Shown here: one piece after another, positions 1-64,000 of the stretch
How the letters are laid out: the number at the start of each line of letters is the position of its first letter
How positions within the stretch are numbered: position 1 is the first letter of the stretch
Source of the DNA: Thalassotalea agarivorans
Lineage (GTDB): Bacteria; Pseudomonadota; Gammaproteobacteria; Enterobacterales; Alteromonadaceae
NCBI RefSeq assembly: GCF_030295955.1
Contig: NZ_AP027363.1
Span: forward strand, 1,798,001 to 1,862,000
Direction: 5' to 3'
DNA length: 64,000 bases
Position numbers and translations under genes: made by a program
The notes under the pieces: generated by a model
Told to the model about the DNA's origin: nothing
Seen by the model: only the letters and a program-made list of their open reading frames with translations
The model's database searches: none

Positions 1-399
1 TGGGATGCCGATGGCGCATTCGGGTTTAACGATTGGGTTCATGTAGGCATATGGGAAGATGATGCACCAGGAAGCTGGGGCAACTTAAATTTTGCTAGCA
101 ACGACGGGCCTGGTGGCACATTTAACGTGCTTAACGACCTTGTTGCAAATGGCCAATATTTGGTTTCTCTAAAGCAAGCGCAATGGGTTGAATTGTGGCT
201 TTTTAATGATATCGAAAATGCGAATTCAGGTGCTTATGTTACTGATTGGTCGCATATCAATATTTGGACTCGAGGCGACGAACCATGCACTTTCTGTGAA
301 CCTAGAACGTCGAACAGACCTGTGCCAGAGCCCAGCACTTTGCTTATTTTTGCGTTAAGCATCATCAGTTTATTGCTGGTTAGAAAAAAAGCGAATTAA
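1..399 (+). CDS. PEP-CTERM sorting-domain protein, C-terminal part
   Basis: The frame is open from base 1, so the gene begins outside the window; the GTG at 127 is internal. The C-terminus carries a VPEPST motif followed by a hydrophobic helix and a basic tail (RKKAN), the standard PEP-CTERM anchor recognised by exosortase (EpsH family). The visible part is rich in W, D, N and G, as expected for an exported surface or matrix domain, but I recognise no named domain. A strong intrinsic terminator follows directly. By family knowledge such proteins are cleaved and sorted at the cell envelope; the exosortase itself is not in the window. Confidence 0.85.
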   Translation, partial: WDADGAFGFNDWVHVGIWEDDAPGSWGNLNFASNDGPGGTFNVLNDLVANGQYLVSLKQAQWVELWLFNDIENANSGAYVTDWSHINIWTRGDEPCTFCEPRTSNRPVPEPSTLLIFALSIISLLLVRKKAN

Positions 400-428
400 T
401 GTAAATCCAAATCAACTTGGAACACCTC

Positions 429-459
429 AAAGGCCTATAGTTTCTATAGGCCTTTTTTT
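429..459. terminator. Intrinsic terminator after the PEP-CTERM gene
   Basis: A 12-bp perfect stem (AAAGGCCTATAG / CTATAGGCCTTT) with a 3-nt loop is followed by a T run on the plus strand. The A-rich left arm gives a T run on the minus strand too, so it may also stop the thiamine operon, which ends at 474. Confidence 0.9.
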
Positions 460-473
460 GTAATGGTGCATAC

Positions 474-1286
474 TTAAACAATCAGCCTCTCAATGAGATG
501 CCATTGGCTTTTTATTTGTTGCTTATAGTTTTTATCTGACTTTTGAAATTGCAGATACCATAAATAGTTTATCACTGCGCAGATTGGTAGATAAGCTTCT
601 AGCAAATCGGTGTCAATTGGGGCGGCGTAACCTTTAAGAATACTTTCAATGGCATTGCGGCTAATGCAGCCATTGACGGTTAAACACATGGCCAATTCAT
701 ATTCAATGGGTGCTAAACACGCAAATTCAAAGTCAATCGCTTTAGCTTGACCAAACTTATCTAAAATAACATTGTTGAAATTCAAATCACCATGACAGTT
801 GGCTAATCCTTGGTCGCTATCACTAATGCGCTGTGCATCCAAAATATGTTTAATTAACTTGTACTCACGCTCAATAGGGTTTACCGCTATGAGTAAAGAA
901 TTGGCAATATCAACTGCCGAAACTGGCATCAAATGTTCTGATATCTTTGAGCGGTGAATAGTCGAAGCAAGTTGCCCAACCAAGGTTAGTTTTTCTTGTA
1001 TCGATAGATGGGCAGTTGCCAACTGAACCCCCTCGATAAACTCAACAACTAACCAATGACTATCATGATAAACGACGCTGGATGTCACGTTTTCAAACAA
1101 GCGGTATATTGCCTTGAAGGCTATGCTTTCACTGCCAAACTTTGCAATGTAACTAGGTTGTTTGTGACCTTGAAGAGTCACAGTAAAACACGTGTTGTTT
1201 GATTCTTGATTTATTTTAGCAATGCAAACCTGTTGCCCTGCAAAACAGGGCAAGCGAATAAGAGAATGCGCTAGCATGTCAGTCAT
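474..1286 (-). CDS. Phosphotransferase family protein, probable thiamine kinase
   Basis: 270 aa of the aminoglycoside phosphotransferase/choline kinase fold. The Brenner-type catalytic motif HGDLNFNN is at residues 165-172 and the metal-binding IDFE at about 184-187, so the enzyme looks active. It is the last gene of a TPP-riboswitch operon, 7 bp after a PnuC-family transporter gene. This context points to phosphorylation of imported thiamine (ThiK/YcfN role) rather than antibiotic modification. Substrate is inferred from the operon; the kinase fold and catalytic motifs are visible. Confidence 0.75.
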   Translation of the reverse strand: MTDMLAHSLIRLPCFAGQQVCIAKINQESNNTCFTVTLQGHKQPSYIAKFGSESIAFKAIYRLFENVTSSVVYHDSHWLVVEFIEGVQLATAHLSIQEKLTLVGQLASTIHRSKISEHLMPVSAVDIANSLLIAVNPIEREYKLIKHILDAQRISDSDQGLANCHGDLNFNNVILDKFGQAKAIDFEFACLAPIEYELAMCLTVNGCISRNAIESILKGYAAPIDTDLLEAYLPICAVINYLWYLQFQKSDKNYKQQIKSQWHLIERLIV

Positions 1287-1293
1287 ACATATA

Positions 1294-1911
1294 TCAGGCA
1301 GTAGTAGCTATGGCTTGTGATTGAGTATAGCGTTGTCGCCAATGGATGTAACCGTAAATGGCAATAATCACATAAACCACAAATAAAAACGCCGTTGGTA
1401 TCAACCCTTTCTCAATATAGATATAGATAGACACTGAGTTGATCACTATCCAGTAAAGCCAGTTTTCAAGCACTTTCCTTGCAACAAGAAACGTTGTGAA
1501 TACGGCAAACACCGTCGTCGCTGAATCAATATAAGGAAAATCAGCAGGCGTATAGTTGGCCATGAAAAAGCCTAGGCCAAAAGAAAGCAGCGTTAATACA
1601 GCTATCGCCTTTACATGCGTAGACATAGACCATTGATGTATCTGTACTTCGCGGTCTTGTTGCTTTCCTTTTTTAGACCAAGCCCACCACCCGTAAATTG
1701 CCATAGCAAAGTAGTACACCTGTAAAAGGCCATCCATCCAAAGATATACATCATAAAAAATAGCTGTATATATTGCAGTGCTCACCAAGGCAGCTGGCCA
1801 ACACCAAATATTTTCCCTTGCGGCAAAAACGACGTAAATGATCGCCGTAAATACGGCGATTAACTCCCACATAGGTAACGTCGCAAAATAAGCATAAATT
1901 TCGTTTATCAT
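1294..1911 (-). CDS. pnuT: PnuC-family transporter, probable thiamine transporter (PnuT)
   Basis: 205 aa with about seven hydrophobic segments and the aromatic signatures of the PnuC family (WAWSKKG; ENWLYWIVIN). PnuC proteins are facilitators whose substrate is trapped by phosphorylation. Members regulated by TPP riboswitches and paired with thiamine kinases are called PnuT and carry thiamine. The start codon overlaps the upstream stop (ATGA), so translation is probably coupled, and a kinase gene follows after 7 bp. Nicotinamide riboside is the alternative substrate, but the riboswitch argues against it. Confidence 0.82.
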   Translation of the reverse strand: MINEIYAYFATLPMWELIAVFTAIIYVVFAARENIWCWPAALVSTAIYTAIFYDVYLWMDGLLQVYYFAMAIYGWWAWSKKGKQQDREVQIHQWSMSTHVKAIAVLTLLSFGLGFFMANYTPADFPYIDSATTVFAVFTTFLVARKVLENWLYWIVINSVSIYIYIEKGLIPTAFLFVVYVIIAIYGYIHWRQRYTQSQAIATTA

Positions 1912-2174
1912 GCCTTTGCTTCTACCTGTGAGCGGTCACCGCCAATAAATTTACAAACAAATACGGCGCTATTGGTCGTCTGATGCACTTTTTTGATTTG
2001 CTGTGTCACTGTCGACATCGCCAAATCATATTCGCCAAACACCTGAGTGCTCATGCCATTAGTTACAACAGTTAAACCTTCAACAGCATTCAAGGTGTCT
2101 ATAAACGCCCAAATTTCATCTTTAAACGCTTCTTTTGCTAGCGGGTAAAAGCTAATTTCTATAGATATATCCAC
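1908..2174 (-). CDS. YkoF-like thiamine/HMP-binding domain protein
   Basis: 88 aa with no signal peptide, starting at GTG with a very good Shine-Dalgarno (GGAGG) 5 nt upstream. The small ferredoxin-like alpha/beta pattern (ISIEISFYPL then a C-terminal AVFVCKFIGG) resembles the YkoF/thiamine-binding MTH1187 group. It sits 13 bp after the TonB receptor gene and overlaps pnuT by 4 bp in a TPP-riboswitch operon, which fits binding of thiamine or hydroxymethylpyrimidine. The family call rests on pattern and context and is moderate; a small unrelated protein cannot be excluded. Confidence 0.6.
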   Translation of the reverse strand: MDISIEISFYPLAKEAFKDEIWAFIDTLNAVEGLTVVTNGMSTQVFGEYDLAMSTVTQQIKKVHQTTNSAVFVCKFIGGDRSQVEAKA

Positions 2175-2187
2175 TTATCCTCCGCTC

Positions 2188-4284
2188 TTAGAAGTTATAG
2201 TCGAATGTAATACCAAAGCGCGCTGGTTCACCATATTGATAGTAAGCTTTAGGTGTATAACCATCTCTTGGGTCATTACCAAAATAGAAACCACGTGTAG
2301 CGTATAGCTCATCGGTTACATTACGCGTCCAAACTTTTACTTGCCAATCGTCGGCTAAATAGCTAAACGACGCCGATAAAATGGTGACGCTATCAGATTG
2401 TTCTTGATGGCTGTCCGAAAAGTAAAAACCATCTTTACTATCAAGGTTTACGTTTACAAGCCACTGCTCTGTCACAAAGTAATTCGCACCTAGGTTTGCT
2501 TGGTAAGACGGCGCATGCGCTTGATCTCTACCTGTTTCTCGAGAGCCGTCAGCGTATGTAAAGCCGCTAAAGTCCGTGTCTAGTAATCCAAGGCTAGAAT
2601 AGATATTTACGCTATCGTTAATGTCCCATAAAAATTCGATTTCTGCGCCAGCATTGCTACCTTTGGCAGCATTGTCCCAGTAACTGATAAACTCAGAAGA
2701 ACCATCTGGGCGCTCATTTAAATGATAACTACTAATTTGAATATCTTCACGGCTCATGTAAAACACGGCAGCTCGAAGCACCGCACTGTTGTTTAGTAGC
2801 GAAGCTTTATAGCCTAACTCATAGTTCCAAAGATATTCAGGATCGAATACGCGCAATTCATCAGGTAAGCTACCGTTACTGTTAACACTGCCGGCTTTAA
2901 AGCCGCGGTTAACTGACGCATAGGTCATGCTGCTCTCTGATAATTGATAGGAAAGCACAAGCTTGCCACCAAACATGGTATCGTCTGGCGTGAATGATAA
3001 ACCATCTGTGTTGTCGTAGTCTGTATTACGCTGCTCTGCTCTAACACCCGTGGTTAACGTCAATTTATCAGTTAAATGCGTATCCAATTGACCAAAAACG
3101 GCGATATTAGTGGCGCTAAATTCAGACGAAAAATCGCTATCTAAATAGGTATATTGGCGCGTTAAATCTTCACTATCATTTTTTACAAATACGCCCACAA
3201 CCCAATCAGTAGTGTCAGCAAAAATTCTATGTTCAGGTTCAGAAACTAGACGGATTTCAGCGGTTGTATTGTCTTTATCACGTAAATAGTAGTCTGTAGA
3301 AGAATACTCCCATGGGTGTAAACCAACATAACTCCAATCTTCGTCATAACCGTAGGTCAAATCAGACGTTGCATGACTTAAGATTGAAATAAGCTGGAAG
3401 CTGTCAAAGCCAGTATAAGTAAATTTAGCGCTCGCTGCTGTCGTTTGCTGTTGATCAACACCTGGTTGGTCAGACAGGGTTTCACGAGTATTGTCTAGGC
3501 TAAACGCGTCATAACCATTGTCAAAATCTGCGTATATCACATTAAGATCAATGGTTAGATCATTGCTTGCCTCTATCGCCACACTACCCTTTAACGTTGT
3601 TTCGTCACGATTGTTGGTATCACTCACGCCTAAATAGGTGTTGTCGATAAAACCATCACTGACATTTTTCTCTGCAACAATACGGTAGTTAACTGCATCG
3701 CTAGCTGGGCCAGATAACACTACGCCAGCATCATAGCTGTTGTAATTGGCAGCAGTTAGTCGCACTGCGCCTTCAAAATCATCACTTGGGCGGTTAGACG
3801 ACATATAAATCAAACCAGCCAAGGCATTGGCACCAAAACGTGTACCTTGAGGGCCTCGGAAGAATTCTATTTGTTCAATATCAAACGTCGACGCAACGCT
3901 ACCGATACCTGAGAAATCGATGTCATCAATAATCAAACCAACTGATGGGTTAATCGGTTCTTGAAACTGACTTCTTTCACCAATTCCGCGTACCTGAAAG
4001 TAACGAGCACGTTGAGAACCACTAGAAAAATTAATGTTGGCGACACCACCAAGCACTTCCTCTAAGTTAATGGCATTGCGCGTATCAATGTCTTGGCTTG
4101 ATAACACCGCGATAGATGCGGTTGAAGATTGAAGAGAATTTTGGCGGTAACTAGACTGAACGGTAATCACTTCAATATCTTGTTCAAGCTGCTCTTTCTC
4201 TGTGTCAGCATCTTGTGCGTAACTAGTAACGGGTTGAAGCGCTAGTGCAATAGCAAGCGAAAGTGATGATTTTAAATGTTTCAT
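2188..4284 (-). CDS. TonB-dependent receptor, predicted thiamine uptake
   Basis: 698 aa from the chosen start. A longer frame reaches 4359, but the ATG at 4284 begins a clean signal peptide (MKHLKSSLSLAIALALQPVTSYAQ region) and has an AAGAGAG Shine-Dalgarno; the extension would run into the riboswitch. Features in order: signal peptide, a TonB box-like IEVITVQ, plug domain (about 55-165, with FFRGPQGTRFGANALAGLIY), and a 22-strand barrel ending in ITFDYNF. The TPP riboswitch upstream and thiamine genes downstream suggest that it moves thiamine or a precursor across the outer membrane. Confidence 0.88.
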   Translation of the reverse strand: MKHLKSSLSLAIALALQPVTSYAQDADTEKEQLEQDIEVITVQSSYRQNSLQSSTASIAVLSSQDIDTRNAINLEEVLGGVANINFSSGSQRARYFQVRGIGERSQFQEPINPSVGLIIDDIDFSGIGSVASTFDIEQIEFFRGPQGTRFGANALAGLIYMSSNRPSDDFEGAVRLTAANYNSYDAGVVLSGPASDAVNYRIVAEKNVSDGFIDNTYLGVSDTNNRDETTLKGSVAIEASNDLTIDLNVIYADFDNGYDAFSLDNTRETLSDQPGVDQQQTTAASAKFTYTGFDSFQLISILSHATSDLTYGYDEDWSYVGLHPWEYSSTDYYLRDKDNTTAEIRLVSEPEHRIFADTTDWVVGVFVKNDSEDLTRQYTYLDSDFSSEFSATNIAVFGQLDTHLTDKLTLTTGVRAEQRNTDYDNTDGLSFTPDDTMFGGKLVLSYQLSESSMTYASVNRGFKAGSVNSNGSLPDELRVFDPEYLWNYELGYKASLLNNSAVLRAAVFYMSREDIQISSYHLNERPDGSSEFISYWDNAAKGSNAGAEIEFLWDINDSVNIYSSLGLLDTDFSGFTYADGSRETGRDQAHAPSYQANLGANYFVTEQWLVNVNLDSKDGFYFSDSHQEQSDSVTILSASFSYLADDWQVKVWTRNVTDELYATRGFYFGNDPRDGYTPKAYYQYGEPARFGITFDYNF

Positions 4285-4288
4285 TATG

Positions 4289-4317
4289 CTCTCTTTAAAA
4301 GATGCCAATAAAGAGAG
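4289..4317 (-). promoter_or_regulatory. Hairpin sequestering the Shine-Dalgarno of the thiamine receptor gene
   Basis: A perfect 9-bp inverted repeat (CTCTCTTTA / TAAAGAGAG, 11-nt loop) whose 3' arm contains the AAGAGAG Shine-Dalgarno of the gene starting at 4284. It lies between the TPP aptamer and the start codon, so it is a credible expression platform acting on translation initiation. A second hairpin (GATAAAT / ATTTATC with inner CAGG / CCTG, 4323-4357) lies between it and the aptamer and may be the switching partner. Mechanism is inferred from base pairing only. Confidence 0.7.
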
Positions 4318-4361
4318 GCTAGGATAAATGGCGTCAGGGAAATACCTGCTATTTATCACTT

Positions 4362-4437
4362 AACCATCCCTACGTCGGCATTATCCGAATCAGGTAATAA
4401 GGGTTTTATCTCAGCATCTACGATGCACCCCTTGGTT
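4362..4437 (-). ncRNA. TPP riboswitch aptamer (THI element)
   Basis: On the minus strand the conserved THI-box blocks occur in order: GGGGTGC, CTGAGA, ACCCTT, ACCTGAT, GATAATGCCGACGTAGGGA. The terminal helix P1 is AACCA (4433-4437) with TGGTT (4362-4366). It precedes the thiamine TonB receptor operon, the usual location for a TPP-sensing leader that lowers expression when thiamine pyrophosphate is high. Confidence 0.95.
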
Positions 4438-4705
4438 TTGCACGCATATTACCAAGCAAGCGGCGAATGTACAGTATAACCTAATAAAATAATTAACTAA
4501 GCCATAACTCTTCTTTGCCAAAAGGCATATTTACGTCGTCTTCTATCGGCTCTCCTTACCGAACTTTTTGCTTTGTTTTTGAGGCTTTCTTTGCTTTAGC
4601 GTGTTTTTTTAGGAATTTGTCTTGTTTTTGAAGAATTACGTTAGTTTTTAACACCACATTGCGCTACATTAGCGCAAAATAAAAGAGACAAAATCTGCAA
4701 CAAAT

Positions 4706-6748
4706 ATGACAATAAAACAGGTGCTTAATGCATCCTTTTCATTATCAATATCAGCTTTGTTTTGTGCAACAGTAAGCGCTACTAATATTGACGAAACAAT
4801 ACAAACTAATACACCAGAACAAACACACGCCGATGAGCACCATGATGAACATCATGACGAGCATCACCATGAAGAAGATTCGATTGAAAAAATACAAGTA
4901 AGAGCTAACCGTTTAGGCCGTATCGTTAGCCACTCGCCAACACGCATAGAAATTATTAACGGCGAAGAAATTCAGGAAAAGGCGCTTATGCGCCCAGGCA
5001 ATATCTCTATGCTAGTTGCTGAAACAGGTGGCGTAAGAGTACAAACCACCTCACCCGCCATGGGCAATGCAAACATTAGACTACAAAGTATGTATGGTCG
5101 CTATACGCAATTGCTAAGTGATGGTTTGCCTCTATATGGCGGACAAACACCGTCTATTGGGCTAATGCAAATTCCGCCAACTGATTTAGCAACGGTAGAG
5201 ATCATCAAAGGTTCTGCTTCCTCTATGTATGGTGGCTCAGCACTAGGCGGCGTGATCAATTTGATATCACGACAACCAAAAGACGAATTTGAAGGTGAAG
5301 TGCTGCTAAATTTAACCTCGAAACAGGGACAAGATTTAACGGCATACTTTGCTAGTCCGCTAACGGATAGCATTAGCGCCTCAGTCACGGCTGGCGTTCA
5401 CCATCAGCAAACACAAGATTTAGACAAAGACGGCTGGATAGATATCGCAGGTTATGAACGTGTTGTTGCACGCCCACGTTTTTATTGGAGTGGGGATAAC
5501 GGTGAGAATCTCTATCTAACAATTGGCACAATGTATGAAGACAGAACGGGCGGTACCCTGCCGGGGCAATTATTACCCGACGGTACTAGCTATGAACAGT
5601 TACTTCAAACACAAAGAAATGATGTAGGTTTTGTGTTCGATAAAGCCTTTATGGACAACTATACCTTTAGCTTGCGCGGTTCAGCGATGAGACAAGATGA
5701 CGATCACAGCTACGGCACAACAATCGAGATAGACAGCCATCAAAGCTCACTGATTGAAGCAAGTGTTTCAGGCTATAGTGACAATATCGATTGGGTTATA
5801 GGTACGGCAATACAAAGTGATTCATTTACCTCCGAAACGTTTTCTGAATTCGATTATCAATATGATGTGCCCGGTATTTTTGCAAAGGTAGACTATGCCC
5901 TGACAGACGAGATTTCTTCGTCGGTTAGTGCTCGAAGAGATTGGCACAGTGAATATGGCAACCAATTAAGTCCTAGAATTTCACTTTTATACCATCCAGA
6001 AAACTGGAGTATTCGTGGCGCATTTGGTAAAGGTTTTTTTGCACCAACACCTTTTATTGAAGATATTGATGCCGCGGGGTTATCAAAGCTCGAACCTCTA
6101 ACAAACGTTGAAGAAGAACGTGCAACCACGGCAGCCATTGACGCCACGTACATTGTTGGTAGCTTGGAAACTGGCCTAACTTTGTTTGAATCAAATATTG
6201 AAAAAGCAACCGAATTACAAACATTGCCGCCAGCACTTACTTCTGACAAAGGCGTGCGTATCGTAAACTCACCGGCTGAAACTACCATAAAAGGCTCTGA
6301 ACTGCTGGTTAGATATCGTTGGCATGATGTTAAATTTACCGGCAGTTATCTTTATACAGATACCAGCAAACTAGATTTAACCAGTATAGAGCAACGACCT
6401 ATCGCACTGACACCAGAGCATTCAGCTGGCGCTATCATTATGTGGGAACAGCATGGTAAAGGGTTATTGGGTTTTGAAGCTTACTACACCGGCACGCAAC
6501 TGCTAGAAAACAACCCATATAGAAGCAAAAGTAAAGCCTACTGGCACCTCGGATTATTAGGCCAAATTACATTGGGGAATGTAAGCTGGTTCATTAACGC
6601 TGAAAATTTGTTAAACGTGCGCCAAACCAAAATTGATCCGCTTGTTCTGCCAGCGCAAGCACCTAGCGGCGTTTGGACGACTGATATATGGTCAAGAAAT
6701 GATGGCTTTACCGTAAACGCTGGCGTTCGCGTTCAATTTGGGCACTAA
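4706..6748 (+). CDS. TonB-dependent receptor with histidine-rich N-terminus
   Basis: 680 aa. A signal peptide (residues 1-25, ending at SAT) is followed by an acidic histidine-rich stretch at about 43-57 (ADEHHDEHHDEHHHEED). A TonB-box-like IEKIQV, the plug (about 75-195, with VEIIKGSASSMYGGSALGGVINL) and a barrel ending in VNAGVRVQFGH follow. It belongs to the FepA/BtuB-like group. The His/Asp/Glu cluster before the plug is a plausible metal-binding tail, as in several zinc or copper receptors (ZnuD-like), but I see no convincing Zur box upstream, so the substrate stays open. No operon partner. Confidence 0.85.
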   Translation: MTIKQVLNASFSLSISALFCATVSATNIDETIQTNTPEQTHADEHHDEHHDEHHHEEDSIEKIQVRANRLGRIVSHSPTRIEIINGEEIQEKALMRPGNISMLVAETGGVRVQTTSPAMGNANIRLQSMYGRYTQLLSDGLPLYGGQTPSIGLMQIPPTDLATVEIIKGSASSMYGGSALGGVINLISRQPKDEFEGEVLLNLTSKQGQDLTAYFASPLTDSISASVTAGVHHQQTQDLDKDGWIDIAGYERVVARPRFYWSGDNGENLYLTIGTMYEDRTGGTLPGQLLPDGTSYEQLLQTQRNDVGFVFDKAFMDNYTFSLRGSAMRQDDDHSYGTTIEIDSHQSSLIEASVSGYSDNIDWVIGTAIQSDSFTSETFSEFDYQYDVPGIFAKVDYALTDEISSSVSARRDWHSEYGNQLSPRISLLYHPENWSIRGAFGKGFFAPTPFIEDIDAAGLSKLEPLTNVEEERATTAAIDATYIVGSLETGLTLFESNIEKATELQTLPPALTSDKGVRIVNSPAETTIKGSELLVRYRWHDVKFTGSYLYTDTSKLDLTSIEQRPIALTPEHSAGAIIMWEQHGKGLLGFEAYYTGTQLLENNPYRSKSKAYWHLGLLGQITLGNVSWFINAENLLNVRQTKIDPLVLPAQAPSGVWTTDIWSRNDGFTVNAGVRVQFGH

Positions 6749-6756
6749 CAAAACTC

Positions 6757-6790
6757 TGTAAGCACCAGCGTTCTGCGTTAGGTGCTTACA
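6757..6790. terminator. Inverted repeat between convergent genes, possible bidirectional terminator
   Basis: A 10-bp perfect inverted repeat (TGTAAGCACC / GGTGCTTACA) with a 14-nt loop separates the TonB receptor from the convergent membrane protein gene, whose stop codon lies in the right arm. There is no T run on either side, so it may act as an RNA-stabilising hairpin instead. Confidence 0.4.
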
Positions 6791-7205
6791 CCCCCATCGA
6801 CAAAAAGAAGCTATAAAGCGATACATAGTTGGCTATCGCGAGCCCTATAATAATCAATGCACGCTTTGTGAACGCGCCGTATCTTTTATGGGTAGCCAAT
6901 TTAGTCATGACAAACGCTGTGATGGGAATTAACGCCAGCAACACGTAAAACCATCCAGCTAGTTGTTCATATAAATTGGTGGCAACGACCTTTACCAGCG
7001 AAAAGCTAATAAAAATAAACACAAAAATGCCGAATACCCAATAGAACAGCAAAAACGGTGTTGTCATTAGTATTTGCCAGACACTGTCGAAATGTTCTTT
7101 GCCGTAGCTGAACATAAGCGGAGTGAAGCGAATAAAGGCCATTCCCAATGCAACGTTAAACAAAAACAATAAAGCTAACTGACGATTGGAAAACAAACTT
7201 CTCAT
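6786..7205 (-). CDS. Small integral membrane protein, unknown function
   Basis: 139 aa with four hydrophobic segments (about 8-30, 44-72, 83-103 and 115-137) and a conserved-looking polar patch KLATHKRYGAF before the last one. I recognise no family. The gene is convergent with the His-rich TonB receptor and divergent from the beta-barrel gene at 7289, so it is probably a single transcription unit. The ATG at 7205 gives MRSLFSNRQL, a typical positive-inside N-terminus. Function not assigned. Confidence 0.6.
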   Translation of the reverse strand: MRSLFSNRQLALLFLFNVALGMAFIRFTPLMFSYGKEHFDSVWQILMTTPFLLFYWVFGIFVFIFISFSLVKVVATNLYEQLAGWFYVLLALIPITAFVMTKLATHKRYGAFTKRALIIIGLAIANYVSLYSFFLSMGV

Positions 7206-7288
7206 AAACTAACTCACACCTTATTTAGACTTGAAACCTGACTATTGAAAAAGTAATCTGACTAAAACATATCAAACTTGTTGGACTG

Positions 7289-8275
7289 ATGAAATTAAAA
7301 CAATGGCAACAAAAAGCAAGGTTAACCACCTACTTTTTATGCAGCACCGTTTGCCTGCCTAGTGTCGCGAGCACCATTGCGCAGAAGCAATTTGAAGAAG
7401 TGTTCGCGACCGCAGTCGTCATCAGTAACTCCGAAACCATAACCTTGGGTTTCGCCAACTTCGACCCAGATGAATTTATTCCTGAGCTTGATACAGGCAC
7501 CACACCGGATAGTTTAAGCGTCAGAAACAATCTGTCCGTGTTTTCGATACCTTACACTGTGGAATTGCCTAATATTAACGATGATTGGCAATCATATTTA
7601 TCGTTAAGTGCTTCCTATGTAAAAGATAAGGGCCAGCAAATAACCTTTACCGAACAGCAAAATCCTGACAGCTTTACCGACAAAATCGGATCTATCTATG
7701 TAGGCTATGGCGCTAAAACACCTATTACAGAGCAGTGGACTTTAACACTGCGATTAGGCGGATATTTGATGCACCACCACAACGAATATGACTATCAAGA
7801 CCCTGTCAGCATATCGCAGCGTTCTTCACTTGATGATGTTTACTTCAACACCTCTGCTAATGCCTTTGTCATTGAGCCAAATGTTAAAATGTCTTACCTA
7901 GAAGAAACCCGTTGGGGCCACTGGCAATATGACGCCGATCTATATGTATTCTACGGTAAAACCTTTGCTGGCGATGATGCGACACAAGGTGCTAGTCCAT
8001 CAGGTTTGCGCTTAAACAATAGATTAACGAGCCATATTTCGCTGCATGACGGTAAATTTGACGCGGAGTCCTTATACCTCAAATTTCAACGTGTAGACGT
8101 GCAAGGTGATATGGAATCTTCACTCAAAACCAACCATTTTTACGAAGTTGGTTTTGGCTTTTTGTTTGATACAACGCGCTACACTTCATGGGTTGATAAC
8201 ATAGGTATTGGCATCAACATCCATAAAGGTAGCGTACTTAGCGGCGGTAGTGTTGTGCTTTACATTAACGAATAG
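7289..8275 (+). CDS. Predicted outer-membrane beta-barrel protein
   Basis: 328 aa with an N-terminal signal sequence (basic MKLKQWQQKAR, hydrophobic core, then LPSVAS). The mature part shows alternating strand patterns (SYLSLSASYV, WTLTLRLGGYL, LYLKFQRVDV) and ends in a strand with a terminal polar residue (GSVVLYINE). This resembles the solitary autotransporter-like barrel family (PF11557) of Vibrio and Shewanella, though I cannot confirm that. It is monocistronic and its stop abuts that of the convergent diguanylate cyclase gene. A similar-looking protein is encoded at 14935. Confidence 0.6.
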   Translation: MKLKQWQQKARLTTYFLCSTVCLPSVASTIAQKQFEEVFATAVVISNSETITLGFANFDPDEFIPELDTGTTPDSLSVRNNLSVFSIPYTVELPNINDDWQSYLSLSASYVKDKGQQITFTEQQNPDSFTDKIGSIYVGYGAKTPITEQWTLTLRLGGYLMHHHNEYDYQDPVSISQRSSLDDVYFNTSANAFVIEPNVKMSYLEETRWGHWQYDADLYVFYGKTFAGDDATQGASPSGLRLNNRLTSHISLHDGKFDAESLYLKFQRVDVQGDMESSLKTNHFYEVGFGFLFDTTRYTSWVDNIGIGINIHKGSVLSGGSVVLYINE

Positions 8276-10141
8276 TTAATCGCGCTGCACTTGGTTACGA
8301 CCGCCCTCTTTTGCTTTGTATAATGCTTTATCGGTAGCATGAAGCAGCTGGTCAAAGTTTTCATAACCTGGCTTAATACAGCCAACGCCAAGTGATACAG
8401 TGACCTCGATAAGCGCATTGTCGGCGCTTACCGTCATTGACTCAATGTTTTGACGCAAACGTTCAGCAACCGTTTGGGCCACTGCCAAATGAGTATCTGG
8501 CAATACAACCAAAAATTCTTCTCCGCCATAGCGACCAAACAGCTCTGTTTTACGCAAAAACGTTTGGCAAAGGTCTGTGACCGCTTTTAACACTAAATCA
8601 CCAGTTTGATGGCCGTAGCTGTCGTTAATCGATTTAAAGTGATCGACATCAAACAAAATAACCGACAACGGTGCGTTGTCTTTTTTAGCTTGTGTGAATA
8701 GGGTTTCGCTTTCGCTAAGAATATAGCCACGATTAAAAATGTTAGTTAGCGCATCTTTTTGCGCCTGTTTTTGAAATACATCACGCGATTTACGCACATT
8801 GATAACAACCGCTATCAAGCCAATCACCACAATCACAAGCAAAGATAGTAACAATATATCTGCTTTTGTTTCTTGCGCGCTCTTTTGCAAACGCGCTTCT
8901 TTTAGCGCAAGCTCTGCCGCCATTGCTTGATTTTGATATGTTGCCATAGTCACATCGTGGTCAAGCGCCTTATGAATCGCTTCGTTTCGAATAAAATCGA
9001 GCTTTTGTTTGCGCTCCATTTCAATACGATGGATCAAGTGTTCAATCACTTGCTGGTAATCTTTTTCGCCATAAGCTTTTATCGCCAAAGCGTCTACATC
9101 ATTGCTGTTATTTACCGTGATGCTATCTTTTCCGCCAAGATAAAGCACCGCGTGCATATACGCTTTTTCATAGTTTTTACTACGCGCATACGCTTTCGCT
9201 AATGTCACATGAAGCACCTTCACAAAGTACACTTCTTCAGTGGTATGACGTTCAGCTAACGCTTTAGTTAATAATGCGATAGCTTGATCGTATTCATTTT
9301 TAAAATAGGCAGTACGTCCACTGTTGTAATGGGCAAAAAACAAATAATCGTGAGAGGTTTTTGCCGTTGTTTTTGCTTTGTCATACATGTACTGATTGTA
9401 TTTATCAGCAACGTCCCAGCGCGCTAGTTCAGTGGCTATCATCGAAATGGAATGCGCCATGTTAAACGCATCGGTTTCATCATTTATTTGTTCAAAGGCT
9501 GCAAATGCTTTTTCGTAATAATCGATCGCTTTGTAGAATATATTGCTTTGTGAGTACACATGCCCCGTTGCATTGTAAACCATGGCTCTTGAAGCAAAGT
9601 CATCGTCGTATTGTTCTGCCAATTGCGTTGCCTCTTCAAGCAACGCCAATGCATCTTGCAATTGTTCTGGCTTTTCATAGCAAAACGAATTGAAAATTAG
9701 GGTTTCCATAAGCACGAGTGAGTCGTTTAGCTCTCTCGCTAATGCCAGTGCTTTTACTCGGTCAGGACAGTATTCAGACACGTCTTTAGACTGCAAATAT
9801 ATCATGTAAGAACGATCTTGATGGGACTTAACCAAGTCAGCTGTAGGCGCAATTGCAGATAAAATATCGACAGCTCTGTCATAAGCGTTAAACGCTGCTT
9901 TTATATCGTTCTTCTCTTCAAGCAATGCGCCTAACTGACGGTAGTATACGCCGCGACTGTGCAGATCATCACGCGCCAATTGTGATTCGATAGATAGCCA
10001 ATAGCTGTGTTTTTCAGCAATGGTTTGCTTTGCTTCAAGCTCAACGAGCATGGGCGCAATCGCCTCTGGAGCTTCTATTGCACCTACAACTGTAGCAAGT
10101 GTTAGACAACAGCTAACAAGGATGTTACGAATGAAACGCAT
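8276..10141 (-). CDS. TPR-containing membrane diguanylate cyclase (GGDEF)
   Basis: 621 aa: signal peptide (1-21), a TPR-rich periplasmic region (about 40-370), a coiled-coil linker, one transmembrane helix (about 424-446) and a C-terminal GGDEF domain (about 460-621). The active-site loop is GRYGGEEF (536-543) and the metal-binding DVDHFKSIND precedes it, so c-di-GMP synthesis is expected. The inhibitory I-site position reads RKTE instead of RxxD, so product inhibition may be weakened. It is the last gene of a minus-strand run with a 59-bp gap from the NERD-kinase gene, and may be co-transcribed. Confidence 0.88.
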   Translation of the reverse strand: MRFIRNILVSCCLTLATVVGAIEAPEAIAPMLVELEAKQTIAEKHSYWLSIESQLARDDLHSRGVYYRQLGALLEEKNDIKAAFNAYDRAVDILSAIAPTADLVKSHQDRSYMIYLQSKDVSEYCPDRVKALALARELNDSLVLMETLIFNSFCYEKPEQLQDALALLEEATQLAEQYDDDFASRAMVYNATGHVYSQSNIFYKAIDYYEKAFAAFEQINDETDAFNMAHSISMIATELARWDVADKYNQYMYDKAKTTAKTSHDYLFFAHYNSGRTAYFKNEYDQAIALLTKALAERHTTEEVYFVKVLHVTLAKAYARSKNYEKAYMHAVLYLGGKDSITVNNSNDVDALAIKAYGEKDYQQVIEHLIHRIEMERKQKLDFIRNEAIHKALDHDVTMATYQNQAMAAELALKEARLQKSAQETKADILLLSLLVIVVIGLIAVVINVRKSRDVFQKQAQKDALTNIFNRGYILSESETLFTQAKKDNAPLSVILFDVDHFKSINDSYGHQTGDLVLKAVTDLCQTFLRKTELFGRYGGEEFLVVLPDTHLAVAQTVAERLRQNIESMTVSADNALIEVTVSLGVGCIKPGYENFDQLLHATDKALYKAKEGGRNQVQRD

Positions 10142-10200
10142 GGACTACTAACCTATATAATTATTGTTGGTTAACTCATGGTAAAAACCTTTCGTAGTTA

Positions 10201-12117
10201 CTATACCTTAATTATACGCAAGGCGTCTTCTATTATTTGGCCACGTGTTTCAGTTAAAAAAGTAGGGTCTAACCCTTGCTTCATTTGCTCGAGTGATTCA
10301 AGCGTCAGCGTTTCCGGGATAGCTTGCTCGCTTAACGCGATAATAAAGCTTGCTGCTAGAGAAAAAATATCGCGAATACCTTCGTCTTCAACCGACCAAA
10401 TTTCCTCGTCAACATCTACCTTTTGACGCACATCTTTTTTGGCAATTGCATCTAACCCTAAACCAAAATTAACAAACGTCGCTTTTTCATGATGCGCTAC
10501 AATATTGGCTAGCGAGATACCGCCATGAAAGATATCGAACTGATGCAGATAACCAAGCGCCTGATGCAGTTGGTCAAACCAAAGGCCAGCTTGCTCTGGC
10601 GATAGTGTACCTTTTAAATCGCGCAGGGTTTCTCCTGTTACCCACTCTTTGCTTAAAAACAATTCATTGCGATCTGGGCAGCGACCAAATTCAATGATGC
10701 GTTCTATATTAGGGTGATACAAACTTTTAATACGGCGGTAGCTGTCGCTCAAACCTAGCCAAGATTCAGACACGTTCTTATAAAGCACCACACTGCAGTC
10801 AAAATTGCCCAATAAATGTCGGGCTTGCCAAATTTCGCTATTGTCCCCTTCGCGAATGCGTTCAACCAATTTGTAACGGCCATTCAAAATATCATCACTG
10901 CTAGATTGAGCGTTTTTACTGAGTTTGTGTTGCATCAAGGTTGTAGAAAGCTCTGCACGAAGCTCGTCGAGTGAAATCCATTCGCCTTTTATAGCCTTCG
11001 CAAACCATAGTGTTACCAGTGGACTGTCGATGTGCTGAGCAAACTTTTCAAAGCTTTGTGCAAAGGACTGTAAATCCTCTTGCATGGTTTTGGTGTTTTC
11101 AATATCAATGAATTCAACATCACCCTGCTCTGAAATAAATACCTGATTGTCAGCCCAGTTACTGACGCTATAACCGGAACCATGGATTTGTTGAAGCGAT
11201 GTAGCTGCTCTGCGCAAAATGCTAACGCGTTGATTATGATCAACCGATAGTGGGTCAAAAAACTGTATAGGACGCCCCTGAGGGATTTTGATGGGTAATA
11301 CCATCTGCTCACCATCATCGATAATCGACGAGCAAAGTGGTACTCCGCTGCAACCAGATAAGGCTTGTAAACGCTTTAGTTGCTCGGTCAGCATATTACA
11401 TTGTTGGCGATAGCTTGCTTCATCTTCAAAATCAGCTGCGATTAAAATTTTCAACAACCAATCGGTTTTCCAACCACCGAGGTTATATTCTGCTTGCCAG
11501 ATTTCAATGCCATTGCGCTGGTATAAACACAAGGTTTTTTGAAAATCTTGTACTTTCTTAGCGCGTTTTTCCATTAGTGCCACTTGGCCAATGGTATCTA
11601 ATACAACTTTCTTTTGCTGTTCCGATACATTGAATTTACGATCAGCAGTTGAGCCCCATTCCTGAGTTAGTGCAGAGACTATGTTTTGTGGTGTATAGAT
11701 ACTTAGATCACCCGCATCCTTGTGCAGATCGATAGCGTCGCCCTCTCTGCCGGTAACAAAGACCATGCCCTGGCACCAAGGTGGAAACACGCCATAAGGT
11801 GCTTTTTTACGGATATTGCCAGCCAAAACACGGGCAACATAGTTTGCTTTTGACAGGCTATTCTCCACTTGATGCCCATCGAGCGTCCAAGCATGCAGAC
11901 CAGCTTCAAGTTGACCCATGTAACCTTTTACATCAACAACGTATACGCCCCACTCGCCAACGACCAAAGCATCAACTTCCATTGCTTGACCAGACTTTTT
12001 CGGGATCTCAACATTAGTTAACAGCACATAATTATCTGGCAACTGCTTTTTAAGTAAATTAAATGCCCAAGACTCGGCATGATTAACCGGATCGCCAAAG
12101 GGAATGTGCTTTGCCAT
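10201..12117 (-). CDS. NERD nuclease-like protein with degenerate kinase modules
   Basis: 638 aa. Residues 15-180 form a NERD domain: EVDALVV (D49), then YVVDVKG (D62, K64) keep the D-(D/E)xK core of the restriction-endonuclease fold. Residues 200-370 look like a poorly conserved kinase-like domain (FIDIEN at 336-341 in the DFG place). Residues 412-600 are a second kinase-like domain with a possible VAIK lysine (K447), but HGGISLANIV (531-540) replaces HRDxKxxN and NFG (550-552) replaces DFG, so catalysis by the usual mechanism is unlikely. The gene starts 5 bp after the SNase stop. PglW of type 2 BREX also joins NERD and kinase domains; no other BREX gene is present. Confidence 0.78.
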   Translation of the reverse strand: MAKHIPFGDPVNHAESWAFNLLKKQLPDNYVLLTNVEIPKKSGQAMEVDALVVGEWGVYVVDVKGYMGQLEAGLHAWTLDGHQVENSLSKANYVARVLAGNIRKKAPYGVFPPWCQGMVFVTGREGDAIDLHKDAGDLSIYTPQNIVSALTQEWGSTADRKFNVSEQQKKVVLDTIGQVALMEKRAKKVQDFQKTLCLYQRNGIEIWQAEYNLGGWKTDWLLKILIAADFEDEASYRQQCNMLTEQLKRLQALSGCSGVPLCSSIIDDGEQMVLPIKIPQGRPIQFFDPLSVDHNQRVSILRRAATSLQQIHGSGYSVSNWADNQVFISEQGDVEFIDIENTKTMQEDLQSFAQSFEKFAQHIDSPLVTLWFAKAIKGEWISLDELRAELSTTLMQHKLSKNAQSSSDDILNGRYKLVERIREGDNSEIWQARHLLGNFDCSVVLYKNVSESWLGLSDSYRRIKSLYHPNIERIIEFGRCPDRNELFLSKEWVTGETLRDLKGTLSPEQAGLWFDQLHQALGYLHQFDIFHGGISLANIVAHHEKATFVNFGLGLDAIAKKDVRQKVDVDEEIWSVEDEGIRDIFSLAASFIIALSEQAIPETLTLESLEQMKQGLDPTFLTETRGQIIEDALRIIKV

Positions 12118-12122
12118 GTTGT

Positions 12123-12563
12123 TTACTCCGTTTGTTGATTACACCAAGATTGCCTTTTCCCGCCTTGATAAGGCCGCGCTAAATTGTGCTCTATTAATAA
12201 ATTCGCTAGGTTTTTACCATCAATGTAGACGTCGGCAATAAAGCGAAAATACTTACCCCGTTGCATGTTTTTAAGCTCAATTTCTTTAGCATTGAGCAGT
12301 AAGGCTTGTGCAAAGGCTTTCGCTTTTTTAGCTAGCGCTTTCTCGTAAGTGCATTTACCTCTAATTTCAGGTGCATCGACGCCATTGACTCGAATCGGCA
12401 TGTTTTTTCCTGCAATATCAGGAAAGTTTTGTAGATTCACACGAAAGGTATCCGCGTCATACACGCTGACCACTTGACTGACATAGACATTACCAAACTG
12501 CTTAGCGTTAACTGAACACGCTAAACACAGCAGTACACCATATAAAAACTGTCTCATTACCAA
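12123..12563 (-). CDS. Thermonuclease (SNase)-family secreted nuclease
   Basis: 146 aa with a short signal peptide (MVMRQFLYGVLLCLACSVNA). The SNase core is present: VYDADTF (D38), IRVNGVDAPEI (R58, D63, E66) and a basic patch RGKYFRF (R102, R107) at the second catalytic arginine. This is consistent with a Ca-dependent secreted or periplasmic DNA/RNA nuclease. It overlaps the end of the patatin gene by 7 bp and is 5 bp from the NERD gene, so all three are probably translated from one transcript. Confidence 0.85.
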   Translation of the reverse strand: MVMRQFLYGVLLCLACSVNAKQFGNVYVSQVVSVYDADTFRVNLQNFPDIAGKNMPIRVNGVDAPEIRGKCTYEKALAKKAKAFAQALLLNAKEIELKNMQRGKYFRFIADVYIDGKNLANLLIEHNLARPYQGGKRQSWCNQQTE

Positions 12564-14785
12564 TTCTTACCTAAAGAAATAAACACGGTAACATTGCCAT
12601 CATCAGCAACGCCTACACCAAGGGCCGCTGGGCCTACCGGTGTATCTGTACCTAAATACAAACTGCCACTGTATATCAAGTCTTTTATATCGACTCGCAT
12701 ATTAATTGGCCACACATTACCCGCTTCTACACTGCCCCCTAAATACAAAGGTAAACCAGAAGAGCCGGGTACTTCTCTAGCTAGATCGTATTGATACAAC
12801 AGCGCGGATAAAAAGCGATATGGACCAACGAGAGAGTCTTTTGCGTAACCCGAAAGGTTTAAAAAACCACCTAATTCTTTAACATGAACGGTGAAGTCAG
12901 AGTCATTCTCTATTTTGTCGTACATCATGATGCCAACAAGACTTGAGTTACCAACGCTTATTGCGCCACGCCAATTAATTGAGTATTGAACAGAGGTATC
13001 GTCTGGCATGGTAGTTAAGCGCGGATCGTAACTATCTTCCAGATACTTAACGTCGAACGTTATGCGATTGCCTTGCGTAGGAAAGTTAATGTTATCAAGC
13101 GTGTCGTAGGCAAAACGAAAGTAACCACCGTAAGAAGTGAAATCCGGTTTGTCAGAGCTAATAGATTGATTTTCCAAATAACCACGCTCGCCCAAAGCGC
13201 CAATTTCTACAATACCAAAATCGGTATGCTTATAACCAAAGCCAAAACCTGCTTCAACATAGCGTTTTAATAGTTCTTGCTGCGCACCTGTGTCGGTTGA
13301 CAGGCGCCATTTATCATTAATAAATGCGGCTCTGCTACGTGTAAAAAAGTGCTGTTCGTCATCCATTGGCAAGAACAACTCTGTACCAATAGAACGCTCC
13401 CAACCTAATGACACTTCATTTTTCCATACGCCGCCATTGTCGGTAATGTCGGTCATCACATAAGCTAAATCGACACTAAGAACAGCGCTATCGTCAAAGT
13501 CATCTTCAATGCTTAAGCCCAAGTGGAAAAAATTAGGGCCCCAAGATTTAGCTTTGGTGATCAACTGTAAAACACGACCGTCTTCGGTATCATCGAATTC
13601 AACGTCAACGCGTTCAAATACATTAAGGGAATAAACACGGTCTATACCGGCTTTAATCTCTGGCCAAGTAACTACCTGCCCCGTAGCAATATCAAATTTT
13701 TCAAGGATAATGTCATCATCTACTTTTGATGCATTATTGACCACGATTTTAGTCACAACATTTTCTAGCGGGTTTAACCAAGCCTTGCGCTCTTCTTTTT
13801 TGTTTTCTTGATATTGAGTAAAGGCAGTATCTGAAACAGAAAGCTGTTTTAAACGAGGCTCAGCAGAACTTGCTGCAAGTAGACCCATTTTATAGGCGTC
13901 TGGCATGATTTCGAAATCTGTGGTGCTCATTTCACCAACATCAGGCCTAATCAGAATATCGCGCGGGGTTAGTAAGGTTTTTTGGTATTCGGTGGTCTTG
14001 GCGGTAAGAATAGTCGATAACTGCCCCATAACAGCTAAGGTACCGTTAATGTCTTCCTTTTTCGCCAATGACGCGCCAATATCAACCGCAATAATAATGT
14101 CTGCACCCATCGCTTTGACAATATCTACAGGCATATTATTAGCAACACCACCGTCGACCAAAATTTTGCCATTCAATGAAACCGGATCGAGCGCTCCTGG
14201 CACACTTGCAGACGCCTTCATAGCGGTTACTATGCTGCCTTTATCAAGTACAACCGCATTGCCGGTTTCTAGATCTGCCGCAATGGCGCGATACGGAATA
14301 GCGAGTTCATCAAAGGAATCAAATTCTCTGACTAAGTTGGTATTACTCTTAAGCAACATCGCCATCGTTTGACCGATTAACACGCCACCAGGAGTTACTA
14401 CCTTGTTATCTTTGTAGCCTGCTTTTATTGGTAGGTTGTACTTGTCGCGCAGCTCTTTGTCTTCAAAACTTAAATCTTTGCGCGGAATAATATCTGAGTA
14501 GCCAAGTGCCCAATCGGTAGAAAACATCAATGTTTTAATTTCTTGCGCATCATAGCCAAGTGCATACATACCAGCCACATAAGCACCTATGCTTGTACCG
14601 GCAATATAATCTACAGGAATATTGTTTTTTTCTAGCGTTTCAAGCACACCAATGTGAGCCGCGCCCTTTGCGCCACCACCACTAAGTACAAGCCCTATCT
14701 TAGGTCGCTCGGCTTCTTGTGCTAACGCCATTGGGACATTAGTAGCAAGCAGTAAACAGAAGTAAAAAACAGCTTTGTTAATCAT
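12557..14785 (-). CDS. Patatin-like phospholipase with POTRA and outer-membrane barrel (PlpD type)
   Basis: 742 aa, close to the 728 aa of Pseudomonas PlpD. Order: signal peptide (1-22), patatin domain (28-320) with oxyanion loop GGGAKG (36-41), nucleophile motif GTSIG (S65) and the DGG of the Ser-Asp dyad (D211); one POTRA-like segment (about 345-410); and a 16-strand BamA/FhaC-like barrel ending in VTVFISLGKNW. This is the type Vd (patatin) autotransporter layout, with the lipase exported through its own barrel. It heads an apparent operon with two nuclease-type genes and a diguanylate cyclase. Confidence 0.92.
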   Translation of the reverse strand: MINKAVFYFCLLLATNVPMALAQEAERPKIGLVLSGGGAKGAAHIGVLETLEKNNIPVDYIAGTSIGAYVAGMYALGYDAQEIKTLMFSTDWALGYSDIIPRKDLSFEDKELRDKYNLPIKAGYKDNKVVTPGGVLIGQTMAMLLKSNTNLVREFDSFDELAIPYRAIAADLETGNAVVLDKGSIVTAMKASASVPGALDPVSLNGKILVDGGVANNMPVDIVKAMGADIIIAVDIGASLAKKEDINGTLAVMGQLSTILTAKTTEYQKTLLTPRDILIRPDVGEMSTTDFEIMPDAYKMGLLAASSAEPRLKQLSVSDTAFTQYQENKKEERKAWLNPLENVVTKIVVNNASKVDDDIILEKFDIATGQVVTWPEIKAGIDRVYSLNVFERVDVEFDDTEDGRVLQLITKAKSWGPNFFHLGLSIEDDFDDSAVLSVDLAYVMTDITDNGGVWKNEVSLGWERSIGTELFLPMDDEQHFFTRSRAAFINDKWRLSTDTGAQQELLKRYVEAGFGFGYKHTDFGIVEIGALGERGYLENQSISSDKPDFTSYGGYFRFAYDTLDNINFPTQGNRITFDVKYLEDSYDPRLTTMPDDTSVQYSINWRGAISVGNSSLVGIMMYDKIENDSDFTVHVKELGGFLNLSGYAKDSLVGPYRFLSALLYQYDLAREVPGSSGLPLYLGGSVEAGNVWPINMRVDIKDLIYSGSLYLGTDTPVGPAALGVGVADDGNVTVFISLGKNW

Positions 14786-14934
14786 GAAATTGCGTAATGT
14801 TATTTTTATCCTTTTCTATAGCTTACTTCGCTTTGCTAGCTAGGATCTACCTATTGTAAAAAAATTGTTGTTTTTAGCCGACTTAATATACATTAGATAA
14901 CATCTACTTATGTATTAATGGCGCCTCTCACATC

Positions 14935-15789
14935 ATGGTTCACGCTGTTAGATTTTTGCTCATGTTTGTCTGCTGCTTTATCGCTTTACCAATAAAAGGT
15001 GAAGAAGTAAGAAGTGTGCACTATGCATTTGCCAATTATTTAGGTGGCGGTTTTTATACCACTGGCGGCGAACAACAAGCGAATATTTTTAACATGCCGT
15101 TTTCGTTTGATGTAAAAGATGAAGGCAAAAACACCTATGGTATTCGTCTGCCTGTCTCGGTAGGTTTCTTTAATTTCTCGCTAGTTGATTTGCCCGATCT
15201 AGATTTACCTGATGAAATCGGCACATTATCCTTTACTCCAGGTATATTTCTTAGGCATCAGCTTGAACAAGACTTTGCCTTGGAATTCTATTTAGATTTT
15301 GGCTTTGCTGCTAACCTAACCACCAACGAAAATGTGCTTGTCCACTCTGCCGGTGTATCCGCTATTTCTGATTACAGGATAGACGACTATGACCTTATTC
15401 TTGCCAATCGCCTCTATTATGCCGCGTACGAAGGTAAGTTTGATGCTGACCAAGACGCCTACGCTGCCTATCAACTAGGACTTGATGTAGGTATTCCTCA
15501 CTGGTACGCCTTAGGCAATAACTACTTCCAACCTCGCTTTTTCGTTTCAGCGCATTGGTACTTCAAAGAAGTTAACTTTTACGAGCCCGTCAATGACATG
15601 CAACGCTTTGGTTCGCTCGATTTTCAATTGGGTGAAATTAGCATTAATTCGCGCTTCGAGGCAGGTATTACTTTTAAGTTTCGTGAAAACCTAATGTACG
15701 ACTGGATGGGCTGGGATCGCATCGGAATCAGTTATCAATATGCCGATAACATTAGTGCTATTCGTTTGCTGTTTAGTATGCCGATTTAG
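14935..15789 (+). CDS. Predicted outer-membrane beta-barrel protein
   Basis: 284 aa: signal peptide (MVHAVRFLLMFVCCFIALPIKG), then alternating hydrophobic/polar strands rich in Tyr, Phe and Trp (GTLSFTPGIFLRHQL, FALEFYLDFGFAANL, NYFQPRFFVSAHWYF), ending in a terminal strand AIRLLFSMPI. Its size and layout match the beta-barrel candidate encoded at 7289, and both could be solitary autotransporter-like barrels (PF11557); this is pattern-based. It is divergent from the PlpD gene with a 149-bp AT-rich spacer that must hold both promoters. Confidence 0.6.
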   Translation: MVHAVRFLLMFVCCFIALPIKGEEVRSVHYAFANYLGGGFYTTGGEQQANIFNMPFSFDVKDEGKNTYGIRLPVSVGFFNFSLVDLPDLDLPDEIGTLSFTPGIFLRHQLEQDFALEFYLDFGFAANLTTNENVLVHSAGVSAISDYRIDDYDLILANRLYYAAYEGKFDADQDAYAAYQLGLDVGIPHWYALGNNYFQPRFFVSAHWYFKEVNFYEPVNDMQRFGSLDFQLGEISINSRFEAGITFKFRENLMYDWMGWDRIGISYQYADNISAIRLLFSMPI

Positions 15790-16122
15790 GGTTTTTGTCT
15801 ACTTCGTTGCAGGGACTTAATACTCAGAACGATATTACAGCTCGCGCCCTGTTGTACTAAAGGTGCATGGTGCAAGAAGAATGGAGCAAGTGAATACCGT
15901 CATCCCGCACTTTGATGCGGGACCTCTTTTTTAGAGACTAGGAACTTTTTATTTTCAACATTCAATGCTTGTCGATTAATTAATAGCCCTTATTTCTTTG
16001 CCCTTACTTCTTAGCCCTTAGTCCTTACACCCACAGCTCGCAGCTCTCAGCACGCAACTTGTTTTTCTCCCAAGTAAACCAATAACCCTTTCAACATTTA
16101 CTAATTTTTGTTCAAAAAACAC
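15790..16122. other. Intergenic stretch with low-complexity and repeat-like sequence
   Basis: No gene is supported. It contains a dispersed-repeat palindrome (15904-15921), three close copies of GCCCTTA (about 15984-16020) and a CAGCTCGCAGCTCTCAGC-like tract near 16034. A related tract (AACTCGTAGCTCGAAGC) lies at about 40177, next to a terminator. The SulA promoter begins at its right end. Confidence 0.5.
15904..15921. repeat. Palindromic CCCGCA(N6)TGCGGG repeat
   Basis: The sequence GTCATCCCGCACTTTGATGC... forms a 6-bp GC-rich stem with a 6-nt loop and continues as GGGACCTC. By recollection this kind of unit is a common dispersed intergenic element in many proteobacteria. Only one copy is seen in this window. 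Confidence 0.6.
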
Positions 16123-16178
16123 TTGATTTATGTTCAATTTAAATATACTGTTTATTCATACAGTGTTTATTTATACAG
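16123..16178 (+). promoter_or_regulatory. SOS promoter with two overlapping LexA boxes
   Basis: A perfect LexA box, CTGT-N8-ACAG, lies at 16148-16163. A second with one mismatch, GTGT-N8-ACAG, lies at 16163-16178 and shares one base with the first. A possible -35 (TTGATT, 16123-16128) and -10 (TATACT, 16144-16149, 15-nt spacer) place box 1 over the -10. Box 2 ends only 4 bp before the ATG, so it lies in the transcribed leader. Double LexA sites are known at tightly repressed SOS genes. Confidence 0.8.
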
Positions 16179-16182
16179 TATT

Positions 16183-16584
16183 ATGAATTTACAAAAACAA
16201 CCTACAGCAACACGTTTTAATGCACCGTTTATTGAGCATATGGAGACACGTTCTAAAGAAGAATTGTCTATGCAATACCAACGTATTTACCAACGATATG
16301 GCCATCGTAAAAAGTGGATATTGGTTATTGGCGAACAATGCGCAGACGTGCTATCTAGACATAAAGGAATGAGTAATGAAAACAAAAACATTTTATGCAT
16401 CCACAGCAACAAAGTTAAAGTCGACATTGAAAACATTAAAGCAGCGTTATGCAAAGGCAATTGCAGTGCTATTGTTCTAGACCAAGGGTTGGTAGAACAG
16501 TCTCAAGCAACCGAACTATCTGCGTGTGCTGCCATTGGCAATACTCGCTGTATTGTGGTCGATAATACAAATACCTTGCACTAA
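16183..16584 (+). CDS. sulA: SulA-like SOS cell-division inhibitor
   Basis: 133 aa from the ATG just after the LexA boxes; a 158-aa reading would start inside the promoter and is rejected. The C-terminal half aligns by eye with E. coli SulA: KWILVIGEQ for RWQLWLTPQ, and DIENIKAALCKGNCSAIV for the segment around VESMVRALRTGNYSVVI, in the truncated RecA-like fold that caps FtsZ. SulA blocks FtsZ polymerisation after DNA damage and is removed by Lon. The N-terminus is short and there is no obvious Shine-Dalgarno. Similarity is weak, but the SOS control strongly supports the call. Confidence 0.75.
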   Translation: MNLQKQPTATRFNAPFIEHMETRSKEELSMQYQRIYQRYGHRKKWILVIGEQCADVLSRHKGMSNENKNILCIHSNKVKVDIENIKAALCKGNCSAIVLDQGLVEQSQATELSACAAIGNTRCIVVDNTNTLH

Positions 16585-16646
16585 CCTATTATTCATCTGC
16601 AGAGCAATTTATAATCTGGGCAATTAAACCCAACTAAGTGAAGATT

Positions 16647-17117
16647 ATGCGTTGTCCTTGCGGTTCAGGTGAAACTTTTGAACAGTGTTGCCAGCCCATC
16701 ATTATAGGTAACATTATCGCGCAAAGCCCCGAAGCATTAATGCGCTCGCGTTATTCCGCCTATGCTACACAGGCTGTGGAATATATTTACGACACCTATG
16801 CAAGTGTCTCTCAGCAAGGTTTAACACTAACGTCACTGCGAGAGTGGGCAGAGCAAGCGAATTGGGTCAAGCTTGAAGTTGTAAATGCAAAGTCAACAAA
16901 CGATACCTCCCTATACCCTACCGTCGAATTTAAAGCCTATTTCCTGTTAGGTGACCAATTACATCTTATGCACGAAGTGTCGAATTTCATCCAAGAACAA
17001 GATCAATGGAAATACCTAGACGGAAAAATCATTCAAGACGCAATGCTCAAACGCATTAAACGAAACGATCCTTGCCCTTGTGGTAGCGGTAAGAAATTTA
17101 AGAAATGTCATGGATAA
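16647..17117 (+). CDS. YchJ/UPF0225 family SEC-C motif protein
   Basis: About 156 aa with a zinc-binding SEC-C type motif at each end: [15 protein letters not shown] at the N-terminus and [17 protein letters not shown] at the C-terminus. Between them is the NTF2-like YchJ core with [11 protein letters not shown] chose the ATG at 16647; an in-frame GTG at 16638 lacks a Shine-Dalgarno. Biochemical role unknown; the SEC-C motif resembles the SecA C-terminal zinc site that contacts SecB and ribosomes. Monocistronic between sulA and a lipoprotein gene. Confidence 0.88.
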
Positions 17118-17251
17118 GACAGTGCTTACATGACATCAGTCTTAATCAACCATCTCTTATTTACCTTATTGAAAAAAATAGACTTTTTGTAAAATTGCTT
17201 AATACTAGTTTATAAGGCTAATGTTTGGTGATCTAAAAAAGGTGGTTATTC

Positions 17252-18001
17252 ATGTTTACATCACGTTCAATGTACAAATCTTGGAAGCAAATATCGCTTG
17301 TTTTATTGGGCTGCATGCTACTCGCGGGCTGTCCTCAAGATGGAAAAGATGGCGTAGATGGGGTCGACGGTGTTGACGGCATAGACGGTATCGATGGCGT
17401 TGACGGCATTAACTGTTGGGATACCAACGAAAACGGGGCAAACGATCCGGAAGAAGACGCTAACAATGATGGCAATTGGAACGTTGCAGATTGCCGTGTA
17501 TCTAATGCCGGAGAACAACATCCTGATGCACAGTATAATTTCCAACACTTTTGTGAGGCTTTCGCTAACTTAGGTGAGTTTCCGCAAGGGTGCCCTTCTG
17601 ATACACACGTAACACCAACAGGCACATTAACCGCGATGATTCCTGCAGAGTTCGACAGCACCTACGCTACCTGTAGTGACTTATCAATTGTTGTAGAAGA
17701 CAATCTTGCTTATTGGTCGTTAGACAATGGATTTATTGCTAACTCTCAAGTCATACAAATTTCAGAGAATGACAAATGCAGAAGCATGTGTGAAAGCGAT
17801 CCCAAATGTGTAGCTTCAGAATGGCACTTACGTGCGGGCGTTGGAGCTGGCGACTGCCAAATTTATTACCATTCAGACTCTTTAACGCAACCATACAGAA
17901 GAGAATGTGGTATCGATGTACCTGACGCAGGTTTAACAGCAGCAGAAGCGTGTATTTTGGCATTAGGAAGTGACACTGTTTGGCATGCTCAATGTCCTTA
18001 A
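17252..18001 (+). CDS. Lipoprotein with collagen-like GxD repeats and a Cys-rich PAN/apple-like domain
   Basis: 249 aa. The lipobox LLAGC puts the lipidated cysteine near residue 28. It is followed at once by about seven GXD triplets (DGVDGVDGVDGIDGIDG), then an Asp/Asn-rich loop (DTNENGANDPEEDANNDGN) that may bind calcium. The C-terminal half has a PAN/apple-like pattern (KCRSMCESDPKCVASEWH, then DCQIYYHS) with paired cysteines. An AAGGTGG Shine-Dalgarno supports the ATG at 17252. Likely an envelope protein with an extended stalk and an adhesive head; ligand unknown. Confidence 0.72.
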   Translation: MFTSRSMYKSWKQISLVLLGCMLLAGCPQDGKDGVDGVDGVDGIDGIDGVDGINCWDTNENGANDPEEDANNDGNWNVADCRVSNAGEQHPDAQYNFQHFCEAFANLGEFPQGCPSDTHVTPTGTLTAMIPAEFDSTYATCSDLSIVVEDNLAYWSLDNGFIANSQVIQISENDKCRSMCESDPKCVASEWHLRAGVGAGDCQIYYHSDSLTQPYRRECGIDVPDAGLTAAEACILALGSDTVWHAQCP

Positions 18002-18130
18002 CAATTGGTGATGGTTACATAGATAGTAAACTCATTAAAAAGGCACGGAATTATCTAATTCAATGGGTTTACAAACAACTTGAGGAAGGTCTATTCAATC
18101 CAGAATAGTCGTTTCATCGAAGGAAAATAA

Positions 18131-18931
18131 ATGAATAAACTCGCCTCTATTATCGCTTTGGTGTTCATATGTCCGCTGTTTTCTGCGCAGGCCAACGACC
18201 ACACGATTATCGCCACTAAAGATATTAAGTGGGGATTACTCAATCCTCTACGTGGTGATGCCAGCCCGCGCGCCGCCGATCTGTGGGGCGACCGAACTAA
18301 AAATAGTGCAACAGGCATGTTAGTTAAGTTTAATCCCGGATTTTCATCCCCGCCTCACATTCACAATATTAGCTACCGCGGCGTTGTTATCAATGGACTG
18401 ATGCATAATGATGATCCAAACGCAGAAAAAACATGGCTAGGCACAGGATCATATTGGACTCAACCTGCTGGTGATGTGCATATTACTGCGGCAAATGGCA
18501 AAACCAACTTAATCTATTTAGAAATTGACAGTGGCCCCTACCTTGTAAAGCCCGCTGATCAGGCCTTTGATAATGGCGAAAGCGCGATCAATGTCGACAA
18601 CCGAAACCTTGTGTGGCTTAGCGCAAAAGATATTATGTGGCTTAATCGATTTCACGTGAAAATAGCTTACTTATGGGGTAAGACTGGCGCACCACATGGC
18701 AGTTTTGTCAAACTTCCCGCAGGTTTTACTGGCACGATTAAAGGGCTAGATGGTTTAAAAGCTGTGGTGATAAAAGGAAAAGGCACGCACAGTTGGCAGC
18801 AAGAAAAACAGGCGACAGCACTGTCACCCGCCAGCTTTTTTAGTTCAACTAACAATGGCGAACATCATTTAGATGTTGAGCAAGAGATGACGCTATACAT
18901 CAATGCAACAAGCTACTTTGCCGTTGAATAA
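18131..18931 (+). CDS. DUF4437-type two-cupin periplasmic protein
   Basis: 266 aa with a signal peptide ending at AQA. Two cupin repeats are visible: the first around KFNPGFSSPPHIHNISYRGV with metal-type histidines (PPHIH) and PAGDVHI; the second around KLPAGFTGTIKGLDGLKAV, where the histidines are mostly lost. This is the layout of DUF4437 proteins, whose enzymatic role is not established. The AAGGAAAATAA sequence before the ATG is a good Shine-Dalgarno. It precedes two small genes on the same strand. Confidence 0.78.
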   Translation: MNKLASIIALVFICPLFSAQANDHTIIATKDIKWGLLNPLRGDASPRAADLWGDRTKNSATGMLVKFNPGFSSPPHIHNISYRGVVINGLMHNDDPNAEKTWLGTGSYWTQPAGDVHITAANGKTNLIYLEIDSGPYLVKPADQAFDNGESAINVDNRNLVWLSAKDIMWLNRFHVKIAYLWGKTGAPHGSFVKLPAGFTGTIKGLDGLKAVVIKGKGTHSWQQEKQATALSPASFFSSTNNGEHHLDVEQEMTLYINATSYFAVE

Positions 18932-19001
18932 TTGGCGATATGTACAAAGCCATTAGCAGTATTTACTAAATGCAGTATTAACAGGACAACCGGAGATTTT
19001 T

Positions 19002-19367
19002 ATGGACTGTGCGATATTACTTCGAGGACTAGGTACAGTGCTGATACTTGTTGGGCTAGTACTGGTTTACAACCCAGAGCTAGTGAGCAACAAAGCTGTT
19101 CCAGCATCCACTTTTGAAGCCACTGAGCGACGCATTTGGTGGGGGTTGTTTATAGGTATAGGAACACTATTGATGTTTCATCATCAATGGCATCCTTGGC
19201 AACAAACGGTCGCTGCTACCTTTGCTTCGTTGCTATTTGGTTTACTGGTCGCTCGCCTTGTTGGCATTGCTCTAGATGGCTCCGTGCTAAAACAGTGGAT
19301 TAATGTAGGTATTGAACTTGTGATAATGGCACCATTTATTTGGTGGTATTTTCATGCTCGCAGTTGA
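19002..19367 (+). CDS. Small four-helix membrane protein (DUF4345-like), unknown function
   Basis: 121 aa with four predicted transmembrane segments (about 7-25, 46-60, 67-88 and 99-117). The pattern around NPELVSNKAVPASTFEATERRIWWGLFIG is reminiscent of DUF4345-type small membrane proteins, with low certainty. A GGAG Shine-Dalgarno precedes the ATG. It lies 17 bp before the DsbA-family gene and is probably co-transcribed with it. Confidence 0.65.
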   Translation: MDCAILLRGLGTVLILVGLVLVYNPELVSNKAVPASTFEATERRIWWGLFIGIGTLLMFHHQWHPWQQTVAATFASLLFGLLVARLVGIALDGSVLKQWINVGIELVIMAPFIWWYFHARS

Positions 19368-19384
19368 TAGATGGTAACTAATCG

Positions 19385-20005
19385 ATGCAGTTGTTGTATG
19401 CAATGGATCCTATGTGTGCCTGGTGCTATGGCTTTCAACCAGAATTAGATGCATTTGTTGCAGAGTTCCCTAGCGCGCAAGTTTCTTGGGTGATGGGCGG
19501 ATTAGCCCCCGATTCAAACCAGCCAATGGCGGAAGATTTAAGAACAACTATTGCTAGCTACTGGCATCAGATAGAACAAGTTTCACAGGTTAGCTTTAAC
19601 CACAACTATTGGCAGTTAAACACGCCCTACCGCTCAACTTATATCGCATGCCGAGCTGTTATTATTGCTGATAAGTATGTAGCGGATGGCGCGCAGCGCA
19701 TGGTAAAAGCAATTCAATCTGCTTATTACCAAGCAGCTAAAAATCCGTCACTTGAATCAACACTAGCTGATTGCGCAAACACAATTGGTTTAGATAGAGA
19801 AATATTTATTAAAGCGCTTTCGTCGCAAGAGATAGAACAACAATTGCAGCAACATTTAGCCATTAGTCGGCAGTTGAACGTCACAGGCTTTCCTGCATTG
19901 TTTTTTCTTGATGACGAGCAGCGTGCCCACCCTATCACCCTCGGATTTAGCAGTGCTGCACAGTTATCGCAGCGATTTTCACTTATTTTGGATAGCGTAA
20001 ACTAG
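19385..20005 (+). CDS. DsbA-family thioredoxin-fold protein
   Basis: 206 aa without a signal peptide, so cytoplasmic. The redox motif CAWC (residues 11-14) directly follows the first strand (MQLLYAMDPM), and the cis-proline segment NVTGFPALFF is near the C-terminus. The helical insertion between them places it in the DsbA/FrnE group of thiol-disulfide oxidoreductases. Its partner is unknown; an HCCA isomerase-like or dithiol oxidoreductase role are alternatives. It follows a membrane protein gene with a 17-bp gap. Confidence 0.85.
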   Translation: MQLLYAMDPMCAWCYGFQPELDAFVAEFPSAQVSWVMGGLAPDSNQPMAEDLRTTIASYWHQIEQVSQVSFNHNYWQLNTPYRSTYIACRAVIIADKYVADGAQRMVKAIQSAYYQAAKNPSLESTLADCANTIGLDREIFIKALSSQEIEQQLQQHLAISRQLNVTGFPALFFLDDEQRAHPITLGFSSAAQLSQRFSLILDSVN

Positions 20006-20026
20006 TTGACTAGCCAGCTAGCCCAC

Positions 20027-21007
20027 CTACGCTTTAAAGACTATCTTACCAACCGTGCGCTGGTTTCTCATTTCTACTAATGCGCTTGGCACATCATCAA
20101 GTGGTATTGTTTGCAATTTATCTACTGTGACATCGCCGTGTGCGATGAGTGAAGAAAACGCCTGCCCTGCTTGAACCAGGGTTTGTCTACCCAAGACGCC
20201 ATTTCGATGGCCTGCACCCAAACTTAACTGATGAAAGCTTAAACCTCGCATAAAAGCATCTTGATAATTTGCAGGGGTAACAGTATCAACTAATGCGACC
20301 ATCTGCCCTTCAAAGCGCAGCGCATTGGCAACAAACTCATCATTGTTCGGCCCTACGGTATCTAATCCAATATCAACTCCTAACCCATTGGTGATATCGA
20401 GCGTGCATTGCACAATATCCTGTTGATGATAATCAAGCACGTGAGTTGCTCCGAGGCCTTTTACATAATCCGCGTTTTTACTCGAACAAGTAGCGATGAT
20501 CTGCTTTAAACCAACATGACGAGCTAGTTGCACAGCAAACCCGCCAACACCACCAGAGCCGCCGGTGATCAATATAGTGTCATGCGCTGTTATATTAAGT
20601 TTGTCATACAAAGCACGCCACGCTGTCCAACCGGCACATGGCGTTGCGGCTGCCGTTGCTTCATCAACCTTTGGGTAAGCAATTAAAGTATCGGCATTTT
20701 GAACGGTAAACTCAGCGAACCCGCCATGTGGGCGCATCATATCGCCATGGCAAAGCACTTTATCGCCGACACGCCAGGTATCGACTTTTGCTCCTATGTC
20801 GACCACCTCACCGGAGACATCTAAGCCAACAACCCATTGCTCATTCATCTGTGGCGCCATTGTGTGCCACAAGTGAATTTTTGCATCAACCGGATTTAAA
20901 CCACAGGCCTTTACCGCAATTAATACGTCATTATCGCCAATAGTTGGTATAGCAAGCTCTGATAGATTAAAGCGATCGGCTTTTGGGTCATATGTAACGG
21001 CCTTCAT
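20027..21007 (-). CDS. Zinc-type alcohol dehydrogenase-like NADPH:quinone oxidoreductase
   Basis: 326 aa medium-chain dehydrogenase/reductase: GroES-like N-terminal domain (AVKACGLNPVDAKIHLWH, VVGLDVSGEVVDIG) and a Rossmann domain with the nucleotide motif GGSGGVGGFAVQLAR near residue 150. Cysteines of the structural zinc loop are absent, so it is a zinc-independent quinone oxidoreductase-like member. Likely reduces quinones or enones with NADPH; exact substrate unknown. Convergent with the DsbA-family gene. Confidence 0.88.
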   Translation of the reverse strand: MKAVTYDPKADRFNLSELAIPTIGDNDVLIAVKACGLNPVDAKIHLWHTMAPQMNEQWVVGLDVSGEVVDIGAKVDTWRVGDKVLCHGDMMRPHGGFAEFTVQNADTLIAYPKVDEATAAATPCAGWTAWRALYDKLNITAHDTILITGGSGGVGGFAVQLARHVGLKQIIATCSSKNADYVKGLGATHVLDYHQQDIVQCTLDITNGLGVDIGLDTVGPNNDEFVANALRFEGQMVALVDTVTPANYQDAFMRGLSFHQLSLGAGHRNGVLGRQTLVQAGQAFSSLIAHGDVTVDKLQTIPLDDVPSALVEMRNQRTVGKIVFKA

Positions 21008-21027
21008 GTAAGTTGAGCCTGTACAGT

Positions 21028-21198
21028 CTAGGATTTACGTTGAAAAATATGATCTTTGCCCGTTTTTAAACAATACAATCGATTTGCAGCCATAAGCACA
21101 ACAATAAGGCCAATCACAAATTCAAACCAACTTGCATCTCGCAAACTGATGAACATGAGGTAAGCACCGACAAAAACTAGAAAAGCTTGAGCTATCAT
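21028..21198 (-). CDS. Small membrane protein, unknown function
   Basis: 56 aa from the ATG at 21198, which has an AAGGAT Shine-Dalgarno; a longer reading from 21231 lacks one. Two hydrophobic segments (AQAFLVFVGAYLMFISL and FEFVIGLIVVLMAANRLY) are followed by a basic tail. It lies 20 bp upstream of the oxidoreductase gene on the same strand. No family recognised. Confidence 0.55.
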   Translation of the reverse strand: MIAQAFLVFVGAYLMFISLRDASWFEFVIGLIVVLMAANRLYCLKTGKDHIFQRKS

Positions 21199-21282
21199 TG
21201 AATTATCCTTTTTATAAAAAATTGAATGCACACCAATAGTTTATAGCACAGAATTTGAATGTAAGAAGTGAGAAATGAGCAT

Positions 21283-21312
21283 AAAAAAACCAGCACTAGG
21301 CTGGTTTTTTAA
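21283..21312. terminator. Intrinsic terminator after glnS
   Basis: AAACCAGC / GCTGG-type stem with a short loop and T runs on both strands, immediately after the glnS stop on the minus strand. Confidence 0.88.
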
Positions 21313-21332
21313 ATCTTAAATTGGTTGGGCGA

Positions 21333-23003
21333 TTAGGCGTTTATTTTGGCCCAGGTATCACGCAATCCTACAGTACGGTTAAACACTAAGTTGTCTTTAC
21401 TGCCGTCTTTGCTGTCCAAACAGAAATAACCTTGGCGTTCAAACTGATAAGATTTTTCTGCTTCAGCGTTAACAAGCGCTGGTTCAACTTTTGCGCCAGA
21501 GATAGTCACTAATGAATCTGCGTTAATCACCTTATGAAAATCGTCTTCTGCGCCTGGGTTAGGCACATTGAACAAACGATCGTATAGGCGTACTTCAGCA
21601 TCCAACGCGTGTTCAGCACTTACCCAATGAATAACGCCCTTTGGCTTGGTTCCATCTTCTGGGTTTTTACCTAAGGTGTTCTCGTTGTACTGACAATATA
21701 CCGTTGTTACATTGCCCTGCTCGTCTTTGTCACAGCGCGTTGCTGTTACTACGTATGCACCACGCAGGCGTACCGCTTTGTCTAAAACAAGGCGTTTGTA
21801 TTTCTTGTTTGCTTCTTCTCTAAAGTCTTCTGCTTCAATAAACAACTCTTTAGAAAACGGCACTACACGCGAGCCCATCTCTTCAATGTTTGGATGATTT
21901 TTAACGTTAAGCTCTTCTACTTGGCCTTCTGGGTAGTTTTCAATCACGAGTTTAATCGGATCTAACACAGCCATAGCACGCGGCGCATTCTCGTTAAGGT
22001 CATCTCGAATACACGATTCAAGTACGCTCATTTCTACCGTATTGTCCATCTTGGTTACACCGATGCGCTTAGCAAACTCACGCATTGACGCGGGTGTATA
22101 GCCACGACGACGAAATGCCGCAATCGTTGGCATACGAGGGTCATCCCAACCCGAAACAAGCTTTTCTTCAACCAGCGCATTCAACTTACGCTTACTCATT
22201 ACCGTGTATTCAAGGTTTAGACGAGAAAATTCATATTGATGAGGTGTCGATTCAATCGAAATATTCTCGATAACCCAGTCGTACAAACGACGGTTATCTT
22301 GGAATTCAAGGGTACATAACGAATGTGTAATATCTTCAATCGCATCTGAAATACAATGCGTAAAATCGTACATTGGATAGATGCACCACTTGTCACCCGT
22401 TTGATGGTGGTGGGCAAATTTAATGCGATAAATCACAGGATCACGCATACACATGAAGCTTGAAGACATATCGATTTTAGCACGAAGACAGCATTCACCC
22501 TCTTTGTACTCACCGTTCTTCATCTTTTCAAAATGCGCTAAGTTTTCCTCTACCGCGGTATCACGGTATGGGCTGTTCTTGCCTGGCGCTTTCAACGTAC
22601 CACGATATTCTCTGATTTCTTCCGGATTTAAAAAGTCTACGTAAGCAAGACCTTTCTCGATTAGTTCAACAGCATAGCCATGTAAACGGTCAAAGTAGTC
22701 CGATGAATAACGCACATCACCGTTCCACTCGAAGCCTAACCAGCGTACGTCTGCCATAATCGAATTAACGTAGTCGATGTCTTCTTTTTCTGGGTTGGTG
22801 TCGTCAAAACGTAAGTTACACGTACCTTGATAATCTTGGGCAATACCAAAATTTAAGCAAATAGATTTTGCGTGGCCAATGTGTAAATAACCATTTGGCT
22901 CAGGCGGGAAACGAGTATGTATCTCCGTATGCTTGCCATCAGCAAGATCGGTATCAATAATTTGACGAATAAAATTAGTTGGACGAGTTTCTGTATCCGA
23001 CAT
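21333..23003 (-). CDS. glnS: Glutaminyl-tRNA synthetase
   Basis: 556 aa, the usual length for bacterial GlnRS. Class I signatures are present: [16 protein letters not shown] (HIGH motif, about residues 34-49) and VMSKRKL (KMSKS-type loop, about 269-275), followed by the two beta-barrel anticodon-binding domains ([14 protein letters not shown] onward). It charges tRNA-Gln in the cytoplasm. It is flanked by a terminator downstream and rnd upstream with 101 bp between, so it probably has its own promoter. Confidence 0.98.
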
Positions 23004-23104
23004 CCAATAAAACCTCTAAAAAAGTGCGCGTTACGCTAAATTGACGCGATTATAACAAGTGTTTAGTAGGAAAAATAGCGCCTACCAGCGCGTATTTGCA
23101 GGTA

Positions 23105-24247
23105 TTAACCTGGTAATTGTTCAAAATTATCAGCACTCATGGCTTCAAGCTTTTCACCGGCTAATCTTCTGCGCCATCCTGACAACAAATCTATTTGTTC
23201 CGGCGGACGATCGCTTATCTGATAATGGCGCTTTAAAAACTGATTTATTTGCTTTTTAGACGCAAGCAATTCCACTTGAATACCTGCCTCTTCTGCCGCC
23301 TTCGCTAGAAAGTTCTTCACCCGTTTGTATACCTGCTTATAGCCCGGTTGTTCGTCGAGGCGTTGAACTCTTTGAGGATAATCCTGCGCAGGTAACTCAT
23401 TAGCTTTTCGCAATTCAGCTAAAAGGGCTTTCCCTTTATATTTAACATCGTTTGCCTCAACCCCTTCTAACTGCGATAACGCATAAAAGTGTTTTGGGTT
23501 TTTCTGAGCGACTGTAAATAAGGTGTGGTCTTTAACCACAAAACTCAAGGGCACATTCTTCTTAATCGCATGCTGATAGCGCCACTTACACAGCGCCTTT
23601 AAGCGATTCAGTTGCTCTGGGTTTAACCGCCAAGCCAGCTTCACGTTTTTATATAGATTTTCTTGGTCAACCTGCTGACACTTTTTCTCTATTAAACGTT
23701 CGCTTTCTTCTATCGCCGCATTTAACCACGTGGTTTCGCTAATTTCCTGTTGGATTTTAGGGAAAATTTCATGCAAATGAATCACATCAGCAATGGCATA
23801 TTGCTTTTGTTTTTCGGTCAATGGGCGCTTTGTCCAATCAGTACGTGACTCGGACTTATCGAGCTCAATCGCCAAATAATGCTTCACCGTAGCTGCGTAG
23901 CCCAAACTTAAGCCATGACCCAGAAATGTCATCATAATTTGACTATCAAGCACATTGACCGGCCTGCAGCCCTCTTGCAAGAACACTTCAATGTCCTCGG
24001 AACAGGCGTGAAGTACCTTCAGTATTTTGCTATCACTCATCAGCGCCCAAAAAGGCGCTAGATCGTTCACTTCAATCGGGTCGATTAATGCGCAATGTTG
24101 GCCGTTACTGACTTGAATTAAGCCCAATTTAGGAAAATAGGTACGGGTGCGAACAAACTCAGTATCTACCGCTAAAAATTCACTGTTTTCCAGCTTTAGA
24201 CAAAAGTCTGCCAGCTCAGCGTTTGTCGCTATGTATTGATACGTCAC
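23105..24247 (-). CDS. rnd: Ribonuclease D
   Basis: 380 aa. The DEDD exonuclease domain (1-190) shows DTEFVRTRTYFP (Exo I), the HACSEDIEVF region (Exo II) and YAIADVIHLHEIF (Exo III, DEDDy). Two HRDC domains follow (about 205-285 and 300-370). It trims the 3' ends of tRNA precursors and other small RNAs. The start lies 15 bp after the rluB stop, so the two may be co-transcribed. Confidence 0.96.
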   Translation of the reverse strand: MTYQYIATNAELADFCLKLENSEFLAVDTEFVRTRTYFPKLGLIQVSNGQHCALIDPIEVNDLAPFWALMSDSKILKVLHACSEDIEVFLQEGCRPVNVLDSQIMMTFLGHGLSLGYAATVKHYLAIELDKSESRTDWTKRPLTEKQKQYAIADVIHLHEIFPKIQQEISETTWLNAAIEESERLIEKKCQQVDQENLYKNVKLAWRLNPEQLNRLKALCKWRYQHAIKKNVPLSFVVKDHTLFTVAQKNPKHFYALSQLEGVEANDVKYKGKALLAELRKANELPAQDYPQRVQRLDEQPGYKQVYKRVKNFLAKAAEEAGIQVELLASKKQINQFLKRHYQISDRPPEQIDLLSGWRRRLAGEKLEAMSADNFEQLPG

Positions 24248-24262
24248 GTGATTTTCTCTTTA

Positions 24263-25123
24263 TTATTTGCGTCTTCTTCGTGCTGTGGTTTGACGTTGTT
24301 GATGCTTTTTAACACTACGACGTATGCGTCTGTGCTTGGCATTATCAATAGATTTTTCATCAACTTTAACTTTACTTTGCGTTTCAGGTTTTAAGCCTAC
24401 CAAGCGACGGTAATAATTTACATCTTTTAGTGGCAGTTCCGCCCAACCACCTAACGGTAAGCGGCGATTTAGCTCCATGTCACCGTAACGCACGCGAATC
24501 AAGCGAGAGACCTGAACTTCTTGGCTTTCCCATAGGCGTCTAACTTCGCGGTTACGCCCTTCTGAAAGCACAACATGATACCAGTGGTTTCGGCCTTCAC
24601 CACCTTTGTAAATAATCTTTTGAAACTTGGCTGGGCCATCTTCTAGATTTACGCCATTGCGCAATCGTTGCAGCATAGCATCGTCTACTTCACCAAACAC
24701 ACGCACAGCGTATTCACGCTCTACATTGTGTGAAGGATGCATTAATCGGTTTGCTAACTCACCATCTGTGGTAAATAGCAACATCCCTTGCGTGTTAATA
24801 TCTAACCGCCCAACTGCTACCCAACGGCCACCCTCAAGTGGTGGCAGGCGATCGAATATTGTCGGTCTTCCTTCCGGATCTTTGCGCGTTGACATTTCCC
24901 CTTCCGGTTTGTTGTACATTAACACGCGACAAATATCTTCATCGGCAGATTTAAGTTTGACGGCGTGGCCATCTACACGAACCTGCTCGGTACCTTCGAT
25001 ACGATCGCCCAAATAGGCAACTTTACCGTCAACACTAACGCGACCTTCGCTGATGAGTTTTTCCATTTCGCGGCGAGAGCCCTTACCTGCACGTGCAAGG
25101 ACCTTTTGTAGTTTTTCAGACAT
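24263..25123 (-). CDS. rluB: 23S rRNA pseudouridine synthase RluB
   Basis: 286 aa. N-terminal S4 RNA-binding domain ([19 protein letters not shown]), then the RsuA/RluB/RluE catalytic domain with [17 protein letters not shown] carrying the catalytic Asp, and a lysine/arginine-rich tail. It converts U2605 (E. coli numbering) of 23S rRNA. The basic tail distinguishes RluB from RluE. It is encoded downstream of scpB with a 97-bp gap, a common arrangement. Confidence 0.94.
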
Positions 25124-25220
25124 GTATCTTCTCCCGTCAGTAATCTAGGTTGCTGACATCATTACTGGATAAAGCGCTATTGTAGCAGGCTAGCGCTGGT
25201 TTTACTCTATTTAAATCGGC

Positions 25221-25802
25221 TTAATGAACCGGTTGGCCTTCCGACACTAACTCTAATTCAGGCACATCAATCGGTTCAATATCTTCTAGCACTGGCAACT
25301 GTTCAAGCGAGGTTAAATTGAAATAATCTAAAAACGCCTTAGTAGTGCCATACAGAGCTGGTCTACCCGGTACCTCTTTGTGACCAATCACGCGAATCCA
25401 CTCTCGCTCTAGTAGCGTTTTAATAATATAACTGCTTACCGACACGCCACGGACATCTTCTATTTCACCACGCGTAATAGGCTGTTTATATGCTATTAGC
25501 GATAATGTTTCGAGCAAAGCTCTTGAATATTTAGGCGCTCTTTCTTTGAATAAATAAGATAAATCGTCACTTAAGCTAGCTACCGCTTGAAAACGATAGC
25601 CAGAGGCCACTTCGACAAGCTCAATGCCTTTGTCTTGATAGTCGTTTTGTAACTCTTCAAGCAGTAATTTGATTTGTTTTGTTGTTGTATCAATGTCAGA
25701 CAACGTTGTTTCTTTCATCTTTACAACACTAATCGGATGCGGGCTGACAAATATTGTTGCTTCAATTAGCTTTTTCAGCTCTTTATGATTCAACTTTTTC
25801 AT
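25221..25802 (-). CDS. scpB: Segregation and condensation protein B
   Basis: 193 aa with the two winged-helix modules of ScpB, including ETLSLIAYKQPITRGEIEDVRGV and GHKEVPGRPALYGTTKAFLDYF. It forms the SMC-kleisin-kite complex with ScpA and is expected to act with an SMC ATPase in chromosome organisation. Its start overlaps the end of scpA by 20 bp, indicating translational coupling. Confidence 0.95.
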   Translation of the reverse strand: MKKLNHKELKKLIEATIFVSPHPISVVKMKETTLSDIDTTTKQIKLLLEELQNDYQDKGIELVEVASGYRFQAVASLSDDLSYLFKERAPKYSRALLETLSLIAYKQPITRGEIEDVRGVSVSSYIIKTLLEREWIRVIGHKEVPGRPALYGTTKAFLDYFNLTSLEQLPVLEDIEPIDVPELELVSEGQPVH

Positions 25803-26643
25803 GTTTCAACCTCACTTGTATAGGGCCATAGACCTGCGCTTGCACGCACTCAACTAAAGACTCTTTTACTAATTCTAAAATAGCCAAAAAGGTGACCACT
25901 ACCCCTTGTTTACCCTCACTTGGCGTAAACAATTGGCCAAACTCCAAAAACGATTCTTTACCATCTTTTAAACGCGCAAGCACGTTAGTCATGCGTTCAC
26001 GGGTTGATAACGTTTCTCTGTGAATTTGATGGTGTTCAAAGGCTTCACTGCGTTTCATCACGCCGCGCAGTGCGTCGAGTAGTTCCGCCATCTCGACAGT
26101 TGCTTGCGGCGTTTTAGCCACGTAATCTGGATGGATAGGTAAATCAATATGATGATTGTCACGCTCTAGTCGAGGTAACTCGTCCATATTTTCTGCCGCT
26201 TTCTTTATAATTTCGTATTCTTGCAAGCGACGAACTAACTCGGCTCTTGGGTCAACTTCATCTTCGTCAACCTGTTGCTTGGGCAGCAATAAACGGGATT
26301 TTATTTCAGCCAAAATAGCGGCCATCACTAAATATTCAGCGGCGAGTTCAAGCTTAAATTCTTTCATCAAGTCGACATATTCCATGTACTGCGCGGTAAT
26401 TGGCGCGATGGGTAGATCTAAAATGTCGAATTTTTGTTTTCGAATTAAATAAAGCAGTAAATCGAGCGGGCCTTCAAACGTTTCTAGGATAACTTCCAGC
26501 GCATCAGGTGGAATGAACAAATCTTGCGGCTTTTCGACCATAGCTTCGCCACGGATCATGGCCAAAGGCAATACCTGTTGTACCATTTCCCCTTTTGACT
26601 GAGCAGACTTTTTGTCTGGGCCTAGCGCTTTATTTGTCGTCAT
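25783..26643 (-). CDS. scpA: Segregation and condensation protein A (kleisin)
   Basis: 286 aa. The kleisin signature LETFEGPLDLLLYLIRKQKFDILDL is present (quoted in part: ETFEGPLDLLLYLI), followed by a central helical linker and a C-terminal winged helix. ScpA bridges SMC heads and binds ScpB. The first 40 residues are poorly conserved, so one of the internal ATGs could be the real start. The gene lies 29 bp after the YciO-like gene in a run of five minus-strand housekeeping genes. Confidence 0.95.
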   Translation of the reverse strand: MTTNKALGPDKKSAQSKGEMVQQVLPLAMIRGEAMVEKPQDLFIPPDALEVILETFEGPLDLLLYLIRKQKFDILDLPIAPITAQYMEYVDLMKEFKLELAAEYLVMAAILAEIKSRLLLPKQQVDEDEVDPRAELVRRLQEYEIIKKAAENMDELPRLERDNHHIDLPIHPDYVAKTPQATVEMAELLDALRGVMKRSEAFEHHQIHRETLSTRERMTNVLARLKDGKESFLEFGQLFTPSEGKQGVVVTFLAILELVKESLVECVQAQVYGPIQVRLKHEKVES

Positions 26644-26672
26644 TGTTATCTTTTCTAATAAACTATCGCCAC

Positions 26673-27293
26673 TTATTCAAATGGCGTTGGGTCTCCTTCA
26701 CCCACCCTTATAATGTCACCGTCGCTGTCGGCAAAATCGATCACGGTGGTGGGCTTCTCTCCAAGATACCCGCCATGGATTATCAAATCAACTCGATGCT
26801 CTAAAATATCGCGAATATGCTCTGGGTCAAATTCCGCTCTTTCTTCCCCCGGCATAATCAAGGTTGTCGACATAATTGGCTCACGCAGCTCGTCTAGCAA
26901 TGCTTGCGTTATATTATTGTCAGGAATTCGAATACCAATGGTGCGCTTTTTCTCGTTAAGTAAACGTTTTGGAACCTCTTTGGTTCCTTTAAAAACAAAG
27001 GTATAAGCACCTGGCGTATTGTTCTTTATTAAGCGAAAGGCGTTGTTCTCTACTCTCGCGTAGGTTGAAAGCTCCGATAAGTCTTTACACACTAAAGTGA
27101 AATTATGGTTTCTGTCGATATCACGAATGGCGCAAATTCTATCTAGCGCTTTTTTATCACCTATGTGGCAACCCAAGGCATAACCTGAATCGGTTGGGTA
27201 TACGATTACCGCACCTTGATGAATTAATGCCGCCGCTTGCTTCATTAAGCGCCCTTGCGGGTTATCTGGATGCACATAAAAAAATTGACTCAT
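26673..27293 (-). CDS. yciO: YciO/Sua5 family threonylcarbamoyl-AMP synthase-like protein
   Basis: 206 aa of the YrdC-like fold: GAVIVYPTDSGYALGC (substrate loop), KNNTPGAYTFVFKGTKEVP, and RIPDN. The length and sequence match E. coli YciO rather than the shorter TsaC. YciO has the fold of the t6A enzyme; its own role is less clear. It is next to rnm and the trp operon, the same neighbourhood as in E. coli. Confidence 0.9.
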   Translation of the reverse strand: MSQFFYVHPDNPQGRLMKQAAALIHQGAVIVYPTDSGYALGCHIGDKKALDRICAIRDIDRNHNFTLVCKDLSELSTYARVENNAFRLIKNNTPGAYTFVFKGTKEVPKRLLNEKKRTIGIRIPDNNITQALLDELREPIMSTTLIMPGEERAEFDPEHIRDILEHRVDLIIHGGYLGEKPTTVIDFADSDGDIIRVGEGDPTPFE

Positions 27294-27305
27294 TGCTTTA
27301 TTCCT

Positions 27306-28136
27306 TTATTGCCACAGTTGCCATATCGGTTTGCAGTTTTCAGGCAGAGTTAGATTACGTCCTAAATCGCTCCACTTTGACGGAAAATGAAAGTCCGAAC
27401 CCATCGATGCGTAAAAGTCATAGTCCTGACAGTACGATAACATGGTTTCTCGTTGCTGCTTATTCATTTGCGGTAAGACAATTTCTAAGCCTTTGCCACC
27501 GGCATGTTTAAAGTCTTCTATTAAACGCCTACGCCACTTTGCCGATAGATCGTAACGAATAGGATGCGCCAGAACCGCATGGCCGCCCGCTTGCTCAATT
27601 GCAGCTACCGCTTGTTCAATCGTGCTCCACATCGGTTTAACATAAGCACGTTTCCCTTTACCTAAGTACTTATCAAAGGCAGCTTGCATAGTATTGACAC
27701 TACCTTGTTGGTGTAGCACCCGCGCAAAGTGTGCGCGGGTAATAGAGCCATCGCCTGCTAGTGCCTTAGCCTTTTCATAGATACCTTCAAAACCACACTT
27801 AGTTAGCTTTTCCGCCATCATCACCGCACGCTTTTCACGTATTGCCTGATGCTTATCAACAATGTCACTAATTGCTTGATGGCGATGATCTATGTCTAAA
27901 CCCACCACATGAATTTCAAAACCATGCCAGCCAGTAGAAATCTCAATGCCACGAACTAGCTCAAGCGGTAATTGCTTGTCTTCAATATAATTTTTCGCAA
28001 TATCTAATGCCGTAACCGTGTCGTGATCTGTAATCGCAAGCATGTCGATTTGAAAGTTCGTTGCCCTATCTACAAGGGCTTGCGGGGAAAGTTGACCATC
28101 TGAACAATGGGTGTGGCTGTGCAGATCTATTTGCAT
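27306..28136 (-). CDS. rnm: PHP-domain 5'-3' exoribonuclease RNase AM
   Basis: 276 aa from the chosen ATG; an extended frame to 28223 would run into the trp leader region. The start MQIDLHSHTHCSDG is the first PHP metal motif; further motifs are AITDHDT, RGIEISTGWHG, GHAVLAHP and MGSDFHFPS. The family (YciV/TrpH) removes 5' nucleotides from rRNA precursors and short RNAs. It is divergent from the trp operon, as in E. coli. Confidence 0.92.
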   Translation of the reverse strand: MQIDLHSHTHCSDGQLSPQALVDRATNFQIDMLAITDHDTVTALDIAKNYIEDKQLPLELVRGIEISTGWHGFEIHVVGLDIDHRHQAISDIVDKHQAIREKRAVMMAEKLTKCGFEGIYEKAKALAGDGSITRAHFARVLHQQGSVNTMQAAFDKYLGKGKRAYVKPMWSTIEQAVAAIEQAGGHAVLAHPIRYDLSAKWRRRLIEDFKHAGGKGLEIVLPQMNKQQRETMLSYCQDYDFYASMGSDFHFPSKWSDLGRNLTLPENCKPIWQLWQ

Positions 28137-28183
28137 TTTTATCGGTGACCCTTTTTTATGCCATTGGCAACGATATTTAGTCG

Positions 28184-28189
28184 TTGACA
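28184..28189 (+). promoter_or_regulatory. Possible -35 element of the trp promoter
   Basis: A perfect TTGACA lies 67 bp before the leader peptide start. No good -10 is at the ideal spacing; TTCTAT (28209-28214, 19-nt spacer) is the nearest. No clear TrpR palindrome was recognised. Weak call. Confidence 0.3.
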
Positions 28190-28255
28190 AGCACGTTAAA
28201 ATACGGTTTTCTATATGCATCAATTAATGTTAAGTGTACAGCGATATACAACGCA

Positions 28256-28312
28256 ATGAAACTAGCGCAACAAACTATTTCAACGATTTGGTGGTGGCAT
28301 AACTCAAATTAA
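28256..28312 (+). CDS. trpL: trp operon leader peptide with three consecutive Trp codons
   Basis: An 18-codon ORF, MKLAQQTISTIWWWHNSN, with TGG-TGG-TGG at 28289-28297. It lies directly before an attenuator in front of trpE, so it senses charged tRNA-Trp: stalling on the Trp codons covers arm 1 of the attenuator. No obvious Shine-Dalgarno precedes it. Too short for most gene finders. Confidence 0.9.
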   Translation: MKLAQQTISTIWWWHNSN

Positions 28313-28388
28313 CGGGTTGTGACGATAGCTAGTGTTTAATTGAAAACATATTCTCGATAACCCGCTTTGTAAGCGGGTTTTTTATTTT
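28298..28388 (+). promoter_or_regulatory. Transcription attenuator of the trp operon
   Basis: All mutually exclusive pairings can be drawn. 1:2 pause hairpin: CATAACTC (28298-28305) with GGGTTGTG (28314-28321), including two G-U pairs. 2:3 antiterminator: CGGGTT (28313-28318) with AACCCG (28359-28364). 3:4 terminator: AACCCGCTT (28359-28367) with AAGCGGGTT (28371-28379), then TTTTTATTTT. Arm 1 begins directly after the three Trp codons of trpL, the geometry needed for ribosome-stalling control. Confidence 0.92.
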
Positions 28389-28402
28389 AAAAAAGGCAAA
28401 TT

Positions 28403-28465
28403 ATGCTTAAGCAAAAAGTTAAAAGTTGGTTTATCTGGTGGCTTCAGCCGCTTTACGCAGGATAG
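28403..28465 (+). CDS. Second Trp-rich mini-ORF between the attenuator and trpE
   Basis: A 20-codon ORF, MLKQKVKSWFIWWLQPLYAG, with an AAGG Shine-Dalgarno 8 nt upstream and Trp at codons 9, 12 and 13 (15% Trp). It starts 15 nt after the attenuator T run and ends 55 nt before trpE. A 6-bp hairpin (ACACCG / CGGTGT, 28468-28483) follows its stop, without a T run. It could be a second leader peptide affecting trpE translation, or a chance ORF. I know of no described counterpart. Confidence 0.45.
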   Translation: MLKQKVKSWFIWWLQPLYAG

Positions 28466-28520
28466 CAACACCGAAGACGGTGTGCTTTACATGTAACTAT
28501 CAGCATTATATGGATTAACG

Positions 28521-30098
28521 ATGAGCACAGATAAACAAACACAGGGCACGGTAGAAACCATTGTCCGTAAAACAACCTATCAAAAAGAACCGTTAGCGGT
28601 TTATAACCAGCTATGTGCTGGGCAAGCAAATACCCTGCTGCTAGAGTCAGCAGAAATCGATAAAAAGCATCAACTAAAAAGTTTGTTGCTGACCAAAGCA
28701 GCAGTCAAATTGGTATGCCAGCAAAACAGCGTTGAACTATACCCACTTACCGAAAACGGTAAAGCAGCTGTTGATGAAGTAACCTCGGCATTAGAAGGTA
28801 CCTGCCAAATCAACGCATCAGCTGATAAAACAACACTAAGCTTTGCCAAACCCGACGCCAATTTAGACGAACATCAACGATTAAAGTCTGCCAATGTATT
28901 TCAGGCGCTAAGACAATTTACGACCTTTGAAAACTTAACCAATCACCCTTTTGGTGTATTCCTCGCAGGCACGTTCGCGTTTGATTTAATCGCCTGTGCA
29001 GAGGAATTACCTGCAGTTGCCGAGGGGGCAAACACTTGTCCTGACTACGCCTTTTATCTTGCTGAGCATATGGTGCTGATTGACCATGAAACGCAAAGCT
29101 GTGAAGTATTAGGCAATGTATTTTCCAAAGAAACAGACATCAAGGCAGCAATTACACAGGGCGTTGAACAACTTGCTAATGCTTTAGAGCGCCCTATAGC
29201 CAGTATTCAAACGCAAGAAAATGTAGCTGCCACCGCAGTTGAAGCTAGTGTGGATATTTCCGATCAGGCGTTTTGCGATATCGTTGAGCAGTTAAAACAA
29301 AACATTGTTGCCGGTGATATATTTCAGGTAGTGCCGTCGCGCACCTTTTCACTGCCATGCAGCAACGCCCTACTTGCTTACAACGCGTTAAAGCAATCTA
29401 ATCCAAGCCCATACATGTTTTACGTGCAAGATGAAGACTTTACCATTTTTGGCGCATCGCCAGAGTCAGCACTAAAATATCAACACCAAAGCAGACAAGT
29501 AGAAATTTACCCGATTGCAGGTACTAGACCGCGCGGGTTTGATCAACACGGTAACATTAGTCTTGACCTAGACAGTCGCATTGAACTGGATTTACGCCTT
29601 AACGAAAAGGAATTAGCAGAACACATCATGCTAGTAGATTTAGCACGCAACGATATTGCCCGTGTTAGCAAACCGGGGACTCGTCACATTGCTGATTTGC
29701 TAAAAGTTGACCGTTATTCGCATGTCATGCACTTAGTTTCGCGAGTGTGCGGCGAATTACAGGATGACTTAGATGCCTTGCAGGCATATCAGGCGTGCAT
29801 GAATATGGGCACGCTATCTGGCGCGCCAAAAGTAAAAGCTACTCAGTTGATTCGCGATCAAGAACAACACCGCAGAGGCAGTTATGGTGGCGCGGTTGGC
29901 TATCTGACAGGCGAAGGTGAAATGGATACCTGTATTGTGATTCGAAGTGCTTTTGTCAAAGATGATATGGCGCATATTCAAGCAGGTGCAGGTGTGGTGT
30001 TTGATTCAGTAGCACAAGCTGAAGCTGATGAAACCCGTCAAAAAGCACAAGCGGTGATAAACGCGATAAAAACAGCTAGTCAGTTGGAGGCGATCTAA
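28521..30098 (+). CDS. trpE: Anthranilate synthase component I
   Basis: 525 aa. The N-terminal tryptophan feedback site LLES(X10)S is intact (residues 40-54). The C-terminal chorismate-binding domain has DIFQVVPSRTF, IAGTRPRG, LVDLARNDIARV and GAPKVKA. It makes anthranilate from chorismate with ammonia supplied by TrpG. First structural gene of the operon, under the attenuator; its stop overlaps the trpG start. Confidence 0.98.
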   Translation: MSTDKQTQGTVETIVRKTTYQKEPLAVYNQLCAGQANTLLLESAEIDKKHQLKSLLLTKAAVKLVCQQNSVELYPLTENGKAAVDEVTSALEGTCQINASADKTTLSFAKPDANLDEHQRLKSANVFQALRQFTTFENLTNHPFGVFLAGTFAFDLIACAEELPAVAEGANTCPDYAFYLAEHMVLIDHETQSCEVLGNVFSKETDIKAAITQGVEQLANALERPIASIQTQENVAATAVEASVDISDQAFCDIVEQLKQNIVAGDIFQVVPSRTFSLPCSNALLAYNALKQSNPSPYMFYVQDEDFTIFGASPESALKYQHQSRQVEIYPIAGTRPRGFDQHGNISLDLDSRIELDLRLNEKELAEHIMLVDLARNDIARVSKPGTRHIADLLKVDRYSHVMHLVSRVCGELQDDLDALQAYQACMNMGTLSGAPKVKATQLIRDQEQHRRGSYGGAVGYLTGEGEMDTCIVIRSAFVKDDMAHIQAGAGVVFDSVAQAEADETRQKAQAVINAIKTASQLEAI

Positions 30099-30709
30099 TG
30101 GAAAACGTAAAGATTTTTATGTTAGATAATTTAGACTCGTTTACCTACAACCTAGTAGACGAATTTAAAGCGCTGGGCTATGACATTGTTGTGTATCGCA
30201 ATACCCTCTCGGCTGATTTTATCTATCAACAAATGCAACAGTCGGACAAACAACCGGTATTGGTTTTATCGCCAGGTCCGGGAGCGCCGCATAACGCAGG
30301 TTGCCTATTGGCGCTGATTAAACTTGCAGCAGGTAAGATACCCATGTTTGGTATTTGTTTGGGCCATCAAGCCATTGTTGAAGCCTTTGGCGGCAAAGTT
30401 GACCGAGCGCCCGAGATAGTGCACGGCAAAGCTTCTAACGTTAGCCACAGCGCTACTGGCGTGTTTGAAGGCATTGCTAATCCATTGCCGGTCGCCCGTT
30501 ATCATTCGCTGGTAGCAACCAAAGTACCGAGCTGTTTAAACGTTATCGCAAAATATCAATCGCTTTGTATGGCGGTAACACATCAAAGCCATGCGATTAT
30601 TGGTTATCAGTTTCACCCTGAATCTATATTAACCACGTATGGCAGCAATTTAATCGAACAAACTTTAACGCATTTGCTTGCATTAACGAAAGAGAACGAA
30701 AATGTCTGA
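30098..30709 (+). CDS. trpG: Anthranilate synthase component II (glutamine amidotransferase)
   Basis: 203 aa class I glutamine amidotransferase. MLDNLDSFTYNLVDEF at the start, the LSPGPGAP loop, nucleophile in GICLGHQA and the YQFHPESI catalytic His-Glu segment are all present. It is not fused to TrpD, unlike in E. coli. It overlaps trpE by one base and trpD by 8 bp, so translation is coupled along the operon. Confidence 0.97.
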   Translation: MENVKIFMLDNLDSFTYNLVDEFKALGYDIVVYRNTLSADFIYQQMQQSDKQPVLVLSPGPGAPHNAGCLLALIKLAAGKIPMFGICLGHQAIVEAFGGKVDRAPEIVHGKASNVSHSATGVFEGIANPLPVARYHSLVATKVPSCLNVIAKYQSLCMAVTHQSHAIIGYQFHPESILTTYGSNLIEQTLTHLLALTKENENV

Positions 30710-31724
30710 AGTATTACAACAACTTGTAGAAGGTAACGCGTTATCTCAAGCGCAATCACATCAGTTTTTTGAGCAAATGATCACAGGTAATGTCGAGCCA
30801 GCGCTGCTTGCTGCAGTGTTAACGGCGTTGAAACTTAAAGGTGAATCGTCAGAAGAAATCGCTGGTGCAGCAACCGCGATTCGTGAACATGCAACAGCAT
30901 TTCCAAGCACCGGTTACCCTGTCACCGATTGCGTAGGAACAGGAGGAGACGGCGCAAACACGATTAACATTTCAACGACATCAGCCATTGTTGCTGCCAG
31001 CTGTGGCATAAAGATGGCAAAGCACGGAAATCGCAGCGTATCGAGTATGTCGGGTAGCGCTGATTTACTTGAAGCCTTTGGCGTCAATTTATCAATGTCG
31101 CCAGAAGTAGCAAAGCAGTGTTTAGATGAAACCAATCTATGTTTTCTCTTTGCGCCAGCTTACCACGCAGGGTTTAGACATGCTGGTCCAGTAAGACAAG
31201 CAATGGGAATTCGCACCCTATTCAATATCCTTGGCCCTTTAGTTAATCCTGCAAAACCTAGCACCATGCTGTTAGGCGTTTATACGCCAACTTTACTCCC
31301 TATTATTGCCCAAAGCTTGAAATTAACTGGCGTAAGCGCAGCGTGGGTTGTACACGGCGCGGGGCTTGATGAATTAGCCTTACACGGCGAATCAACAGTC
31401 TATGAATTAAAAGATAGCAACATAACCACCAAATCCATTTCGCCTGCTGACTTTGGATTACCAGAGTACCCTTTAGAAGCGCTTAAAGGTGGCACGCCAG
31501 AGCAAAATGCCGACATCATTAAGGCGATACTGCAAGGTAAAGGCGAAGCGGCTCATAATGCTGCAGTAGCTATTAACACGGCAGCATTACTATATTTGCA
31601 TGGTAAAGCAGCGACCTTGATTGAAGCAGGCGAACTCGCTCAACAAGCAATTGCTTCTGGCCAAGCTTGGGATACGTTAACGGCATTTGCAACGCTTTCA
31701 CAACAAGGAGCGGTAAATGGCTAA
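30702..31724 (+). CDS. trpD: Anthranilate phosphoribosyltransferase
   Basis: 340 aa. The glycine-rich CVGTGGDGANTINIST motif (PRPP binding), KHGNRSVSSMSGSAD and the anthranilate-binding YHAGFRHAGPVRQAMGIRTLFNILGPL region (in part HAGPVRQAMGIRT) are visible. It transfers phosphoribose to anthranilate. It overlaps trpG by 8 bp and trpCF by 8 bp. Confidence 0.97.
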   Translation: MSEVLQQLVEGNALSQAQSHQFFEQMITGNVEPALLAAVLTALKLKGESSEEIAGAATAIREHATAFPSTGYPVTDCVGTGGDGANTINISTTSAIVAASCGIKMAKHGNRSVSSMSGSADLLEAFGVNLSMSPEVAKQCLDETNLCFLFAPAYHAGFRHAGPVRQAMGIRTLFNILGPLVNPAKPSTMLLGVYTPTLLPIIAQSLKLTGVSAAWVVHGAGLDELALHGESTVYELKDSNITTKSISPADFGLPEYPLEALKGGTPEQNADIIKAILQGKGEAAHNAAVAINTAALLYLHGKAATLIEAGELAQQAIASGQAWDTLTAFATLSQQGAVNG

Positions 31725-33105
31725 TGTATTAGAAAAAATCGTCGCCGATAAACGCATTGAAATAGCGCAACTACAGCAAACTATGCCGTTGAGCGAGTTT
31801 GTTGATGGTTTAACGCCGACACAAAAAGACTTTTACGGCGCGCTAAGCAGAAAATCCGGCGCTAGCCATGCAGGCTTTATTCTCGAATGTAAAAAAGCCT
31901 CTCCGTCAAAGGGCTTAATAAGAGAAGACTTTGATATTGGCGCTATAAGTCAGGTCTACCAGAACTACGCGGCCTGTATTTCGGTGCTAACCGATGAAAA
32001 ATATTTCCAAGGTAAGTTTGAGTACCTGCAAACGGTAACAAGCACGGTTACATGCCCGGTATTAAATAAAGACTTTTTTGTCGATACTTACCAAGTGCAT
32101 TTGGCAAGATACTATGGCGCTGACGCTATATTGTTGATGCTAAGCGTGCTTAACGACGAAGAATATCAAGCATTAGCTGATGTTGCTCAAGCATACAACA
32201 TGGCGATTTTAACCGAAGTATCAAATGAAGAAGAAACCGCTCGAGCAATCGCGCTAGGCGCCAAACTTATTGGCATTAACAACCGAAATTTGAGAGATCT
32301 GTCTACCGATATTTCGCGTACATTAGACATAGCACCTACAATTCCAGAAGATCGCATTATTATTTCCGAATCAGGTATTTACACCAATGATCAGGTGCGT
32401 GAAATTGCGCCGAGCGTCGATGGTTTTTTAGTGGGGTCGTCGCTTATGGCTGAAGACGATCTTGACCTTGCCTGTCGCCAATTAATCTTTGGACAAAACA
32501 AAGTGTGCGGTATTACAGCTGCGCAGCAAACACAGTTGCTTATTGAAGCCGGTGCAGTCTACGCAGGCCTTATTTTCGCGGAAAAATCGCCGCGTTGTGT
32601 TGATTTGGATACGGCGCAGAAAATCGTACAAAGCTGTTCTTCACTGCGTTATGTTGGCGTATTTGTTGATCACGACGAAAACACCGTCATCGAGTATGCC
32701 AAGACATTAGGCTTGTCTGCGGTGCAGCTACATGGCCAAGAGAGTGACAGTTACATCGCTAGTTTAAAAGCGCAACTGCCAGCACATGTAGAAATTTGGC
32801 AAGCGGTGTCGGTGCAAGATGAAGTACCACCACTAAACACCGATTGCGCTCATTATGTTCTAGATGGAAAGGCGCCAGGCAGTGGCCAGCCATTTCGATG
32901 GCAAACGTTAGCCGAAAGCGAGCAAATATTATCACGCTGCTTTCTTGCTGGTGGACTGTCCGCAAGCAATATTAAGCAAGCAATCAACCTATTAAACGAA
33001 CAAGAACTGTTTGGTTTGGATATCAACTCTGGTGTTGAAACATCGCCAGGACAAAAAGACCAAACATTATTGAACACTGTATTTAACGAAATACGGAATT
33101 ATTAA
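31717..33105 (+). CDS. trpCF: Fused indole-3-glycerol-phosphate synthase / phosphoribosylanthranilate isomerase
   Basis: 462 aa, two TIM barrels. The TrpC half (1-255) has [15 protein letters not shown] and [11 protein letters not shown], ending with SESGIY and GFLVGSSLM. The TrpF half (256-462) begins at KVCGIT and ends with [10 protein letters not shown] and LDINSGVE. Fusion of the two is usual in enterics and many other gammaproteobacteria. It converts phosphoribosylanthranilate to indole-3-glycerol phosphate in two steps. Confidence 0.97.
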
Positions 33106-33107
33106 AA

Positions 33108-34319
33108 ATGAAAGCATCAGAATTATCATCATTACCCGCCTATTTTGGCGAATTTGGCGGCATGTTTGTCGGCGAATTACTTGTACCTGCGCTAGAGCAA
33201 CTCGAGCAGGCATTTTTGGACGCACAGCAAGATAAGGCGTTTTTAGACGAATTTAATCATTTATTGTCCAGCTATGCTGGTCGCCCTACACCACTTACGC
33301 TATGTCGAAATTTAGTGAAAAACCCACTCGCTAAGGTGTATTTAAAACGTGAAGATTTACTCCACGGTGGCGCACATAAAACCAACCAAGTTTTGGGACA
33401 AGCCTTACTTGCAAAACGTATGGGTAAAACCGAAATTATTGCCGAAACGGGCGCAGGACAGCACGGCGTAGCAACTGCTATCGCTTGTTCATTGTTAGGA
33501 CTAAAGTGTCGCGTATATATGGGCGCTGTAGACTGTGAACGTCAGCAACCTAATGTATTTCGAATGAAGCTTATGGGTGCAGAAGTTATTCCTGTAACCG
33601 CAGGCAGTGGCACGCTAAAAGACGCGGTAAATGAAGCGCTTCGCGATTGGTCAGCAAGTTACGACAAAGCACATTACTTGTTAGGAACAGCCGCTGGTCC
33701 TCACCCTTTCCCAACGATTGTGCGCGAATTCCAAAAAATGATAGGCATTGAAGCTAAACAACAATTATTAGCAGAAGAAGGTAGATTACCTGACTATGTG
33801 ATCGCATGTGTTGGCGGTGGTTCAAATGCTATTGGCATGTTTCAAGATTTTATTAAAGAAGATGGCGTTAAACTCATTGGTGTGGAAGCTGGTGGTAAAG
33901 GCGTTGATACTGAAGAGCATGGTGCAACATTGTCGGCAGGTACTAAAGGTATGCTACATGGCAATTACACCTACATTATGCAAGACAAGTTTGGCCAAAT
34001 TGAAGAATCTTATTCAATTTCAGCTGGTTTAGATTATCCAGGTGTTGGGCCGCAGCACGCATTTTTAAAGGAGACAGGCCGCGCGCAGTATGTACCAATC
34101 AACGACGATGAAGCACTTGCAGCTTTTCAAGCGATGGCTAAAAGTGAAGGTATTATTCCTGCATTAGAATCGTCTCATGCGCTTGCACAAGCGTTAAAAA
34201 TGGCTGAAGACGTTACCGAAGAAACGATTATTTTGGTGAATTTATCGGGTCGCGGAGACAAGGATTTAGCACACGTACATACGGTGTTAGCCGCGCAAGA
34301 TGCAGAGGAGGCAAAGTAA
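33108..34319 (+). CDS. trpB: Tryptophan synthase beta chain
   Basis: 403 aa. The PLP lysine lies in [10 protein letters not shown] and the phosphate-binding loop in [23 protein letters not shown]-type sequence ([13 protein letters not shown]) is also present. It condenses indole with serine in complex with TrpA. It starts 2 bp after trpCF and overlaps trpA by one base (TAATG). Confidence 0.98.
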
Positions 34320-35137
34320 TGGCTCAGCAAAATCGATACGAAAAGATGTTTAACGCTGTAGAGGCACGCATGGAAACTGGCGCTTTTGTTCCTTTTGTCA
34401 CCATCGGCGATCCTAGCCCTGCACTGTCTTTTGAAATCATAAAAACCTTAATCGACAACGGCGCAGATGGTCTTGAGCTGGGTATTCCGTTCTCAGATCC
34501 CAGTGCAGACGGTATTGTGATTCAAAAAGCAGGTATACGAGCATTAAGTGCTGGTGTGAATACGGACGGTTGTTTCGATATTTTGAAACAAGTCAGGGGT
34601 TATGCACCCGACGTACCTATTGGCTTGCTACTCTATGGCAACTTAGTATTCGCCTATGGCATAGACCGTTTTTATCAGCAGCTGGCTAGCATTGGCGTAG
34701 ACTCCATACTGATTGCCGATTTGCCAATTCGTGAAAGTCAGCCATTTAGAGAAGCAGCAGAAAAACATGGCATTGCACAAATCTTTATCGCGCCACCAAA
34801 TGCCAATGAGAAAACGCTAAGCGACATAGCTCAGTTTAGTAAAGGCTATACGTACGTATTGAGTCGCGCTGGCGTTACTGGCACGCACTCTGATGCACAA
34901 GTACCGAAACTTGAGCTTATCGACAAGCTACAAGCGCTTAATGCGCCACCAGCTGTGATTGGCTTTGGTATTTCAACACCGGAACATGTAAAAGCAGCGC
35001 TTGATTCAGGCGCTCGTGGTGCCATTAGTGGTTCAGCAACGGTCAAGTTAATCGAAGAGCATCTCGACAGCCCTGAGCAAATGCTGGCTGCATTAGCGAG
35101 CTTTGTTAGCGGGATGAAAGCGGCTACGAAAGCTTAA
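34319..35137 (+). CDS. trpA: Tryptophan synthase alpha chain
   Basis: 272 aa TIM barrel. Catalytic Glu in LELGIPFSDPSADG with the following Asp, the YVLSRAGVTGTH loop and the GFGISTPEH phosphate site are present. It cleaves indole-3-glycerol phosphate and channels indole to TrpB. Last gene of the trp operon, followed by a strong terminator. Confidence 0.98.
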   Translation: MAQQNRYEKMFNAVEARMETGAFVPFVTIGDPSPALSFEIIKTLIDNGADGLELGIPFSDPSADGIVIQKAGIRALSAGVNTDGCFDILKQVRGYAPDVPIGLLLYGNLVFAYGIDRFYQQLASIGVDSILIADLPIRESQPFREAAEKHGIAQIFIAPPNANEKTLSDIAQFSKGYTYVLSRAGVTGTHSDAQVPKLELIDKLQALNAPPAVIGFGISTPEHVKAALDSGARGAISGSATVKLIEEHLDSPEQMLAALASFVSGMKAATKA

Positions 35138-35158
35138 ATAGAGTAAAAATAGAAGAAG

Positions 35159-35198
35159 AAACGCCTGATACTTTTAATAAAAGTAATCAGGCGTTTTT
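35159..35198 (+). terminator. Terminator at the end of the trp operon
   Basis: Long stem AACGCCTGAT / ATCAGGCGTT with an inner ACTTTTA / TAAAAGT extension, then TTTTTG. Its A-rich left flank may also stop the convergent beta-lactamase transcript. Confidence 0.9.
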
Positions 35199-35206
35199 GT
35201 TTGTGT

Positions 35207-36004
35207 TTACTGAGGTGCTGGTATCGCGCCAAGGGAAATTAATGCTTCTTTGGCTAACTGTTTTCTTAACGCTAAATGCTGGCGCTGTTTAAGCGCTAAG
35301 TTAAGCGCAAACACCCAAGTACCATTTTCACTTTCAACATACCCCACATACCAGCCAACCGGCGCTTCACCTTGTGGTGCCCACCCTGTTTTACCATACA
35401 GCTTATATGTTGCTGTTTGTTCGGCAAGCATGATGGTTTTAAACAAGGCAAAATGTTTCTGCTCAAACGGTAATGTTTTCCCCTGTAGTTTTTTTAGAAA
35501 GTTTACCTGCGCTTCTGCGCTTAACTTTAACGTACCGTCTAACCAAAAATTTTCAACATCAAAGGCATCAGGCAATGTGCCGTAGTCCATTGATTTGATA
35601 TAAGCTTTGTAGCGCTCAGCGCCAACTTGCTGAGCGATTTGCTGATAACACCACACACAAGACACTTGAAATGCTGAGGCTAACGTTTGATCTTTATTCC
35701 AACTTTTCAGCCAATAATCGGTGCCATTCCACTTAAATCTAGTTTCTGCATTGGTTGCCACCCCTGCTTGCAGCGCAATCAAGGTATTGGGAATTTTAAA
35801 GGTAGAAGCTACAGTAAACGGCTGTTTAGCTCTCGCAGGGTTGTAAACATACCTTTTTTTTGATTCTAGATGCTCAACAACCATGGAGCCCGCAACTGGC
35901 GATTTGGCAAACACTTCTGCAAGCTTTTCATCCTCTGCAAAGGAAGTGTGCGCGATAATAACAAACAAGAAAATAATGCGACTTATGTAATTTTTTCTTC
36001 TCAT
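35207..36004 (-). CDS. Class D (OXA-type) beta-lactamase
   Basis: 265 aa, secreted (MRRKNYISRIIFLFVIIAHTSFA signal; cleavage near residue 23). Class D motifs: STFK (S67-K70, catalytic Ser and carbamylated Lys), SCV (115-117), FWL with W154, and KTG (205-207). The usual YGN reads YGT (141-143), a departure. Likely hydrolyses penicillin-type beta-lactams in the periplasm. It is convergent with trpA and 1-2 kb from a mobile patch, but it has no insertion sequence or attC directly at its ends, so it may be a resident gene. Confidence 0.93.
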   Translation of the reverse strand: MRRKNYISRIIFLFVIIAHTSFAEDEKLAEVFAKSPVAGSMVVEHLESKKRYVYNPARAKQPFTVASTFKIPNTLIALQAGVATNAETRFKWNGTDYWLKSWNKDQTLASAFQVSCVWCYQQIAQQVGAERYKAYIKSMDYGTLPDAFDVENFWLDGTLKLSAEAQVNFLKKLQGKTLPFEQKHFALFKTIMLAEQTATYKLYGKTGWAPQGEAPVGWYVGYVESENGTWVFALNLALKQRQHLALRKQLAKEALISLGAIPAPQ

Positions 36005-36048
36005 AAATTGAATATCGTGTCTTTGAAAAACAAAGGATAAACTTCTCT

Positions 36049-36456
36049 TTAATCATTTACACTAAAATTAATCAGTTTATCTCTTAACAAGGCTAAAAAC
36101 TGCCTTAATTGTTGCTCGTCTGCATGTATGAATTGATGAATGTCTGACATTCTTTGCTTAGGATTTGTTAATTCGTTTGAGATATGGTCAATCAAAAGCT
36201 CTACAAATTTAGCGCCTTTTCGGCGCATATCTGCCGTAACTTTTTCAAGATTTTTGCGTGGTTCTTTTTCATAAATAACACCATAGAGCGCTAGGGTTAT
36301 AGGCATAAGCCAGCGATCGTGCAATCTCCCCTCACCATTTTCTGTGTAGCGACTGCTACAAGATTTACACGACCAAAATCTGACACTTTCGACTTCTTCA
36401 GATGTTTCCGCCATTAATGATTGGTCGCATCTCAAACACAGAAAACTTTTCCCCAT
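36049..36456 (-). CDS. Zinc-ribbon protein of unknown function
   Basis: 135 aa. The N-terminus has a four-cysteine zinc-ribbon pattern: CLRC (residues 7-10) and CKSC (about 31-34). The rest is helical and charged (EPRKNLEKVTADMRRKG). No signal peptide or membrane segment, so cytoplasmic. A TTAAAGAGAAG stretch separates it from the beta-lactamase start, on the same strand with a 44-bp gap. I recognise no family. Confidence 0.6.
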   Translation of the reverse strand: MGKSFLCLRCDQSLMAETSEEVESVRFWSCKSCSSRYTENGEGRLHDRWLMPITLALYGVIYEKEPRKNLEKVTADMRRKGAKFVELLIDHISNELTNPKQRMSDIHQFIHADEQQLRQFLALLRDKLINFSVND

Positions 36457-36487
36457 TTTTCAATTTCCTTACTTATCTCTTTTCTAC

Positions 36488-36646
36488 TTATTTATACGTC
36501 TTCACATAATAAGCCGTAGCCAACACCAAAGCAGTTAAACACCACAAGTAACCCCCTATTTCTAATTGTACAGGTGTAATACTTTTACCATTACCCACAA
36601 TCAGCTCGGGAAGGACTACAAATGCTAAAACACAAACAATACTGCA
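36488..36646 (-). pseudogene. 3' remnant of a membrane protein gene cut by a repeat insertion
   Basis: A minus-strand frame without any start codon reads about 50 codons to a TAA at 36488-36490. It encodes two hydrophobic segments (VCVLAFVVLPELIV and YLWCLTALVLATAYYV). Upstream it runs straight into the GAAATTGAG repeat block at about 36647-36662, so the 5' part is missing or elsewhere. This is best read as a gene truncated by the mobile repeats. Confidence 0.5.
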
Positions 36647-36650
36647 GGAA

Positions 36651-36764
36651 GAAATTGAGGAGAAATTGAGCCACCCATCGTTTTAATGATTTAACAGAAA
36701 TTGAGCCACCCATCATTTTAAGAAGAAATAGAAATTGAGCCACCCATCGTTTTAATGATTTAAA
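36651..36764. repeat. Tandem copies of the transposon left-end motif
   Basis: The motif GAAATTGAGCCACCCATCR starts at 36662, 36697 and 36731 (spacings 35 and 34 bp), with an incomplete copy at 36651. Two more copies are at 37316 and 37425. Each is followed by TTTTAATGATTTAA or a variant. A related inverted motif (TGGGTGGCT) is at 38669-38677 at the other side of the transposase gene. Confidence 0.85.
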
Positions 36765-36934
36765 GATTGTCACAAATGTTGGTTTGGCTCCACAAGAAAA
36801 AATGAAACTTTCAAGGTCATTTTGATGATGTTTGGTTATTTAGCGATGAATTTAACGTGTTTAGGCTTATTTTAGCTATAACAATGCCTTAGCTAAGGCT
36901 AATGGTGTTTTTATGATGGTATTTTGTTGCTTCA

Positions 36935-37313
36935 CTAGCCAAAGAGTTGTCGGCTGCTTGTTATGTTTTGTCGTCGCTTTTGCTGAAGTTCACTAAACTG
37001 CTCAAGTGATACTTGTTGACCAACTGCGCCTTTGAATTGTTTTTCAAACTCGGTGGTTAGGCGAAGCCAACTATCGGTAGATATGTTTAACCTGTTGATG
37101 ATAGTCGGTAAGGTGCTTTCTATATACCCTGCTTTGTCATCGCGAATCACCCTACCTGTTAAATCAACGAGCTGTATGTACTCATCTAGTTTAAATGGAA
37201 GACCATTAGGCATATCTTTTCTGGGATCACCTACAAAAGGCATAAGTGCTTTAGGTTGCTCTCCTTTAATCGCGGCTTTAACGCGAAGCTTTATACTGGT
37301 GTGCGCTGATTTT
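36935..37313 (-). pseudogene. Truncated transposase copy (C-terminal part)
   Basis: A 580-bp segment, 36731-37311, matches 37425-38005 with a constant offset of 694 bp and no indels in the parts compared. It holds only the last third of the transposase (from about KAAIKGEQPKALMPFVGDPR to the end). The N-terminal HUH half is missing: homology stops at about 37311, exactly where the next GAAATTGAG repeat begins. Non-functional as a transposase. Confidence 0.85.
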
Positions 37314-37315
37314 TA

Positions 37316-37530
37316 GAAATTGAGCCACCCATCGTTTTGATGATTTAAAGATTGCCACAAATGTTGGTTTGGCTCCACAAGAAAAAATGAAACTTTCAAG
37401 GTCATTTTGATGATGTTTGGTGGAGAAATTGAGCCACCCATCGTTTTAATGATTTAAAGATTGTCACAAATGTTGGTTTGGCTCCACAAGAAAAAATGAA
37501 ACTTTCAAGGTCATTTTGATGATGTTTGGT
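37316..37530. repeat. Two tandem 109-bp left-end units
   Basis: Units at 37316-37424 and 37425-37530 share GAAATTGAGCCACCCATCG, GGCTCCACAAG and TCATTTTGATGATGTTTGGT in the same order; a third copy is at 36731-36836. They lie downstream of the intact transposase gene and end in the same AT-rich tail. Confidence 0.85.
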
Positions 37531-38677
37531 TATTTAGCGATGAATTTAACGTGTTTAGGCTTATTTTAGCTATAACAATGCCTTAGCTCAGGCTAATGGT
37601 GTTTTTATGAAGGTATTTTGTTGCTTCGCTAGCCAAAGATTTGTTGGCTACTGGTTAAGTTTTGTCGTCGCCTTTGCTGAAGTTCACTAAACTGCTCTAT
37701 TGATGCTTGTTGACCAACTGCGCCTTTGAATTGTTTTTCAAACTCTGTGGTTAGGCGAAGCCAGCTTTCTGGGGATATGTTTAACCTGTTAATGATAGTC
37801 GGCAAGGTGTTTTCTATATGACCTGCTTTGTCATCGCGAATTACTCTACCTGTTAAATCAACGAGCTGTATGTACTCATCTAGTTTAAACGGTAAACCAT
37901 TTGGCATATCTTTTCTGGGATCACCTACAAAAGGCATAAGTGCTTTAGGTTGCTCTCCTTTAATCGCGGCTTTAACACGAAGCCTTATACTGGTGTGCAT
38001 TGATTGTTCGGGAGTTTTAGCGATACCGGCTCTAACGGGATTTAAATCAACATAGGCCATACAAGCAGCAAGTGCTGCTTCATCAAGTAATGCCTGGCTG
38101 GTAAAGCGACCTTCCCAAAATCTTCCTGTGCAGTTATCTTCTGCATTGGCTTGTCTTGCTATAGGTTCGTTTAACAGACGCATAAACCAGCTAATATCGA
38201 ACAGGCGTTGTCTATAGATTTCTATAGTGGATGTTAGCGTTGGTATTAGGCTTTGATGAATATCATCGCCTTTAGCAAATTGCTGGGTAAGCAAGGTACC
38301 TTTACATACCTTGTGCCAGCGATTGATAACCTCACTATCGGTTAAACTTTTTACTTTGTCATGGTTTATATGCAATACCACATGCACATGATTGCTCATT
38401 ACCGCATAGGCACAAATATCAATACAAAAGACATTAGCTAGAAACAGCAAACGCTGCTCTATCCAGCCCCGTCTGTGCTCATAGCAGGTATTAGTTACTT
38501 TATCTTTACCACATAAGAATGCGCGTCTAACGCAACGGCTTACACAATGGTAATACGGGGTGGCTTGCAAACAGATTTGTTTGCTTCTTGGTGTCGGCAT
38601 CATTCCCTCCTTGGAATTTACTTGCTCAACTTAAGCCTAGATTAGCTTTTTGATTTGTCCAGTTACAGTGGGTGGCT
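37425..38677 (-). mobile_element. Y1-transposase element (REP-associated/IS200-like), approximate limits
   Basis: Limits are set by GAAATTGAGCCACCCATCG at the left and the inverted, degenerate TGGGTGGCTTAGTTATTT at the right, enclosing one transposase gene. No target-site duplication is expected for HUH single-strand transposition. The exact ends cannot be fixed from one copy. Confidence 0.6.
37629..38600 (-). CDS. Y1/HUH transposase, REP-associated (RAYT-like)
   Basis: 323 aa. The start at 38600 has an AGGAGG Shine-Dalgarno at 5 nt; the adjacent ATG at 38603 is too close. Motifs: YYHCVSRCVRRAFLCG at the N-terminus, the HUH site NHVHVVLHI (about 70-78) and YVDLNPVRAGI (about 183-193). Such enzymes nick and join single-stranded DNA at hairpins formed by REP-like ends, here the GAGCCACCCA motif on either side. 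This copy has no visible frameshift. Its 3' part is duplicated in a truncated form just to the left. Confidence 0.9.
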   Translation of the reverse strand: MPTPRSKQICLQATPYYHCVSRCVRRAFLCGKDKVTNTCYEHRRGWIEQRLLFLANVFCIDICAYAVMSNHVHVVLHINHDKVKSLTDSEVINRWHKVCKGTLLTQQFAKGDDIHQSLIPTLTSTIEIYRQRLFDISWFMRLLNEPIARQANAEDNCTGRFWEGRFTSQALLDEAALAACMAYVDLNPVRAGIAKTPEQSMHTSIRLRVKAAIKGEQPKALMPFVGDPRKDMPNGLPFKLDEYIQLVDLTGRVIRDDKAGHIENTLPTIINRLNISPESWLRLTTEFEKQFKGAVGQQASIEQFSELQQRRRQNLTSSQQIFG

Positions 38678-38715
38678 TAGTTATTTTCCCTATGTGACTG
38701 GGCCAAATGTACAGA

Positions 38716-38967
38716 TTATTTTAATGATTCTTGCCAAACAGTTTCAAACTCTTGTTTGGTAATTGTATTGGAATCTGACAAATCTAGTTCTTTGATATGC
38801 CCATCATAAAGTCCAGGGCCAACATCATCATGGTATTCCTCTCGAGATGAAAACCATTTATTTCCATATTTCTCAACTTGACGGACTGCATAGCCGTTTT
38901 CATCAAATTCTGTCCAAATAGTGCCAATCCCTAGAAGGGACTCTGAGGGGCCTTTCCAATATTCCAC
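38716..38967 (-). CDS. Cassette-borne small protein, unknown function
   Basis: 83 aa starting at GTG with an AGGAGA Shine-Dalgarno 6 nt upstream. Acidic, soluble, with a YxDGHIKELDLSDSN segment; no family recognised. It begins 17 bp after an attC-like site, so it looks like the coding part of an integron gene cassette. Its downstream attC is not seen; the transposon end lies about 40 bp away and may have replaced it. Confidence 0.6.
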   Translation of the reverse strand: MEYWKGPSESLLGIGTIWTEFDENGYAVRQVEKYGNKWFSSREEYHDDVGPGLYDGHIKELDLSDSNTITKQEFETVWQESLK

Positions 38968-38983
38968 AAATCTCTCCTAGAGG

Positions 38984-39085
38984 CATAACGCTTCACTAAT
39001 AAGTAAAACAGTAAGTTGGCCATTTTGTTGCGTCGTTTGCAAGAAATTGGACAACACTGTTTATCTTTTTAAGTGACTTGTTATG
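38984..39085 (-). other. attC-like integron recombination site 1
   Basis: On the minus strand the site runs from ATAACAAGTCACTTAAAAAG to CTTATTAGTGAAGCGTTATG. The ends are complementary with the spacing typical of R''-L'' and L'-R' boxes, and the inner arms (AAACAGT...GTTG / CAAC...ACTGTTT) continue the fold. It lies between two small genes of the same orientation, and the 3' GCGTTATG is the usual cassette junction. Confidence 0.75.
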
Positions 39086-39087
39086 TT

Positions 39088-39417
39088 TCATTTTAAACCG
39101 AACCAAAGTCCAATGATCGCAACAAATAAAGAAAGGACAGCTATTCTATTAGGAAACGAGTGATACCACTTTGATTGTTTGGTATGCGACTCCAAATACT
39201 CGACACCAGACAAGGTTATTCTGGGCTCCATAAAGCCAACCCCAGACTTTGAAGATATGTCTATAGCTTGGAGAAAGCCATAGTCAATCAAGTCTTTAAC
39301 ACAATCCAAATCCAATTCAGAGTTTGAATCTAAATGCTCGGGTAAATCTTTTTGTTGAGCTAATTTTAAGATTTTTATCGCATCTTCTTGCTTCAACTCA
39401 GTTTCTCCATGAAACAT
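39088..39417 (-). CDS. Cassette-borne protein with possible winged-helix and C-terminal membrane anchor
   Basis: 109 aa. The ATG is the one in the attC end GCGTTATG, with GAGG of the attC itself serving as Shine-Dalgarno, a common design in integron cassettes. Residues 8-75 have a helix-turn-helix-like pattern ending in a wing (MEPRITLSGVEYLES); residues 88-108 are a transmembrane helix (RIAVLSLFVAIIGLWFGL). Function unknown. It ends 2 bp before attC site 1. Confidence 0.6.
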   Translation of the reverse strand: MFHGETELKQEDAIKILKLAQQKDLPEHLDSNSELDLDCVKDLIDYGFLQAIDISSKSGVGFMEPRITLSGVEYLESHTKQSKWYHSFPNRIAVLSLFVAIIGLWFGLK

Positions 39418-39511
39418 AACGCCTCGTTAAGAGGCAAATAAAGCTTGGCTATAATTTTGAGCGCAGCGACAAAAGCCAAGCTTTATTTGTCGCGCTTTAA
39501 CGACTTGTTAG
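39415..39511 (-). other. attC-like integron recombination site 2
   Basis: On the minus strand: CTAACAAGTCGTTAAAGCG at one end and CTCTTAACGAGGCGTTATG at the other, with complementary TCGTTAA / TTAACGA cores. Between them is a perfect 16-bp inverted repeat (39435-39450 and 39474-39489, CAAATAAAGCTTGGCT / AGCCAAGCTTTATTTG). This is the folded-hairpin structure integron integrases recognise. The stop codon of the upstream cassette gene lies inside it. Confidence 0.85.
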
Positions 39512-39782
39512 TTTGAATTTTACTGTAATCAATAGGCTTTTCTGCTGCAACGATAAAAGCGACAATAAATGCTGGTATAAATTGATAAATCCATTCTGCA
39601 ACATTTTGTGCAAAAAGAAATGCAATTGATGCACTAGATAATGACGTAATAATTACACAAGTTAGAGATTGAAATTTATACGCCCAACCAACATGACTAG
39701 AAGAAACCTCTTTTCTAGATGCAAACCTTATAGCAAGCGCATAAATAATTAAAAAGAAGTATAAAAATACAAATGCACCCAT
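39483..39782 (-). CDS. Cassette-borne small membrane protein, unknown function
   Basis: 99 aa with three hydrophobic segments (about 1-18, 32-50 and 58-78). An AAAGGAAATC sequence is a good Shine-Dalgarno for the ATG at 39782. The last eight codons (NKSLKRDK) are encoded by attC site 2, as often happens in gene cassettes. The CTGTTAG about 20 bp before the start looks like the end of a further attC whose other half I could not identify. Confidence 0.6.
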   Translation of the reverse strand: MGAFVFLYFFLIIYALAIRFASRKEVSSSHVGWAYKFQSLTCVIITSLSSASIAFLFAQNVAEWIYQFIPAFIVAFIVAAEKPIDYSKIQTNKSLKRDK

Positions 39783-40214
39783 GATTTCCTTTTCAAACTA
39801 ACAGCTTATTAGTGGGAATTCCTTATAAGTCCAAACGAATTTGAACCTTATCTTAAAAACTTCCACACTAAATCATTAATTAAAACAGCAAGATAACACC
39901 AAATATTGCGACCAGCAAGATTCTCGGTTTCTGCAGAAAACGAGAATTGGACTTAGCGAGAATTAACTTGGCTCGCTAAGTCCAAAAGCTACTTAGTTAA
40001 CTATCTGTTTTTTAACGTGTAAAAAATATGATTTGGAAAAAACGAGCCAAATTTACGATTTGTATTGCGAGCCAAATAAGTCAAATTAGTCGATATTCCA
40101 TTTATACCTGTATAAACAGCCATGCAATGACAAAATATTTTTTACACAAAAAAGCCTAGCATTTGCTAGGCTTTCAACTCGTAGCTCGAAGCACACAGCC
40201 CGAGGCTTTTTTAA
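39783..40214. other. Gene-free stretch with hairpins at the edge of the cassette region
   Basis: No ORF is supported. It holds a CTGTTAG-type cassette junction (about 39798), two adjacent inverted repeats (39920-39947: ATTCTCG / CGAGAAT around TTTCTGCAGAAA; 39949-39983: GGACTTAGCGAG / CTCGCTAAGTCC), and the terminator of the DUF885 gene at its right end. The two hairpins are 1-2 bp apart. Confidence 0.6.
40147..40174 (-). terminator. Terminator of the DUF885 lipoprotein gene
   Basis: AAAGCCTAGC / GCTAGGCTTT stem with a short loop; on the minus strand it is followed by a TTTTTT run. Confidence 0.85.
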
Positions 40215-42053
40215 CTATTTGCTGGCAATATACTCATCAACACGATCAGCCAACACATTCAACGGTAATGGACCATTTTGAAGAATGATGTCGTGGTATT
40301 CACGAATATCAAACTTGTCACCCATTTGCTGACGTGCATTTTCACGAAGCTCAAGGATTTTGATCATACCAATCTTATATGCTGTTGCTTGCGAAGGCAT
40401 AACGACGTGACGTTCTACCATTTTAACCGCGTCTGATTCCGCATTTGGCGTGTTTTCAACGTAGTAAGCAATACCTTGCTCACGTGTCCATTTTTTAGCA
40501 TGGATACCTGTATCAACAACTAGGCGACATGCACGCCATAATTCCATCGCTAAGCGACCAAAGTCAGAGTAAGGGTCTTGGTATAAGCCAATTTCTTTTG
40601 GAATGAACTCAGAATATAAGCCCCAACCTTCTGTATGCGCAGTGTAACGACCAAACTTACGGAACATTGGAATACCTTCTAGCTCTTGGTTAATCGCCAA
40701 TTGCATGTGGTGTCCTGGAATACCTTCGTGGTAAGCCAAAGCAGCCATTTGGTAAGTCGGCATTGCTTCCATTTTGTATAGGTTGGCATAGTAAACACCT
40801 GGGCGTGAACCGTCTGGCGCTGGCGCTTGGTAGAATGCTTTACCGGCAGACTTTTCTCTAAATGCTTCTACAGCCTTAACTTTTAACTCTGCTTTTGGCT
40901 TAGTTAAGAATAACGTGTCTAAACGGCCTTTCATGTCGTCGATAAGCGCTACTGCTTCAGCGATATAACGGTCGCGACCTTCTTGTGTATCTGGGTAGTA
41001 GAATTGCGGGTCATGACGCATAAATTCAAAGAATGCCGCTAGGTCGCCGTCAAAATTTACTTTAACCATGATTTCACGCATTTCTTGATGAATGCGATCC
41101 ACTTCACTTAAACCAATTTCGTGAATTTGTTCGGCGGTTAAATCAGTCGTTGTGGTTCTATTAAGCGCGTTGTTGTAGAAAGCTTCACCTTCTGGGAATT
41201 TCCAGGCACCGTCGCGGTTATCAGCACGTTGCTCTAAACCTTCTAAATACGTCACTAAACCATCGTAAGCTGGTTTTAATTGCGACGTTAGCGCTGCAGT
41301 TAGTTGCTGCATTAGCGCTTTTTGTTCTGCTTCTGTTGCATCAATTTTTGCTAACTTCTTCTTAAAATCGGCAAGAATAGTGCTGTCTTCACCTTCACTA
41401 AATGGAGCGCCGGTGATGATGTTCTTTGAATCACGAATCACGTGTTCGTAGACAAACTTAGGTGCGACAATGCCCTTTTCTTCTCTAATTTTAAGCTGTT
41501 CGATCAACTGTTCAATTAAAGGTTTAGCGTTGATAACACGTGAAATATAGTCTTTTGCTTCCTGTACATTAGTAATTAAATGCTGGTTAATTAAAAAGGC
41601 AGGAATTTGCGAATGCGTACCAAACATTTGATTTACAGGGTACGAATGATAACGCCATTTAAAATCGGCAATTTGTTGTTCGATTTGCTGAATAAATAAG
41701 GTGCGGCTTAATTTAGTTTGAGCGTCAAGATTGCTAGGATCAATTGCTTTGATTGTTGCAAGCGATTGTTTAGCGTATTCGATTTCTTTTACCGCATTTT
41801 CTTCGCTTAAATCGTTCCACTTGTCGTAGTCGTCTTTAATGCCTAAATACGTTTGGCTTACCGGGTTGCGTTTAACCGCATCCATAAAAATTTTGTCAAA
41901 CACAGCATTTGCTTGCTTTGACGCTTCTTCAACACTTACTTGAGCAACTTCTGCTTGAGCGGGTGCTTGTGGTGTATTATTTACTTGTGGTTCGCTACAT
42001 CCAACGAGCGCCATAGAAGACATGGCGATAGCAACAAGAGATTTTTTAAACAT
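40215..42053 (-). CDS. DUF885 family lipoprotein, predicted metallopeptidase
   Basis: 612 aa. Lipobox LVGC (C19) after a short signal, so membrane-anchored in the envelope. The DUF885 core has the characteristic YHEGIPGHHMQ (about residues 436-446), an HExxH-like zinc motif with a second pair of histidines, and further down HTEGWGLYSE and ERHVVMPSQATAYKIG. By family knowledge DUF885 proteins are M3/M32-like metallopeptidases with poorly known substrates. Monocistronic with its own terminator. Confidence 0.9.
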   Translation of the reverse strand: MFKKSLVAIAMSSMALVGCSEPQVNNTPQAPAQAEVAQVSVEEASKQANAVFDKIFMDAVKRNPVSQTYLGIKDDYDKWNDLSEENAVKEIEYAKQSLATIKAIDPSNLDAQTKLSRTLFIQQIEQQIADFKWRYHSYPVNQMFGTHSQIPAFLINQHLITNVQEAKDYISRVINAKPLIEQLIEQLKIREEKGIVAPKFVYEHVIRDSKNIITGAPFSEGEDSTILADFKKKLAKIDATEAEQKALMQQLTAALTSQLKPAYDGLVTYLEGLEQRADNRDGAWKFPEGEAFYNNALNRTTTTDLTAEQIHEIGLSEVDRIHQEMREIMVKVNFDGDLAAFFEFMRHDPQFYYPDTQEGRDRYIAEAVALIDDMKGRLDTLFLTKPKAELKVKAVEAFREKSAGKAFYQAPAPDGSRPGVYYANLYKMEAMPTYQMAALAYHEGIPGHHMQLAINQELEGIPMFRKFGRYTAHTEGWGLYSEFIPKEIGLYQDPYSDFGRLAMELWRACRLVVDTGIHAKKWTREQGIAYYVENTPNAESDAVKMVERHVVMPSQATAYKIGMIKILELRENARQQMGDKFDIREYHDIILQNGPLPLNVLADRVDEYIASK

Positions 42054-42200
42054 CTATCAACATCCTGACATTGAAAAATAAGGTGTACGGAAACGGTACA
42101 ATATATCTCATTATTCTTGCAGGTCACACAGCAATCTCAATGGTTGTAGACAATTTAGTAACATTTGCGACAAAGCGCTAAATTCTGTAGATGGATAACA

Positions 42201-42229
42201 AAAAAAGGCTCGAAAAATCGAGCCTTTTC
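42201..42229. terminator. Intrinsic terminator between DUF885 and membrane protein genes
   Basis: AAAAAGGCTCGA / TCGAGCCTTTT stem; ends the minus-strand membrane protein gene that stops at 42233. Confidence 0.85.
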
Positions 42230-42232
42230 CTC

Positions 42233-42658
42233 TTAAGAAGTGAGCCAACCCCTTTCTTTGGCCTGCCTTGATAGTCGAAACAATATAATTGCGACAATAA
42301 GTATCATCACAGGTAATACAAATTGTGACGTTTCTAAAAATTCAGTGGCACCACTTAACACAAAGGTATGAAACATTTGCACCACGACACCCAACAGTGA
42401 AATACCGAAAAACGTAACCGCTACCTGTTTTTGCCTAAACAGCGCGACACTGCCAATTGCGCCGCCAAATACTGCAGCAGCAAAAGCTAACGTGACCCAC
42501 ATAGGCATATTTTGATAGTAGGCTTGATGCTGCTCTGGCATCGCTGCTAACGTTTCTGGTGTCATCGCCATTTGCATAGTAAAGGCTAATACGCCCAGCA
42601 CATTCCAAATAATCGCGGTAATAGCAACAGGCTTGAACCACTTAGGTAAAGTTTCCAT
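42233..42658 (-). CDS. Four-helix membrane protein, unknown function
   Basis: 141 aa with four hydrophobic segments (about 10-28, 54-72, 80-101 and 110-130). The opening LPKWFKPVAITAIIWNVLGVLAF and the pair of MP motifs (TPETLAAMPEQHQAYYQNMP) between helices 1 and 2 resemble small proteins often labelled sugar transporter in marine gammaproteobacteria, but no transport role is shown. Divergent from mfd, so the 108-bp spacer holds both promoters. Confidence 0.7.
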   Translation of the reverse strand: METLPKWFKPVAITAIIWNVLGVLAFTMQMAMTPETLAAMPEQHQAYYQNMPMWVTLAFAAAVFGGAIGSVALFRQKQVAVTFFGISLLGVVVQMFHTFVLSGATEFLETSQFVLPVMILIVAIILFRLSRQAKERGWLTS

Positions 42659-42766
42659 AAGTCCCCCATTTCATTATTTTTTTGCTGTCATTTTTCAGTT
42701 AACCATTGGCTGATATTCAGTTAAAATGACAGCAATTTCTTATACTCTTTAAAACACTAGTGCCAG

Positions 42767-45700
42767 ATGAGCAAAACTACAACTCTTTTCTCTCCTATCC
42801 TTGCTAAATCAGACGGTGGTAATCCCGATAAGAAAAGCTGGCATCAGCTTTATGGCAGTAGTAGCAGTGTCGCTTTATTAGAAGCCGCACAAAGCGCGCA
42901 GTCACCTATCGTACTCATTACACACGATACGCCGTCGGCACTTAAATACGTGCAAGAGCTAGAAAGCATTAACCAAAACAAATTAGATATTTGTTTATTC
43001 CCCGATTGGGAAACCTTGCCATACGACACTTTTTCGCCGCATCAAGATATTATCTCGGAACGTTTAGCAACGCTGCACAAGCTGTCGCAAATACAGCAAG
43101 GTATTGTGATAGTGCCAGTAAATACTTCGCTGCAGCGCTTGGCGCCTAAGCAGTACTTAGACGGCAATGTGCTGATTATTTCCCAAGGCGATAAAAAAGA
43201 TTTACATGCGATGCGTCAATCGCTTGAAGCCAGTGGCTACAGAGCGGTAGATCAAGTTATGGAGCACGGCGAATTTAGTGCTCGCGGCGCCATTTTAGAT
43301 TTATTCCCGATGGGCAGTAATACGCCCTATCGTCTCGACTTTTTCGACGACGAAATTGACGAAATTCGTCTATTCGATCCAGACAATCAGCGCAGTAAAG
43401 ACAAAGTATCGTCTATCAACTTATTACCTGCTCATGAGTTTCCAACAGACAAAGCCGGCATAAACCTATTTAGAAGCCAGTATCGCGACGCATTTAGCGC
43501 AACCACGGCAAAAGAGTCGATTTATCATCAGGTAAGTAGCGGTATTATGCCCGCTGGTATCGAATATTACTTGCCGCTTTTCTTTGAGCAAACCAACACC
43601 CTATTCGATTATTTACCAGCCAATGCCTGCGTTGTGTTAAGTGGCGATGTGGAAAAGGCAATTGGACAATATTGGGGCGATATTAATTATCGCTATGAAG
43701 ACAGACGCTACGACCCGCTGCGTCCATTGCTTGAACCACAAAAACTGTTTCTCGACGAGGTCGCATTTTTTACCGCGATAAAACCGTTTGATCGCATCAC
43801 AATTACACTGAACCAAGAACAAGCCGGCTTAACAAAAGCCGGGCAAGTGTTATTCAGTGTCAATCCATTGCCAGACTTGGCGGTAAACCATCAACTGAAG
43901 CAGCCGTTTGATAAGTTAAATCAGTATATTGGCGATGAACATGCTGCACATCGGTTTATCTTTGTAGCCGAAAGCCAAGGTCGTAGAGAAACCTTACTTG
44001 AGCTGTTAAACAACAATAAAATTAAGCCAACAGAATATGCGTCGATAGCAGAATTTACTGAAGACAATGAACCCTACGGTATTTGTGTTAACCATTTAAA
44101 CCAAGGTTTTAGTTTTCAAACCACTGGCCGCGCAGCAAAGCATGCAATAGCGGTTATTACCGAAAATGAATTACTTGGTGAGCGCGTCAAGCAAGCAAAA
44201 CGCCGTGGTAAGCAGCATGAAGTACAAACAGATGCCATCTTTAAGAATTTGGCAGAATTGTCTATTGGCCAACCTGTGGTGCACATTGACCATGGTATTG
44301 GTCGTTATCAAGGGCTACAAACACTGGATACTGGCGGCATGACAACCGAATTTTTAGTGTTGGAATACGCTAAATCTTCAAAGCTTTATGTTCCTGTTGC
44401 CTCGCTACACTTAATCAGTCGCTATAGTGGTACCGATGCAGAGCAAGCGCCACTGCATTCGTTGGGTAAAGACACCTGGAGTAAAGCCAAGCAAAAAGCC
44501 GCGGAAAAAATTCGCGACGTTGCCGCTGATTTACTCGATATTTATGCCAAACGAGAAACCAGCAGTGGTTTTGCGTTTAAATACGACAAACATGAAGCAC
44601 GGGCTTTTGCGGAAAGCTTTGGCTTTGAACCCACCGTGGATCAGGAAATTGCTATCAACGCGGTGACGAACGATATGATTTCGCCGCGCACGATGGATAG
44701 GCTTGTGTGTGGTGACGTAGGCTTTGGTAAAACCGAAGTGGCGATGCGCGCTGCCTTTATCGCCGTACACAACAGTAAACAAGTTGCCTTGCTTGTACCC
44801 ACCACATTGCTAGCGCAGCAGCACTACGAAAACTTTAAAGATCGATTCGCTAATTTGCCGGTTAACATTGAAGTGCTTAGTCGCTTTAAAACGGCGAAAC
44901 AACAAGCCGAGATTGTAAGCAAAGTAGAAAATGGTCAAATCGATATATTAGTTGGTACCCATAAACTGCTGCAAGACACCATTAAATATAATGATCTTGG
45001 CCTGCTGATTGTGGACGAGGAACATAGATTTGGCGTTAAGCAAAAGGAAAAGATTAAGAAGCTTCGCGCCAATGTCGACATTTTAACGCTGACTGCTACA
45101 CCGATTCCACGAACGCTTAATATGGCGATGGGTGGCATGCGCGATTTATCTATTATTGCGACGCCACCGGCTAAACGCCTAGCTGTTAAAACCTTTGTTC
45201 GTCAAAAAGACGACGCGCTTACCCGCGAGGCAATTTTGCGTGAAATTCTGCGTGGCGGTCAGGTGTACTTTTTACACAACAATGTTGACACCATTGAACG
45301 TACCGCTCGTGATATCGAAGCATTGGTGCCAGAGGCGCGCGTGGTTATAGCACATGGTCAAATGCGTGAACGTGAATTAGAGCGCATTATGAGCGACTTT
45401 TATCATCAAAAGTTTAACGTGTTAGTGTGTACCACAATAATTGAAACCGGTATCGACGTACCTACAGCCAATACCATTATTATGGATAGAGCCGATCATT
45501 TAGGGCTTGCGCAGTTGCACCAATTAAGAGGCCGCGTCGGTCGCTCCCACCATCAAGCCTATGCCTATTTGTTGACACCACATGAAAAGGTAATGACAAA
45601 AGATGCACGTAAACGCCTAGAAGCCATCGCCTCGCTTGAAGATTTAGGGGCTGGCTTTACACTTGCCACGCACGATCTAGAAATTCGTGGTGCGGGCGAA

Positions 45701-46285
45701 TTGCTCGGTGAAGATCAAAGCGGTCAAATGAGTCAGATTGGTTTTAGCCTGTATATGGAAATGTTAGATGAAGCGGTTGCGGCATTAAAAGAAGGTAAGC
45801 AACCTACCCTAGAAAACTTGCAATCTAGACAAGCTGAAGTAGAACTCAGAGTACCTGCGCTTATTCCTGACGACTATATTTTTGATGTGAGCTTGCGTTT
45901 AAGCATTTACAAACGTATTGCCAGTTGTAAGTCAAAAGATGATTTAGATGAAATCCAAGTGGAGCTTATAGACCGTTTCGGCCTGTTGCCACAAGCCACT
46001 AAAAACCTTGTGCATGTCGCCAAGTTAAAACTTAAAGCGCAGCAACTTGGCATTGAAGGGTTAGATTTAGGCCCAGCTGGTGGCGCCATAGAATTTAGCC
46101 AGGAAACGCCTGTAGACCCTATGTTTATACTCGGATTAATTCAAGCACAGCCGACTGTGTATAGTATGGATGGCGCAACTAAACTTAAAATTAAACACAG
46201 TACTGATAGCGCGGAGGCTCGCTTTAGTTTTGTTGCCGCGCTATTAAGTGACTTGGACAAGTCGGTAAAAGCAACAAAGAAATAA
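42767..46285 (+). CDS. mfd: Transcription-repair coupling factor Mfd
   Basis: 1172 aa, close to the usual 1150. Order: UvrB-homology domains (1-350), RNA polymerase-interacting CarD-like domain (about 490-560, QPVVHIDHGIGRYQG), superfamily 2 helicase with Walker A CGDVGFGKTEVA, DEEH box and TATPIPRTL, then the RecG-like TRG region and the regulatory C-terminal domain. It removes stalled RNA polymerase and recruits UvrA for transcription-coupled repair. Confidence 0.98.
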   Translation: MSKTTTLFSPILAKSDGGNPDKKSWHQLYGSSSSVALLEAAQSAQSPIVLITHDTPSALKYVQELESINQNKLDICLFPDWETLPYDTFSPHQDIISERLATLHKLSQIQQGIVIVPVNTSLQRLAPKQYLDGNVLIISQGDKKDLHAMRQSLEASGYRAVDQVMEHGEFSARGAILDLFPMGSNTPYRLDFFDDEIDEIRLFDPDNQRSKDKVSSINLLPAHEFPTDKAGINLFRSQYRDAFSATTAKESIYHQVSSGIMPAGIEYYLPLFFEQTNTLFDYLPANACVVLSGDVEKAIGQYWGDINYRYEDRRYDPLRPLLEPQKLFLDEVAFFTAIKPFDRITITLNQEQAGLTKAGQVLFSVNPLPDLAVNHQLKQPFDKLNQYIGDEHAAHRFIFVAESQGRRETLLELLNNNKIKPTEYASIAEFTEDNEPYGICVNHLNQGFSFQTTGRAAKHAIAVITENELLGERVKQAKRRGKQHEVQTDAIFKNLAELSIGQPVVHIDHGIGRYQGLQTLDTGGMTTEFLVLEYAKSSKLYVPVASLHLISRYSGTDAEQAPLHSLGKDTWSKAKQKAAEKIRDVAADLLDIYAKRETSSGFAFKYDKHEARAFAESFGFEPTVDQEIAINAVTNDMISPRTMDRLVCGDVGFGKTEVAMRAAFIAVHNSKQVALLVPTTLLAQQHYENFKDRFANLPVNIEVLSRFKTAKQQAEIVSKVENGQIDILVGTHKLLQDTIKYNDLGLLIVDEEHRFGVKQKEKIKKLRANVDILTLTATPIPRTLNMAMGGMRDLSIIATPPAKRLAVKTFVRQKDDALTREAILREILRGGQVYFLHNNVDTIERTARDIEALVPEARVVIAHGQMRERELERIMSDFYHQKFNVLVCTTIIETGIDVPTANTIIMDRADHLGLAQLHQLRGRVGRSHHQAYAYLLTPHEKVMTKDARKRLEAIASLEDLGAGFTLATHDLEIRGAGELLGEDQSGQMSQIGFSLYMEMLDEAVAALKEGKQPTLENLQSRQAEVELRVPALIPDDYIFDVSLRLSIYKRIASCKSKDDLDEIQVELIDRFGLLPQATKNLVHVAKLKLKAQQLGIEGLDLGPAGGAIEFSQETPVDPMFILGLIQAQPTVYSMDGATKLKIKHSTDSAEARFSFVAALLSDLDKSVKATKK

Positions 46286-46367
46286 TGTGCGAATCCACAT
46301 TTTGCGCTTTTTAAGCGAGTAATTTTTGTTATTATCAACACGTAAAATAAAAAAAGTAGGATATTCA

Positions 46368-47879
46368 ATGAAGATAAAGCCTATTGTGGCACTCCTTTCA
46401 ATGCTGAGCGTTAGCACCATTGCTAACGAGCAGGAAAAGGACGAACTTGCACTTCAAGATCGCTGGTTTGAAGTAGAAGTTATCTTGTTTAGCCAACTAC
46501 AAGTTGACACCAAAGAACACTTTCCAAACGAGCAAGAGCTACCACCGCTGCCTAGCTACGACGATACACAAGATCTGTTGAGCGAATTCATCATAGCGCA
46601 CAACAACTATGAACAAGCCAAGCTTGCTGCAGAAGAAAGCACAGAGCAATCACTTGATGCGACAGCAGTACCACAAGCTTTCGTTAATGTTTGCGTAACA
46701 GAGCAAGATAGTGAGCTTGAAACGCCTGATGAAAGCGCAATAACCACCGCGGATAAAACTGAGGTTATAGCGAGCAATGGTGACACCATGCAAGGCTCAA
46801 TTGTTAGCGGTCCATCTGACATCAGCGCTGCGCAGCAAGGTGATGAATCAGCAGACACGCCTTTAGAAAAAGATGAAACGCTAGATCAGCAAGAAACCGT
46901 TGAAGTGGTTAAAACAGAAGAAGAACTTGCCTTTGACGCACTTGCAGAGTCACTGCAACAAAGCCCTGAAAACATGCCATTAACCCTTGGTTTTGACGGC
47001 GAGACTAGCGTGCATTGTCAGCAGCCTTATATCGTTGCCAAGGCAGAATTACAGCTAAATGACGTAGTAACAAAGCTTAAAAATAGTAAAAACTTTAAAC
47101 CGCTATTACACGTTGCTTGGCGAGAAAAACCTCAATTACCTGAACTTGCAACGGCGTTTCGTTTGTACGCAGGCGACAATCAAGTAGCGCAGTATCAAAA
47201 AGTTCATGACGCTGTTTTTGGTGTAGAAGAAAGCGACGATGAAAATGTTGATGGAAGCGAACTAAACGCTGAAGACACTAACCAGCAAACAACTGAATTA
47301 GCTGATGCTGAGCAGGCACAAATGGCCGATCCTTTTGGCGACTTTGTTACCGTTGAACCCACAACGAGTGCTGCAATCGACGAAACTTACGAAGAGCCTA
47401 ACCCTTTAGCGCAGCAAATTGCTTATATAGTAGATCAAATTGATGAGATTGATGAATCGTCAAAAACGCTATTACTCAATCAACTCGATAAGCCATCTTT
47501 GATTAAACGAGAGTTTCAAATCAGTGATACCGATGAAGATGTGGCGACAGTCACATTGCCTTTGCCTACTCACCCATGGGAAGTAGACGGTTTATTTAGA
47601 GTGCATTTAGATCATTATTTGTACATTACGGCAGACTTTAACGTGTTAAGCCAGTCTTACGGTGCATTGGTTGATAAAACTTTAGAGCCAGAACAAGAAA
47701 TCGCGTTTAAGAGCCTACGCATGCAGCAAAACCGCCGAGTTCGTAGTGGAGAAATCCATTATTTTGATCACCCTTATATGGGCATGATTGTACAAATACG
47801 TAAATTTGAGCCCCCTGTTGAAGCATCCGACGAGGAAGAAGACGCAGAGGCAACTAAAGAAGAGACTAACAATGGATAA
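46368..47879 (+). CDS. csiV: CsiV-family peptidoglycan-synthesis accessory protein
   Basis: 503 aa from the ATG that starts the signal peptide (MKIKPIVALLSMLSVSTIANE), preceded by GTAGGAT; the longer frame from 46326 is rejected. The mature start DRWFEVEVILFSQ and the C-terminal part VDGLFRVHLDHYLYITADFN are typical of CsiV. Vibrio CsiV activates LpoA and thus the penicillin-binding protein PBP1a. The middle third is very acidic and low in conservation, probably disordered. It overlaps the DUF1244 gene by 8 bp. Its place after mfd is conserved in related genera as far as I recall. Confidence 0.85.
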   Translation: MKIKPIVALLSMLSVSTIANEQEKDELALQDRWFEVEVILFSQLQVDTKEHFPNEQELPPLPSYDDTQDLLSEFIIAHNNYEQAKLAAEESTEQSLDATAVPQAFVNVCVTEQDSELETPDESAITTADKTEVIASNGDTMQGSIVSGPSDISAAQQGDESADTPLEKDETLDQQETVEVVKTEEELAFDALAESLQQSPENMPLTLGFDGETSVHCQQPYIVAKAELQLNDVVTKLKNSKNFKPLLHVAWREKPQLPELATAFRLYAGDNQVAQYQKVHDAVFGVEESDDENVDGSELNAEDTNQQTTELADAEQAQMADPFGDFVTVEPTTSAAIDETYEEPNPLAQQIAYIVDQIDEIDESSKTLLLNQLDKPSLIKREFQISDTDEDVATVTLPLPTHPWEVDGLFRVHLDHYLYITADFNVLSQSYGALVDKTLEPEQEIAFKSLRMQQNRRVRSGEIHYFDHPYMGMIVQIRKFEPPVEASDEEEDAEATKEETNNG

Positions 47880-48159
47880 ACAAGACCAAATTCAAGCAGC
47901 GGTATTTAGACGCTTATTAGCTCATTTAGATGCTAGAAAAGATGTGCAAAACATTGAACTAATGAACCTTGCCGGTTTTTGTAGAAATTGCTTTTCTAAG
48001 TGGACAGTCGCCGAAGCTGAAAAGTTGGGTGTTAGTGTAGATATCGACGAAGCACGTGAACAAGTTTACGGCATGCCTTACAGCGAGTGGAAAGAAAAAC
48101 ACCAGCTACCGGCAACTCCAGAGCAATTAGCGAAATTTGAGCAATTGAATAAAAAATAG
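47872..48159 (+). CDS. DUF1244 family protein
   Basis: 95 aa from the ATG at 47872, which overlaps the end of csiV; the frame upstream of it is only shadow. The conserved core GFCRNCFSKW and the YGMPYSEWKEKHQ segment identify DUF1244 (SMc04008-like), a small helical protein of unknown function. Its Cys-x2-Cys suggests metal binding. It is translationally coupled to csiV and followed by a terminator. Confidence 0.88.
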   Translation: MDKQDQIQAAVFRRLLAHLDARKDVQNIELMNLAGFCRNCFSKWTVAEAEKLGVSVDIDEAREQVYGMPYSEWKEKHQLPATPEQLAKFEQLNKK

Positions 48160-48172
48160 CCTCCAGCAACTC

Positions 48173-48203
48173 AAAAAAAGCGGCACCCTAGCCGCTTTTT
48201 TTT
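48173..48203 (+). terminator. Terminator of the mfd-csiV-DUF1244 region
   Basis: AAAGCGGC / GCCGCTTT stem with an ACCCTA loop, then eight T. Confidence 0.9.
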
Positions 48204-48377
48204 CGCCTAAAATTCAACATTTTGCGTTAAATGATATTTTGTATACGAAAATAGTCGTAAAAACTTCTGTTCATTTGTTGAAAATTGATTAATAATGCGC
48301 CTCTACATAAATTTTACAAATTTTTAGCAAAGCTGATGTGACGCTTTATCGCACAGGTTTATGCTGTACTGACAATA

Positions 48378-49712
48378 ATGATAAGACGTTTCTACATTGT
48401 ATTTTTTTGCTTGATAGGTTACCTAGCAACTGCCTTCTTTTGGTATAACTTTAGCCTTCATTCAGACAATTTAGTGTCAACGAGCTATTACGAGTTTCAA
48501 ATACTGGTTATGGTGATCTTGTCGCCGTTATTGCTCAAATTCCTAGTACAACTGTTCGTCTTGCCCATTTATCGAATGAAGATGAATCGGATTAATCAAA
48601 GCTTTGCTGAGCGACAAAAACCACTACCTGGCGTCTCCATTCTTATTCCGGCCTACAATGAACAAGTTGGCATCGTATCCACTATAAAGTCAGTATTGGC
48701 AACGGGCTACCCCAACCTTCAAATTGTCATTATTGACGACGGTTCAACAGATAATACAAACGCACTAGTAACTTCGTTTATCGAAAAGCAAGCGAGTGAA
48801 GTACAACAAAACATCACCCTACTCTCTATTGAAAATGGTGGTAAAGCGAATGCACTGAACCACGGTTTAAAACACGCCAACAAAGAGTTAGTGATGACAG
48901 TAGACGCCGACTGTTTGGTGGAAAAAAATGCCATTTTACACACGGTAAAACAGTTTAACTGCCCCCTTGTTGGCGCTGTTGCAGGTAATGTCGTCATCGG
49001 TAACAAGAACAAATTTATCGAGCTAGTTCAGCAACTAGAGTATCTATGTGGTTTCTTCTTTCGTCGCTCTGATGCGGTATTCAATTCGGTAATGATTATA
49101 GGCGGCGCTGCAGCAACCTATCGCAGAGACGTGTTAAATCAAGTCGGTGGCTTTGACTGTGATACCGTTACTGAAGATATTGAAATTGCGCTACGAATTT
49201 TAGGGCACGGCTATAAAACCCGTTATGCGTCAGACGCTATTACCTACACTGAAGGCCCTAATGATTTGCGAAGTTGGTGTAAGCAGCGGTTACGTTGGAA
49301 ATTTGGTCGTTTTCAAGCGTTGCTTAAATACAGACATTTGTTTTTCAGTACGAAAGCAACCTACAGCAACTATTTAACATTCTTAACCTTGCCTGCAGCC
49401 ATTTACGCAGAGTTTATTTTGTTGCTTCAACCGTTGTTGCTACTTTGCTTTTTCGGTTTTGCCTTTGCTACCAATGTATATGCACCGATTGCAGTCGCAA
49501 TGACCATTTCGATGTGCATCATTAGCATGCAAGTACTGTTAGATCCTAAGCCGAAATATCACAGTAATTTGTTACTGCTAGCTCCAATTGCTTGGTGTTT
49601 ATTTTACATTGTTGAAATGATTGAATATCAAGCGCTGATAAGAAGCCTTAAACGCCTAGTGAAGAAACAATCGCTGCAATGGCAGCATTGGGTGAGGATC
49701 GGAATCAAATAA
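48378..49712 (+). CDS. Processive family 2 glycosyltransferase (PgaC/IcaA-like)
   Basis: 444 aa. Two N-terminal transmembrane helices (about 5-25 and 38-58), a GT-A domain with ILIPAYNE, IVIIDDGSTDNT, NGGKANALN, VDADC and TEDIEIALRI (D,D,D signature), and the QRLRW product-binding motif; then three C-terminal membrane helices (about 330-410). This is the processive beta-glycan synthase layout of poly-N-acetylglucosamine or hyaluronan-type synthases. No pgaA/B/D partner is adjacent, so the polymer is unknown. Confidence 0.87.
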   Translation: MIRRFYIVFFCLIGYLATAFFWYNFSLHSDNLVSTSYYEFQILVMVILSPLLLKFLVQLFVLPIYRMKMNRINQSFAERQKPLPGVSILIPAYNEQVGIVSTIKSVLATGYPNLQIVIIDDGSTDNTNALVTSFIEKQASEVQQNITLLSIENGGKANALNHGLKHANKELVMTVDADCLVEKNAILHTVKQFNCPLVGAVAGNVVIGNKNKFIELVQQLEYLCGFFFRRSDAVFNSVMIIGGAAATYRRDVLNQVGGFDCDTVTEDIEIALRILGHGYKTRYASDAITYTEGPNDLRSWCKQRLRWKFGRFQALLKYRHLFFSTKATYSNYLTFLTLPAAIYAEFILLLQPLLLLCFFGFAFATNVYAPIAVAMTISMCIISMQVLLDPKPKYHSNLLLLAPIAWCLFYIVEMIEYQALIRSLKRLVKKQSLQWQHWVRIGIK

Positions 49713-49718
49713 GCCGAT

Positions 49719-50549
49719 TTACTCGGCTTTTTCAGGATAACGCAGTAAATACTGCGCCTTCATTAGTTGGTTAAACTGCGATAACACTGAACCTTTGTGT
49801 TGATGCTTATTAAGCGACACCAAATCAATCTTTAACTGATTGTTGTCGTCAAATTGGCTTGCAAACGTACCCATCATTGGCGATTCAAATTGCCCTTGTG
49901 TTATCAATTCCAATACATGATTGCCAAACTGAAACGCTTCATATTCATTTAACAAGGTTAAAAAATCACTAAACGACGCACCAGAGAGTGTACTTTGCGT
50001 TTTAAATGCCGCCAAATATCCTTTTGCCAATACACTCTTTTGGTTGTTAGCCTGTTGAAATTGATAGGCATGTCGCGTTTCGTGAAGCAAAAACGCCAGT
50101 GGTGCGTATACTTCCATGTCTTTAAGCTTGTCTGGGTTTAGATAAACTAAGCCACTGCCCGGAAAACGAATGTCAAACACAAAATTTACCGCGCGACTGG
50201 GATACAAGGTGTTATTGATAACAAGTGTTGGCGGCACAATGCCCAGTGTTTGGCATTCAATTTCAAACACTCGCGGAAGCAACGCCATACGCTGTTCAAA
50301 ACTTAGCGACTGCCAATTTTCTAGCGCTTGATACAAGTCTTTGTCTTGTTTAAGCACCTCAACTAAAGCTACGGCGTCTTTGGCTCTTTGCTTGTGTGCT
50401 TGTTCTAACCAAGCAAGGTTTTGCTCCGATAGTGCATAAGCCTGTGGCGCCTCTGCTTGTTTGTCTGCATTGGCATAAAATGCGGCTTCATTAGCAACAC
50501 TCTGCCCCGCGCAAAGTAATACTAACGTTGCGATTAACGACTTTTTCAT
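49719..50549 (-). CDS. Secreted protein with an HExxH-like motif, unknown function
   Basis: 276 aa with a signal peptide (MKKSLIATLVLLCAGQSVA). The centre contains LLHETRHAYQFQQ (around residue 157), a zinc-peptidase-like H-E-x-x-H motif, preceded by GSGLVYLNPDKL. No named peptidase family is recognised, so proteolytic activity is only inferred. It begins one base before the QueE gene's stop and is convergent with the glycosyltransferase gene. Confidence 0.65.
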   Translation of the reverse strand: MKKSLIATLVLLCAGQSVANEAAFYANADKQAEAPQAYALSEQNLAWLEQAHKQRAKDAVALVEVLKQDKDLYQALENWQSLSFEQRMALLPRVFEIECQTLGIVPPTLVINNTLYPSRAVNFVFDIRFPGSGLVYLNPDKLKDMEVYAPLAFLLHETRHAYQFQQANNQKSVLAKGYLAAFKTQSTLSGASFSDFLTLLNEYEAFQFGNHVLELITQGQFESPMMGTFASQFDDNNQLKIDLVSLNKHQHKGSVLSQFNQLMKAQYLLRYPEKAE

Positions 50550-51218
50550 TTATTCGATACCAATGTATTTGTGCACTTGAATCGACAAACGCCAGTTATT
50601 TGCAATACAGGTATTGATCGCGAGTTCTGTTGCTCGTTGCTTTTGGCTAATTGGCTGTAAGTAAACTGGTTTATGATTGGCATTAAACTGATTTAACAAA
50701 GCTTTTAACTCGTCGACGTGATGCTCGGTTGCTACCGGGTGTTTGATCTCGTTTGCGCGATCGATTGCTTGCGCAAGTACCTCTAAACCGCCTTTCATAT
50801 TAATTTTAGGCGATACAGTGACCCAACATTTATCGCTAACAAGCACTTCAAATGTTCCTGATGTTTCTACTTGAATGCTGTAACCTGCATTTTCAAACGT
50901 GTCACACAATGGGCGCAAATCATACATACACGGCTCACCGCCAGTGATCACAATGTGTTTTGCTTGCCAGCCCTGCGCTTTAACAGTATCTAATAGTTGC
51001 TCTTCACTTGATGCAGACCATTTACTGGTTTCCTGCGTTTTAGCAAGCACATCAACAATGGCTATTTCATCGCTTTGCTCAACATCCCAAGTGTGTTTGG
51101 TATCACACCACGAACAGCCTACCGGACAACCTTGCAGTCGAATAAAGATAGACGGCTGCCCCGTGAAAGAGCCTTCACCCTGGATGGTTTCAAACATTTC
51201 ATTAATTTTGTAGTTCAT
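50550..51218 (-). CDS. queE: 7-carboxy-7-deazaguanine synthase
   Basis: 222 aa radical-SAM enzyme: the CX3CX2C cluster CPVGCSWC (31-38) follows IQGEGSFTGQPSIFIRLQG. VITGGEPCMYDL binds S-adenosylmethionine. It makes CDG from CPH4 in the queuosine pathway. It is divergent from queC with an 85-bp spacer holding both promoters; no preQ1 riboswitch was recognised there. Confidence 0.96.
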   Translation of the reverse strand: MNYKINEMFETIQGEGSFTGQPSIFIRLQGCPVGCSWCDTKHTWDVEQSDEIAIVDVLAKTQETSKWSASSEEQLLDTVKAQGWQAKHIVITGGEPCMYDLRPLCDTFENAGYSIQVETSGTFEVLVSDKCWVTVSPKINMKGGLEVLAQAIDRANEIKHPVATEHHVDELKALLNQFNANHKPVYLQPISQKQRATELAINTCIANNWRLSIQVHKYIGIE

Positions 51219-51303
51219 GCGGTTACGTTTAAGCTTTGCTAATTGCGTTAATAATCAAGTAAAATTGCGCTGAGCAAACTATTATACCCTAGAGAATCAA
51301 TAA

Positions 51304-51963
51304 ATGACTGAAAAAGTTGTTGTAATTTATAGCGGCGGTATGGACTCATTTACCGTGTTAAATCGTGCGCTAAAAGACGGTAAGCACGTGTATGCGTTAT
51401 CGTTCGACTATGGCCAGAAGCATGTCAAAGAGCTTGAATGCGCAGCTAAAGTGTGTGAGTCGCTGAATGTTCCTCACAAGATTATTGATATTACTGCTAT
51501 CAATCAGTTGTTAGCAGGCTCATCGCTTACAGATGATATCGATATTCCAGAGGGACATTACGAAGACGACAATATGAAGTCGACTGTGGTACCTAATCGC
51601 AACATGATTTTACTGTCTTTAGCGGTTGGTTATGCAGTATCGGTTGAAGCTAGCCAAGTATATTATGGCGCTCATAGTGGTGACCATGCGATTTATCCTG
51701 ATTGTCGACCAGAATTTGTCGAGAAAATGAATGACGTTTGCCAAATCGCTAATTACGAACCGGTTGAAATCTATAGCCCATATTTACATGTCAGCAAGAT
51801 TGATATTCTAACTGACGGTTTAAACATGGGGTTAGACTACAGTGATACGTGGACTTGTTATAATGGCCGCGAAAAAGCCTGTGGTAAATGTGGTGCCTGC
51901 CAAGAGCGCCTAGAAGCATTTGAAAAAAACAATGCGGTAGATCCTATCGCCTATGAAGGATAA
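51304..51963 (+). CDS. queC: 7-cyano-7-deazaguanine synthase
   Basis: 219 aa. ATP pyrophosphatase P-loop YSGGMDS at residues 9-15, and a C-terminal zinc-binding [16 protein letters not shown]. It converts CDG to preQ0 with ATP and ammonia. Together with the divergent queE it supplies two consecutive steps of queuosine biosynthesis. An RNA methyltransferase-like gene follows 3 bp later. Confidence 0.97.
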
Positions 51964-51966
51964 ACC

Positions 51967-52902
51967 GTGGATCTTGCTCTGCTGATCAACCCCGCCGTTA
52001 AGGGCGCATATTTCGACGCAACTATTGAAGTAGCAAAAGCTGAGCTAGCTCTCGTTTATAGCGAGCAAGCAGAGCATGTAGCCATAGGTGCAATGGATTT
52101 TTTGCACATTAACGCGCCCTTGTCTTTGCTTCCCTCGCTGCAAAAGCTGTCTTTTGTTTACGGTGTGTTTAAGCGCAATGAAACCGAGCTAACGGCTATC
52201 GATAGTCAAGCGGCGTTTTCTCTGCATGAAGACTTTGTGTTTGGTAGCAAATTTAAAGGCAAAACAAATGAGCACCTCACCCAATTATTGCTTAACGCAG
52301 CGTTAGCGCATATCGACAAGCAAGACAATATACAGTTACTTGATCCTATGTGCGGCCGCGCAACTACGCTGCTTTGGGCGCATCGCTATGGCATCAATAG
52401 TAAAGGTATAGAACTAGATACGCGTGCTGTTGATGATGTAACACGCAACCTTAAAAAATGGGTTAAGTTACACCGTGTAAAACATAAGATCAGCGATGGC
52501 TTTATTGGTAAAGCGAATAAACAAGGTAAGCACAAGTTTGTAGATTTCACTGCAAATGGTAGCAATTTACGCGTTATTCAAGGAAGTTGTGAACAAGCTG
52601 ATACGTTAATTAAGAAAGGGAAATTCGATATTATCGCCAGCGATATTCCATACGGCGTTCAACACTTTAGTAGCGACAATACCCGTAACCCTATCGCAGT
52701 TATAGAAAAATCACTGCCTGTTTGGGAAAAATTGTTAGCTCACGAAGGCGTTATCGCGTTAGCATTTAATCGCTATATCCCGAAACGCACTGCACTGCAA
52801 AAGGTGTTCGAGCAAGCAGGCTTTAAAGACACAGGCTTTAGTTGTGAGCATCGCATGAGCGAATCAATTGTGCGAGATATCGCACTGTTTAAAAAAGCAT
52901 AA
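51967..52902 (+). CDS. UPF0020/Trm11-like SAM-dependent RNA methyltransferase
   Basis: 311 aa from GTG, 3 bp after queC. The Rossmann SAM-binding motif LLDPMCGRATTLLWAH (about 120-135) and the SDIPYGVQ catalytic-type motif (NPPY-like, about 227-234) are visible. The N-terminal half may be a THUMP-like RNA-binding domain, although degenerate. This is the layout of tRNA or rRNA N2-guanine methyltransferases. Position after queC suggests a tRNA or rRNA target, but this is inference. Confidence 0.75.
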   Translation: MDLALLINPAVKGAYFDATIEVAKAELALVYSEQAEHVAIGAMDFLHINAPLSLLPSLQKLSFVYGVFKRNETELTAIDSQAAFSLHEDFVFGSKFKGKTNEHLTQLLLNAALAHIDKQDNIQLLDPMCGRATTLLWAHRYGINSKGIELDTRAVDDVTRNLKKWVKLHRVKHKISDGFIGKANKQGKHKFVDFTANGSNLRVIQGSCEQADTLIKKGKFDIIASDIPYGVQHFSSDNTRNPIAVIEKSLPVWEKLLAHEGVIALAFNRYIPKRTALQKVFEQAGFKDTGFSCEHRMSESIVRDIALFKKA

Positions 52903-52930
52903 AAAAGCGGCTCCACAGCCGCTTTTTTTT
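52901..52930. terminator. Bidirectional terminator between the methyltransferase and TPR genes
   Basis: AAAAAAGCGGCT / AGCCGCTTTTTTTT stem with a short CCAC loop and T runs on both strands. Confidence 0.9.
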
Positions 52931-52937
52931 AACTAGG

Positions 52938-54293
52938 TTACTCTCCCTGCGAATCGCTATCTAGCATCATAGCCAATTGCAATTGATGCTGTTTTTCACG
53001 AAGCACATATTTAGTCCATTGCGTTGCCATTTTTTCACTACCATCAAACGCTTTTGCTTGTTCAAAGGCGACAATAGCTTGATCGTATTGCGCTAAGTTA
53101 AAACGCGCCATACCATCAACCAAGTGCATATCACCCTCTCTATCTAGCTGACCTTTCGTTAATGCACTACCAGCGAAATTAATCGCATGTTGCCACTGTT
53201 CCATGTTTAAGTAGGTTTGAGCAAGCATAGCATCGTACTTTCCATGCTTTGCTAACGCCGTTGCTTGTTTAAGTGGCGCTATCGCTTTTTGTTCTTCCTT
53301 TGCTGCGATGTAGGCTTGCGCGGTTAACGCTAGATGCTTTTCATTGCTTACTACACTGCCGCTTGCCATTGACGTTTTTAACAATGCCGCTGCTTTATAG
53401 GGCACGTCATGAAACATATACAACTGCGCAAGGCCAACTAGTTGGCTTTGTTTGGTGAGATAGCCCGCTTGATAAGCTGTTTCCATAACCGCCAGTTGCT
53501 TATCTTCTTGCTCAGTTTCACCATACATGCCCGCTAGCTGCACCCAATACTGTGGTTTTTCATACAGTCTCACCAACTTTTCCATCACTTCTGTGACTTT
53601 GTGTGGTTGCTTTAATTCGTAGAACGCTGCACGTTGCAGTATTAGCCAGTTTTCTTTTGGCAATTCGCCTGCTTCTTCACTCTGAGCCACGGCCAAATTG
53701 ACATAATCTGACGCTTTCAAATAGTTTTTATTTTGATAATGCGCCTGGGCAAACAATACCTGTTGCATTGGCTTTAAAGGCTTATTTATAGAGGTTTGCC
53801 AACGAGTCAAAAAGTCTAAGGTTTTATCATAGTCTTGTTGCTGCATAGCAAGTTGCGCCAGCGAATACAGGGTTGCATTGTATAAGCTATCTGGAATCGC
53901 ATCCTCTGCCACCACTTTTTCAAAGCTAGCTATCGCATTGGTTATGTCGTCATCGCCATAGTACATAAAGCCATAGAAATTCCACAGCATTGCGCGCTCA
54001 TAAGCATTTAATTGATTGATACGGGACTCTACTTGCTTAAGCACCTCAAAACCTGCAGGTTTATCCCCTGCATCTGCAAGGCTTTGCGCTCTCGCAAGTT
54101 GCGTATAGACGCGGTTTCGCATCGCCGGCACTTTAACACTGCGACTATTCTTTTTCTTTTTAACCTGTTCTGCTTTAGCTGCAAATATCGGCTGAGATAA
54201 CTGACTAGTTAGCAGTACAGGCAAGGTATAGAGCAACGATGCCATAGTGGCAAAGACAACAATGTGTTTGATTGTTTTCATCATATTACCCAT
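52938..54293 (-). CDS. TonB-cluster TPR protein
   Basis: 451 aa with a signal peptide and at least six TPR-type helical pairs (for example AYERAMLWNFYGFMYYGDDD, AQAHYQNKNYLKASDY, LNMEQWQHAINFAGSAL). It overlaps the tonB end and is the last gene of the cluster. The longest start (54293) is given; the ATG at 54284 (MMKTIKH) is equally possible. Vibrio TonB2-type clusters also end with a TPR protein, thought to assist energy transduction. Confidence 0.85.
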   Translation of the reverse strand: MGNMMKTIKHIVVFATMASLLYTLPVLLTSQLSQPIFAAKAEQVKKKKNSRSVKVPAMRNRVYTQLARAQSLADAGDKPAGFEVLKQVESRINQLNAYERAMLWNFYGFMYYGDDDITNAIASFEKVVAEDAIPDSLYNATLYSLAQLAMQQQDYDKTLDFLTRWQTSINKPLKPMQQVLFAQAHYQNKNYLKASDYVNLAVAQSEEAGELPKENWLILQRAAFYELKQPHKVTEVMEKLVRLYEKPQYWVQLAGMYGETEQEDKQLAVMETAYQAGYLTKQSQLVGLAQLYMFHDVPYKAAALLKTSMASGSVVSNEKHLALTAQAYIAAKEEQKAIAPLKQATALAKHGKYDAMLAQTYLNMEQWQHAINFAGSALTKGQLDREGDMHLVDGMARFNLAQYDQAIVAFEQAKAFDGSEKMATQWTKYVLREKQHQLQLAMMLDSDSQGE

Positions 54294-54891
54294 CTATTTC
54301 AAATGTTATGCGGTTTTGTACACCGGCCACTTCCATCGGTTGGCCATCAACAACACGCGGTTTGTATTTAAATTTTAAGGCCGCATCCATTGCCGCTCTG
54401 TCAAATATTCTTTCTGGTTTAGCTTCTACAACGATTGGATCTCTTACCGCACCATTTTTTGTCACGGTAAATTCAACAATGACGTAACCTTCGATACCGC
54501 GAGCTTGAGCGCGTCTTGGATAAACGGGAGCAACCTTAACAATCGGTAAGTAATCGCCATCACCTGAATCTAAATTAAGTCCACCAGTGAGCGCAGTTTC
54601 TGCCGCTATGTCTGCAGAAAAATCGGTAGATATCGCTTCAGCATTAGGATTCGATTGCGCCATTTGTGGTTGTTGTATTGGCGGTGGCGGCTCCTTAGGC
54701 TTTGGCGGCTTTTGAGGTTTTCTCTCTTTTTTTACCACCTGCTCTTCTTGCTTAAGACGAATGAAATCAAGCACATTACCTTTAGGTGGTTCGCTCATTG
54801 CATCCTCGCCACCTGCTATTAAGGTTTGCATCCCCCAAAGCAGTGCAAGTGTCATTGCTATAGCTAATGTTGCAGCAATAAGATAACGCAT
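54286..54891 (-). CDS. tonB: TonB-family energy transducer
   Basis: 201 aa: N-terminal membrane helix (about 4-24), proline-rich linker (KPQKPPKPKEPPPP), and the C-terminal TonB domain with VAPVYPRRAQARGIEGYVIVEF (in part YPRRAQARGIEGY). It spans the periplasm to couple the ExbB/ExbD proton channel to outer-membrane receptors; this window encodes three such receptors. 3 bp after exbD. Confidence 0.93.
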   Translation of the reverse strand: MRYLIAATLAIAMTLALLWGMQTLIAGGEDAMSEPPKGNVLDFIRLKQEEQVVKKERKPQKPPKPKEPPPPIQQPQMAQSNPNAEAISTDFSADIAAETALTGGLNLDSGDGDYLPIVKVAPVYPRRAQARGIEGYVIVEFTVTKNGAVRDPIVVEAKPERIFDRAAMDAALKFKYKPRVVDGQPMEVAGVQNRITFEIDG

Positions 54892-54894
54892 GTT

Positions 54895-55308
54895 TTAAGC
54901 CTCTTGCGCCGCTATAGAGACGTCGAAAACACCTGCCGCTCGGGCAGAGTCCATCACTTTGATTAAAATATCTGTTGTGGCTTTCTTATCTGCTTGAATA
55001 ACAACAGTGCCTTGCGGATTCTCCGCCTTTAATCGCTCAATATTGGCTTGTACTGCACGCACATCGACACGGCGTTTGTTAATCCAAATTTCGCCTTTAT
55101 CGCTGATCGCAACTAATATATTGGCACGTTCTTTTTTAACAGCCGTTGCTGCTTCAGGGCGATTAACTTCAATACCCGCTTCTTTAACGAACGACGCGGT
55201 GACAATGAAAAATATCAATAGAATAAACACCACATCTAACATGGGCGTCATGTTGATTTCTTCGTTTTCTTCTTGTTCTGCGATGACTTTTAATAATGGA
55301 GAACGCAT
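54895..55308 (-). CDS. exbD: Biopolymer transport protein ExbD
   Basis: 137 aa: a cytoplasmic stretch with NMTPMLDVVFILLIFF, in which the single membrane helix holds the conserved Asp of the proton path, and a periplasmic ExbD/TolR domain. Works with ExbB and TonB. 14 bp after exbB. Confidence 0.93.
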   Translation of the reverse strand: MRSPLLKVIAEQEENEEINMTPMLDVVFILLIFFIVTASFVKEAGIEVNRPEAATAVKKERANILVAISDKGEIWINKRRVDVRAVQANIERLKAENPQGTVVIQADKKATTDILIKVMDSARAAGVFDVSIAAQEA

Positions 55309-55322
55309 GTTTAATCTCTCTT

Positions 55323-55874
55323 TTAAGCGCGAGCCATTGCGTCGTTGTTATCGACCAAAGACAAGCTATCTTCAAAAATTTGGGTTTCTCTTTTAGCGAA
55401 ACGTTGTAACCAAGTAACGGCGAAAACACCTGATAAGGATCCCACCATACCGGCCATTGTAGGAATCGTGGCTTTTGACACACCAGAGGCCATAGAGCGG
55501 GCATTTCCGCTACCTGAAATCGCCATGACGTCAAACACTTCAATCATGCCGGTTACAGTCCCTAGTAGCCCAAGCAGTGGACATAACACCACAAGGGATT
55601 GGATTAACGACAAGTTATTGTTCAATGCCGATGACATCCGTGACACCATTGCTTGGCGGATATGGTGTGCATGCCAACTACTGTGATCTGTGCGTGACGA
55701 CCAACCTTGTTGCGCTTGCTTTTTAAGTGTGCGATACGCAGCAAATACAAACACTAGGCGTTCAAATATAAGCAACCACATGATGGCTATAACCACAGCG
55801 ATGACGACTAATACGTCACCGCCGGTTTCAATAAAGTCTTGAATCGTGTTTATTATGTCGTAGATAAACACCAT
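55323..55874 (-). CDS. exbB: Biopolymer transport protein ExbB (MotA/TolQ/ExbB family)
   Basis: 183 aa with three membrane segments and the family signature PLLGLLGTVTGMIEVFDVMA, quoted in part (LLGLLGTVTGMI), followed by TIPTMAGMVGSLSGVF. It forms the proton channel with ExbD. Short compared with E. coli ExbB, as is usual in TtpC-type clusters. It starts 2 bp after ttpC. Confidence 0.93.
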   Translation of the reverse strand: MVFIYDIINTIQDFIETGGDVLVVIAVVIAIMWLLIFERLVFVFAAYRTLKKQAQQGWSSRTDHSSWHAHHIRQAMVSRMSSALNNNLSLIQSLVVLCPLLGLLGTVTGMIEVFDVMAISGSGNARSMASGVSKATIPTMAGMVGSLSGVFAVTWLQRFAKRETQIFEDSLSLVDNNDAMARA

Positions 55875-55876
55875 GA

Positions 55877-57256
55877 TTAGGCACCTTTTTCACTGCGCTC
55901 TGCAATAATGCCGGTGCTTTCTTGTTGCAATACATTAATAATATTGCGGCTACGGCCATTTAAATAAGCAAACAAGAACACCATAGGAATAGCAACAACG
56001 AGCCCCAACACTGTAGTTACTAGAGCTTGTGAAATACCACCCGCCATCAATTTAGGGTCACCAGTACCAAATAAGGTAATCGCTTGGAAGGTGTTAATCA
56101 TACCTACCACTGTACCTAACAAACCAATCAAGGGTGCGACAACGGATATGATTTTGATCAGCGTTAAGCGTGTGGTCAGCTTGGGCACTTCTCTTAAAAT
56201 TGATTCAGAGAGTTTAAGCTCCAAGGTTTCATTGTCGACGTTAGGGTTATCCGCCTGAACTGACATCACTCGACCCAACGGGTTATCTTTTGATACCTGC
56301 TCTGATTTCAATTGACGGTTAACTTTACGGCCAATCAAGAACAAGGAAACAAAACGTTCTAGCGCAATCAGCAAACCAACAAGACCAATACCTAAAATGA
56401 CGTAGCCAACAGGACCACCTTGGTCAACACGTTCACGTGTATTTGGTGCTTGTACCAACAAATTTAGAATGGAGCCACCGGTTGGATCTAAAGAAAAAGC
56501 AACTGGACCAGAAGAATCCGCAGCAATCGCTCGTGCACTTGCTAGATAACGATCGGATGGTTGGCGTTTTAATTCGGCAATCGCGTTGGTTTCAAAAATG
56601 TATTCTAGATACTTCCCTTCTGACACTAAGTTGAAACCACCAACTCGAATGATTTCTTGTTGACGTCTTGTGCCATCAGCAGCCACTACTTCACCGTTAA
56701 ACGACGAGAGCTTGCCGCTTTCGGTCATTTCACGTTGCAATTCAAACCAAATGCGCTCGATTTCTTCTATCGACGCTAGTTTGGTCGAAGAGCCCATGCT
56801 TTGTGTAAATTCATCAAGAAAGACATCTCGACCAGGTAGCTGAGCTGAAATCACTGATGTTTGAAACTTGCCCTTGGTATCGCCAGCAACTTGCTGCAAT
56901 ACACCGAAAAGTTCTTTTAATTCACCTAAGCGTTTATTTAACGCCTCAGTTCTATTAGCGATTTGCACTTCATTGGCTTGAAACGATTGTTCCAGCGCGG
57001 TACTTGTTGCAATAGCGTTATCGCGCTCAGTTCGCGCATTTTTGAGCATATTATCTTGCTCTGCTACTCTCGCTTTAAAATCAGCTTCACGTTGCTGGTT
57101 TTGCTTGGTTTGCGCTATTTTTCCTTGCTCTAACTGCTTTAGCAGCTGGTCTAAGTTAGCCGCTTGTTGTTCTGCAATGGCAAAAGCTGGCAAGGCTATC
57201 AATCCAAATGCTGCAATTGTTTTGTTAATACGTTGTTTCATTGATATGGTACTCAT
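55877..57256 (-). CDS. ttpC: TtpC-like MotA/TolQ/ExbB protein with long periplasmic domain
   Basis: 459 aa. Signal peptide, a coiled-coil-rich periplasmic region (about 30-130, QKQNQQREADFKARVAEQDN region), a beta-rich domain, then three membrane helices with the TolQ-family signature PLIGLLGTVVGMINTFQ and GISQALVTTVLGLVVAIP. In Vibrio TtpC is needed for TonB2 function and is encoded together with exbB2, exbD2 and tonB2, the same order as here. Confidence 0.92.
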   Translation of the reverse strand: MSTISMKQRINKTIAAFGLIALPAFAIAEQQAANLDQLLKQLEQGKIAQTKQNQQREADFKARVAEQDNMLKNARTERDNAIATSTALEQSFQANEVQIANRTEALNKRLGELKELFGVLQQVAGDTKGKFQTSVISAQLPGRDVFLDEFTQSMGSSTKLASIEEIERIWFELQREMTESGKLSSFNGEVVAADGTRRQQEIIRVGGFNLVSEGKYLEYIFETNAIAELKRQPSDRYLASARAIAADSSGPVAFSLDPTGGSILNLLVQAPNTRERVDQGGPVGYVILGIGLVGLLIALERFVSLFLIGRKVNRQLKSEQVSKDNPLGRVMSVQADNPNVDNETLELKLSESILREVPKLTTRLTLIKIISVVAPLIGLLGTVVGMINTFQAITLFGTGDPKLMAGGISQALVTTVLGLVVAIPMVFLFAYLNGRSRNIINVLQQESTGIIAERSEKGA

Positions 57257-57265
57257 ATTTAAACC

Positions 57266-58051
57266 CTACTCTGCCGCTGACTTGGCTAAGTTGACCGGCA
57301 CGGTAATGAGATCTGGTGCCAATTGTTTGCGCGCGATGCGTAGCGCTTTGTTAACCGAAGTACGGTAGCTCGCCGGCAGTTTTTGCCATGATTGACTTGC
57401 TTGGTCCCATTGGCCTAACTGCAAACCATCGCGTGATTGATAGAGAAAAGAAACACGACCAATACGCAGAAAATCGACATTCATCGGTGTGCCATCAATA
57501 TCTATTTCACCTTGGTATGCTTCGATTGTTCTGCCGTAGTCTACTTCTACTTGGTATGCTTCAAGCACACGTCGAAATTTTTCAGATGTACTGACATCAG
57601 AACGTTCCATCATCCCTTTTAAATCAGCCAAACGGTGTTGGCGCTCTTCTGGCAAAAAAGGGACATCTAACGATACAAAGGTATCTAAGGTGGTGATCAT
57701 GCGAGCCATTAGAGGCGATATTTGTCGCTCGATAATGCTGACTTGTTCAATCGATTGACCAAGCTGTTGTAGCTCGATTAATTGATTATCAAGCTGTGCT
57801 TGCATTTGTTGGTTGTAGACAGTTAAACCGTCAATTTCCTTATTAAGCGCTTTATAGGTTTGCAATTTATCGACAACTTGATCATTCATCTTATCGATAC
57901 GTTGCTGAGAACGGTTTGCTGATTGATTTATGTCGCTACCCGCTTTCACAACATCGTCTAGTTGTTGTTCTTGTGCAGCAGCAGTAACAGTAGATAAACT
58001 AAGTCCAACAACAAGTGCTTTGGTTAGTTTATTTAGTGGTGTAAAAGTCAT
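57266..58051 (-). CDS. DUF3450 periplasmic coiled-coil protein of the TonB cluster
   Basis: 261 aa with a signal peptide (MTFTPLNKLTKALVVGLSLSTVTAAA, cleaved near AAA-QE). Residues 35-110 are a long coiled coil; the rest has the DUF3450 pattern (GTPMNVDFLRIGRVSFLYQS, DGLQLGQWD). First gene of the six-gene operon; DUF3450 proteins are regularly the first member of TtpC clusters. Probably structural in the envelope complex. 9 bp before ttpC. Confidence 0.9.
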   Translation of the reverse strand: MTFTPLNKLTKALVVGLSLSTVTAAAQEQQLDDVVKAGSDINQSANRSQQRIDKMNDQVVDKLQTYKALNKEIDGLTVYNQQMQAQLDNQLIELQQLGQSIEQVSIIERQISPLMARMITTLDTFVSLDVPFLPEERQHRLADLKGMMERSDVSTSEKFRRVLEAYQVEVDYGRTIEAYQGEIDIDGTPMNVDFLRIGRVSFLYQSRDGLQLGQWDQASQSWQKLPASYRTSVNKALRIARKQLAPDLITVPVNLAKSAAE

Positions 58052-58239
58052 TGTTTAACTCACTTATCTGACTAGGTTTGTTGTCCTAGATAATCCCCTT
58101 ACTTCGATAAGCAATGATAAATAAGCTATGTGACACTTTAGTTACATTTATGTGTCCGCTTTATTAAATGACAAATACATGAAAGATTTCTTTCGGTTAG
58201 ATGAAGAAATTTTGACGAGCGCACAGAAAAAAGGCACAA

Positions 58240-58266
58240 AAAAAGCAAGCCGAAGCTTGCTTTTAA
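58240..58266. terminator. Terminator of the cold-shock gene
   Basis: AAAAGCAAGC / GCTTGCTTTT stem with a CGAA tetraloop; T-rich on both strands. Confidence 0.9.
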
Positions 58267-58286
58267 AATCAGTAAACGCTGGTCGC

Positions 58287-58496
58287 TTAAAGAACTACGA
58301 TGTTCTCAGCTTGTGGACCTTTAGCGCCTTTAGCAACAGTAAATTCTACTGCTTGGCCTTCAACTAAAGTTTTGAAACCGTCGCCTTGAATTGCACTGAA
58401 GTGAGCAAAAACGTCTTCACCTGATTCTTGTGCAATGAAACCGAAACCTTTTGATTCGTTGAACCACTTAACGGTTCCTTTAACTGTGTTAGACAT
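58287..58496 (-). CDS. CspA-family cold-shock protein
   Basis: 69 aa OB-fold: [15 protein letters not shown] (RNP1) and DVFAHFSAI (RNP2), closing with [10 protein letters not shown]. An RNA chaperone that melts structured mRNA. The upstream 242-bp gap may hold a long cold-responsive 5' leader, although no canonical cold box is identified. Adjacent to a terminator, so monocistronic. Confidence 0.96.
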
Positions 58497-58738
58497 AAAT
58501 CTATCCTATAAAATGTGAATATACCTTTGATAAGGTGGTGTAGCTTAAAAATATTCTCTGAAACTTAGCATCTGCAGGACGGTAATAATGAATAATACAG
58601 CGTAATGAAGGTGTTAATTTAGCTTAATATTCTAGCTGCGGCTAATATACGCCTTATTAAACGCATAGTCTAGCGGATTCAGCGTTTTAGCAACATTAAT
58701 TAGTGATTAAGTGTAACGAGATGTGAGTTGGCGATGAT

Positions 58739-59158
58739 TTAAGGTGCTGTAACATCCTTAACGCCGCTTGCTACAATATATTCATACCATTGCTTTGTAA
58801 CAGCGCTATCAACATCTTGTTCATTAAGCGTAAGTGACACCAAAACATCTCCAGATGCTAAAGATAATACAAAAGCAGGCTTGTCACCTGCCGCTTGCAA
58901 GTCAATTGCGCTGATTTGATCAAAGCTAAAAAAGCGAGATTTATCCCGTTTATTGGTAGTAAGGTCGTCATTTAAATGAACAATCATCGCCTCACTCGAC
59001 AAGCCGCATACACTTTCAAACGCTGTCCCAGATTCATCAACAAAATGGCAATGCGCTATTTGTTCAAAATCACTCGCCAACGCATGTTGCTCTGTTAGAT
59101 TCGATTGGGCACTACACCCTACTAGTGCAATGATTAGTGTCACAATAATAAATCTCAC
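58739..59158 (-). CDS. Small lipoprotein, unknown function
   Basis: 139 aa from a GTG at 59158, preceded by an AAGGA Shine-Dalgarno at 7 nt. This gives the signal MRFIIVTLIIALVGC, whose lipobox LVGC would otherwise be buried at residue 69 of the longer frame from 59317. The rest is a soluble domain with no family recognised. It lies 16 bp after the MddA-like gene and is probably in the same transcript. Confidence 0.6.
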   Translation of the reverse strand: MRFIIVTLIIALVGCSAQSNLTEQHALASDFEQIAHCHFVDESGTAFESVCGLSSEAMIVHLNDDLTTNKRDKSRFFSFDQISAIDLQAAGDKPAFVLSLASGDVLVSLTLNEQDVDSAVTKQWYEYIVASGVKDVTAP

Positions 59159-59174
59159 TCCTGCGTCCTTAAGC

Positions 59175-59954
59175 TTACGTATTGTTATTTGATTGTCCTT
59201 TAAAGCTAGCATTGGCTGGTAAATTTTTCCTAAAAACTTTAGGCAGAAGTTTTCCGACTTGCTGTTGGTAGGCTTTATAGCGAGCACCGAAATCAGCAAC
59301 CAGATCTTTTTCTTCAAAATATAAACCGATAAGCACGTATAGTGTCATTCCAATCGCCAGCAGCAAATGCGCTGATGTCATATTTGGCGTAAACCATATA
59401 CCTATGAGCACACCTAATTGCATCGGATGACGCACATAATTGTATAAAGAAGGTGAAACAAAATTAACGGGCTTGTAAGGCTCACCTTTAACGTAGAAGT
59501 AGGCTTGTCTTAAGCCAAACAAGTCAAAATGATTAATTAAAAAAGTGGTATACAGCACCAGTGCCCACCCTAGCGCAGCAACAACTAGCAAAACATTTGC
59601 CCATACACCGTGACTAACTTGCCAAACATTACCCGACAACGGTTGCCAGAAAATTACAAGTGCGATCAATACAGCTGCGGAGCCAATTAAAAACGTACTG
59701 CGCTCTAGTGCTTCAGGTATAAAGCGACATAGCCATTGTTTAAATGATTTTCGCGCCATAACGCTATGTTGCATGCCGAACAGTAAAATCAGCATGATAT
59801 TAACAAGCCAAGGATTAGCATTTAGCGTTATGCCACCTGTGTTGACGTTAATTGGGCTAATAAGGCTTAAAGTAAAGCCGATAAACAGCAGCAGACTTGC
59901 AAATCCAAGCAGGTATGCTGTACTAGCGTAAAGCCATACGGTTAAGTTTTTCAT
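59175..59954 (-). CDS. mddA: Isoprenylcysteine methyltransferase-family protein, probable methanethiol S-methyltransferase (MddA)
   Basis: 259 aa from the ATG at 59954, which has an AAAGGA Shine-Dalgarno; the frame to 60059 would cover the divergent promoter. Six hydrophobic segments; the motifs FGMQHSVMARKSFKQW, ERSTFLIGS, NHFDLFGLRQ and YVRHPMQLGVLIG match NnrU/ICMT-type enzymes, and the order resembles MddA, which makes dimethyl sulfide from methanethiol and SAM. NnrU remains the alternative. Divergent from an HxlR regulator that may control it. Confidence 0.68.
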   Translation of the reverse strand: MKNLTVWLYASTAYLLGFASLLLFIGFTLSLISPINVNTGGITLNANPWLVNIMLILLFGMQHSVMARKSFKQWLCRFIPEALERSTFLIGSAAVLIALVIFWQPLSGNVWQVSHGVWANVLLVVAALGWALVLYTTFLINHFDLFGLRQAYFYVKGEPYKPVNFVSPSLYNYVRHPMQLGVLIGIWFTPNMTSAHLLLAIGMTLYVLIGLYFEEKDLVADFGARYKAYQQQVGKLLPKVFRKNLPANASFKGQSNNNT

Positions 59955-60064
59955 CGTGTTTTTCCTTTTAACTGATAAACACTCATAGTATGGAAAAGCT
60001 TCTTTAACCTTTAAACTGCTAAAAATGGAGTAACTAACTACATATTGTGTAGTAAACAATAACC

Positions 60065-60733
60065 ATGACTCAATACGGCCAATTTTGCCCCATAGCTAAA
60101 GCATCGGAATTGCTTGGTGAACGTTGGATGTTACTGATTGTGCGTGAGCTTTTACTCGGTTCTACCCGATTCAATCAGCTGCAGCGAGCACTGCCTTTGA
60201 TTTCTCCAACGCTGTTAACAAAGCGACTCAATCAATTGGTCGATAGCCAAATTGTGGTCAAGCAAACACCACCAGGACAACGCTCGTTCGAGTATTTTTT
60301 AACACCAGATGGTAAAAAACTAGCACCTGTCATTGAAAGCCTCGCGATTTGGGGAATGCGTTGGATTCGCACCGAAATAGATGAACAAGACTTAGACGTT
60401 GAGTTCTTAATGTGGGATATACAACGCAATATCGACACCGACCATTTACCGGGCAAATACCACGTCATTGGCTTTAATTTTGCTGAACAACAAGGTTATC
60501 CCAATTGGTGGCTGGTCGTTGATGGCAGTGAGGTCGATTTATGTACCAAAAATCCAGGTAGAGATGTTGATCTGCACATTGTCACCTCGGTACGTACCCT
60601 AGTTGATGTATGGATGGGAAATCAATCAATAACACAAGCGCTAAACAGCGAACAATTGAAATTGATTGGCAATAGTGAGCATCGCAAGGCCTTTAAACAT
60701 TGGTTTACTTTAAGTGCTGTTGCTACTGTATAA
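60065..60733 (+). CDS. HxlR-family transcriptional regulator
   Basis: 222 aa. The N-terminal 100 residues are an HxlR-type winged helix (CPIAKASELLGERWMLLIVRELL, in part GERWMLLIVREL; then RALPLISPTLLTKRLNQL). The C-terminal half is an extra domain, SCP2-like in size and pattern. Cysteine C9 may be redox-sensing as in other HxlR members, but this is a guess. Divergent from the mddA-like gene with a 110-bp spacer. Confidence 0.88.
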   Translation: MTQYGQFCPIAKASELLGERWMLLIVRELLLGSTRFNQLQRALPLISPTLLTKRLNQLVDSQIVVKQTPPGQRSFEYFLTPDGKKLAPVIESLAIWGMRWIRTEIDEQDLDVEFLMWDIQRNIDTDHLPGKYHVIGFNFAEQQGYPNWWLVVDGSEVDLCTKNPGRDVDLHIVTSVRTLVDVWMGNQSITQALNSEQLKLIGNSEHRKAFKHWFTLSAVATV

Positions 60734-60735
60734 AC

Positions 60736-60765
60736 AAAAAAGCCAACCTATCGATTGGCTTTTTG
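60736..60765. terminator. Bidirectional terminator between the HxlR gene and a TonB receptor gene
   Basis: AAAAAGCCAA / TTGGCTTTTT stem with an 8-nt CCTATCGA loop; serves both convergent genes. Confidence 0.88.
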
Positions 60766-60779
60766 CTTTAAGTCGTGAA

Positions 60780-63443
60780 TTAGAAATCCCACCTAAATGA
60801 AACACTCACATCCACACCTTCGGTTTTGCTCAGTTGCAAGGTGTCTTCAAACTCAAGGCGTTTCTCTTCATTGAGGATGTTTTGCACTCTAAACTTCAAC
60901 GTTGACGAATACGTTGGATAATAGGTGTAAACAAAATCTAAAGAATGAAACGGCTGCTCATAGGCATCATCTCGACCCTCAATACCAGCGACAATAATAC
61001 GGTCGCCAAAGACATTGTATGCCAAGGTTGCACTATGGTTACCATTAGGCGCATCCCAACCTAGGTTCATATTAACAACCCACTCTGAGTGTCCAGTTAA
61101 TCGTCTTGTAGTATTGGTAATTGCAGTAGAGACACCGGTTTGATCGACAACCGCTTGACGGTCAATGGTTATTTCCGAGTCACTTACCGTTAAGTTACCT
61201 GACAAAAAGAAGTCTTGACCAAAGTCGCCTATAAAACCAAAGTCTTTGAGAAATTCAGTTTCAATACCGTAGACATAGCCTTCTTCAGCATTGGCAATAC
61301 GCAGTAATGGCGGCCCATCTTGTCCTGGCGATTGCACCGTTTCAATTGGGTCAATCAGATCCTTGTAAAACAAACCTATGGATAAGTTTTCACCCGTGTC
61401 AGCATAGTATTCCCAGCGAAAATCATAGTTTTTCACGTCGGTACTACGAACACTTGGTGTACCGCCCACCGGAAAGCCCGTTAACGGATCGATATAGGTT
61501 GCCTTAGCTACTTCACGAATATCCGGGCGAATGGTTGATTGTCCAAACGATAAACGCCATTGCATTTGTTCACTTTGAATCAAAGTAAGTGCCAATGCAG
61601 GGAACCATTTATCTTCTTTAAATGCTAGCGCCTCTAAATCTTCTACTGTTGGTTGAGCAGGTAAATCAAATTGCCCAGTAGCTGGGTCAAGCGGTGCTAC
61701 AACTTGACGATAATCTTCATAACGTGCGCCACCACTGATGCGCCAAGTGTTATCGATTAATACGTCACCTTCTACATAATAGGCGTCAATAAGCTGACCA
61801 GAAAAATAGTCATCACCCGCAACTGATGTGTCACGAATAACTGTTTCACTGCCTGTTAGTGGATGATTTAGCACAACATCGTCAGTTAAGATGTCATTCA
61901 TGCGCCAACCGGTAAGATCTAGGTCGTCATAAGCTAGTGTGTTTACATCAACTCGACGTGCAAAGGCTTGGCGAGATTTCTCGATAAAGTCGCCACCAGC
62001 TTTTAGCTCAATGTCCATGCTATCGAGCAAAATCGGTAGCGACACGTTGTAACCATAGTTAGTTACTTCGTCTTGCAAATCCTGATAAGTAAAGCGAGAA
62101 GCGGTAGTGCCCTTTCGTAATGAACTTTCATTAGCAATGTCCCAAAGCCCATCCATGTTTTCGTCGGCCAAGATATAGCGCGTTGCAATATTGCCAGGTG
62201 CATAGCGCTCTGAGGTTGCGAGTGAATATTTCCAATCAACACCCAAATACCCTAGCGCTGGAAAGTTATGTGAACCTCTAAATTGGTTCGCAATCATTTC
62301 CCTCTCTTCGTACCTAACTTGGCTGTCACGCACTCTTAGTCCATCTGTGATAAGCACATTATTGGTATTACCTAGCTTATCTCTCATTTGGTCTTGCGTG
62401 TCGTGCAACATAACAAAACTGTAGTCTAAGCGATGGTCATTGGTATATTGGTAACCGAGGTTAAACATACCCGACCATTTCACTTGATGTTCCGTTTGCT
62501 GCACATCATCAAAACCACGCACCATGGTCCAAGTTCCGTCGGGGTTTTGCCTAAAGTCTTGTCCTTCGTATAGCTCAGACACTTCCCATTCATTGTTATA
62601 CGATACCGCTGACAAAAAGCCTAAAGTGTGATCTTCGTGCAAATCAAAGTTATTGCCCAGCGTTACGTCAAAACCAAAGTCTGGATTTATCGTTGTCGTA
62701 TTTGGATCCATATCGCGGTTCATATCCGCGAATATTTCTCTATTTTCCTGTTGCGACAAGGTATTAAGCGATTGATAGTTTCGCCACAAGTTCAACAGTT
62801 GAGCAGGCGCTTCGCGCGTGCCGTCGTCTAAACCCATCCAATCGTCATCACCTCCATTGTAGGTAATGCCATCGTCAAAATTATTAATGTTAGTTCCTAT
62901 TTTACCGCCAATCTTAAACTCAAAATCCGACGGAATTGTCTTTAATCTGACGTCTACAGCACCACCTGCAAAATGTGCAGGCATTGAAGGTGAATAAGAT
63001 TTTTGTACCGATAACGACTCAATAATCGAAGATGGAAATAAATCCAGCGGTATTACTGTACGCGTTGGATCAGGACTAGGTACCGCTGCGCCATTCAAAG
63101 TTGTACTTGAGTAACGTTCACCTAAGCCACGCACGTAGATAAATTTGCCATCTACCAATGTCAAACCAGTAACACGTCTTAGCGCACCTGCTGCGTCGCT
63201 ATCTCCGGTTCTTGAAATTTGCTCAGCACCTAAAATGTCAGCGACGAACGCTTGATTTTTGCGTTCCTCAATTACCGCACTGGCAGTACCCTTTAAGCGA
63301 CTCGCCTTAACAACCACTTCTTCCATTGCATATTCTTCTTCATCATTTGCTTGTTCTTCCTGCGCATTGGCGCTTAAAGACAAGCTCGCAAGAATTGCTA
63401 GGCTGAGTGTTGATAGGTGGAATCGATCTATTGTTCTTTTCAT
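60780..63443 (-). CDS. Large TonB-dependent receptor
   Basis: 887 aa. Signal peptide (MKRTIDRFHLSTLSLAILASLSLSANA), a TonB box-like MEEVVVKA, plug (about 60-185, with SDAAGALRRVTGLTLVDGKFIYVRGLGERY, in part ALRRVTGLTLVDGKFIYV) and a large barrel whose last strand is VDVSVSFRWDF. The plug signature YVRGLGERYSSTTLNGA is common to a group of big Alteromonadales/Xanthomonas receptors, many for glycans or peptides; the substrate here is unknown. 100 bp downstream of a partial surface protein gene. Confidence 0.9.
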   Translation of the reverse strand: MKRTIDRFHLSTLSLAILASLSLSANAQEEQANDEEEYAMEEVVVKASRLKGTASAVIEERKNQAFVADILGAEQISRTGDSDAAGALRRVTGLTLVDGKFIYVRGLGERYSSTTLNGAAVPSPDPTRTVIPLDLFPSSIIESLSVQKSYSPSMPAHFAGGAVDVRLKTIPSDFEFKIGGKIGTNINNFDDGITYNGGDDDWMGLDDGTREAPAQLLNLWRNYQSLNTLSQQENREIFADMNRDMDPNTTTINPDFGFDVTLGNNFDLHEDHTLGFLSAVSYNNEWEVSELYEGQDFRQNPDGTWTMVRGFDDVQQTEHQVKWSGMFNLGYQYTNDHRLDYSFVMLHDTQDQMRDKLGNTNNVLITDGLRVRDSQVRYEEREMIANQFRGSHNFPALGYLGVDWKYSLATSERYAPGNIATRYILADENMDGLWDIANESSLRKGTTASRFTYQDLQDEVTNYGYNVSLPILLDSMDIELKAGGDFIEKSRQAFARRVDVNTLAYDDLDLTGWRMNDILTDDVVLNHPLTGSETVIRDTSVAGDDYFSGQLIDAYYVEGDVLIDNTWRISGGARYEDYRQVVAPLDPATGQFDLPAQPTVEDLEALAFKEDKWFPALALTLIQSEQMQWRLSFGQSTIRPDIREVAKATYIDPLTGFPVGGTPSVRSTDVKNYDFRWEYYADTGENLSIGLFYKDLIDPIETVQSPGQDGPPLLRIANAEEGYVYGIETEFLKDFGFIGDFGQDFFLSGNLTVSDSEITIDRQAVVDQTGVSTAITNTTRRLTGHSEWVVNMNLGWDAPNGNHSATLAYNVFGDRIIVAGIEGRDDAYEQPFHSLDFVYTYYPTYSSTLKFRVQNILNEEKRLEFEDTLQLSKTEGVDVSVSFRWDF

Positions 63444-63510
63444 TGCTAACCTCTTTAAACAGTCTGTCGACTATTCGGGGAACTTTAGATAAATATTGGA
63501 TTGCTTAAAT

Positions 63511-63536
63511 AAGGTGCTAGCCGAGGCTAACACCTT
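63511..63536 (-). terminator. Hairpin after the right-edge surface protein gene
   Basis: AAGGTG(C)TAGCC / GGCTA(A)CACCTT, 12-bp stem with one mismatch and a GA loop. Followed on the minus strand by ATTTAA, so only weakly T-rich. Confidence 0.5.
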
Positions 63537-63543
63537 AAGCGCT

Positions 63544-64000
63544 TTACTCTAGGCCTACAGTCCAGCCGGCTGTCCAATCATTGTCTTTGTCTACCGCTCC
63601 AATGTGGTTAGCATTGTCAAAGAAACTTGTATCTGAGAAGGTAAATGGTGTTGTTGTGTCTATGGTGTAAATGCCATCTAACACGTCACTCATCATTACT
63701 TCTGTTGAGTTATTGTCTTGTGCTAATACCCAAGCACCTAGGTCAAATGCAGCCTCTGACGAATCTGCTGTTGCTTTAAAGTTTTCGCTACAAGCAAACA
63801 CTGAGTTGCTAATTGACGTTTCTGATGCAATTGCTTGGTCAACCGTGAGCCCTGCTTCCAGTTCGAAACATTCACCCATGCCTGACGTACCCGTTACAAT
63901 AAAGTTTCTTAGCTGTGCTTTGGTTCCTTCTCTTAGATAAATACCTTCAGAGTCTTTATCTGCTGTGTCGAAGTCATTACCAATAATGGTCATGTTGGCA
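63544..64000 (-). CDS. C-terminal part of a surface-type protein
   Basis: At least 152 codons; the frame is still open at the right edge, so the gene begins outside. The visible part is rich in Asp, Ser, Thr and Asn and contains NDFDTADKDSEGIYLREG and WTAGWTVGLE, as in beta-helical or multi-repeat exported proteins, but no domain is named. Next to the large TonB receptor gene on the same strand; a functional link is possible. Confidence 0.6.
   Translation of the reverse strand, partial: ANMTIIGNDFDTADKDSEGIYLREGTKAQLRNFIVTGTSGMGECFELEAGLTVDQAIASETSISNSVFACSENFKATADSSEAAFDLGAWVLAQDNNSTEVMMSDVLDGIYTIDTTTPFTFSDTSFFDNANHIGAVDKDNDWTAGWTVGLE

Follow-up and report, generated by a model that had tools for sequence, protein, structure and literature searches.

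An orphan attI-type site at the head of an integrase-less cassette array in Thalassotalea agarivorans, and its possible use by a distant integron integrase

Cassettes and attC sites of the locus

The window analysed here is a stretch of 64,000 nucleotides from Thalassotalea agarivorans, C1:1798001-1862000 of a 3.35-Mb single-contig genome. Its minus strand carries an array of two complete gene cassettes and one truncated cassette, with borders placed by G|TT at 39802|39801, 39420|39419 and 38989|38988. At the head of the array lies a site of attI type, which has no intI beside it and is therefore named an orphan attI. The features are as follows, in window coordinates unless C1 is given.

39799..39898, minus: attI-type site and the region upstream of the site (orphan attI); crossover G|TT between 39802 and 39801
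39420..39801, minus: cassette A, 382 bp, between the crossovers in attI and attC 2 (computed G|TT boundaries)
39483..39782, minus: gene of cassette A, 99-aa small membrane protein, stop codon within attC 2, no family match
39415..39511, minus: attC site 2, of cassette A, 97 bp; R1 72.1 bits, E 1.1e-12 genome-wide; fold z -6.1
38989..39419, minus: cassette B, 431 bp, crossover to crossover
39088..39417, minus: gene of cassette B, 109 aa; N-terminal part soluble, with weak matches to winged-helix families; C-terminal membrane helix
38984..39084, minus: attC site 1, of cassette B, 101 bp; R1 51.5 bits, E 8e-8 genome-wide; fold z -5.3
38716..38988, minus: cassette C, truncated; 83-aa gene at 38716-38967, GTG start, weak DUF6881 match
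37629..38603, minus: REP-associated (RAYT/Y1) transposase at the distal array end; NF047646 E 5.7e-11, below its cut-off
C1:1213578-1214513: the genome's IntI, 312 aa, no stop; TIGR02249, 394 bits, over cut-off; divergent array of eight attC sites

Both attC sites are genuine. The covariance model R1 was built from just seven attCs of the same chromosome's own integron (L006), with the window sites held out, and it matches both of them; in the whole-genome search its strong matches beyond the main array were these two and one at C1:894550. When the recombinogenic strands were folded as single-stranded DNA, site 2 reached -25.0 kcal/mol and site 1 -21.1 kcal/mol, and in neither case did any of 200 shuffles equal the fold. 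R and L boxes are set apart by unpaired spacers in these folds, as in canonical attC hairpins, and both sites combine R''-L'' / L'-R' boxes, a bottom-strand hairpin with unpaired spacer and a GTTRRRY-type core. The first-pass annotation had proposed attC sites of 97 and 102 bp, to be checked with a covariance model; both are real and the first length is exact, the other site being 101 bp long. The perfect 16-bp inner inverted repeat that it described in site 2 is present (CAAATAAAGCTTGGCT / AGCCAAGCTTTATTTG). An Rfam search at gathering score gave no match at either site, and a search for the pattern GGCGTTATG gave many chance matches.

Three small same-strand genes had been described as beginning or ending inside the attC sites. 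Their products are 99, 109 and 83 aa, the common strand holds, and they begin or end in or near the sites. The 99-aa product is indeed a small membrane protein, with no family in Pfam, NCBIfam, PADLOC or PHROGs. For the 109-aa product, previously read as a winged-helix protein with a membrane anchor, the C-terminal membrane helix stands, and the winged helix is weakly supported, by sub-threshold YjcQ and DUF2513 matches; the structure model reached a pLDDT of just 43. This protein, earlier said to look novel, is not unique: a 66% homologue occurs in two copies in Paraglaciecola sp. MB-3u-78, each directly 5' of an attC (84.5 and 88.5 bits), in a stretch that also contains an attI core, which speaks for cassette mobility. 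The model of the 83-aa protein (pLDDT 70) had no PDB match (best E 0.65). Six cassette proteins gave no match to PADLOC anti-phage families, and a consensus promoter scan for the cassettes returned nothing convincing.

R1 found no attC downstream of the 83-aa gene, and a third cassette without attC suggests that part of the array is decaying. A REP-like hairpin lies at about 38650-38705 by the RAYT gene, and the RAYT element probably interrupted cassette C. A 95% copy of this RAYT (L041:8070-9044) follows the orphan attI array at C1:894k. RAYT/Y1 genes or fragments lie near the distal ends of attI-headed arrays more often than their genomic number suggests; in one relative, G008, roughly 12 places carry a RAYT and about 7 of them are within 10 kb downstream of an attI (L125, L128, L129, L132, L133, L135, L165). 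RAYTs may insert into cassette arrays or help to disperse them.

Outside the cassettes, about 3 kb beyond the array, lies a class D beta-lactamase gene (35207-36004; NF012161, 264 bits, cut-off 250; OXA-198/OXA-372-like), of which a 45% homologue is found upstream of an orphan attI in another genome (G036, L137). Rfam matches in the window include a TPP riboswitch at 4350-4442 and a cspA thermoregulator at 58237-58646.

The attI-type site and the integrase of the same chromosome

The attI-type site lies outside the interval first annotated (38984-39511), just upstream of the first cassette, and was first noticed through the likeness of the sequences preceding the first cassettes in the window and at a single-attC locus at 894 kb. 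Aligned with the attI of the genome's own integron it scores 25, against 11.5 +/- 2.1 for dinucleotide-keeping shuffles (maximum 20; 0/500 reached the score). Its core, CTAATAAGCTG|TTA, is common to the intI-attached attIs of relatives, which stand at a near-fixed distance from intI and end in CTAATAAACTG|TTA, CTAATAAGCTG|TTA or CTATTAAACTG|TTA. The published Shewanella attI reads AAACGCGCATGCGCACTAATAAAATG|TT, its end being written CACTAATAAAATG|TT (PMC9892861), and the 15-nt end of that attI has a single match with at most two mismatches in the 64 kb, at 39800, which is the window site. The site thus has the homology to related attIs and the end CTAATAARCTG|TTA expected of an attI, and lacks the position beside intI. 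Homology to the chromosome's own attI, together with a core common to intI-attached and Shewanella attIs, identifies the element by sequence as an attI-type site.

The element is repeated in the chromosome. A 125-bp search from the window recovered full copies at about C1:3164563 (87%) and C1:894099 (79%), and in both the match stops after ...GCTG|TTA, that is, at the crossover. Homology to the other orphan attIs of the genome is only 75-87%, which suggests that the window attI is not a recent copy. Partial copies of about 45 bp and 34 bp lie at C1:1620027 and C1:2045884, without cassettes. A module (TATCGGCAACCCTCAATGGGGA..GGTTATGTTGCACTGCTCG) is shared upstream of three attI-type copies, at C1:3164.6k, 1620.0k and 2961.7k (L040, L042, L045). 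Among matches to the element in the family, those at L047 and L049 were dropped, since partly unrelated sequence was matched. The window head has neither a LexA box nor an intI stub, so that attI homology is the one line arguing for its descent from an intI-attI head.

No intI was found near the array by tblastn of 31 IntI proteins against window positions 34-46 kb, and no intI remnant adjoins it at E 1e-3 or at 0.05. The earlier statement that no integrase is present therefore holds for this region, but not for the chromosome: an open-frame TIGR02249 IntI with its own array lies about 0.6 Mb off, so the locus is not a complete integron with intI adjacent to attI. This IntI has Phage_integrase and SAM-like N-terminal domains, a LexA-type box (CTGTATATATATACAG, read directly in the sequence) stands upstream of its gene, and its array belongs to the same attC family as the window sites. 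The first-pass label of CALIN agrees with the definition of at least two attC without adjacent intI (PMC9024848), but the array is headed by an attI-type site and is not a bare attC cluster. A reading as simple CALIN or attG was dropped, the upstream element being homologous to attI.

Orphan attIs in the family and integrase action in trans

To follow such sites in relatives we used R2, a sequence-only attI model from an alignment of 17 attI-type sites, seven of them of orphan type. R2 E-values come from a model uncalibrated on AT-rich marine genomes, and a class scan and an attC orientation test served as controls. On the own genome R2 returned five sites: the orphans in the window (47.4 bits, as a member of the training set), at about 894119, at about 3164562 and at 2961699, and the attached attI at 1213232. 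The site at 2961699, outside the training set, is 90% identical to the genome's own attI over 86 bp; downstream of it come a 115-aa gene (DUF6678), an attC-like stretch and another small gene. Beside two loci of this chromosome toxin-antitoxin pairs were seen: a ParD/ParE-like pair after the attC of the orphan array at C1:894k (L041:5692-6217), and another TA-like pair preceding a weak attC-like match at C1:943103 (L028).

In 119 family genomes R2 gave 120 matches, 26 intI-attached and 94 orphan, the latter in 36 genomes. Attached attIs outside the training set were recovered beside intI in about ten relatives, and the 26 attached sites are divergent from intI, 76-282 bp off (one 753), mostly 147-182 bp from the intI match; the 94 orphans lack an intI at such a position. 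Outside the family, 227 gammaproteobacterial genomes yielded one match. Orphan sites occur in 32 of 88 intI-bearing family genomes and in 4 of the other 31 (p 0.02), a modest association. Drafts make up several of the family genomes; the argument is built on genomes in a single contig, G000 and G008 among them.

The layout of an attI followed by cassettes recurs in these relatives. Around 40 orphan loci held out of R2 training, with flanks of about 2.5 kb upstream and 4.4 kb downstream, the attCs placed by R1 lie on the strand of the attI, 97 downstream and 6 upstream, with none on the opposite strand; the unequal flanks would account for a less than twofold downstream excess. Downstream attCs are present at 30 of the 40 loci, within 1.5 kb at 25, and absent at 10. 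When the four own heads were added (44 in all), a LexA box CTGT-N8-ACAG, with at most one mismatch and between -280 and -150, was found in 22 heads, with a control region giving 1 of 44 (p 2e-7); 21 of these 22 boxes lie at -195 to -211. Short antisense intI stubs, mostly N-terminal, are present in 8 of the 44. LexA boxes and intI stubs in orphan heads suggest that many of them descend from intI-attI modules that lost intI.

Several side observations concern individual loci and neighbourhoods. One relative (L085, G077:C1:374000-392000) has several closely spaced attI-type repeats, each about 220 bp long, which share a REP-like and promoter-like part; most precede a small gene, and no attC match lies between them. 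In another (L164, G105:C6:225000-232000) a DUF885 gene 71% identical to that of the window has an orphan attI array on its 5' side, the window array being 3' of its DUF885 gene; such genes are possibly a preferred neighbourhood of orphan attI arrays.

Evidence of an integrase acting at a distance comes from heads that are nearly alike within one genome. The single-contig genome G008 has one strong intI match and 11 orphan attIs. Three of its heads (L126, L127, L129) have the same final 100 bp and agree at 95-97% over 293 to about 399 bp; their homology passes the expected intI start (about -222), where a full intI is lacking, and stops at the crossover, from which their first cassettes are unrelated. 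L133 and L134 behave likewise. Head pairs in G036, G049, G021 and G084 also lose homology at the crossover, the shared part passing -222 in G036 and G049 and stopping near -200 in G021 and G084. A shared head without intI must predate the difference in cassettes, which argues for recombination at attI without intI in cis; the alternative, that intI was lost independently at matching points once the cassettes were in place, we consider less likely. Near-identical intI-less heads with unrelated cassettes are thus strong sequence evidence, in relatives, for IntI acting in trans.

An orphan platform compared with alternatives and known systems

We favour, at a probability of about 0.72, the reading that the window locus is an intI-less integron platform, probably derived from copied intI-attI heads, and that it is probably still a docking site by way of the IntI of C1:1213578-1214513. 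Integron heads would have been copied around the chromosome and then have lost intI. The remaining IntI would act in trans on the orphan attI, pairing the single-stranded folded attC of circular cassettes with double-stranded attI and joining them at G|TT, so that cassettes would enter and leave beside the orphan attI. We infer present activity of the window attI, its use by this IntI and a cassette promoter within it. A comparison of cassettes with relatives, proposed in the first-pass annotation, was of partial help: DUF885 orthologues without cassettes exist, but they also lack the mfd neighbour within 1.5 kb and give no clean empty site. No empty or alternative version of the window site was found, one genome of the genus being compared and the neighbourhood being unconserved in relatives.

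A complete integron may have stood here and lost its intI by deletion, leaving frozen cassettes and a functionless attI. The last cassette without attC, followed by a RAYT element, and the intI stubs kept in some orphan heads fit such a relic. However, the attI and attCs of the window are still well formed, an IntI remains in the genome, and decay leaves unexplained why near-identical intI-less heads in relatives carry different cassettes from the crossover on; we regard this explanation as unlikely. Somewhat less likely still is that attI and cassettes were moved here together as one segment, by homologous recombination or by IS/RAYT, with no cassette movement after arrival. The distal RAYT genes of several such arrays and the up to about 398 bp shared within G008 head groups are in its favour, but shared heads stop at the crossover and their cassettes differ, which means that heads and cassettes are not fixed travelling units, and the window attI differs from that of the main integron.

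Insertion of circular cassettes by IntI into a chance attG, with no attI involved, is very improbable: such insertion is an established process (Loot et al. 2024, cited in PMC11023631) and a single scattered attC exists elsewhere in the genome, but the target of an attG insertion is not homologous to attI or attC, whereas about 100 bp upstream of the window array are attI-homologous, are repeated at other cassette loci and lose homology at the crossover. Equally improbable is a dispersed promoter or repeat merely resembling attI, for although the short partial copies stand without cassettes, the attI core found beside intI family-wide and in Shewanella forms the conserved 3' half of the element, and attCs follow orphan matches 97 to 6 on the same strand and never on the opposite one.

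Beyond the window, we consider the chances evenly balanced that one integrase serves several intI-less attI platforms in trans, as a multi-locus integron, and that many CALINs are working docking sites and not debris. If many CALINs are indeed attI-headed and recombined by a distant IntI, a chromosome would have several cassette entry points away from the main array, possibly with different expression, and the modelling of cassette capture and stability would change.

The IntegronFinder 2.0 survey met CALINs and complete integrons at about equal frequency, and CALINs have been proposed to be degraded (PMC9024848); they are also said to be mobilisable in trans (PMC12444791). The window array shares with them two attC, no intI beside and small same-strand genes. 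However, the CALIN definition counts attC and intI only (PMC9024848), whereas this array is attI-headed and relatives have many headed arrays per genome. A sedentary chromosomal integron likewise has an attI and cassettes with homogeneous attCs, but the window locus is without intI. Cassette insertion away from the main attI also occurs at attG (Loot et al. 2024), which is no attI homologue. Delta-attI cassettes (PMC12901181) show a similarly unusual placement of att sites, but there attI replaces attC, whereas here both complete cassettes carry attC and the attI heads the array. In Alteromonas, marine bacteria of the same order, two integrase-less attC regions away from intI are expressed and less variable than the intI-linked region (PMC4119200), but no attI was reported there.

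In Shewanella, CALINs and scattered single attCs are found in most strains (PMC9229058), and one attI-headed CALIN is already known, in a prophage. In literature that covered few subscription papers, we came across no account of a family whose genomes each hold several dispersed intI-less attIs; the scale and the evidence for action in trans appear to be new. The prophage array resembles the present one in being integrase-less, starting with an attI of the same motif type and having a matching integron in the genome. It is a single case, whereas the orphan attIs described here are chromosomal, number several per genome and occur in many species, and their sequences give evidence that intI-less attIs have recombined.
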